From: an uncultured Nitrosomonadales bacterium
GTDB lineage: Bacteria; Pseudomonadota; Gammaproteobacteria; Burkholderiales; Gallionellaceae
Assembly (NCBI GenBank): GCA_903892645.1
Contig: CAITJF010000200.1
Coordinates: 1-33,821 of the forward strand
DNA length: 33,821 bases
Reading direction: 5' to 3'
Position 1 is the first letter of the stretch. Each line of letters starts with the position of its first letter. The position numbers and the translations under genes are program-made. Of the stretch, positions 1 to 33,821 are shown piece by piece. The notes beneath the pieces are model-generated. The model did no database searches. It was not told the origin of the DNA and worked only from the letters and a program-made list of their open reading frames with translations.

Positions 1-837
1 AGCAAGTCATTGCCTGTATTTCCAATCATTCTGAATCAAATACTGACGACGATTGCTGATCCAGATGCCAATATGCATGTGCTGGCCAAATATGTAATAA
101 GTGACCCTGTGGTGACCTCGCGCGTATTGTCGATTGTAAATATGAAGGCAAGCGAGCGCCAACGTCCTATCGTCAGCGATATTTCTGTCGCCATATCGCT
201 TCTAGGAATGGGCAGCATCAGAGAGTTGGCATTGATCGGTAGCACCGCCAATTTCGTTAAAAATATTGAGCTTGCTGGAGCGCCTTCGTTGTATTGGCAA
301 CATAGCATAGCTGTTGGTGTTTGCGGCCAGGAGCTGGCGCGACACATGTCTTATTCTAATAAAGTTGCAGAATCCGCGATGATCGCCGGGCTACTTCATG
401 ATATTGGGAAAATATGGTTTCTCAATTTTTACCCTGAGGCAACACCCATAATTTTCAAACAACAACACTCCGATAAAATTAGTCTCACTGAGGCGGAGAT
501 AAATTATTTTGGTGTTGATCATGCCACGGTCGGTTGCTGGTTAGCTGAGCATTGGTCACAACCGGCTGACATTGTCGCTGCAATTCACTACCACCACTCT
601 CCTGATTTTGCGTTAAGTAATAAGCTAGTGCCACTCATTCATGTTGCTGAAATATTAAGTAATGCTCTCGACTTGACAGGCCGCATTGAAAATCGAGTTG
701 CTAGTGCCTCTACCCCTGCTTTTAAAGCACTTGGCTTAATATGGGGTGATATTTCCCGCCCAAAATTCACAGAACTTTTTGGGCGCATGGAAGCGCGCAG
801 TCATTATGCAAGTATGCTTTTTGATTCTGCACTCTGA
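1..837 (+). CDS. HDOD-domain protein, 5' end outside window
   Basis: The reading frame is open from the first base, so the true start lies upstream. A TTG at position 10 is only an in-frame codon inside what looks like the start of the HDOD domain (LPVFPIILNQIL). The domain covers about the first 200 visible residues and keeps an HD-type motif, GLLHDIGK, near residue 127. HDOD proteins are non-catalytic or degenerate relatives of HD hydrolases and usually act in signalling or stress and motility control. Residues after about 230 (KALGLIWGDISRPKF) look like the normal tail of such proteins. No receiver or kinase domain is visible, though one could precede the window. It is followed by about 270 bases without a convincing gene and then by the permuted ssrA gene on the other strand. 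The family is clear; the specific role is unknown. Confidence 0.8.
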   Translation, partial: SKSLPVFPIILNQILTTIADPDANMHVLAKYVISDPVVTSRVLSIVNMKASERQRPIVSDISVAISLLGMGSIRELALIGSTANFVKNIELAGAPSLYWQHSIAVGVCGQELARHMSYSNKVAESAMIAGLLHDIGKIWFLNFYPEATPIIFKQQHSDKISLTEAEINYFGVDHATVGCWLAEHWSQPADIVAAIHYHHSPDFALSNKLVPLIHVAEILSNALDLTGRIENRVASASTPAFKALGLIWGDISRPKFTELFGRMEARSHYASMLFDSAL

Positions 838-1103
838 GAGATTGCGGATTTGGCTTGGGGTGTAAAAACAGGAGAGGCAAAGCCAGAACATCTCTAATTT
901 TACAATTCGCGCGTTCATATAGGCCCCACGGTCACAGTCCTTCATGCAATGAAAACATTTGGCGCCAATGATCGGTTGGAGCAGATCAATCTCAACCTCC
1001 AGTGTCTCTTGATGGCACAGACTTGCCAGTGACCCTTCGAATCAACCTTCCATGAAGCTGACGTTCAACTCAGTGACAGTGAACACACCCCCACAAAATC
1101 AAT
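838..1103. other. intergenic stretch, no convincing gene
   Basis: Between the HDOD stop and the end of the permuted ssrA there is no ORF with a recognisable product. A 27-codon ORF at 949-1032 on the plus strand and short minus-strand ORFs show no Shine-Dalgarno sequence or familiar motif. It may be decayed mobile DNA. Confidence 0.5.
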
Positions 1104-1133
1104 GAGCCTCGGGATCATTATCACCCGAGGCCC
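1104..1133 (-). terminator. hairpin closing the permuted ssrA transcript
   Basis: On the minus strand GGGCCTCGGG and CCCGAGGCTC form a 10-bp stem with one G-U pair and a 10-base loop, followed by TCATTGATTTTGT. The T-tract is weak, so this could be a terminator or a 3' structural element of the coding piece. Confidence 0.5.
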
Positions 1134-1418
1134 ATCTAGTTGTGTTGTATGACAAGGCTCAACAGCCCCGGCTTACGGTTTTTTAGGCCGCCATAGCGAA
1201 GTTTTCATCGTTTGCATTTACATGCTTGCTTCATTTACGTCGATCGCCTGACGTGTCGCCCCGAAACCTATCTGCTCACTGTCGAAACCAGGTCATCCCC
1301 ATCATCAGCACACTGACCATCTAATGCACTCATGGTGGAGATGGGCGGAATCGAACCGCCGTCCAACAAGCCCTTATTGAGCCGGAGTTTTCGCAAACCG
1401 AAGTTTGCTCACAACAAT
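1104..1418 (-). ncRNA. ssrA: circularly permuted two-piece tmRNA gene
   Basis: This is tmRNA, which with SmpB rescues stalled ribosomes. Read on the minus strand, the acceptor piece comes first (about 1418 to 1333). It holds a GCAAAC-UUCG-GUUUGC hairpin (1408-1393), a T arm (GGCGG-UUCGAUU-CCGCC) and the end CAUCUCC-ACCA, with CCA at 1335-1333. A 32-nt intervening segment (1332-1301) follows, then the coding piece starts GGGGATGACCTGGTTTCGAC at 1300. GGGGATG pairs along all seven positions with CATCTCC, with one G-U pair. The tag frame GCA..TAA at 1215-1183 encodes ANDENFAMAA. TGAGC just after the coding 5' end can pair with GCTCA in the acceptor piece, and CACAAC (1144-1139) with GTTGTG (1415-1410), which would hold the two RNAs together. 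Two-piece tmRNAs are known in alphaproteobacteria, some cyanobacteria and a betaproteobacterial lineage. Exact ends of the pieces are inferred. Confidence 0.93.
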
Positions 1419-1424
1419 GCCTGT

Positions 1425-1433
1425 ATTTTAGCA
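1425..1433 (-). promoter_or_regulatory. extended -10 promoter of permuted ssrA
   Basis: The minus strand reads TGCTAAAAT here, an extended -10 element (TG-N-TAAAAT) about 7 bases before the likely start of the acceptor piece. Upstream, TTGATT at a 19-base spacing or TTGTCA at 14 bases are imperfect -35 candidates. Confidence 0.5.
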
Positions 1434-1465
1434 CAATCGTTGCCTGACAAATCAAATCCCAAACC

Positions 1466-1918
1466 TTATGCTGAAGGCGTAGCGTCTTTCTCCTGCACGC
1501 CAAATACTCGTTTGAACTGCTCATCCCATAACAGGGCTGGATTCACCGCCAACTCAAACAGCGTGACGTGATCTGGTAGTTTGTCATCCAGAATGGCAGC
1601 AACGATTTCCGGTGCAAGCGTGGTCAAGTTGACCATCCGACTGATGTAGCTGTTGTCCACACCTTCTCTGATAGCAAGTTCGTTCAAGGTGCTAACCTCG
1701 CCTGATTCCAACATTGCCAGCCAACGGTGACCGCGCGCAAGCGCTTGCTGGATTGGGGTCGGCTCATGGGTCTTCCCCGCTTTTCCTGTTTCACCATTTG
1801 GTAGCGTGATGACCCTGAGACCACTTTTCCGTCGAATGTTGATCGGAATATTCAGCATGAGCCTGCCATCGCTGCACGAGACAATGTCTGTAGCTCCGTT
1901 GATTTTGATTGAGGTCAT
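1466..1918 (-). CDS. recombinase-associated ParB-like HTH protein
   Basis: A 150-residue protein. Residues about 55-125 form a helix-turn-helix region of the type found in small proteins encoded just after serine recombinases: ARGHRWLAMLESGE, then LNELAIREGVDNSYISRMV as the helix-turn-helix, then LAPEIVAAILDDKLP. It likely binds DNA and may help control or direct the recombinase. Its ATG overlaps the stop of the preceding recombinase fragment by four bases (ATGA at 1918-1915), showing they were once one translationally coupled operon. The gene itself looks complete. Its end is only about 35 bases from the ssrA -10 box. Function beyond DNA binding is inference from family resemblance. Confidence 0.75.
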   Translation of the reverse strand: MTSIKINGATDIVSCSDGRLMLNIPINIRRKSGLRVITLPNGETGKAGKTHEPTPIQQALARGHRWLAMLESGEVSTLNELAIREGVDNSYISRMVNLTTLAPEIVAAILDDKLPDHVTLFELAVNPALLWDEQFKRVFGVQEKDATPSA

Positions 1919-2383
1919 GCCAGCGTCTCCTCTAGCTCTTTGGTTTTGGTCGGTTGTAACTCCATCACCACCTGTTCAATACCGCAGGGTCGCAAATTCA
2001 GCTCGATGTTGGTCGGCGAGACAACCACTTTTTCTACCAGCAATCTAACGATGCGCGTCTGCTCTGCCGGAAATAATTGCTCCCAAATAAGATCAAGTCG
2101 CGTCATCGCCACGGTAATCATGGCCTCATCGAGTTTGCCGTTGAGCAAGACGACTTTCGGCACGATGTCATTAATCATCGCTGGCTGGCGCATGATTGCG
2201 CGCAACTGGTCGAGCACGGCACCTTCTAGCTGATCGGCTGGCAATCTGGGAATGCCTGATTCGCCTGCTTGTACCTTGGTGTCGCGCATCGGGATGTAGT
2301 AACGATATCGGTTTGAGATTTTCTGTTGCGCGAGTGCATCACCGAGCTGGCCGGAACCGGGATAGTCAGTTTTCTGGTTGCTA
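1915..2383 (-). pseudogene. C-terminal fragment of a second serine recombinase
   Basis: The frame reads rightward in protein sense from about SNQKTDYPGSG. It has the C-terminal features of zinc-ribbon or coiled-coil type large serine recombinases: a core NRYRYYIPMRD, then ADQLEGAVLDQLRAIM, then RIVRLLVEKVVVSPTNIEL. The N-terminal catalytic domain and recombinase domain of this protein are missing. The frame is nominally open up to a start at 2469, but those first residues (MVNSASHWCWRVARHRR) are an out-of-frame reading of the neighbouring recombinase gene. It ends in the four-base overlap with the HTH gene. Most likely a remnant of a recombinase-HTH pair whose 5' part was replaced by another recombinase gene. 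Confidence 0.7.
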
Positions 2384-3739
2384 GGTATCGAAGCGTACTT
2401 TCCAATGATGACGACCACTCTCCGGTGTCTGGCAACGCGCCAGCACCAGTGAGATGCTGAATTCACCATTGATCAGCAGCAAGTCAGTGGCCGGATCGCG
2501 CCGCACGACGCCACCGATACTGGCGATCTGGCTTTCGGTCTGGTTGACGATTTCCGGATGGAAGCGGCGCAGAAATTTGTTGGTTTCCAGATAGCGGTAA
2601 TCACGATCGGGCGTGAAGCCCACCATTTGATACGCGCGCACTAGGCTGCCGAAGCGATGGGTGTAGATCGACGTGGAGGGCATGTTCTCGGCTTCGTTGA
2701 TGACTAGGCCCGACAAGAAGCCCCGGTGCTGGTACAGATTGCGCAGCCGTTCGATCAGCTCCTCGTTGCTGTACCGGTGCGACCGGGCGCGAAGGATGCC
2801 TTGCGCGGTGTAGAACAGTTCGGGTTGAACGACGGGGTCGAAGGCACCTTCCTTTTTGATCCACATGTCGGGCGTGTTTTCTACGCGCAGTTTTTTGAGC
2901 TTGAACGATCTGCGGTTGTAGATGTTGTTGCCGATGTATTTTTCGTTGGTCAGCACCTCATGCACGGTAGCGCGCGTCCATGGCCTGTCCAGATCGGTGC
3001 GCACCGCCATTTCGTTCAAGCGTCGGGCGATCTCCGATTCCACCAAGCCATCGTCGATGAACCAGCGATACATGAGATTGACGTTGCGAATCTCGTCTTC
3101 CGGGCCGGGCATGAGGATGACGCGGTCGGTCTGCAAACTCTTGTGCTCGCCCCGCGTCAGTTGTGCCTTGATGGAACCATTCTGATCCAGAAGGACACGA
3201 CGCAGCCCATAGCCCGCCGGACCGCCTTGCCGAAAACCCAACTCGATCAGTCGGCACTGCCCGGCGAACACCTTGGCGGACAATTCCCGACTGTATTCAC
3301 CGGCCATGGCGCGTTTTACACCTTTGACGATGGTGGATACCGGCGAGCCGTCATTCTCGAACTGCTCTGCGCAGTAGGCGACCTGGATACCGGCGCTGCG
3401 GCAGCGGTACTCGTAGTAGGCACTTTCGTCGGCATCCTGAAACCGTCCCCAGCGGCTGACGTCGTAGACCAGGATGATCGTAAAGTCTGCTGTGCCGCTT
3501 TCAACGTCCTTGAGCAACTGTTGCAACGATGCGCGGCCTTCCATGCGCAGACCGCTTTTGCCGGCATCGGTGTAGGTACGGACAATCTCTATGCCGCGCT
3601 GAGCCGCATATTCACGAATCTTGTCAGCCTGATTCTCGGTCGAATATTGCTGATGTTCTGTCGACATGCGCACGTATTCAGCGGCGCGAAATAGGGGGGC
3701 TCGAGTAACGCCTTCGTCGCTCATTTCTTCTTTTTGCAT
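2381..3739 (-). CDS. large serine recombinase, C-terminally truncated
   Basis: A 452-residue site-specific DNA recombinase. Residues about 20-160 are the resolvase domain with the nucleophile S26 in EYVRMSTEHQ and the motif YDVSRWGRFQDADE. Residues about 180-300 are the Recombinase domain (GGPAGYGLRRVL, WTRATVHEVLTNEKYIGNNIYN). The protein stops at WKVRFDT-TAG, within a region (INGEFSISLVLARC) where, as I recall the family, related proteins run on for some tens of residues. The following DNA belongs to a different recombinase. Catalytic residues are present, but the missing tail may disable it. ATG 3739 has AGAGGA 11 bases upstream; M6 is an alternative start. It may be the enzyme that mobilised the island, although this cannot be shown here. 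Confidence 0.8.
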   Translation of the reverse strand: MQKEEMSDEGVTRAPLFRAAEYVRMSTEHQQYSTENQADKIREYAAQRGIEIVRTYTDAGKSGLRMEGRASLQQLLKDVESGTADFTIILVYDVSRWGRFQDADESAYYEYRCRSAGIQVAYCAEQFENDGSPVSTIVKGVKRAMAGEYSRELSAKVFAGQCRLIELGFRQGGPAGYGLRRVLLDQNGSIKAQLTRGEHKSLQTDRVILMPGPEDEIRNVNLMYRWFIDDGLVESEIARRLNEMAVRTDLDRPWTRATVHEVLTNEKYIGNNIYNRRSFKLKKLRVENTPDMWIKKEGAFDPVVQPELFYTAQGILRARSHRYSNEELIERLRNLYQHRGFLSGLVINEAENMPSTSIYTHRFGSLVRAYQMVGFTPDRDYRYLETNKFLRRFHPEIVNQTESQIASIGGVVRRDPATDLLLINGEFSISLVLARCQTPESGRHHWKVRFDT

Positions 3740-3907
3740 TGCCGCAACCGTCCTCTGACAAGTGGATTCAATGCTCTCGGAGATCGGGCTTCACATCGCG
3801 ACAGGTATTTGTGGGCATGCCATGCATAGATGAGGCGTCAGGGATTCATGCGCGAGATACCGAGAGCGCATGGACGCGAATTTATCAGCATGGGCATGTT
3901 CTGCCGA

Positions 3908-4366
3908 TCACGTCCTCTCTTTGCAATCATCCGCCAAATCGGCTGAATCCCTTGCCACTACAGCGAGTTCGACAAGCCACGAGTCCATCTTTGCAATTCC
4001 ATCTACTGAGACGGCTGTCATCCGATAACGACCTGACGGTAAAGAAATAACTTGTTCTGACGCGTTCATCTTTGCAATCAAGGACTCCTGCCGCTTGAGA
4101 TTGCGCCGATGCTGCTGTTCACGGTTGCGTTCGGCGTAAGTTGGATTGGCCTCGCGATATTGGCTCCAATACTCAGGATGATTCTTGAGCCATTCTTTGT
4201 GCGCTCGTGATTGGTTATCGCGATAATCAGGATCGTTATTTCTCCTTTCCTGATGCCATCGTCGGCGTCGTTCACGCTGGCACGGGTTGGCAGAACAGTA
4301 GGTTTGATTTTTAACTTGGGGATGTGGCCGAAAACTTTGGCCACAGGCTTTGCATCGCTTTGTCAT
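3908..4366 (-). CDS. small zinc-finger protein of mobile DNA
   Basis: A 152-residue, very basic protein. The N-terminus holds a zinc-ribbon pattern, CKACGQSF, then YCSANPCQRERRRRW, followed by a repetitive polar stretch rich in Tyr, Arg and Asn (HPEYWSQYREANPTYAERN). I recognise this layout from short hypothetical proteins found near recombinases and transposases in proteobacteria, but no function is established. A longer frame reaches 4549, but the ATG at 4366 is preceded by GGAG seven bases upstream, and the family resemblance begins there, so I use it. It reads in the same direction as the recombinase, 168 bases before it, so the two could share a transcript. It may bind nucleic acid; that is inference. 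Confidence 0.65.
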   Translation of the reverse strand: MTKRCKACGQSFRPHPQVKNQTYCSANPCQRERRRRWHQERRNNDPDYRDNQSRAHKEWLKNHPEYWSQYREANPTYAERNREQQHRRNLKRQESLIAKMNASEQVISLPSGRYRMTAVSVDGIAKMDSWLVELAVVARDSADLADDCKERT

Positions 4367-4530
4367 GACTTGCTCCATAGAAAATTGATATGGAACGTGC
4401 GTGACAACGCCGACGGATTTCGAATATCTTCGGCATTGGATGCAGTTCTGCCATCCTGATTGCAGCGGAGATTGTTGCGTTTTGAAGTCTTTATGCCGGT
4501 TGGGTGTGTCGTGGCACACCCGTTCCGATG

Positions 4531-4558
4531 CATCGGCAGATGTTGACATCTACCGATG
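4531..4558. promoter_or_regulatory. palindromic operator upstream of abiEi
   Basis: Two 13-base arms, CATCGGCAGATGT and ACATCTACCGATG, match at 12 of 13 positions as an inverted repeat around a two-base centre. A -35-like TTGACA (4543-4548) sits in the middle. AbiEi antitoxins are known to repress their own operons by binding inverted repeats in front of the gene, and this dyad ends 12 bases before the start at 4571, so it is a good candidate for that operator. Confidence 0.65.
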
Positions 4559-4570
4559 TTATGGAACAAT

Positions 4571-4906
4571 ATGCCCGATATGGATAACGTTGCCGAGAGG
4601 CTGATCAATTTAACTCGATCCCAAGGGCTGATCCGCCCGTGTGATCTGATACCGATGGGAATCTCCCGTGTTTCCCTGACCCGTGCCGTCCGCCGTGGGC
4701 AGCTCGAACGCGTCGGTAGGGGGCTCTATGGGCTGCCCGGCCGCGAGGTCTCGGCTCATGGGGCACTGGCCGAGGTGGCGCGCCGAGTGCCAAAGGGTGT
4801 CGTTTGCCTGCTCTCGGCGCTGCGCTTCCATGGTCTGACCACCCAAGCCCCCTTCGAGGTGTGGCTGGCCATTGAGAATAAATCTCTTGCACCGAAGCTC
4901 GACTAG
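4571..4906 (+). pseudogene. abiEi: AbiEi-family type IV antitoxin, truncated
   Basis: The 111 residues from MPDMDNVAERL resemble the N-terminal half of AbiEi antitoxins: a winged helix at about residues 10-55 (GLIRPCDLIPMGISRVSLTR, then RGQLERVGRGLYGLP), then RRVPKGVVCLLSALRFHGL. Full-length members are near 200 residues and continue with a second domain needed to neutralise the toxin. Here the frame ends at APKLD-TAG and IS21-type DNA follows. No AbiEii nucleotidyltransferase toxin gene is present in the window. AbiE systems are phage-defence toxin-antitoxin pairs, so this is the leftover antitoxin of a lost system. The DNA-binding half may still bind the 4531-4558 palindrome. The start is uncertain: 4556 lies inside the palindrome and 4580 is also possible. 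Confidence 0.75.
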
Positions 4907-5540
4907 CGACGCGGGGGTTGTTTTTTACTCCTGATCCTTGGGTTTGGTCAAACTGTTTTTCCGCTTTCGCATCGACTCGCCGGTCAGGGTAAGTTGGTGA
5001 GCGTTGTGCACCAGACGATCCAGAATTGCATCTGCCAGTGTTGGATCGCCGATAGCATCATGCCAGTGCTCAAGCGGCAACTGACTGGTGATGATTGTTG
5101 ACCGGTGTCCGTGCCGGTCATCAAAGATTTCCAACAAGTCGCGCCGCGCCGTGTCGGTCAACACTGCCAACCCCCAATCATCCAGCACCAGCACATCCGT
5201 CTTGGCGATTTGCGCGAGCAACTTGGTATAGCGTCCATCACCATGCGCAATCGCCAGCTCCTCAAACAGTCTGGGCATGCGCATGTAGAGCGCGGTATGG
5301 CCTTGGCGACACGCCTGGTTGGCCAGCACACAAGCCAGAAAGGTCTTGCCCACACCTGTTGGGCCGGTGATCAATACATTCTGGTGTTCTTTCACCCAAG
5401 CGCCTGCCAAGAGACGGTTGAACAGGGTTTTGTCCAAACTGCGTGCCGCGCGGTGATCCACGTCCTCGGCAACGGCAGCCTGTTTGAGCTTGGCACGCCG
5501 CAAGCGGCTGGCGGTTTGACGGTTACTACCGGCACTCCCC
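4907..5540 (-). mobile_element. IS21-family insertion sequence remnant
   Basis: The fragment contains the 3' part of istB and the sequence up to the abiEi joint. No istA transposase is found, and the istB 5' end is missing, so only one end of the element survives. The outer border next to abiEi at about 4907 is where the antitoxin frame stops; the inner border near 5530 is where istB similarity ends. Not mobile by itself. Confidence 0.65.
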
Positions 5541-5542
5541 AC
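4925..5542 (-). pseudogene. istB: IstB ATPase, N-terminally truncated
   Basis: IstB is the AAA+ helper ATPase of IS21-type transposition. This frame has 205 residues against about 245-260 normally. The Walker A motif GPTGVGKT is at residues 60-67, and a Walker B motif VLVLDDWG is near residue 118. The C-terminus SMRKRKNSL is typical. The first roughly 50 family residues are missing: similarity begins at about [14 protein letters not shown], and the preceding MGSAGS comes from the neighbouring DNA. With neither istA nor an intact N-terminus, it is taken as a broken gene, even though an ATG (5542) gives an open frame. Confidence 0.85.
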
Positions 5543-5546
5543 TCAA

Positions 5547-5786
5547 ATGCGAAGACAAATCGAGAAACTCTATCGGTTTGAGGGATGGTCTGAGTCTCAG
5601 GTCTATGCGGCGGCAGTGATAGGACTAGCGAGAAAATTTGGAATTACAACCGAGAATATGTCGGTCTCAAGGTTGATTTCAGATTTTGGTGTGGCAGGAC
5701 TGGTTCGTTTTTTCGCCGATGGGTCCACGGTGAATAAATCGGATTTGGTTTGGAAGTGCAGTTATGAGCTGGCTCCGGCACTGTGA
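5547..5786 (+). CDS. unrecognised 79-residue ORF
   Basis: I do not recognise this ORF. It starts at ATG 5547, just beyond the IS21 joint, and the frame is open further upstream, so it may be the 3' end of a gene cut by the insertion. The protein (RRQIEKLYRFEGWSESQV at the start, ending CSYELAPAL) is mostly helical in character, with no signal peptide or metal-binding motif. It is followed after 24 bases by a larger ORF in the same direction, and the two could be cotranscribed. Confidence 0.4.
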   Translation: MRRQIEKLYRFEGWSESQVYAAAVIGLARKFGITTENMSVSRLISDFGVAGLVRFFADGSTVNKSDLVWKCSYELAPAL

Positions 5787-5810
5787 AACTATGAGTTAGA
5801 GAGATTGCCA

Positions 5811-6863
5811 ATGATCAACCTAAATGCGCTTCAGAGAGTGTTGCCGATCTCTGGGCTGGAAGCCCAGTGGGTTGGAATTATTGACGGGTTCTCGGACAAG
5901 CCGAGGAAAGACTGGTGGCAAGAGAGCATCCAGTATCTGGAGCCCCCTGCTGCTCAGCATGTTCCCTATGTTGATGCCCAAAGTGCCATGGCGCTGCTGT
6001 TCAAGCATCAGGGAATGTCAGCAGACAAGGCCAAGGCTGGTGATGCTTGGCTGGAGTTGAAGGGACGGCAGGACTCGACGCAGTGCGTCGTTTTCTACGA
6101 CTACTTGGAGATGAACGCGGACGAGTGCATCCCAGTGCCGGCCTTGATTCAGTTCTTACGTGAAAAGAAACTGGTGTCGGACGAAGTTGGCGACTTTCTT
6201 GATCGATCGGTTGCGACTGTGGCAGTGGTGCAGATATTTCAGGGGCCAGACAACTGGGATACTCCCTGGTCAATTGCCACGCTACCTGACGAGCCGCCGG
6301 CCAAAGCGATGATCGAGTTTGTGCCTGGCCCACCAGGAGACGTCGACGATCAGATCATCCCGAAGTTTGAAGCATGGCGTGAATTCATTCGTCCGATTGC
6401 AACAGTTCTCGAAAATGCGCTGGGTGAACCGGTCTACTACTTCAAGGTGCAAGATTGCGACACCGACGACGACAGCGCGCATCGATTTCTCGTGCTGCAC
6501 TGGCTTTGCACATGTTGGCCGGAATCTACCTACGTGAAGTTCCTTGTCTCAAGCATTGGTGCAAAGGATGTTGAAGATCTCAAGGCGGCACTGATTAACC
6601 CGAATAACTACACTCAGCCCTTCAAGATGAACGATGCCTTTATCGGCATTGAACCTAGGGCGTGCCGTTTTGAGTATTTTCCACCGAAAGCACGTAAGAG
6701 CGTCGGCATCGTGTTCTCAACTGAGGCTGCGCGAACCTCGGCGGAATCGCTGCTTCTCCAAAAAATCAATTGCGACGCATTGATCATCGCGCCGCCAGAC
6801 CTTGTCCCAGATGACTGGGTCCACGGACAGCAGGGTGTGAGGTCTAACAGCTTACGCTGCTAA
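5811..6863 (+). CDS. hypothetical protein reading into ssrA remnant
   Basis: A 350-residue soluble protein that I do not recognise. ATG 5811 is preceded by GAGAGA at a good spacing; a TTG at 5805 is less likely. There is no transmembrane segment or signal peptide. Notable stretches are WWQESIQYLEPP near residue 35, QIFQGPDNWDTPWS near 145, and FVPGPPGDVDDQIIPKFEAW near 175, with many acidic and aromatic residues. The normal C-terminus is probably near PPDLVPDDWV. The last residues (RSNSLRC) and the stop codon are read from the antisense of the broken one-piece tmRNA gene, so the gene's end was shaped by that joint. Nearby antitoxin and recombinase remains suggest cargo of a mobile or defence island, which is inference. 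Confidence 0.6.
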   Translation: MINLNALQRVLPISGLEAQWVGIIDGFSDKPRKDWWQESIQYLEPPAAQHVPYVDAQSAMALLFKHQGMSADKAKAGDAWLELKGRQDSTQCVVFYDYLEMNADECIPVPALIQFLREKKLVSDEVGDFLDRSVATVAVVQIFQGPDNWDTPWSIATLPDEPPAKAMIEFVPGPPGDVDDQIIPKFEAWREFIRPIATVLENALGEPVYYFKVQDCDTDDDSAHRFLVLHWLCTCWPESTYVKFLVSSIGAKDVEDLKAALINPNNYTQPFKMNDAFIGIEPRACRFEYFPPKARKSVGIVFSTEAARTSAESLLLQKINCDALIIAPPDLVPDDWVHGQQGVRSNSLRC

Positions 6864-6975
6864 AGCGTACTTTTCGTCGTTTGCGACTATTGGTTTTCCA
6901 GCTGATTTACGAGGTGGCGGGTCCTCGGTATGCCCTACACTGCTTTGCAACCCACGTCGAAGCCAGGTCGCCCCC
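6839..6975 (-). pseudogene. ssrA: one-piece tmRNA gene, 5' part only
   Basis: On the minus strand the sequence starts GGGGGCGACCTGGCTTCGAC at 6975, the conserved tmRNA 5' end. It continues through the first pseudoknot, with CCGAGG and CCTCGTAAAT, to the tag frame GCAAACGACGAA..TAA, which encodes ANDEKYALAA (about 6885-6853). Similarity can be followed for only 10-20 bases beyond the tag stop (GCTGTTAGACC). Then the DNA belongs to the hypothetical gene. No matching 3' part, which should end in a sequence pairing with GGGGGCG followed by CCA, is visible in the window. The acceptor end at 1333 fits GGGGATG of the permuted gene better than this GGGGGCG. The piece is therefore a broken native ssrA. 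Its exact 3' limit is uncertain by some tens of bases. Confidence 0.88.
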
Positions 6976-7007
6976 GGTTTCGTTTCATCTGCTACAAAAC
7001 GCGGCAG

Positions 7008-7016
7008 ATTGTAGCA
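7008..7016 (-). promoter_or_regulatory. extended -10 promoter of the broken ssrA
   Basis: The minus strand reads TGCTACAAT, an extended -10 element about 33 bases before the tmRNA 5' end. It lies within a perfect 9-bp inverted repeat (CTGCTACAA at 6989-6997 and TTGTAGCAG at 7009-7017). The promoter looks intact, so the fragment may still be transcribed into the island. Confidence 0.5.
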
Positions 7017-7063
7017 GTTTCAGAGTGGCATTGATCCAAAAAGTTCCAGCAGAAATTTCCCGG

Positions 7064-8476
7064 CTATGCGGAATGGCTTGCCGGCGGTTGTATTGCGTGA
7101 ACCAGATAGCGCCCCATGTGCCGGTCGGCCTTGGCGACGTGGCCGGTAAGCCAGTCGAACAGCAGGAGCTTGGTGCGGAATGAGAGATAAAGCGGGTCGC
7201 AGGTGTTGGCCTCAGCTTCTTTCTTGAGCGCCATGAAATTTTCGATAAAGCGTTTGTGCTCTTGCAGGTGGCCGTCGAGGAACGAGTAGCTATAGCGATG
7301 CATCAGGTTTTCTTCGGTCTTGAGGGATACTTGCGCATGGTTCGCAAGGTAAGCGAATATTTCGTGGAAGGCGTTGTTGCTTTCTATTTTCTCAGCCAAG
7401 GTAAACGTATTGATTTTATCGAAGAGTTGTTTATGTGATTTGTCGATGTTTTCAATGCCGATATGAAATTCAGCCCTCCATTCCAGGGCGTTATCCAGTT
7501 CACCAGTGCTGAGATGCTGTCCGGTAGTGAGGTAATCCTCACAGCGGGCCAGATAGATGTGTGCAGGGATATCCTTGGGGGCGATCTTTATGCACTGGTT
7601 GAGCAGTTCAATTGAACGTGGAATTTCTTTCAAATGATAATAGGCAATCGCTTCTTCAAATTTGGGTTTGGATGTGATCTTGCCGCTTCTCAAGTCGGCG
7701 GGATCATTGTCGAAAACCTCATATACAGACAGGGGCTGTGTTTTGCCCTTTACCCGGATGCGATCAAGAAAACGGATGTGGTATTTCGCCGGGTCGGTAA
7801 GGTCATACAGGGTGTTCTGGCTGATCAACAGCGGGACATGATAGGTCTTTGTGGCTTCTTCAATGCGTGAAGTCAGGTTGACGGGATCCCCGATAACGGT
7901 GCTGTCCATGCGGTTTGTCCCGCCTACCGTGCCGATCATGACTATGCCCGTGTTCAGCCCGATCCCGATCTGGGTCGGCACATAGCCCGCCCGGTTCCGC
8001 CCCGCATTGTAGAGGTTCAATTTCTCAAGCATGGCAATTGCGCCGGATAAAGCGTCGTCTGCGCCATGCGGGAACAGCGCCATGATGGCATCGCCCATAT
8101 ATTTGTCGATGATGCCGCGATGCTTGCTGATGACCGGTTCCATCTGGCTGAGATAGGAGTTGATGAACTCGAAATTTTCGCCGGGGGTCATGGATTCCGA
8201 TAGTGGGGTGAAATTGCGGATGTCGGAGAACATGATGGTCAGCTTGCGTTCAACCTGATCGCCCAGCTTGACGTCAACGATGCTGTCTTTTTCCAGCAGG
8301 GTGAGCAGTTGGCGCGGAATCAGCCGCCCGTAGGCCATTTCGGTTTGCTGCAACAGCGAGAGGGCCTGCTGGTGGGCAAGGATGACCTTCTGCAGAATTA
8401 CCTGGATGGCATCCTGTGCCGAGCCTTCCGAACCGGCCGGTTCGGGCAATTGGTTTTTGTCATTTGCGTTGCCCAT
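7064..8476 (-). CDS. class III cyclase-TPR-hemerythrin fusion protein
   Basis: A 470-residue cytosolic signalling protein. Residues about 75-255 are a class III nucleotide cyclase domain with metal-binding D85 (FSDIRNFT) and D129 (KYMGDA), purine-site K125, and N200 and R204 in GDPVNLTSR, so catalysis is plausible. Residues about 270-320 form TPR-like helices. Residues about 330-460 are a bacteriohemerythrin domain with H348, E388, H403, H407, H446 and D451. The histidine expected four residues before E388 is S384, so the usual diiron site lacks one ligand. The product is probably cAMP or a related nucleotide, controlled by oxygen, NO or redox through the hemerythrin part; the signal is inference. 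It ends about 50 bases from the broken ssrA promoter and has no obvious operon partner. Confidence 0.85.
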   Translation of the reverse strand: MGNANDKNQLPEPAGSEGSAQDAIQVILQKVILAHQQALSLLQQTEMAYGRLIPRQLLTLLEKDSIVDVKLGDQVERKLTIMFSDIRNFTPLSESMTPGENFEFINSYLSQMEPVISKHRGIIDKYMGDAIMALFPHGADDALSGAIAMLEKLNLYNAGRNRAGYVPTQIGIGLNTGIVMIGTVGGTNRMDSTVIGDPVNLTSRIEEATKTYHVPLLISQNTLYDLTDPAKYHIRFLDRIRVKGKTQPLSVYEVFDNDPADLRSGKITSKPKFEEAIAYYHLKEIPRSIELLNQCIKIAPKDIPAHIYLARCEDYLTTGQHLSTGELDNALEWRAEFHIGIENIDKSHKQLFDKINTFTLAEKIESNNAFHEIFAYLANHAQVSLKTEENLMHRYSYSFLDGHLQEHKRFIENFMALKKEAEANTCDPLYLSFRTKLLLFDWLTGHVAKADRHMGRYLVHAIQPPASHSA

Positions 8477-8591
8477 TGGTCACCCTGATTTATTGACCGT
8501 TACATAATTCACGCCTGCAACAACGTCATTCCAACCCGCGCAAGACGACGAAGTGGTTGTCTGCGCGGATTATGACACACCCGGCCCAAGG

Positions 8592-9317
8592 CTAAATGTG
8601 GTTTAGCAATGCCAGGGGTGAGTCTATATCTCCATCGGCATGCCAGCTATCCGGGTTGGTTTGCTCATCAATGTAGCCATAGCGGGCGATGATGCCGCGC
8701 ATTCCGGCGGCTTGTGCCGCTTCCATGTCACGCAGGTCGTCTCCCAGGTAAAGGCAATTTACCGGAGCGATGCCCATAATTTCACTGGCCTTGAGTAGCG
8801 GGTCTGGATAGGGCTTGGCGCGTGCGCAGGTGTCGCCGCTGATCAGGCAGGCGGCGCGTTGCGCATAGCCGAGCGCTTGCATCAACGGGACGGTGAAGCG
8901 GTGCGGTTTGTTGGTGACAATGCCCCACGGCAGGCTGCGTTGTTCCAGCGTCTCGACCAGTTGCGCCATACCAGCGAACAATGCGGTGTGGACGCAGATG
9001 TGGGCATCGTAGTAATTCAGGAAGGATTCGCGCAGGGTGGCGAAACCCGGTGCATCCGGCTCGATGCCGAAACCCAGTTTGAGCAGGCCGCGCGCGCCAT
9101 GTGAGGCTTGCGGGCGGACGGTTTTCAGCGGCAGCGGCGGCAAGCCGCGCTGACCGCGCACATGGTTCAGCGCGGCGGCCAAGTCCGGCGCGGTGTCTGC
9201 GAAGGTGCCGTCCAGGTCGAATAAGACTGCCTTGATTACAGCGCCACCCTCTCCCGCGCTGTCGCGCTTCCCTCTCCCGCGAGCGGGAGAGGGGCTGGGG
9301 GAGAGGGCGCTAATCAC
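8592..9317 (-). CDS. gph: HAD-family phosphoglycolate phosphatase
   Basis: HAD-IA phosphatase of 241 residues. It has the nucleophile motif [13 protein letters not shown] (first Asp near residue 34), the TNKP motif II, the K in AKPYPDP and the acidic motif [11 protein letters not shown]. Next to ubiG it matches the betaproteobacterial gph that removes 2-phosphoglycolate, though related HAD enzymes cannot be excluded. Odd point: the first 26 residues ([23 protein letters not shown]) are encoded by a palindromic repeat at 9241-9310 and are not part of the HAD fold. The only canonical in-frame start before the motif is GTG 9317, which overlaps the ubiG stop by 8 bases. The original start may have been lost when the repeat arrived. 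Confidence 0.85.
9241..9310. repeat. palindromic GGGAGAGGGG repeat inside gph start
   Basis: CCCTCTCCCGC (9270-9280) and GCGGGAGAGGG (9283-9293) form an 11-bp hairpin. A larger inverted repeat (GCGCC-CCCTCTCCC against GGGAGAGGGCGC) encloses it. A 24-base core at 9285-9308 recurs exactly at 17102-17125. It is a REP-like dispersed element. Confidence 0.8.
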
Positions 9318-10005
9318 GATGGCATGCGAACAGGTAATTGACGTCGGTATCTTTGCCCAGCGAATAGGTCTTGTAGAGCGGGTGGTAACTCATGCCGGTG
9401 ATGTCGTTCACATCCAGCCCGGCGTCGCGGCAATACTGTGCGAGTTCGGAAGGCTTGATGAATTTATCATAATCGTGCGTTCCGCGCGGCAGTAGCTTGA
9501 GCAGGTATTCTGCCCCGATCACCGCGAACAGGTAAGACTTGGGGTTGCGGTTAAGGGTGGAGAAGAACACATGGCCGCCCGGCTTGGCCAGTTGCGCACA
9601 GGCTTGCACCGTGCTGCCTGGGTCGGGCACATGTTCGAGCAGCTCCATGCAGGTAACCACGTCGTAGTGCCCCGGCTGTTCAGCAGCGAGGTCTTCCACT
9701 GCGATGTTGTGGTATTCGACTTGCCGGCCACTTTCCAGCAGGTGCAGCTTGGCAACTTGCAAGGCCTTGTCGCCGAGATCGATGCCGGTGACTTGCGCGC
9801 CGAGTGCGGCCATGCTTTCGGCCAGAATGCCGCCGCCGCAGCCGACATCCAGCACGATTTTGCCGGACAGCGGCGCGATGCGGTTGATGTAATCCAGGCG
9901 CAGCGGGTTGATTTCATGCAGCGGCTTGAACTCGCTGCTGGGGTCCCACCAGCGGTGGGCAAGCTGGCTGAATTTTTCCAGTTCGAGCGGATCGGCGTTG
10001 GTCAT
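9310..10005 (-). CDS. ubiG: ubiquinone 3-O-methyltransferase UbiG
   Basis: A 231-residue SAM-dependent O-methyltransferase that carries out both O-methylations of the ubiquinone ring. Family signatures are [15 protein letters not shown] at the N-terminus, the SAM-binding motif [17 protein letters not shown], then GIDLGDKAL, and [13 protein letters not shown]. The C-terminus [21 protein letters not shown] is typical of UbiG. The frame extends upstream to 10227, but family similarity starts at [12 protein letters not shown], so ATG 10005 is used; its ribosome binding site is weak. The stop overlaps the GTG of gph by 8 bases, so the two are likely cotranscribed. It is divergent from gyrA. Confidence 0.95.
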
Positions 10006-10100
10006 GGTGTGTTTGTTTGACAAGTAGGCGCGGAATGTAGCAAATCTCGAGCTTGACTGCCAGCGCATATAGCGGTTTTGGCGCTGGAAGCATTTATGTT

Positions 10101-10130
10101 TTGTCTCGACCAAGGTGGGCATGATAAAAT
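10101..10130 (+). promoter_or_regulatory. likely sigma-70 promoter of gyrA
   Basis: TTGTCT (10101-10106) and TAAAAT (10125-10130) are separated by 18 bases, giving a start about 35 bases before the gyrA ATG. No other promoter in the ubiG-gyrA intergenic region looks as good on this strand. Confidence 0.5.
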
Positions 10131-10171
10131 CACAGGCTGATTTATAAGCATTCATTAGGGTATCGCTATCT

Positions 10172-12736
10172 ATGGAACAATTCGCCAAGGAAACTCTGCC
10201 AGTCAGTCTGGAAGAGGAGATGCGCAAGTCGTATCTTGACTACGCCATGAGCGTGATCGTCGGGCGTGCGCTGCCCGATGCGCGCGACGGACTCAAGCCG
10301 GTGCATCGCCGTGTGCTGTTCGCCATGCACGAACTTTCCAACGACTGGAACAAGGCCTACAAGAAGTCGGCGCGTATTGTCGGTGACGTGATTGGTAAAT
10401 ACCATCCGCACGGCGACACGGCGGTGTACGACACCATCGTGCGCATGGCGCAGGATTTTTCGCTGCGCTATCCGCTGGTGGACGGGCAGGGTAACTTCGG
10501 TTCGGTGGATGGCGATAACGCGGCGGCGATGCGTTATACCGAAATCCGCATGTCGAAGATCGCACATGAACTGCTCGCCGACCTGGACAAGGAAACGGTC
10601 AACTTCGGGCCAAACTATGATGGCTCCGAGCACGAGCCGCTGGTGTTGCCGGCGCGTTTCCCCAATCTGCTGGTGAATGGCTCTTCCGGTATCGCGGTGG
10701 GCATGGCGACCAATATCCCGCCGCATAACCTGACCGAAGTGGTGGATGCCTGCCTGGCGCTGCTGAAAAACCCCGAGATGGATATCGAGCAATTGATCGA
10801 GCTGGTTCCCGCGCCGGATTTCCCCACAGCCGGTTTCATCTACGGTCTGGCCGGGGTGAAAGAAGGCTATCGCACCGGGCGTGGCCGCGTGGTGATGCGC
10901 GGCCGCACACACTTTGAGGATATGGATAAATCCGGGAGTCGTCAGTCCATCATCATCGATGAACTGCCTTACCAGGTAAACAAAGCCAACTTGCTGATAA
11001 AGATTGGCGAGCTGGTGCGCGACAAGCGCATCGAGGGCATTTCAGAAATTCGCGATGAATCGGACAAGTCCGGGATGCGTGCGGTTATCGAGCTGAAGCG
11101 CGGCGAAAATGCCGACGTGATTCTCAACCAGCTCTACAAGGAAACCCAGTTGCAGGACAGCTTCGGCATGAATATGGTGGCCTTGCTCGATGGCCGCCCG
11201 CTGTTGCTCAATCTGAAGCAGTTCCTGGACGCCTTCCTGCGCCATCGCCGCGAGGTGGTGACGCGCCGCACCGTGTTCGAGTTGCGCAAGGCGCGTGATC
11301 GCGGGCATATTTTGGAAGGCCTGGCGGTTGCGCTGTCTAACGTGGATGAGATTATCGCGCTGATCAAGGCGGCGGCCAATCCGGCCATCGCCAAGCAGGA
11401 ATTGATGGCGCATTCATGGCGCTCTTCGCTGGTGGAAGACATGCTGAGCCGGGTGAGCGATGCGTCGCGCCCGGAAAACCTGTTGCCTGAATTCGGTCTG
11501 GTGGGACAGGGCAAGCAGCGCGCATACAAGCTGTCCGACGTGCAGGCGCAAGCCATCCTGGAGTTGCGTTTACAGCGCCTGACCGGGCTGGAGCAAGACA
11601 AGATTGTCGGTGAATATCGCGAAGTGATGGACAAGATTGCCGACCTGCTCGATATTCTGGCCAAGCCGGCGCGCATTACGCAGATCATCAGTGATGAGCT
11701 GATTGCGATTAAATCGCAATATGGCGACAAGCGCCGCAGCGAGATCATCACCCACACGCAAGACATGAGCATGGAAGACCTGATCGCGCCGGAAGACGTG
11801 GTGGTCACGCTGTCGCACGGCGGCTACATGAAGGCGCAGAAGCTGGATGAATACCGCGCACAGAAGCGCGGCGGGCGCGGCAAGCAGGCGGCCAGCACCA
11901 AGGAAGACGATTTCGTCGACAACCTGTTCATCGCCAACACGCATAACTACATCCTGTGCTTCTCCAGCCGCGGACGCGTGTACTGGATCAAGGTATATGA
12001 CGTGCCGCAGGGTTCGCGCACCAGCCGTGGCAAGCCGATTGTCAACCTGCTGCCGCTGGAAGACGGCGAGAAGATCAACGCCATCCTGCCGGTAACAGAA
12101 TTCAGCGATGACCAGTTCGTATTTTTCGCCACCGCCAACGGCACGGTGAAAAAGACTGCGCTGTCGGATTTCTCCAACCCGCGCAAGGCGGGCATCATTG
12201 CCATCAATCTGGATGAGGGCGATTACCTGATCGGCGTGGCGCTAACCGACGGCAAGCATGACGTGATGCTGTTCTCCAATGGCGGCAAGGCGGTGCGCTT
12301 CGACGAAAACGACGTGCGTTCCACGGGACGCGCGTCGCGCGGCGTGCGCGGCATGAAGCTGGCCGCGAAACAGCATGTAATCGCGCTGCTGGTGGCGGAA
12401 GATGAGAACCAAGTGGTGCTGACCGCGACCGAAAATGGCTACGGCAAGCGCACATCAATTACCGAGTACACCCGCCATGGGCGCGGCACGCAGGGCATGA
12501 TCGCGATTCAAACTTCTGCCCGTAACGGCAAGGTGGTGGCGGCAACATTAGTGAATCAGGAAGATGAGATCATGCTGATCGGCACCAACGGCGTGTTGAT
12601 CCGCACCCGCGTCAAGGAAATCCGCGAGATGGGACGTACTACGCAAGGTGTCACGCTGATTAATCTGGGCAAGGGCGACAAGCTGGCTGGATTGAGCCGC
12701 ATTGCCGATCCTGATTCAGAAGAAGAATCCGAATAA
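10172..12736 (+). CDS. gyrA: DNA gyrase subunit A
   Basis: An 854-residue gyrase A subunit, which breaks and rejoins DNA with GyrB to introduce negative supercoils. The catalytic tyrosine is Y122 ([10 protein letters not shown]). The quinolone-determining region [13 protein letters not shown] has Thr83 and Asp87 by E. coli numbering. Thr83 is the normal residue in several bacteria and does not by itself show resistance. The C-terminal beta-pinwheel domain starts after about residue 530 and contains the GyrA box QKRGGRG near residue 564, which marks a true gyrase rather than topoisomerase IV. The acidic tail DPDSEEESE is typical. The start is ATG 10172. It is followed after 21 bases by serC, so cotranscription is possible. 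Confidence 0.98.
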
Positions 12737-12757
12737 ACAAAATATCAGGGAACAAGC

Positions 12758-13852
12758 ATGACGATTTACAACTTCAGCGCAGGCCCGGCAGTATTGCCGC
12801 GCGAAGTATTGCAACAGGCACGGGAAGAATTGCTCGACTGGCACGGTAGCGGCATGTCGGTGATGGAGATGTCACATCGCGGCAAAGAATTCACGGGCAT
12901 TGCGACGGTGGCAGAAGCCGACTTGCGCGAGTTGATGGGTATCCCATCCAACTACAAAGTGCTGTTCCTGCAAGGCGGTGCGCACCTGCAATTTGCCATG
13001 ATTCCCCTGAATCTGCTGCGCGGCAAGCCATCGGCGGATTACGTGAACACGGGAGAGTGGTCGAAAAAGGCCATCGGCGAAGCAAAGAAATTCGGTGGCG
13101 TGAACGTGGTGGCTACGGGTGCCGACAGGAATTTCAGCTATGTGCCGGCGTTTGAAACTTGGCAATGCAATAAAGACGCCGCTTACCTGCATTACACACC
13201 GAATGAAACCATAGGCGGGGTGGAATTCAATTGGGTGCCCCTACTCGACAATATGCCCGGTGCAGTGCCGCTGGTGGCGGACATGTCCTCCAACATCCTG
13301 TCGCGCCGAATTGATGTATCGAAATTCGGTTTGATTTACGCCGGGGCGCAAAAGAATATCGGGCCTGCGGGGCTGACCGTCGTCATCGTGCGTGACGACC
13401 TGATCGGCCATGTGCTGCCCGGCACGCCCACCATGCTGGACTACAAGATACATGCCGACAATGACTCGATGTACAACACGCCACCGACCTATGGCATCTA
13501 CATTGCCGGGCTGGTGTTCCAGTGGCTGAAGCGCAACGGCGGCGTTGCGCAGGCGGAACAGACCAACATCGCCAAGGCCAGGCTGTTGTATGACGCGATT
13601 GATAGCAGCAGCGGTTTTTACAACTGCCCGGTGGACAAGTCCGACCGCTCGCGCATGAATGTGCCCTTCACGCTGAAGGATGCCGCGTTGGACGAAAGTT
13701 TTCTCCAGCAAGCGGATGCGCGCGGATTGTTGCAACTGAAGGGACACCGCTCGGTGGGCGGGATGCGCGCCTCGATTTACAATGCGATGCCGCTGGCTGG
13801 TGTGCAGGCGCTGGCCGGTTTTATGAACGAATTTGCCCGGCAGCATGGCTAG
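12758..13852 (+). CDS. serC: phosphoserine aminotransferase
   Basis: A 364-residue PLP enzyme that converts 3-phosphohydroxypyruvate to phosphoserine in serine synthesis, and also acts in pyridoxine synthesis. It starts with the family hallmark [14 protein letters not shown]. The PLP lysine is K199 in [18 protein letters not shown] lies in front of ATG 12758 at a proper distance. Length is normal. It begins the run of amino-acid genes: pheA follows within a few bases, as in other betaproteobacteria and pseudomonads, so serine and aromatic synthesis are probably transcribed together. Confidence 0.97.
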
Positions 13853-13856
13853 CAAC

Positions 13857-14921
13857 ATGAGCGATAAATTAAAACAGTATCGTGCGCAGATTGATCGTCT
13901 TGACGATGAGTTGCTGAAACTCGTCAATCAGCGTGCCGGGCTGGCTCAGCAGATCGGGCATCTGAAAGATAACGAAGCGGTGCTGCGTCCGGAACGTGAA
14001 GCGCAGGTTTTGCAGCGCGTACAGAACAGCAATGCCGGCCCGTTGAGCAAGCAGGCGGTGGCGCAATTGTTCACGGACATCATGTCGCAGTGCCGCGCAC
14101 TGGAGGCCCCGTTGTCGGTGGCTTATCTCGGGCCGGAAGGCACGTTCAGCGAGGCGGCTGCACTGAAACGTTTTGGCAGCGCGGTTCAAGGCAAGCCGTG
14201 CGCAACCATTGATGAGGTATTTGGCGCGGTGGAAGGCGGCGCGGTGAATTTCGGCATGGTGCCGGTGGAAAATTCCACCGAGGGCGCGATCGGACGCACG
14301 CTGGATTTGCTGCTGCAAAGCCCGCTCAAGGTTTGCGGCGAAGTAATGCTGGCAATCCACCAATGTCTACTCGCCAAGGGTTGCGCGCTGGGCGATATTC
14401 AAACCGTTTATTCGCATCCGCAATCCTTCGGGCAATGCCAAGGCTGGTTGAATGCCAATCTGGCGCATGCGGCGCGTATTCAGGTCGCCAGCAATGCCGA
14501 AGCGGCCCGCCTTGCGGCGGAGCAGCCCAATAGCGCGGCGATAGCAGGCAGCCAGGCGGCCGCACATTTCGGTTTGTCGGTATGCGTGGAAAACATTGAG
14601 GACGATGCCAAAAATACTACGCGCTTTCTGGTGATCGGCAGCCAGGACGTGGCACCGTCCGGACGCGACAAAACCTCGCTGGTGATGTCCGCCGCAAATC
14701 GTCCGGGCGCGGTGCATGATTTGCTGGCACCGCTTGCCAAGTATGGTGTCAGCATGACCAAACTGGAATCTCGCCCGGCACGTTCCGGCCTGTGGGAATA
14801 CGTGTTTTTTCTGGACATCGAGGGGCATCAGTCCGACACAAAAGTGGCCGCTACATTAGCCGAGTTGAAACAGGTCGCCGCATTCGTGAAGGTCCTGGGT
14901 TCATACCCGGTCGCCTCGTGA
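13857..14921 (+). CDS. pheA: chorismate mutase / prephenate dehydratase
   Basis: A bifunctional P-protein of 354 residues that turns chorismate into phenylpyruvate for phenylalanine. Residues about 1-90 are the AroQ chorismate mutase helical domain (YRAQIDRLDDELLKLVNQRA), about 95-270 are the prephenate dehydratase domain (VAYLGPEGTFSEAA, MVPVENSTEGAIGRT), and 280-354 are an ACT domain with RPGAV and ESRP, the phenylalanine-binding motifs, so feedback inhibition is expected. Start choice: ATG 13857 gives the family N-terminus MSDKLKQYR. ATG 13845 would overlap serC by 8 bases and add four residues. Neither has a strong Shine-Dalgarno sequence, which fits translational coupling with serC. Confidence 0.96.
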   Translation: MSDKLKQYRAQIDRLDDELLKLVNQRAGLAQQIGHLKDNEAVLRPEREAQVLQRVQNSNAGPLSKQAVAQLFTDIMSQCRALEAPLSVAYLGPEGTFSEAAALKRFGSAVQGKPCATIDEVFGAVEGGAVNFGMVPVENSTEGAIGRTLDLLLQSPLKVCGEVMLAIHQCLLAKGCALGDIQTVYSHPQSFGQCQGWLNANLAHAARIQVASNAEAARLAAEQPNSAAIAGSQAAAHFGLSVCVENIEDDAKNTTRFLVIGSQDVAPSGRDKTSLVMSAANRPGAVHDLLAPLAKYGVSMTKLESRPARSGLWEYVFFLDIEGHQSDTKVAATLAELKQVAAFVKVLGSYPVAS

Positions 14922-14956
14922 TGCTGAGCGGCGCGTCGTCCCGGAACTTTGGCTGA

Positions 14957-16060
14957 ATGAATTACTGTGATCTAGCGCCACCCTATATCCGCTCCATTGC
15001 GCCCTATCAGCCCGGCAAACCGATTGCCGAGCTGGAGCGCGAGCTGGGCATCAGCGACATCGTCAAGCTGGCCTCCAACGAGAACCCGCTCGGTTGCAGT
15101 CCGAAGGCTATGGCCGCGATGCAGGAGGCAATCAAGACCATCGCCTTGTATCCGGACGGCAACGGCTTTGAGTTGAAGGATGCGCTATCCAGACGCTACG
15201 GTGTCGAACACGCACACATTGTGCTGGGTAACGGCTCCAACGACATGCTGGAACTGGCCGCGCGCGCGTTCCTCACCGTGGGCGACAAGGCGGTGTATGC
15301 AGCCCATGCCTTTGCGGTGTATCCGCTGGCGACGCAGGCGGTGGGCGCGACGGGCATCAGCGTGCCAGCCATAAATTTTGGACATGATCTGGAAGCGATG
15401 TTGAAGGCTGCCGTGGAGCAACAGGCCAAGCTGGTGTTCATCGCCAATCCGAACAACCCGACCGGCACCTTCCTGAGTGCTCCGAAACTGCTGGATTTTA
15501 TGCGCGCGCTGCCGCCGCAGATTCTGGTGGTGCTGGATGAGGCGTACAACGAATACTTGCCAGTGGAATGCCGTTATGACAGCGTGAACTGGCTGAAGGA
15601 TTTTCCTAACCTGATCATCTCGCGCACCTTCTCCAAGGCCTATGGCTTGGCCGGGTTGCGCGTAGGCTACGCTTTTGCACATGCGCAGGTGGCGGACATG
15701 ATGAACCGCGTGCGCCAGCCGTTCAACGTCAACAGCGTGGCGCAGGCCGCCGCCGTGGCGGCATTGCAGGACGAGGCCTTCGTCAGGCAGACTCATGAAC
15801 TGAACCGGCGCGGCATGGAGCAGATTACGCAGGGGCTGGGCAAATTGGGACTGGAGTTCATCCCGTCGTATGGAAATTTCATCAGTTTCAGGATTGGCAA
15901 TGGCATGAAGACGTATCGCCGACTGCTGGAACTCGGCGTGATCGTGCGGCCTATCGCCAGTTACGATATGCCGAATTATTTGCGTGTGAGCATCGGGTTG
16001 GAATCAGAAAACGAAAAATTTTTGTCTGCGCTGGCGCAGGTACTGGGGGAAGCAGCATGA
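14957..16060 (+). CDS. hisC: histidinol-phosphate aminotransferase
   Basis: A 367-residue class I/II aminotransferase. The PLP lysine is K227 in [17 protein letters not shown], and NPNNPTGT and DEAYNEY are present. Members in this gene position between pheA and the DAHP synthase gene are HisC-like (often called HisC2). They may act on both histidinol phosphate and aromatic keto acids such as phenylpyruvate or prephenate, which would fit the phenylalanine/tyrosine context; this double role is inferred. The last four bases (ATGA) overlap the start of the DAHP synthase gene. Length is normal. Confidence 0.93.
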
Positions 16061-17073
16061 TTATCGTAATGGGAAATGAGGTCACTGACGAGCAAATTGG
16101 CGCAGTGGTAAAGCGGCTTGAAACATCGGGCTTAAAAGCCAACATCTCGCGCGGCATCGAGCGCACTGTGATCGGTGCCATTGGTGACGAGCGCCCCCTG
16201 ACCGAGGAAATGTTCACCTCGCTGCCCGGTGTGGAATCGGCGATGCACATCGCCAAGCAATACAAAATCGTCTCGCGCGAATCGCACAAGGAAAACACCG
16301 TCATCGACATCGGCGGCATCCCGCTCGGCGGCAACCAAATCCAGATTATTGCCGGGCCGTGTTCGGTGGAGACGCAAGAACAGATGGACTTGTCCGCCCG
16401 GTTTGTGCATGAGGCAGGTTGCCGCCTGATGCGCGGCGGCGCGTTCAAGCCGCGCACCAGCCCTTACGCTTTCCAGGGCAAAGGCGTGGAAGGGTTAGAC
16501 ATGTTCCGCAAGGCGGCCAGCCCATACAAGTTGCCCATCGTGACCGAGTTGATGGACGTGCGTCAGATTGATGCATTTATGGAATACGATGTGGATGTGA
16601 TCCAGATCGGCACGCGCAACATGCAGAACTTCGACTTGCTCAAGGAAGTGGGGCGCATCAACAAGCCGGTGATTCTTAAACGCGGCATGTCGGCCACGAT
16701 TGCCGAGTGGCTGATGTCGGCGGAATACATCGCGGCGGGCGGCAACCACAACATCATCTTTTGCGAGCGCGGCATCCGCACTTTTGAAACCTATTACCGC
16801 AACGTGCTGGACGTTACCGCTATTCCGGTGCTGAAGAAGGAAACCCACCTGCCGGTGATTGTTGATCCTTCGCATGCGGGCGGTAAGGCGTGGATGGTGC
16901 CGGCATTGTCGCAGGCGGCGATTGCCGCAGGTGCGGACGGACTGCTGGTCGAGATGCACCCCAATCCCTGCGAAGCATGGTGCGATGCTGATCAGGCATT
17001 GACCCCGCAAGAGTTGAAGAAGCTGATGGGCACGCTGGGCGCGATTGCCGGAGCGGTCGGGCGCACGCTGTAA
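16057..17073 (+). CDS. aroF: DAHP synthase, type I-beta with regulatory N-domain
   Basis: A 338-residue 3-deoxy-7-phosphoheptulonate synthase, the first step of the shikimate pathway (PEP plus erythrose 4-phosphate). Residues 1-70 ([20 protein letters not shown]) form the ferredoxin-like regulatory domain found in Thermotoga-type enzymes, which lets tyrosine or phenylalanine inhibit the enzyme. The catalytic barrel follows, with [21 protein letters not shown], and the metal-site motifs ILKRGMSAT and VDPSHAGG. This is not the E. coli AroF/G/H subfamily, so the symbol follows general use. ATG 16057 overlaps hisC by four bases. Confidence 0.95.
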
Positions 17074-17082
17074 CTGATAATC

Positions 17083-17125
17083 ACGCCCTTCGCCCACTTG
17101 TGGGAGAGGGGCTGGGGGAGAGGGC
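17083..17125. repeat. second GGGAGAGGGG repeat, before tyrA
   Basis: Positions 17102-17125 are identical to 9285-9308. Upstream, CGCCCTTCGCCCAC forms the left arm of an imperfect palindrome with GTGGG and AGAGGGC. Its purine-rich end supplies the likely ribosome binding site of tyrA. Confidence 0.8.
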
Positions 17126-17129
17126 TTTG

Positions 17130-18002
17130 ATGGCCGAGCCAAAATTCAAGAAAATCGTCATTTTCGGCGTCGGCCTGATCGGCGGCTCATTTGCGCTGGC
17201 GCTACGCAAGGCGAATGCAACCGGCGAGGTGGTTGGCTTCGGCCGCAGCGCACAGACGCTGGCACAGGCGCAGCAACTTGGTAACATTGATCGGATCGGT
17301 TCAGATCTTGCGGCAGAGTTGCGCAACGCCGATCTAGTGTTGCTCGCCACGCCGGTGGCGCAGATGGCGGAGATTTTTGCGCGCATCGCACCGCATCTCG
17401 GCAAGCATACGCTTATTACTGATGGCGGCAGCACCAAGTGCGATGTAGTGGAGGCGGCTCGTCGCCATCTGGGTACGAAAATCGCGCAGTTTATTCCCGC
17501 ACATCCTATCGCGGGTGCCGAATTGAGTGGCCCGGCGGCGGCACAGGCCGACCTGTATCAAGGCAAGAAAGTAGTGCTGACTCCGTTGCCGGAAAACAGC
17601 GCAGCATCGGTGGCACGTGTGCGCAAAGCATGGGAACTGTGCGGCGCGACTGTGAGCGAGTTGACGCCGCAGCAACACGATGAGGTATTTGCGGCAGTTA
17701 GCCACTTACCGCACCTGCTTTCGTTCGCGCTGGTGCACGATCTGGCGCAACGCGACAACCGGGATTTATTGTTGTCCTTTGCTGCCAGCGGCTTCCGCGA
17801 CTTCACCCGCATCGCCGCCAGCAGTCCGGAAATGTGGCGCGACATCAGCCTTGCCAACCGCGATGCTTTGATGCGCGAGGTGAAGCAATACGCGGACGAA
17901 CTCTATGTCGTGTATCAGGCGCTGGAGAATAATGATGCCGCCAAGCTGGAGGAGATATTTCGTTTGGCAAGTCAGGTTCGTGGCAACTGGAAGCAAGAAT
18001 AA
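17130..18002 (+). CDS. tyrA: prephenate dehydrogenase
   Basis: A 290-residue NAD(P)-dependent dehydrogenase that makes 4-hydroxyphenylpyruvate, or arogenate-derived tyrosine, from prephenate. The dinucleotide motif GVGLIGGS follows directly after the N-terminus. FIPAHPIAGAELSGP and AAVSHLPHLLSFAL carry the conserved substrate-binding His residues. There is no chorismate mutase or ACT domain. A longer frame starts at GTG 17100 inside a repeat, but ATG 17130 gives the natural start MAEPKFKKIVIFG. GAGAGGG, part of the repeat, lies at good spacing before it. Stop at 18002; the aroA-cmk start is 19 bases on. Confidence 0.95.
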   Translation: MAEPKFKKIVIFGVGLIGGSFALALRKANATGEVVGFGRSAQTLAQAQQLGNIDRIGSDLAAELRNADLVLLATPVAQMAEIFARIAPHLGKHTLITDGGSTKCDVVEAARRHLGTKIAQFIPAHPIAGAELSGPAAAQADLYQGKKVVLTPLPENSAASVARVRKAWELCGATVSELTPQQHDEVFAAVSHLPHLLSFALVHDLAQRDNRDLLLSFAASGFRDFTRIAASSPEMWRDISLANRDALMREVKQYADELYVVYQALENNDAAKLEEIFRLASQVRGNWKQE

Positions 18003-18020
18003 TTTACCTACTCTCGCAGC

Positions 18021-19958
18021 ATGACTCAACACGAATTTCTTGATTTTCCCCCCTTATTGTCCGCAAAGGGTTCAGTGCGCCTTCCCGGCTCGAAGAGCAT
18101 TTCCAACCGTGTGCTGCTGCTGGCTGCGCTATCCGAAGGGGTGACCGAGGTACAAGACCTGCTGCACTCCGACGACACCGAGCGCATGCTGGACGGCTTG
18201 CGCACCCTAGGCGTGCAGGTCGAATCGTTGGGCGACAACGCTTATCGCGTGGCCGGTTGCGGTGGGAATTTTCCAAACAAGGAAGCTAAGCTGTTCCTCG
18301 GCAATGCGGGCACGGCTTTTCGTCCGCTGACGGCTGTGCTGGCCTTGGCGGGTGGGCATTATGAGCTGTCCGGTGTACCGCGCATGCATGAGCGTCCCAT
18401 CGGCGATCTGGTGGATGCGTTGCGCCAGTTGGGGGCGGACATCCGCTATCTGGGTAATGAAGGTTTTCCGCCGTTGCAGATTTTACCTGCCAATCTGGCG
18501 GGCGATACGGTGCAGGTGCGCGGTGATGTGTCCAGCCAGTTTCTCACTGGGCTGCTGATGGCGTTGCCGCTGACTGGGCGGACGGTGACGGTCAAGGTAG
18601 TGGGCGAATTGATTTCCAAGCCCTACATCGAGATCACGCTGGCGATGATGGCGCGCTTCGGTGTGAATGTGCAACGTGACGGCTGGCGCAGTTTTACCGT
18701 GGAGGCGGATAGCCGCTACATCGCCCCAGAGGGAGTGATATTTGTTGAGGGTGATGCTTCGTCCGCCTCATATTTTCTGGCTGCCGGTGCGATAGGTGGC
18801 GGGCCGGTGCGCGTGGAAGGCATCGGCAAAAATAGCGTTCAGGGTGATGTGCGTTTTGCCGAAGCGCTGGAGATGATGGGGGTGGACATCAGGATGAACG
18901 GCGATTTTATCGAAGCGGAGTTGACTTCAGGAAAATTGAAAGCCATCGATCTCGATTGCAACCACATCCCTGATGCCGCTATGACCCTGGCAGTGGCCGC
19001 ATTATTTGCCGATGGCACGACCACATTGCGCAACATCGCCAGTTGGCGTGTCAAGGAAACCGACCGCATCGCGGCAATGGCGACCGAGTTGCGCAAGCTT
19101 GGTGCGACGGTGAAGGAGGGCGCGGATTACATCCGCATCACACCCCCTGCACAAATCAAATACGCGGCGATTGATACCTACGATGATCATCGCATGGCGA
19201 TGTGCTTCTCGCTCGCCGCATTTGGCGGCGCGGGCGTGCGTATCAACGATCCCAAGTGTGTGGCGAAGACTTTCCCGGAATATTTCGCGGAATTTGCCAA
19301 AGTGACGCAGGCCGTTCCGGTGATTGCCATAGACGGGCCGTCGGCATCGGGCAAGGGCACGGTGGCGCAACGGGTGGCGCAACAGCTGGGCTACCATTTT
19401 CTCGATAGCGGCGCGATGTACCGTTTGTTGGGCCTGGCAGCGCAGCGGCGCGGCATCGCTCTGGATGAGGAAACGCGTTTGGCGAAGTTGGCCGGGCAGA
19501 TCGACATTCGCTTCGAGGGCAATGACATCTGGCTGGATGGCGCGAAGGTGAACAACGAATTGCGCACTGAGGAAGCAGGGTCGGCAGCCTCGAAGATTGC
19601 GGCCTTGCCCAAGGTGCGAGCGGCATTGCTGGACAGGCAGCGTGCCTTCCGCCGTGCGCCGGGGCTGGTGGCGGATGGGCGGGATATGGCGTCGGTGGTG
19701 TTCCCGGACGCAGCGCTGAAAGTGTTCCTGACCGCCAGTGCCGAGGCGCGTGCGGAGCGGAGATATAAACAGTTGATAGAAAAAGGAATGAGTGCTAATA
19801 TCGCCGCCCTTTTGCAGGATATTCGTGTCCGCGATGAGCGGGACAGCCAGCGTAGCGTGGCTCCCCTGCAACAGGCACCGGGAGCAGGTTTGCTCGACAC
19901 CACTGATCTGACCATCGAGCAGGCGGTGCAGGAAGTGCTGGCACGCTACCGTGTGTAA
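18021..19958 (+). CDS. aroA-cmk: EPSP synthase / cytidylate kinase fusion
   Basis: A single 645-residue protein. Residues 1 to about 430 are EPSP synthase of the shikimate pathway: [22 protein letters not shown] (class I, glyphosate-sensitive pattern), [15 protein letters not shown] and [12 protein letters not shown]. Residues about 433-645 are CMP kinase, which makes CDP and d[16 protein letters not shown] with the P-loop from G439, [21 protein letters not shown] and RDERDSQR. In most bacteria these are neighbouring genes. Here no stop or start separates them, and the linker [10 protein letters not shown] is short. Bifunctional AroA-Cmk proteins are known in betaproteobacteria, so the fusion is expected and not a sequencing artefact. 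rpsA follows 79 bases later, the usual cmk-rpsA order. Confidence 0.96.
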
Positions 19959-20002
19959 TTAAGCCCCGCAACGAGCCCATCGTTCGGGATTGTTAACCAA
20001 CC

Positions 20003-20020
20003 CCCGCCAGAAGCGGGTTT
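20003..20020 (+). promoter_or_regulatory. hairpin in the rpsA leader
   Basis: CCCGC-CAGAA-GCGGG followed by TTTGCTTT lies 18-35 bases before the rpsA ATG. It is too short for a strong terminator, but could attenuate read-through from cmk, or be part of the S1 leader where S1 is known to repress its own translation. Confidence 0.35.
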
Positions 20021-20037
20021 GCTTTGGAAATCCATAA

Positions 20038-21753
20038 ATGACTGCTAATGCTGCTGTAACCGATCCGGAAAGTTTTGCCTCCCTGTTTGAAGAAAGCCTG
20101 TCGCGCAAGGAAATGCGTGCGGGTGAATTGATCACCGCACAAGTCGTGCGTATTGATCACAACGTGGTAGTGGTGAATGCCGGCCTGAAATCAGAAAGTT
20201 TTATTCCGGTCGAGGAATTTTTCAATGCCGCCGGTGAGATCGAGGTTAAACCGGGTGATTTCGTCACCGTAGCGATCGAATCGCTGGAAAATGGCTATGG
20301 CGAGACCAAGCTGTCGCGCGAGAAAGCCAAGCGTTTGGCCGCGTGGCATGAGCTGGAAGTGGCAATGGAAGAAGGCACTATCGTTGAGGGCTATGTCAGC
20401 GGCAAGGTCAAGGGCGGCCTGACCGCCATGGTGAATGGCATACGCGCGTTCCTGCCCGGTTCGCTGGTGGATATCCGCCCGGTCAAGGACACCACGCCTT
20501 ACGAAAACAAGACCATGGAATTGAAGATCATCAAGCTGGACCGCAAGCGCAACAACGTGGTGGTTTCGCGCCGCGCAGTGCTGGAAGCCAGCGTGGGAGC
20601 CGATCGCCAGGCCATGATGGAAAACCTGAAAGAAGGCGCAATCGTCAAGGGTATCGTGAAGAACATCACCGACTACGGCGCGTTCGTGGACTTGGGCGGC
20701 ATTGACGGACTGTTGCACATCACCGATCTGGCATGGCGCCGCGTCAAGCATCCTTCCGAAGTGCTGGCGGTGGGCGATGAAGTCGAAGCCAAGATACTCA
20801 AGTTCGACCAGGAGAAAAACCGTGTTTCCCTCGGCATCAAGCAGATGGGCGATGACCCATGGAATGGCTTGGCGCGCCGCTACCCGCAAGGCACCCGCCT
20901 GTTCGGCAAGATAACCAACCTGACCGACTACGGTGCGTTTGCGGAAATCGAGCAGGGCATCGAAGGGTTGGTGCATGTGTCCGAAATGGATTGGACCAAC
21001 AAGAATGTGCATCCTTCCAAGGTGGTGAGCCTGGGCGACGAAGTCGAAGTGATGATTCTGGAAATCGACGAAGCGCGCCGCCGCATTTCCCTCGGCATGA
21101 AACAGTGCCAATCCAACCCGTGGGACGATTTCGCCTTGAACCACAAGAAGGGCGATAAGGTTAAGGGGCAGATTAAATCCATCACCGACTTTGGCATCTT
21201 TATCGGCCTGGATGGCGGCATCGACGGCTTGGTGCACCTGTCCGACCTGTCTTGGGCCATGCCCGGCGAAGAGGCTGTGCGCAACTACAAGAAGGGCGAT
21301 GAAATTGAAGCGGTGGTGCTGGCAATTGATGTGGAGCGCGAACGTATCTCGCTGGGCATCAAGCAGATGGATGGCGATCCTTTCAACAGCTATATTGCGA
21401 TGCAAGACAAGGGCAGCATAGTGAAAGGCGTGGTCAAGGCAATTGATGCCAAGGGCGCGACCATTACTTTGGATGGCGATGTCGAAGGCTACCTCAAAGC
21501 ATCCGAAGTGTCCGCCGACCGTGTAGAGGATATTCGCAGTCACTTCAAGGAAGGCGATGCGGTAACGGCCATGATCATCAATGTGGATAGAAAAAACCGC
21601 AGCCTCAACCTGTCGATCAAGGCGCTGGACAAAGCCGAGGAAACATCCGCGATGCAGAAATTTACTGCGGACAACACAACCTCTGCCGGCACTACCAATC
21701 TGGGCGCCTTGCTCAAGGCGAAACTTGACACCAGTAAGGTTGACGCCCAATAA
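20038..21753 (+). CDS. rpsA: 30S ribosomal protein S1
   Basis: A 571-residue protein with six S1 RNA-binding domains, starting at about residues 22, 106, 193, 278, 365 and 452. Repeated signatures are [37 protein letters not shown] and [19 protein letters not shown]. It binds mRNA on the small subunit to start translation, and S1 is also reported to bind tmRNA. Length matches the family (about 557-570). ATG 20038 has GGA about 10 bases upstream; S1 genes commonly have a weak Shine-Dalgarno sequence. The gene lies between cmk and ihfB as in most proteobacteria. Confidence 0.98.
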
Positions 21754-21764
21754 GGGGTGGCGAG

Positions 21765-22052
21765 ATGACACGTTCTGATCTCATCGCCAAACTGGCGGAG
21801 CGCTATCCGCAACTGCTGGCCAAAGATGCCGAACTGGCGGTCAAAGTTATCCTTGATACCATGGCTGGAATCCTGGCACGCGGCGGACGAATTGAAATCC
21901 GCGGCTTCGGCAGTTTTTCGCTGAACTATCGCCCGCCACGGACCGGACGCAATCCCAAGTCAGGCGAAAAGGTGCAGGTGCCGGCCAAGCATGTGCCACA
22001 TTTCAAGGCAGGGAAAGAGCTGCGAGAGAGGGTGGATTACCCACCGTCCTGA
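21765..22052 (+). CDS. ihfB: integration host factor subunit beta
   Basis: A 95-residue DNA-bending protein of the HU/IHF family. [17 protein letters not shown] is the IHF-beta N-terminus. [30 protein letters not shown] is the DNA-binding arm region with the intercalating Pro in RNP. It pairs with IhfA to bend DNA at promoters, origins and recombination sites. AAGGGG lies 8-9 bases before the ATG. Only 11 bases separate it from rpsA, so the two form the conserved rpsA-ihfB unit, closed by the terminator at 22174-22213. Confidence 0.97.
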
Positions 22053-22109
22053 AGCCTGTTCTGAGCTCTTCGGCAAACTTGGTGCGGGTTTGTGAAGGGT
22101 GGTCATGCA

Positions 22110-22156
22110 GCCCCCCGCAAGGGGGGCGCCGCAGGGTGCCCAACGGCTTTGCCGTT
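22110..22156. repeat. two adjacent hairpins after ihfB
   Basis: GCCCCCC-GCAA-GGGGGGC (22110-22127) is a perfect 7-bp stem with a GCAA loop. AACGGC-TTT-GCCGTT (22142-22156) is a 6-bp stem with a 3-base loop. Neither has a T-tract. They look like part of a dispersed palindromic element or RNA-stabilising structure before the terminator. Confidence 0.5.
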
Positions 22157-22173
22157 ACCCTTGCGCAGCTAGC

Positions 22174-22213
22174 AAATTGGCGGCCTGTCGCAAGATGGTG
22201 CCGCCAATTTTTT
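22174..22213 (+). terminator. strong intrinsic terminator of rpsA-ihfB
   Basis: AAATTGGCGGC (22174-22184) and GCCGCCAATTT (22200-22210) form a perfect 11-bp stem around a 15-base loop, and six T residues run from 22208 to 22213. It stands between ihfB and lapA and separates two transcription units. Confidence 0.85.
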
Positions 22214-22281
22214 ACCCGTTCGTGTTATTGTTGCCATGAACATCCGGTTAATTCGCACATAAAATTTATTGCGTGAAAATC

Positions 22282-22578
22282 ATGCGTTATTTGACTTGGC
22301 TATTGCGTATCGTCCTGTTTCTTGTACTGCTCGGTTTTGCCGTGAAGAACGACCAGCCCGTGGTGTTGCGTTATTTTTTCGGCTACGAATGGCAGTCTTC
22401 GCTGGTGGTTGTCCTGCTGCTGTTTTTCGCCATGGGCGTAGGCATAGGTATGCTTGCTTTGCTGGGAAATATTTTTCGGCAGCGTCGGGAAATTGCCGTG
22501 CTCAAGCGTGAGTTGCGCCTGAAAAATAAACTTGCCGGCGTCGGCGATACCCAGCAGGTTCCCATACAACCTTCCTGA
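22282..22578 (+). CDS. lapA: LapA-domain inner membrane protein
   Basis: A 98-residue protein with two transmembrane segments, at about residues 5-20 (LLRIVLFLVLLGFAV) and 38-60 (SSLVVVLLLFFAMGVGIGMLAL), then a basic coiled-coil tail (RQRREIAVLKREL). This is the LapA/DUF1049 layout. LapA associates with LapB in the inner membrane, where LapB controls LpxC turnover and so lipopolysaccharide synthesis. lapB follows 14 bases on, and the hep genes needed for the LPS core come later in the cluster. A GTG at 22273 would add three residues (VKI); I prefer ATG 22282 because family members start MRYL. Neither has a clear Shine-Dalgarno sequence. Confidence 0.88.
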   Translation: MRYLTWLLRIVLFLVLLGFAVKNDQPVVLRYFFGYEWQSSLVVVLLLFFAMGVGIGMLALLGNIFRQRREIAVLKRELRLKNKLAGVGDTQQVPIQPS

Positions 22579-22592
22579 TCCACCCACCGCTT

Positions 22593-23768
22593 ATGGAATT
22601 TGAACCGTGGATGCTGCTGGTCTTCCCGCTGTTTTTCGGCATGGGCTGGCTGGCGGCGCGCATTGACATCAAGCAGCTGTTGTCCGAATCCAGCGTGTTG
22701 CCGCGCTCATATTTTCAGGGACTCAACTTCCTGCTCAACGAGCAGCAGGACAAGGCCATCGAGGCGTTCATCGAGGTGGTCAAGGTCGATCCGCAAACGG
22801 TTGAGCTGCACTTCGCATTGGGAAGTTTATTCCGCCGCCGTGGCGAGGTGGATCGCGCCTTGCGTATGCATCTAAACCTGGTTGAACGTGCCGATCTGGA
22901 AGATGACAAGCGGCAGCAAGCGTTATTCGAGTTGGCGCAGGATTATCTCAAGGCCGGGATACTGGACCGCGCAGAGGAATTGTTCAAGCAATTGCAGGAT
23001 ACGACTTATGCCAAGCCCGCGCTGGACTTCCTGCTGGAGCTGTATCAGAAGGAAAAGGACTGGCTCAAGGCCATAGGCGTGACGCAGCGCCTGACGGAAA
23101 TCTCCGATCAGCCGCACAGCAAGGAAGCCGCTTTCTTCTATTGCGAACTGGCCACCGCCGAGCTGGCGCACAAGCAGGCGGATACCGCACGCCTGCATCT
23201 GGAACAGGCGCTGGAGGCACATCCGCAGGCAGTGCGCGCCACCATAATGCTGGGCGACATGGAAAACGCGGCACAGCGCTACGCGAATGCCATTGAAATA
23301 TGGAAACGCATCGAGCAGCAAAACCCGCAATATCTGCCGTTGGTGGCGGAACATCTGTTGGAGGCTTATCACCAGTCCGGCCATGCGGATGCGGGTATCG
23401 CCGTGTTGCAGGATTATCTGGCAAAATACCCTTCGCTGGATTTGATGAATGTGCTGTTTCATGCCATCCTGCAACGTGACGGCGCGGAGGCGGCATACAA
23501 GCTGGTGCGTGATGAATTGCAGCGCAACCCGACCCTGCTTGGGCTGGATAAATTGCTGGAGGCGCGCCTGCTGGAAATATCCGATGATCGCCGTGCCGAT
23601 GTGGAAATGGTGAAAAAGCTGGTGCATCAGCGCACACGCTCGCTGGCAATGTACCGATGCAGCAATTGCGGTTTCAAAGCGCGCCAGTTTTACTGGCATT
23701 GTCCGGCCTGTCATGGATGGGAAACTTATTCGCCGAGAAGAAGTGAAGAAAACGGACTGACTGTATGA
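22593..23768 (+). CDS. lapB: lipopolysaccharide assembly protein LapB
   Basis: A 391-residue protein anchored by one N-terminal transmembrane segment ([17 protein letters not shown], residues 6-22). Helical TPR repeats follow from about residue 45 to 340 ([19 protein letters not shown] is the first). The C-terminus is a rubredoxin-type metal site: YRCSNCGF and HCPACHGWE. In E. coli LapB (YciM) directs LpxC to FtsH for degradation and helps couple LPS synthesis to transport. Domain order and length match the family. Its stop shares four bases (ATGA) with pyrF, so translation is likely coupled. Confidence 0.95.
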
Positions 23769-24481
23769 CCGACATCCAATTTAACAACCCCAGAATCATC
23801 GTCGCACTCGATTATCCGGAAGCGGCACCCGCACTGGACTTGGTGGTGCGGCTGGAACCCGCGCTGTGCCGCCTCAAAGTGGGCAAGGAGCTGTTCACTG
23901 CGGCAGGGCCGCAACTGGTGGAGCAACTAAGGCAGCGCGGTTTCGAGGTGTTCCTCGATTTGAAATTTCACGATATTCCCAACACCGTGGCACAGGCGTG
24001 CAAGGCTGCTGCCGCACTGGGGGTGTGGATGGTGAATGTGCATGCGCTGGGCGGACGCAGGATGATGGAAGCGGCGCGTGAGGCGGTGGTGCAGGCGTCG
24101 CGGCCGCCCAAGCTGATTGCCGTAACTGTGCTCACCAGCATGGCGCAGGAAGATTTGTCTGAATTGGGGATGAACGCCACTCCAGCTGACATGGTGCTGC
24201 GCCTGGCTACTCTGGCGCGTGATAGCGGGCTGGACGGCGTGGTATGTTCGGCGCAGGAAGCCGCTTTGTTGCGCCGTGAGCTTGGTAATAAATTCTGTCT
24301 GGTCACACCCGGCATCCGCCCGGCAGATGCCGCTGCCGATGATCAAGCGCGCACCATGACGCCACGCGCCGCATTGGAAAACGGGTCGAGCTACCTGGTG
24401 ATCGGGCGGCCGATTACACGCGCGGCTGATCCGCTACTGGCGTTGCAGGAAATTTCACAACAGATTGGAGGAATGGCATGA
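23765..24481 (+). CDS. pyrF: orotidine 5'-phosphate decarboxylase
   Basis: A 238-residue enzyme for the last step of UMP synthesis. The catalytic motif [11 protein letters not shown] holds K67 and its partner aspartates. The end motif LVTPGIRP, and then [12 protein letters not shown], which binds the phosphate, are intact. Length is typical of the short group 1 enzymes. ATG 23765 overlaps the lapB stop by four bases, and its own end overlaps the hldE1 start by four bases, so the three are translationally linked. The link with LPS genes is an arrangement common in proteobacteria and need not mean functional coupling. Confidence 0.97.
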
Positions 24482-25419
24482 ATACTCTGCCATCATTTGA
24501 GCGCGCACGTGTGCTGGTGGTCGGCGATGTCATGCTGGACCGTTATTGGTTCGGTGATGTCGAGCGTATTTCGCCCGAGGCGCCGGTGCCGGTACTCAAG
24601 GTTTCGCGCGTTGAAGAACGCCCCGGAGGTGCGGCCAACGTGGCGCGCAATATTGCGGCACTGGGCGCGCAGTGCACGCTGCTATCAGTGGTCGGTGCAG
24701 ACGAGGCGGGTGCATGCCTGGAAAGGCTGCTTAATGAATACTCCAACCTCACTGCACTGTTGCACCGTGATAACAGCATTTCCACCATCGTTAAGTTGCG
24801 CGCCATCGCACGGCATCAGCAGTTGTTACGCATTGATTTTGAAACGTCGCCCAGCCATGAAGTGCTGCACGCCAAGCTGGCAGATTTTCATACCCAGCTA
24901 CCGCTCGCTGATGTGGTAATTTTGTCCGATTACGGCAAGGGCGGACTGATGCATATCGCCGAGATGATCCGGTCCGCACGTGCTGCAGGCAAGCCGGTGC
25001 TGGTCGATCCCAAAGGCGATGATTACCAGCGTTATAGCGGCGCGACCTTGCTCACGCCGAATCGCAGCGAATTTCGTGAAGTGGCAGGCAGCTGGAAAAC
25101 CGAAGCCGAGCTCAATGCGAAAGCGGAAAAGCTGCGCACGGAATTGCAACTCGACGCGCTGCTGGTGACGCGTAGCGAAGATGGCATGAGCCTGTATCGC
25201 GCCAACGAAGTATTGCATGAGCCGACACAAACGCGCGAAGTGTTTGATGTCAGCGGCGCGGGCGATACCGTGATTGCGACATTGGCAACGATGCTGGCGA
25301 GCGGCGCGGATTTGCGCGATGCCGTGCGCATCGCCAACTGCGCTGCCGGCATTGTGGTAGGTAAACTGGGCACGGCGGTGGTGAGCCGTGAAGAAATAAT
25401 TCAGGATATGGGTAAATAG
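24478..25419 (+). CDS. hldE1: heptose 7-phosphate kinase (RfaE domain I)
   Basis: A 313-residue PfkB-type sugar kinase that phosphorylates D-glycero-beta-D-manno-heptose 7-phosphate for the LPS inner core. [14 protein letters not shown] lies near residue 42 and the catalytic base D263 is in DVSGAGDTV. The protein has the kinase domain only. In E. coli HldE the kinase is fused to an adenylyltransferase domain, but here that domain is absent, and no separate gene for it is in the window, so it should be encoded elsewhere. Coupled to pyrF by ATGA; hldD follows two bases after the stop. Confidence 0.94.
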
Positions 25420-25421
25420 CT

Positions 25422-26420
25422 ATGTACTACGTGGTGACAGGTGCGGCAGGGTTTATCGGGGCTAATCTGGTGAAGGCGCTGAACGAGCGCGGCGAGAGCA
25501 ATATTATCGCGGTGGACAATCTCAAGTATGCCGACAAATTCAAGAACCTGGCGGATTGTGACATCGCCGATTATCTGGACAAGGAAGATTTCTTCGGCAA
25601 ACTGGAGGAGGGGTTCTTCGACGGGCTGCTGACTGCCGTGCTGCATCAGGGCGCGTGTTCCGACACCATGGAAAGCGATGGCCGCTACATGATGAAAAAC
25701 AACTACCGCTATTCGCTGGAATTGCTGAATTACTGCCAGAATGAGGAGGTGCCGCTGCTGTATGCCTCATCCGCGTCCGTCTATGGCGCAGGCAAGGTAT
25801 TCCGCGAGAGCCGCGAATTCGAGGCGCCGCTCAATGTTTATGGCTATTCCAAATTCCTGTTCGACCAGGTGGTGCGTCGCCGCTGGAACAGGCGTACTGC
25901 GCAAATCGTCGGCCTGCGTTACTTCAACGTGTATGGCGCGCGCGAAGCGCACAAGGGGCGCATGGCATCCGTGGCTTACCATTTTTTCAACCAGTACCGT
26001 GCCGAAGGGCATGTGAAGCTGTTCGAGGGGTGTGATGGTTATGCGGATGGCGGACAGTTGCGCGATTTCATTTCGGTGGAGGACGTGGTCAAGGTCAACA
26101 TGCATTTCCTCAGCCACCCCGGTAAATCCGGCATTTTCAATCTCGGCACGGGCAAGGCGCAGAGCTTCAACGATGTGGCCGTTGCCACCGTCAACACCCT
26201 GCGCACCGCACAAGGCGAAGGTACGCTGACGCTGGAAGAAATGCGGCGGCAGCAATTGATACGTTACATCCCTTTCCCGGAGCAGTTGAAGGGAAAATAC
26301 CAGAGTTACACGCAGGCCGATGTGGAAGCGCTGCGCACGACAGGATATGACGAGCCGTTCCTGAATGTGGAGCAGGGCGTGGCACGCTATGTGAATTATT
26401 TGTTGAGCGCGTCAACCTAG
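25422..26420 (+). CDS. hldD: ADP-glyceromanno-heptose 6-epimerase
   Basis: A 332-residue short-chain dehydrogenase-type epimerase that converts ADP-D-glycero- to ADP-L-glycero-D-manno-heptose, the donor for the LPS core. The NADP-binding motif [11 protein letters not shown] is at residues 6-16. The catalytic Tyr-Lys pair is in [21 protein letters not shown] and the C-terminal [16 protein letters not shown] are family signatures. With hldE1 just before it, two successive steps of heptose activation are encoded together. Length is typical (about 310-335). Confidence 0.96.
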
Positions 26421-26483
26421 ATTGTTTTCGCCCGTTTTTAACCAGACGGTGTGTGCCGTTTAATTCTTTGCAAAGGAAATAAA

Positions 26484-26894
26484 ATGAAAAAGCTGCTATT
26501 GGTATTGCTTGCATTCTTCGCCTTTTCCGGTATGGCGATGGCCGCCGTTAACCTGAACACAGCCAGCAAGGCGGAGCTGGAAGCCGTGAAGGGTATCGGC
26601 CCGAAAAAAGCCGATGCGATTATCGAATACCGCACGAAAAACGGCTCGTTCAAGACTGTGGACGACCTGAAAAGCGTAAAGGGTTTCGGCGACAAGTCAG
26701 TGGCGAAAATGCGTTCCGAATTGACTGTAGACGGTGCTGCTCCCGCCAAGGCAGGGAAAAAAGCGGATGGCAAAAAGGCCGATGCCAAGAAAGACGAGCC
26801 AAAAGCAGAGGCCAAAAAAGCTGAACCTGCAAAGGCTGACAGCAAGCCTGCTAAAGCTGATGCCAAGAAAGAAGAGAAGCCCGCCAAGAAGTAA
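26484..26894 (+). CDS. ComEA-like secreted helix-hairpin-helix protein
   Basis: A 136-residue protein with a signal peptide (MKKLLLVLLAFFAFSGMAMA). Tandem helix-hairpin-helix motifs follow, NLNTASKAELEAVKGIGPKKADAI and KTVDDLKSVKGFGDKSV, about residues 22-80. The tail of about 55 residues is made almost only of Lys, Ala, Glu, Asp and Pro. The HhH pair resembles ComEA, which binds DNA in the periplasm during uptake; small ComEA-like proteins of this kind are common in betaproteobacteria and their role is often unproven. The lysine-rich tail could add non-specific DNA or envelope binding. AAGGA lies before ATG 26484. It closes the hld cluster and is followed by a terminator. Confidence 0.85.
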   Translation: MKKLLLVLLAFFAFSGMAMAAVNLNTASKAELEAVKGIGPKKADAIIEYRTKNGSFKTVDDLKSVKGFGDKSVAKMRSELTVDGAAPAKAGKKADGKKADAKKDEPKAEAKKAEPAKADSKPAKADAKKEEKPAKK

Positions 26895-26921
26895 TCAGCG
26901 CATTCCCAACGTTTCTGGCAA

Positions 26922-26956
26922 CCCCGCCCGGTGCAAGCTTGGCGGGGTTTTGTTTT
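26922..26956 (+). terminator. intrinsic terminator after the ComEA-like gene
   Basis: CCCCGCC (26922-26928) pairs with GGCGGGG (26941-26947) around a 12-base loop, followed by TTTTGTTTT. The flanking A and T extend the stem by one pair. It ends the plus-strand hld/comEA cluster. Confidence 0.85.
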
Positions 26957-26987
26957 CAGATCGCCCGGCCGGGGGGAGTCCTTCGGC

Positions 26988-27004
26988 GAGCTCAGGACAG
27001 GCTT
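26988..27004. repeat. dispersed GAGCTCAGGACAGGCTT repeat
   Basis: The 17-base sequence matches 16 of 17 bases of an inverted copy at 22052-22068. Both lie between genes, close to terminators. It appears to be a short dispersed repeat of a kind often seen in proteobacterial intergenic DNA. Confidence 0.5.
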
Positions 27005-27028
27005 GTGAACCCCAGCAATATCCCTGAG

Positions 27029-27637
27029 CTACTTTTTTTCCCCCAACCCAAACCGCCGCATAGTGTGGCAGGTATAACCATGCGGATTTTTGACCAGGTA
27101 CTTCTGGTGGTATTCCTCGGCGCGGAAAAATTCCTTGAACGGCACGATTTCGGTGACAGCCTTGGCCTTCCAGTCGCCGGAGGCATTCACGGTTTTGATG
27201 ACTTCCTCGGCGGTGCGCTTCTGTTCTTCGCTGAGGTAAAAAATCGCTGAGCGGTATTGCGTGCCGATATCGTTGCCTTGCTGGTTGCGCGTGGTCGGGT
27301 CGTGCATGCGAAAGAATTCGAACAGCAGGTGGCGGTAGCTGAGTTGTTGCGGGTCAAACACGATTTTCAGCGATTCGGCATGGCCGGTGTTGCCGGTCTT
27401 TACTTGCTCGTAGCGCGCATTCGGCGTGCCGCCGCCGGTATAGCCGACTTCGGTTTCCAGCACGCCGGGGATTTGCCGTACCAGTTCTTCCATGCCCCAG
27501 AAACAGCCGCCAGAGAGGTAGGCGGTTTGTTGTTTGGTGTGGTCAATTGTGGTCATGGATGCTCCTTTGGGTAGGGCAAAGGCGGTGGCGGAAAACAGGG
27601 CGGTGAGGATGAGGAAGAATCGGGTGAGCATTTTCAT
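27029..27637 (-). CDS. msrA: peptide methionine sulfoxide reductase MsrA
   Basis: MsrA reduces methionine S-sulfoxide in oxidised proteins. The active site GCFWG and the sequence VGYTGG are intact, and a recycling Cys lies in YTCHTMRRF. Starting at 27637, the first 20 or so residues (MKMLTRFFLILTALFSATAFA) are a convincing signal peptide, giving a 202-residue exported form. A second start at ATG 27556 (MTTIDHTKQQTAYL) has a strong AAAGGAG ribosome binding site and gives a normal cytosolic MsrA of 175 residues. Both products may be made. The longer start has only a weak ribosome binding site. It is downstream of smpB, separated by a palindromic element. Confidence 0.92.
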   Translation of the reverse strand: MKMLTRFFLILTALFSATAFALPKGASMTTIDHTKQQTAYLSGGCFWGMEELVRQIPGVLETEVGYTGGGTPNARYEQVKTGNTGHAESLKIVFDPQQLSYRHLLFEFFRMHDPTTRNQQGNDIGTQYRSAIFYLSEEQKRTAEEVIKTVNASGDWKAKAVTEIVPFKEFFRAEEYHQKYLVKNPHGYTCHTMRRFGLGEKK

Positions 27638-27670
27638 GAGTGGGTGCGAAATTGTCAGAGAGGCTAGGGG

Positions 27671-27740
27671 CAATGCTGTTCACTTAATAAAATTCCGTTC
27701 GCCCTTTAAGAGGCCACGAACGGTTAAGTAAGCAGCATTG
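27671..27740. repeat. nested palindromic element between smpB and msrA
   Basis: Outer arms CAATGCTGTTCACTTAA (27671-27687) and TTAAGTAAGCAGCATTG (27724-27740) match at 15 of 17 positions, one difference being a G-U pair in RNA. Inner arms CCGTTCG (27695-27701) and CGAACGG (27717-27723) are perfect. The element is flanked by GGGG on both sides, which could be a short target duplication. It looks like a small miniature or REP-like element and could also terminate transcription from smpB. Confidence 0.7.
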
Positions 27741-27753
27741 GGGCTGGCGATCT

Positions 27754-28206
27754 TTACTCACGCCGTGATTTTTTCATGGCCTGTTGCGCCTCGCGCTGCC
27801 CTTCGCGTTCCTTTTCTGTGGCTCGCTTGTCGTGCTGTTTCTTTCCTTTCGCCAATCCGATGTCCAGTTTGACGCGTCCGCCCTTGTAGTGCATATCCAG
27901 CGGCATCAGGGTGTAACCCGCGCGCTGCACCTTGCCGATCAGTTTGTCTATTTCCGCCGCATGCAGCAGCAGTTTGCGCGTGCGCACCGGGTCGGGAAGG
28001 ATGTGGGTGGAGGCGGTGGTCAGCGGGCTGATGTGGGAGCCGAACAGGTATAGTGCGCCGTCCTTTACTGTGACATAGGCTTCCTTGAGGTTGGCGCGCC
28101 CGGCGCGGATCGCCTTGACTTCCCATCCTTCCAGTACAAGGCCGGCCTCGTAGCGGTCTTCCACGAAATAGTCGTGGAAGGCTTTTTTATTTTGGACGAT
28201 GCTCAT
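27754..28206 (-). CDS. smpB: SsrA-binding protein SmpB
   Basis: A 150-residue OB-fold protein that binds the tRNA-like part of tmRNA and carries it into stalled ribosomes. Family signatures: [26 protein letters not shown], then [13 protein letters not shown] and [15 protein letters not shown], the positively charged C-terminal tail that enters the empty mRNA channel. Length is normal. Here the partner RNA genes are at the left end of the same window, with one broken one-piece ssrA and one permuted ssrA; SmpB must work with the permuted form if that is the only functional one. It is preceded by the GGDEF gene's end and followed by a palindrome and msrA. Confidence 0.97.
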
Positions 28207-28291
28207 GGCTGATGTGGCTTTCCGGAAGAAGGTGCGCTATTCCAAATGGTCATCGGTTGTTGCACTTCGAGTAAACCCGTGTGGATGAAAT

Positions 28292-29602
28292 TCAATCAAG
28301 GCCGAAAACCTGATCCCGGTTGTTATCTTTCGCTTTGTAAAGGGCGACATCAGCTCCTTTGATCAAGTCATCTATGGTTTCGCCTAATTGGTCACAAAGG
28401 CCTACGCTGATGGTGTACGAAATTTTGGCGGTGCCGAAATCAACGGCACTGTTCTTTACTGCCAAGCGAAGTTCTTCAAACAGCTTGCGGGCATCATCGG
28501 GTTTAATTACATCCAGCAGAACAGCAAATTCCTCACCGCCAACACGCGCTATCAAGTTTGTGCCAAGATATTTTTTAAGAAGAGAGGCGAAGTGTTTGAT
28601 AACCAGGTCGCCGCAATCATGCCCATACTTATCATTGATCAACTTAAATAAATCCAGGTCTATCATTGCCGCCACCAGCCCGTGTTTTTTCTTCCTGGCA
28701 TTGGCATAAATCTGGTTGGCTGCCTCGAAGAAATAGCGGCGGTTGAGGCCTGTCAGAAAGTCGCGTTGTGCGGCGTCCCGGTTGGCCTGGATAAGATCAA
28801 GCATGTCCAGATTCTGATGGATGCGGCAGATAAACTCCTGATAGGAGAAGGGCTTCGCCAGGTAATCATTTGCGCCACATTTAAGAAAATTGGATGATAT
28901 TTCCTCACCTGCCCCACCTGAAATACCGATGATTGCCAGTTGATCCTTGCTGTATTTGGATCGTGCCTTTGCCGTCAGTTCATAGCCATCCATTTCTGGC
29001 ATGGCGTAGTCGGTCAGCACCAGGCTGATTTCCGGGCGCTGCTTGAGTATTTCCAATGCTTCCTTGCCATCATTGGCGGTGAAAACCCTGAAACGCAGCA
29101 GTTCACTCATATGCTTGTAGAGTGCGCGGGCGCTTAACGAATCGTCTACAATCAATACGCTGGTATGATAATTTTTCTGTACCCTACCCGCGAGCGTAAC
29201 CGCGTATTCATATGCATTGACACTATCCTTCGGAATGTAGTCGACGACCCCCTTTTTATTCAGTGACGCACGCAACTCCTCGCCATAAGCGCCAGTGAGG
29301 GCGATGACTGCCACCCCGTATTCGTTCATGAGGTCAACCACCTCCCCGTAAGGAGCATCCGGCAAGTTCAAGTCGCATATCGCAACCTGTATAGCAGGCG
29401 TTGCGGATTTGAGCGTTTCTTTGGCGGCACGCAAACTGTCGGCCATGATAATTTCACAGTTCCAACGATTTTTGAGCAGAGCCGCCGTATATTCGGCTAC
29501 GGATATTTGGTCTTCCACTACAAGAATTGGGCGATCAAATTTATATCCTGGTTTGGTGGAGATTGGCCGAGGTGCGCGTCTTCGGATTCTTGTAGCGGTC
29601 AT
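28292..29602 (-). CDS. two-receiver GGDEF response regulator
   Basis: A 436-residue protein. The first receiver domain (about 24-140) has its phospho-acceptor D77 in AICDLNLP. The second (about 147-265) has D198 in LTDYAMPEMDG. A GGDEF domain follows (about 275-435) with the active-site form GGEEF at 355-359 and RDFLTGLNRRYF at its start. GGEEF is catalytically competent, so this is a likely diguanylate cyclase that makes c-di-GMP when phosphorylated. No inhibitory RxxD site directly before GGEEF is obvious. ATG 29602 (MTATRIRRR) is chosen over a longer frame to 29635 because AAGAG lies before it. No kinase gene is adjacent, so the partner is unknown. Confidence 0.9.
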   Translation of the reverse strand: MTATRIRRRAPRPISTKPGYKFDRPILVVEDQISVAEYTAALLKNRWNCEIIMADSLRAAKETLKSATPAIQVAICDLNLPDAPYGEVVDLMNEYGVAVIALTGAYGEELRASLNKKGVVDYIPKDSVNAYEYAVTLAGRVQKNYHTSVLIVDDSLSARALYKHMSELLRFRVFTANDGKEALEILKQRPEISLVLTDYAMPEMDGYELTAKARSKYSKDQLAIIGISGGAGEEISSNFLKCGANDYLAKPFSYQEFICRIHQNLDMLDLIQANRDAAQRDFLTGLNRRYFFEAANQIYANARKKKHGLVAAMIDLDLFKLINDKYGHDCGDLVIKHFASLLKKYLGTNLIARVGGEEFAVLLDVIKPDDARKLFEELRLAVKNSAVDFGTAKISYTISVGLCDQLGETIDDLIKGADVALYKAKDNNRDQVFGLD

Positions 29603-29784
29603 GATTAAGCTCTTTGCCAGGCAAATATGAAACAAATTTCTGATTCAACCAACACCAATGGCCACAGATACATGGCCTTGCAATTTAGCAGCAAATCTAT
29701 TTTTTTGCCATAGATATGGTCAGTACAGGCATGGACAACGGATAGGCGCTATCATGGAAGCGTTGCTTGGGAGGAGGGTAAGCC

Positions 29785-30432
29785 ATGATATTCCGTAACC
29801 GGGATGATGCCGCACATATGCTCGCGGAAAAGCTGGAACACTACCGTAGCCAGCACCCATTGGTGCTGGCGATCCCGCGCGGTGCGGTGCCGATGGCCAA
29901 GGTTGTCGCCGACGCGCTCGGCGGCGAGGTGGATGTGGTGCTGGTGCGCAAGCTGCGCGCTCCGGCTAATCCGGAATTGGCCATCGGCGCGATGGATGAG
30001 ACGGGGTGGACCTATCTTGCCGAGTATGCCGTGCAAATGGCGAGCGATGGTTACATCGAAGCAGAAAAAAAAGCACAACTCGAAGTGATGCGCGAGCGGC
30101 GCGCCCGATATACACCAGTGCGCCCGCCGCTCGATCCTGCCGGGCGCACCGTCATTGTGGTGGACGACGGCCTGGCCACCGGTTCCACCATGATCGCCGC
30201 ATTACATGCGCTGCGTGCCAAGCACCCAAAAAAACTGATCTGCGCCGTGCCGGTAGCACCGCCCGATACCCTGAAAAAAGTTGCGCCTTACGCCGACGAA
30301 GTGGTGTGCCTGAGCGTGCCGGAAATGTTCTATGCGGTAGGGCAGTTCTACACGTCTTTTCCACAGGTGAGCGATGAGGAAGTGATTGCGCTGCTGGCTG
30401 CATCTTCGCAACACGGCAGCAGCCAGGATTAG
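29785..30432 (+). CDS. phosphoribosyltransferase-family protein
   Basis: A 215-residue type I PRTase-fold protein. The PRPP-binding loop VVDDGLATGST is at about residues 130-140, and an RKLRAPANPELAIGA segment follows the first strand. The specific substrate is not clear: it is not the usual purine or pyrimidine salvage enzyme. Proteins of this group are often encoded next to or fused to alpha/beta hydrolases of the dienelactone hydrolase type, and one lies convergently just downstream (30499-31158). GGAGGAGGG is a strong ribosome binding site in front of ATG 29785. It is followed by a palindrome (30461-30488). Confidence 0.85.
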   Translation: MIFRNRDDAAHMLAEKLEHYRSQHPLVLAIPRGAVPMAKVVADALGGEVDVVLVRKLRAPANPELAIGAMDETGWTYLAEYAVQMASDGYIEAEKKAQLEVMRERRARYTPVRPPLDPAGRTVIVVDDGLATGSTMIAALHALRAKHPKKLICAVPVAPPDTLKKVAPYADEVVCLSVPEMFYAVGQFYTSFPQVSDEEVIALLAASSQHGSSQD

Positions 30433-30460
30433 CCTGAGCTAGTTCATTAGCATAAAACTG

Positions 30461-30488
30461 CGTCATTCCCGCGCAGGCGGGAATGACG
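30461..30488. repeat. REP-like hairpin between convergent genes
   Basis: CGTCATTCCCGC and GCGGGAATGACG form a perfect 12-bp stem around GCAG. This ATTCCCGC-type palindrome is widely dispersed in bacterial genomes. Here it stands between the stops of two convergent genes, where it could terminate both transcripts, although there is no T-tract. Confidence 0.75.
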
Positions 30489-30498
30489 GGCTGATGGG

Positions 30499-31158
30499 TT
30501 ATTTGGGGTTGCCCAAGTGTCGCGCAAACCAGCCAGCCGCACTGCGCGCGGCCTGTTGCAGCGCGCCCGGCTCTTCAAACAGATGGGTCGCGCCGGGAAT
30601 CAGGGTGAGTTCCTTTTCGCAGTTCAACAGCGCGTAAGCCTGCTGGTTCAATTCGATCACACCGTAGTCCGCACCGCCGACAATGAGCAGGGTTGGGGCG
30701 TTTACGCGGCTCAGTGCCGCCTCGCCGGCGAGATCCGGGCGGCCACCGCGCGATACCACGGCGGCAATTTTATGTTCCATTTTCGCCGCCGCCTGCAACG
30801 CCGCCGCCGCACCGGTGCTGGCGCCGAAATAGCCCAGGTGCAGGGCCTGAGTCTTCGGGTTGGATTGCAACCATGCGGTGGCCGCAAGCAAGCGGCGCGT
30901 GAGCAGTGCGATGTCGAAGCGCGTGGCGTAATCCTGATCCTCTTCGCGCGTCAGCAGATCGAACAGCAGGGTGCCGATGCCGCGCTGTTGCAGCACTTCG
31001 GCAACATAGGTGTTGCGCGGGCTAAAGCGGCTGCTACCGCTGCCATGGGCGAACAGCACCACGCCCTTGGCGGATGGCGGCAGGATCAGTTCACCGTCGA
31101 GTTCGACCAGATTGCCTTTATATTTATCGAGCCCAGCCGGAATATGTACGGTGCTCAT
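30499..31158 (-). CDS. alpha/beta hydrolase, dienelactone hydrolase-like
   Basis: A 219-residue alpha/beta hydrolase. The nucleophile elbow is GASTG in GYFGASTGAAA (Ser), the acid is likely in VGGADYGV, and the base is H in PGATHLFEEPG. FAHGSGSS near residue 36 provides the oxyanion loop. There is no signal peptide. Substrate is unknown. Its ATG overlaps the stop of the radical SAM gene by four bases (31158-31155), so it belongs to the same operon as the Memo/AMMECR1/radical SAM trio, while its other neighbour, the phosphoribosyltransferase, is convergent. Pairing of such hydrolases with that phosphoribosyltransferase family is often seen. Confidence 0.88.
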   Translation of the reverse strand: MSTVHIPAGLDKYKGNLVELDGELILPPSAKGVVLFAHGSGSSRFSPRNTYVAEVLQQRGIGTLLFDLLTREEDQDYATRFDIALLTRRLLAATAWLQSNPKTQALHLGYFGASTGAAAALQAAAKMEHKIAAVVSRGGRPDLAGEAALSRVNAPTLLIVGGADYGVIELNQQAYALLNCEKELTLIPGATHLFEEPGALQQAARSAAGWFARHLGNPK

Positions 31159-32252
31159 GTTGTTCCTCTCATCACGATGGGAATGCGGCGCGATCCAAAT
31201 GCCTTGCTGAACTGCTCAAAATGTCCGGCGATTTGGGCATTACAATCCGGGCAATGGCCGTCGTGGGTGAGGCGGTATTGTTTGATCTCGTACCAGTCGC
31301 GCACGATCAGGGCGGTGCCGCATGATGGGCAGCTCGTGGTATCCCCTTCGGGGTCATGCACATTGCCGGTATACACATAGTGCAGCCCCGCGGCACGGGC
31401 GATCTTGCGCGCCCGGGTCAGAGTTGCCTGCGGGGTCGGTGGAATATCCGCCATCTTGTAGTCGGGGTGGAAGGCGCTGAAGTGCAGCTGCACATCGGGT
31501 CCCAATTCCTTTGCGATCCACTGGCTAAGCGCGGTGATTTCCGCGTCTGAATCATTCTGGCCCGGTATCAGCAGCGTGGTGATTTCGAACCATACGTCGG
31601 TCTCATGCTTGAGGTACAGCAGCGTATCCAGCACCGGTTGCAAATGCGCGCCGCAAAGCTTGACGTAGAACTCGTCGGTGAATCCCTTGAGGTCCACATT
31701 GGCGGCATCCATCTTTGCGTAGAATTCGCGCCGCGCCTGGTCGTGCATGTATCCGGCCGTCACCGCGACGGTCTTGATGCCGCGCGCATGGCAGGCATCG
31801 GCGGTGTCCATCGCATATTCGGCAAAGATCACCGGATCGTTGTAGGTGAAGGCCACGCTCTTGCAGCCGTGTTTCTCGGCAGCGCGGGCAATGGCTTCCG
31901 GTGTGGCCTGATCCATCAGCGTGTCCATGTCGCGCGATTTGCTGATATCCCAGTTCTGGCAGAATTTGCAGGCGAGGTTGCAGCCCGCCGTGCCGAAGGA
32001 AAAGATGCTGCTGCCCGGATAAAAATGGTTGAGCGGTTTTTTCTCGATCGGGTCAACGCAGAAGCCGGAACTGCGCCCGTAAGTGGTGAGCACCATGATA
32101 TCGCCGACGCGACCGCGCACGAAACAGGCACCGCGCTGGCCATCGCGCAGCTTGCAGTCGCGCGGGCACAGGTCGCACTGGATACGGCCATCGTCCAGCA
32201 GATGCCAGTACTTCGCCGGATACTGTTCGGCAACGCTGATTGGTTCGTCCAT
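31155..32252 (-). CDS. amrS: AmmeMemoRadiSam system radical SAM enzyme
   Basis: A 365-residue radical SAM enzyme related to pyruvate-formate-lyase activators. The [4Fe-4S]/SAM cluster motif C91-x3-C95-x2-C98 is in CNLACKFCQ. N-terminal CDLCPRDC and C-terminal CPSCG and CPDC motifs may hold further metal sites. It forms, with the two genes before it, the conserved trio named after AMMECR1, Memo and radical SAM. The biochemical role of the trio in bacteria is not established; joint modification of some substrate is only assumed. Starts one base after the AMMECR1-like gene ends and overlaps the hydrolase. Confidence 0.93.
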   Translation of the reverse strand: MDEPISVAEQYPAKYWHLLDDGRIQCDLCPRDCKLRDGQRGACFVRGRVGDIMVLTTYGRSSGFCVDPIEKKPLNHFYPGSSIFSFGTAGCNLACKFCQNWDISKSRDMDTLMDQATPEAIARAAEKHGCKSVAFTYNDPVIFAEYAMDTADACHARGIKTVAVTAGYMHDQARREFYAKMDAANVDLKGFTDEFYVKLCGAHLQPVLDTLLYLKHETDVWFEITTLLIPGQNDSDAEITALSQWIAKELGPDVQLHFSAFHPDYKMADIPPTPQATLTRARKIARAAGLHYVYTGNVHDPEGDTTSCPSCGTALIVRDWYEIKQYRLTHDGHCPDCNAQIAGHFEQFSKAFGSRRIPIVMRGTT

Positions 32253-32253
32253 T

Positions 32254-32820
32254 TCACTTCCCCTTTGTGGCTAAATCAAACTCGCTCCATTTGGTTACGG
32301 TGTAGCGCGACAGCTTCACTTCTTCTGCCCAGAAATCATCGGGCAGCCCGGCCTTGCGTTTGAGATGCGCCATGAACTGGTGCGGCTGGGGCAGCTGATC
32401 CCACACCTGCGGCAGGAAGGTGCTGCGATAACGGCCATATTCGAACACGATACCGTCCACGCCGGGGCGCAATTGCGCCAGCGCATCGGCCTCGCCTTGA
32501 ACATCCATCGTCTGGGTTGACGAGAGCAGTGAAATTTCGACTGTAGTGATGTCGAGTTCCGCCGCGCTCAACGGCGCAAAACGCGGATCGCGCAAGGCGG
32601 CGGACACGGCATTGCTTTTGACATCGGCGAGCAATGGCCGGTGCGCTTGCAGCGTGCCGATGCAGCCGCGCAACTCGCCGTATTGGGTGAGGGTGACGAA
32701 GCATGCGCCATGCTCGGCGAGCCACGGCGCGGCTTCGTCCGCTGTATAGGGTACGTTCAAGGCGCGCGAAATCGCAGCGCGCGCAATCGGTAATAAAATC
32801 TTTCCTTGGTCAGCAGACAT
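32254..32820 (-). CDS. amrA: AmmeMemoRadiSam system protein A (AMMECR1 domain)
   Basis: A 188-residue AMMECR1-domain protein. LRGCIGTLQAHRPL is the hallmark LRGCIG motif, DPRFAPLSAAELDI is a second conserved motif, and GVDGIVFEYG and STFLPQVWDQ follow. Its molecular function is unknown in bacteria and humans. ATG 32820 (MSADQGKILLPIARAAI) is used. The longer frame to 32892 only reads the antisense-like end of the Memo gene in another frame. It overlaps the Memo-like gene by 11 bases, so translation of the two is linked. Confidence 0.92.
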   Translation of the reverse strand: MSADQGKILLPIARAAISRALNVPYTADEAAPWLAEHGACFVTLTQYGELRGCIGTLQAHRPLLADVKSNAVSAALRDPRFAPLSAAELDITTVEISLLSSTQTMDVQGEADALAQLRPGVDGIVFEYGRYRSTFLPQVWDQLPQPHQFMAHLKRKAGLPDDFWAEEVKLSRYTVTKWSEFDLATKGK

Positions 32821-33616
32821 GTCTGGTTCCCTCCTCGGTGAAGGCAAAGGATGCATAGCCCACCACGCCATCGCGCGGCCCGGCGGTGTCACCGGAATTG
32901 CGCAGGTCGAGCAGATGCGGCGTGAGATGGTGGCGGCGCGCGGCGAGAGTCAGGCCGTTGATCGGCGTAGCGCCGCATGCCTGCTCGTGCGACAGGGTAT
33001 GCTCCAGGGCGAGTATGCTTTGCGTGCTGGCGGCATCTACCTGTCTGGCCATGTTGTAGGGCAGGTAGTGGGAAAGGTCGGAGCTGACCACAATCAATGT
33101 CTCGTCACCGCCCCATAAAACTTCCAGCACTTCGGCCACTTCTTCCGGCGTAGCCATGCCGACCGCCAGCGGTAGCAGTTTGAAATCAGGCAGCACGGTT
33201 TGCAGGAAGGGCAGTTGTACCTCCAGCGAGTGTTCCTGCGCATGTGCCTGCGCGCTGACCATGACTTGCGGCAGGTGGGCGATGGCTTGCGCGGCCGCCG
33301 TATCCACCTGCACAGTGCCGAGCGGTGTGGTAAAGGCACCTGTACCCGGCAGAGCCAACCCGCGCACCGCAACGCGGTGGGTGGGGCCGAGCAGCACCAC
33401 GCGGCGGATGTTGGGTACGATATTTTTCAGTGCGGCATAGGCGCTGGCGGCAACTGCGCCGGAATAGACATAGCCCGCGTGCGGCACTATCAGTGCCTTG
33501 GGAGTGAGCTCGCTTGGGCGCGCCGCAGCCAGCATGGCGCGCACGTCATGCGTCAGCGCATTGGTTTCGCCGGGATAGAACAAACCGGCAACGGCGGCAG
33601 GTCGGATATTCTGCAT
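32810..33616 (-). CDS. amrB: AmmeMemoRadiSam system protein B (Memo-like)
   Basis: A 268-residue member of the Memo family, related in fold to extradiol dioxygenases. IRPAAVAGLFYPG is the typical N-terminus. PHAGYVYSG and LGPTHR hold the two metal-binding histidines, and SSDLSHYLPY and ACGATPI hold further conserved residues including the Cys seen in human Memo. In humans the protein binds metal and affects redox; the bacterial role is not known. It heads the trio with amrA and amrS, and has a 63-base gap from the partial gene upstream on the same strand. Confidence 0.93.
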   Translation of the reverse strand: MQNIRPAAVAGLFYPGETNALTHDVRAMLAAARPSELTPKALIVPHAGYVYSGAVAASAYAALKNIVPNIRRVVLLGPTHRVAVRGLALPGTGAFTTPLGTVQVDTAAAQAIAHLPQVMVSAQAHAQEHSLEVQLPFLQTVLPDFKLLPLAVGMATPEEVAEVLEVLWGGDETLIVVSSDLSHYLPYNMARQVDAASTQSILALEHTLSHEQACGATPINGLTLAARRHHLTPHLLDLRNSGDTAGPRDGVVGYASFAFTEEGTRHVC

Positions 33617-33679
33617 GGCAGTCCTCGTCTTGAGATTTTAACCAAGATGGGGATGCCGGGTGCGGAAAACAAGGGGAAA

Positions 33680-33821
33680 CTACCCCAGCAAATGCCTCAC
33701 ATGCTCGCGTTCTTCAAGCAGTTCGCGGTAGCTGTCTTGCATGTGCTTGCGTCCCGGTTCACTGATCGGCAGGTCCTGCACGATGTGGTAATGGCCCTGC
33801 TTGCACCTCACCGGAAAGCCG
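33680..33821 (-). CDS. C-terminal end of an unidentified gene
   Basis: The minus-strand frame enters from the window edge and ends at TAG 33680. It yields 46 residues that begin GFPVRCKQGHYHIVQDLP and end in a charged helix ELLEEREHVRHLLG. I do not recognise the family from this tail. It reads in the same direction as the Memo-like gene 63 bases on and could be the first visible member of that operon. Confidence 0.55.
   Translation of the reverse strand, partial: GFPVRCKQGHYHIVQDLPISEPGRKHMQDSYRELLEEREHVRHLLG

What the first reader, a model, noticed from the sequence alone, without database searches (positions are those of the whole stretch)
1104..6975. Possible swap of a native one-piece tmRNA for an island-borne permuted tmRNA
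Two different tmRNA genes in the same orientation flank a 5.4 kb mosaic of mobile DNA: one broken, one complete and permuted. The simplest reading is that an element destroyed the native gene while supplying a substitute, so ribosome rescue now depends on the island. That would make the island hard to lose, like an addiction module based on an RNA gene. The link between element and permuted gene is inference.
Basis: inference. Interest (0 to 1): 0.85.

Follow-up and report, generated by a model that had tools for sequence, protein, structure and literature searches.

The report
Permuted tmRNA replaces broken native tmRNA
In a bacterium of the iron-oxidiser family Gallionellaceae the usual gene for the ribosome-rescue RNA has lost its second half, and a foreign, rearranged version that seems to have come in with a virus-like element lies beside it; related genomes show what look like earlier and later steps of the same takeover.

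Summary
Observation confirmed. An intact permuted (two-piece) tmRNA gene (1092-1425, minus) and the first 156 nt of a one-piece ssrA (6820-6975, minus) flank 5.4 kb of decayed mobile DNA. The missing 3' half was not found in the draft assembly. The window is from Gallionellaceae; this permuted gene is in 14 of 158 family genomes. Relatives form a series: native gene alone; prophage-like element with a serine recombinase (F18/F17) behind an intact ssrA; the same module with the permuted gene beside F17 and ssrA still present (G035); both genes adjacent (G092); permuted gene only (9 of 14, six at or beside the native locus, inverted). Window 1022-2310 is 89.5% identical to G035. A predicted provirus with an F18-family integrase carries an internal permuted tmRNA. 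The local recombinase is a frame-shifted chimera, and 12 of 14 carriers show no F17/F18 module beside the permuted gene, so dependence is on the gene, not on the island.

The parts
1092..1425 (-). intact permuted (two-piece) tmRNA gene, tag ANDENFAMAA (tag codons 1183-1215)
   Evidence: ARAGORN; RF01850 164.1 bits (1103-1428) and RF04321 138.4 bits; acceptor stem, T stem and G3-U70 all pair in the 13 family genes compared
1022..2310 (-). block shared with G035 (other genus): permuted gene + F17 + C-terminal part of F18 recombinase
   Evidence: 89.5% identity over 1301 columns
1425..1430 (-). conserved -10-like TAAAAT at the start of the permuted gene
   Evidence: alignment; the consensus scan called no promoter on this strand, so inference
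1466..1918 (-). F17, 150-aa recombinase-associated protein
   Evidence: no Pfam match; G035 homologue matches phrog_14161 'recombinase'
1915..2316 (-). C-terminal 133 aa of the F18 serine recombinase (inside ORF 1915-2469), 94% identical to G035
2381..3739 (-). second serine recombinase, 452 aa, lacking about 69 C-terminal aa, out of frame with the F18 piece
   Evidence: Pfam Resolvase + Recombinase; Methylibium plasmid homologue is 1566 bp
3908..4549 (-). ORF without Pfam or PHROG match
4556..4906 (+). AbiEi-like N-terminal fragment
   Evidence: Pfam
4925..5542 (-). IS21 IstB-like fragment
   Evidence: Pfam
5805..6863 (+). 352-aa ORF whose 3' end runs into antisense of the ssrA fragment (junction 6819/6820)
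   Evidence: one 33% identical homologue on a Pseudomonas plasmid
6820..6975 (-). 5' fragment (nt 1-156 of about 369) of native one-piece ssrA, tag ANDEKYALAA at 6852-6884
7064..8476 (-). cyclase/hemerythrin-domain protein: native upstream neighbour of ssrA
   Evidence: Pfam; same order in G092, G024, G077, G036
8592..12736 (.). native ssrA neighbourhood: gph-like (8592-9317 -), ubiG-like (9310-10227 -), gyrA-like (10172-12736 +)
   Evidence: synteny; these three gene names come from recall, not from a family search

Best explanation
This is a late stage of replacement of a host RNA gene by a mobile equivalent. (1) Prophage-like elements with a large serine recombinase (F18) and its small partner (F17) integrate at the 3' end of the one-piece ssrA and leave it complete. 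(2) Some carry a permuted tmRNA gene between F17 and the attachment end. (3) With two tmRNAs in the cell the native gene became dispensable and was lost by ordinary deletion; here a junction after nt 156 fused it to an ORF of the mosaic. (4) The element decays (chimeric, frame-shifted recombinase in the window; no F17/F18 module beside the gene in 12 of 14 carriers), while the permuted gene is kept because the cell now needs it. Shown: both genes' state, the element module, the graded series across relatives, several gains or losses on the host trees. Inferred: direction and order of events, that the permuted RNA is made and works, and that the cell depends on it.
For: Gene states. Distribution: 14 of 158 family genomes, 4 of 15 genera; an exact-pattern scan of GTDB r220 contigs gave 14 contigs, all titled as Gallionellaceae members. 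Native gene: 5 of 14 permuted-positive genomes still have it (3 full length or nearly so, 2 running off a contig) against 106 of 136 negative ones, three of the 106 partial (Fisher p 0.002; at >=90% complete and <=5% contaminated 2 of 9 against 72 of 85, p 0.0002) (genomes are related, so p is indicative). F18 behind complete ssrA, F17 side nearest: G013, G021, G116, and with partial F18 G126, G135, G009; G035 with ssrA nt 86-369 visible. ssrA 3'-end copies of 28 nt: in G018 before an attachment-like stretch with F17 and an F18 piece about 5 kb on, in G105 by an attachment-like stretch. Shared block G000/G035. 62-column F17/promoter remnant in G115 (E 4e-9; 0 of 60 control pieces score as high). 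Provirus IMGVR 3300045454_000140: F18-family integrase (76%) at contig 4-1203 and a 269-bit permuted tmRNA at about 17.9-18.3 kb beside a phage ParB/methylase gene. Function: 13 of 13 compared genes keep all acceptor and T-stem pairs and G3-U70; G028 changed three acceptor pairs on both sides. Host trees need 5 (gph) and 4 (gyrA) gains or losses, at least 3 and 2 forced.
Against: Only G000 and G035 have the F17/F18 module next to the permuted gene, plus a short remnant in G115; flank matches to F17 are only suggestive in G114, G041 and G024 (0, 0 and 2 of 60 controls as high) and in G092 (1 of 60), and absent in G088, G093, G099, G118, G028 (12-31 of 60); G110 and G121 were tested by profile only, without a match. 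G035's contig is 6.9 kb in a MAG with 6% contamination, so its genus is less sure than the arrangement. G000 has no detectable ssrA 3' repeat, so integration at ssrA is inferred from relatives. None of the 80 kept IMG/VR loci with an F18-family recombinase has a permuted tmRNA within the fetched flank; in the one provirus the tmRNA is internal, found by a separate pattern, and of another permuted lineage. Thirty of 136 negative genomes also lack a one-piece match, so absence in a draft is weak evidence. No expression data.
Confidence: 0.6

Rival explanations
1. One reading: one insertion event broke the native ssrA and supplied the substitute.
For: Broken gene, complete gene and recombinase remnants lie within 6 kb; no 3' half found elsewhere in the assembly.
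Against: Elements with this recombinase lie behind six complete ssrA genes and that of G035, and G092, G024 and G114 hold both RNAs; the break at nt 156 is far from the 3'-end attachment site; the ORF at the junction has no Pfam or PHROG match to a recombinase.
Confidence: 0.1
2. The permuted gene is an old family gene that was duplicated and lost many times; the recombinase neighbours are chance, because ssrA loci attract islands.
For: One Gallionella-like subclade inherits it vertically (gyrA 100/100, permuted-gene clade 100/99); most copies have no recombinase module beside them.
Against: 14 of 158 genomes, several unrelated loci, G000 and G035 share 1.3 kb and group 99/99, G115 falls outside the other copies of its genus.
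Confidence: 0.15
3. The permuted gene moves as a bare ~0.5 kb cassette by homologous or illegitimate recombination, and the serine recombinase element merely picked it up.
For: Four g2 genomes share only 55-137 bp of 5' flank at different loci; conservation ends 70-80 bp past the gene in G000, G035, G024.
Against: G115 and possibly G114/G041/G024 carry F17 remnants upstream. No exact inverted repeat of 11 nt or more bounds the gene in the 8 of 14 loci tested, and one 14-nt direct repeat in G088 only, so no cassette mechanism is visible.
Confidence: 0.1
4. Assembly or binning artefact.
For: Draft MAG of 268 contigs; the contig ends just left of the permuted gene; five carriers have the gene on contigs under 13 kb.
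Against: Eight carriers have it on contigs of 49-142 kb, five of these with gyrA/gph in the stretch held, in independent MAGs; G035 shows the same block.
Confidence: 0.05

Closest known systems
Betaproteobacterial permuted (two-piece) tmRNA, RF01850 / RF04321
   Same: gene order, tag, acceptor and T stems, scores over gathering
   Different: in the table (6 of 13 family genes against 8 of 13 others of the order) 49-62% identical, 47-49% to one outlier; mobile and patchy inside one family
ssrA genomic islands of Dehalococcoides (serine recombinase DsiB, PMC3146451, passages read)
   Same: serine recombinase module behind the 3' end of ssrA, repeats of the ssrA end
   Different: no tmRNA cargo is mentioned in the passages read (a tRNA-Gly-like structure is); here an element carries a tmRNA and the host gene is later lost
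Phage-borne tmRNA genes (PMC9004378, PMC11590407, passages read)
   Same: phages carry tmRNA, in the first paper permuted; the second suggests, citing Mao et al. 2009 (not read), that a phage copy could circumvent inactivation of the host gene
   Different: here an incoming copy appears to have displaced the host gene in several lineages
Genomes with a second or third ssrA (PMC4131195, passages read)
   Same: two alleles in one genome
   Different: the passages read do not describe coexistence of permuted and one-piece forms followed by loss

Membership tests
permuted tmRNA (RF01850/RF04321) | 3' tRNA half precedes 5' half; score over gathering | tested here: met
permuted tmRNA (RF01850/RF04321) | Ala identity G3-U70 and paired acceptor/T stems | tested here: met
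   13 of 13 compared genes, (G121, split over two contigs, left out); that G3-U70 marks alanine is from recall
permuted tmRNA (RF01850/RF04321) | transcript processed into two pieces and active | not testable with these tools
   needs RNA data
functional one-piece tmRNA (native fragment) | complete 3' half with acceptor and T arm | tested here: not met
   homology ends at nt 156; 3' half not found
ssrA-integrated genomic island (window) | ssrA 3'-end repeat bounding the element | tested here: not met
   no copy in G000 other than inside the permuted gene, up to 2 mismatches in 25
ssrA-integrated genomic island (window) | integrase gene of an ssrA-targeting family | tested here: inconclusive
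   only the C-terminal third of F18 remains, joined out of frame to another recombinase
addiction module | loss of the element kills or harms the cell | not testable with these tools
   essentiality of tmRNA here unknown
addiction module | element retained together with the essential gene | tested here: not met
   no F17/F18 homology by blastn in the held flanks of 12 of 14 carriers (other recombinase families not ruled out)

The most novel reading that the evidence does not exclude
ssrA-targeting serine-integrase prophages carry their own permuted tmRNA as insurance at their target gene, and by making the host copy redundant they repeatedly convert hosts from one-piece to two-piece tmRNA: a phage-driven route by which gene permutation spreads. 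Permuted tmRNAs on 8 viral contigs share 42-51 of 52 core bases with this family's gene, against 28-41 of 52 in 12 bacterial genes outside the family (the viral rows were picked by a pattern in that core, so biased).
Probability: 0.25. Interest if true: 0.8.

Novelty: new variant of a known kind. Interest (0 to 1): 0.6.

Why it matters
How permuted tmRNA genes spread is, as far as I know, open. This family offers the native state, coexistence and replacement side by side, with a plausible vehicle, so displacement of a near-universal RNA gene by a mobile one becomes directly testable in relatives that carry both copies.

Tried and rejected
Near copies of this permuted gene in phage and plasmid records: only partial matches (1 phage, 4 Cupriavidus plasmids); none in viral contigs with the specific pattern. 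F17 search in viral contigs: 224 stretches matched a pattern, none a relative. Promoter and terminator scans called nothing on the minus strand at the gene. Exact repeats bounding the cassette, 8 of 14 loci: one 14-nt direct repeat in G088, no inverted one. A second ssrA in G119 first looked element-borne, but the matching flank is a MazE/MazF-like pair by my reading, not recombinase. HDOD flank search did not locate the far border. Profile search for F17 remnants gave only G035; for the nucleotide tests see the Against line. A phylogenetic link of phage and family genes is weak (63/85, long branches). The stem print-out used wrong anchors for three rows (G092, G110, G114); one search replaces it. 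Rows left out of the tree: outlier G392, viral L293 (cut off) and L296. G121 (gene split over two contigs) is left out. On checking, I lowered the best explanation from 0.62 to 0.6 because G035's contig is short and three of the F18 genes behind ssrA are partial; I also corrected G028's changed pairs from four to three.
Full report
WHAT IS THERE. The window is one whole contig (C200) of a draft genome of 2.68 Mb in 268 contigs. ARAGORN finds one tmRNA, permuted, at 1092-1425 minus; cmscan scores it 164.1 bits with RF01850 and 138.4 with RF04321, and finds the one-piece family RF00023 at 6682-6967 minus with 56.5 bits. Only the first part of the latter is ssrA: against intact one-piece genes the homology ends at 6820, nt 156, and those 156 nt are identical to same-genus G019. 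The rest of the gene was not found in the assembly (one search had no positive control). The permuted gene is complete; its acceptor and T stems and the G3-U70 pair hold in all 13 full genes compared, and G028 has changed three acceptor pairs on both sides while keeping pairing.

BETWEEN THEM. Reading from the permuted gene: F17 (150 aa), the last 133 aa of recombinase F18, 452 of about 521 aa of another serine recombinase in a different frame, an ORF without match, an AbiEi-like fragment, an IS21 IstB fragment and two more ORFs. The last ORF (5805-6863) runs into the ssrA fragment on the other strand, as a deletion junction would give (inference). The recombinase is therefore a frame-shifted chimera, and the element looks immobile (inference).

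DISTRIBUTION. A DNA search of all 158 held genomes of the family found the permuted gene in 14, in 4 of 15 genera; RF01850 gave the same 14 of 150 above its cut-off. In the order, 16 of 399 sampled genomes have an RF01850 match at E <= 1e-25, 3 of them from this family; the family's gene is 47-62% identical to the others in the table shown (6 family genes by 8 others).

STATE OF THE NATIVE GENE. Of the 14: full length in G092 and G024, nt 3-369 at a contig start in G114; running off a contig in G110 (nt 70-369) and G035 (nt 86-369); 5' fragment only in G000; no one-piece gene found in G028, G041, G088, G093, G099, G115, G118, G121. G093 has a 33-nt ssrA-end copy at the start of a 3-kb contig, which may be an attachment repeat or a contig break. 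Of 136 genomes without the permuted gene, 106 have a one-piece match at E <= 1e-14 (three of these, G052, G104 and G132, are partial). Fisher p 0.002 counting 5 of 14, 4e-5 counting 3 of 14, and 0.0002 in the better genomes (2 of 9 against 72 of 85). Relatedness makes these indicative only. Thirty negative genomes lack such a match, 13 of them among the 85 better ones; of 8 looked at again with laxer filters none passed the cut-off and one, G002, had a piece at a contig end. So missing the gene is not rare in these drafts.

WHERE THE PERMUTED GENE SITS. G092 and G110: downstream of ssrA on the same strand (282 bp apart in G092), before a T2SSE-type gene; G077 has the same neighbours without it, and an ssrA-end-like CGCCTCCACCA stands before the permuted gene. 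Six genomes of one other genus (G093, G028, G115, G118, G099, G121): at or beside the native locus, convergent with the gph-like gene, or in G115 with the cyclase gene after it. G024, G041, G088, G114: other loci or contigs without the native neighbours, sharing only 55-137 bp of 5' flank. G035: behind ssrA, with a C92-peptidase gene between, and the same F18-F17-permuted block as in the window.

THE VEHICLE. F18 relatives lie behind a complete ssrA, F17 side nearest, in G013, G021 (other genes between), G116, and as partial genes in G126, G135 and G009; G035 is the seventh, with ssrA nt 86-369 visible. Copies of the last 28 nt of ssrA occur in G018, before an attachment-like stretch with F17 and an F18 piece about 5 kb on, and in G105, by an attachment-like stretch. 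The G013 element has DUF2924, an S24 repressor, a D5-type primase and a ParB/methylase, so it is prophage-like. In IMG/VR 219 stretches encode F18 relatives, 80 kept; eight of the 80 contain an ssrA 3' end of at least 33 nt by BLAST, and eight others a tRNA-Ser, -Gln, -Ala or -Phe gene somewhere in the stretch. None of the 80 stretches held a permuted tmRNA. But the contig of one of them, IMGVR 3300045454_000140 (43 kb), also holds an intact permuted tmRNA (269.2 bits, tag ANDERFAIAA) at about 17.9-18.3 kb, beside a phage-type ParB/methylase gene on one side and, after an unmatched ORF, a phrog_8020 gene on the other. It groups with the general Burkholderiales type, not with this family's gene.

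HISTORY. In the permuted-gene tree G000 and G035 group with 99/99; G115 stays outside the other copies of its genus, four of which form a 100/99 clade. On the gph tree (22 rows, 9 with the permuted gene) presence needs 5 changes, at least 3 forced; on the gyrA tree (14 rows, 8 with it) 4, at least 2 forced. So there were several gains or losses, and one long vertical inheritance.

READING. Insertion at ssrA spares the host gene; the incoming tmRNA makes it redundant; deletion follows; the element decays. The order is inferred from living stages. The claim that ribosome rescue depends on the permuted RNA rests on finding no other tmRNA in a 99.99%-complete draft and on the report that trans-translation is essential in Proteobacteria investigated so far in the absence of Arf proteins (PMC11633108, abstract and other passages seen); I did not look for arfA, arfB or smpB here.

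KNOWN WORK. Islands at ssrA, a serine recombinase at ssrA in Dehalococcoides (PMC3146451, passages), phage tmRNAs (PMC9004378, passages), extra ssrA alleles (PMC4131195, passages) and the idea that a phage copy offsets damage to the host gene (PMC11590407, passages, citing Mao et al. 2009, not read) are in print. The tmRNA database paper (PMC11915505, passages and part 1 of the results) has no occurrence of Gallionella in its main text. Searches for 'permuted tmRNA', two-piece tmRNA with betaproteobacteria, tmRNA gene with horizontal/permuted/genomic island, ssrA with serine recombinase, tmRNA with Gallionella, 'two tmRNA genes', 'variations on the tmRNA', and tmRNA with gene displacement and prophage listed nothing that, by title and start of abstract, describes this displacement; some lists were cut at 10 or 20 rows. 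Sharkady and Williams 2004 was not held.

Noticed in passing
L207-L286 (IMG/VR, 80 loci) and G000:C182 (L153): F18-type serine recombinases share stretches with ssrA 3' ends (8 of 80) or with tRNA-Ser(gga), -Gln, -Phe or -Ala genes (8 of 80, up to about 6 kb away), and in G000:C182 a 52%-identical one lies about 1 kb from a tRNA-Ala, although the Islander paper (PMC4383910, passages read) states that serine integrases are not known to target such genes. Targeting itself was not tested.
   Followed up: partly
L287 12768-13089 minus (IMGVR 3300039159_000070): A phage contig with topoisomerase and ribonucleotide reductase genes has a permuted tmRNA (RF04321 93 bits) whose core matches this family's gene at 51 of 51 aligned bases; ARAGORN misses it.
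   Followed up: partly
L288-L292, L295, L296: Permuted tmRNAs on viral contigs with longer tags such as ANDAFYNEDLRLAA and ANDSAYFEPVRLAA.
   Followed up: no
G020, G082, G089 (Gallionellaceae, 99% complete): No tmRNA of either form found; the best answers in these three were tRNA genes. Possibly gaps or another form.
   Followed up: partly
G119 C13 and C15 (L176, L177): Two intact one-piece ssrA genes in one draft genome, one at the native locus, one beside what I read as a MazE/MazF-like pair.
   Followed up: partly
G103:C48 (L178 2365-2435): A 71-nt ssrA 3' fragment 1.4 kb upstream of the intact ssrA, on the same strand.
   Followed up: no
window 26920-27018: Weak match to Pseudomonas P6 sRNA (24 bits, below gathering 50), with a GC-rich hairpin.
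   Followed up: no
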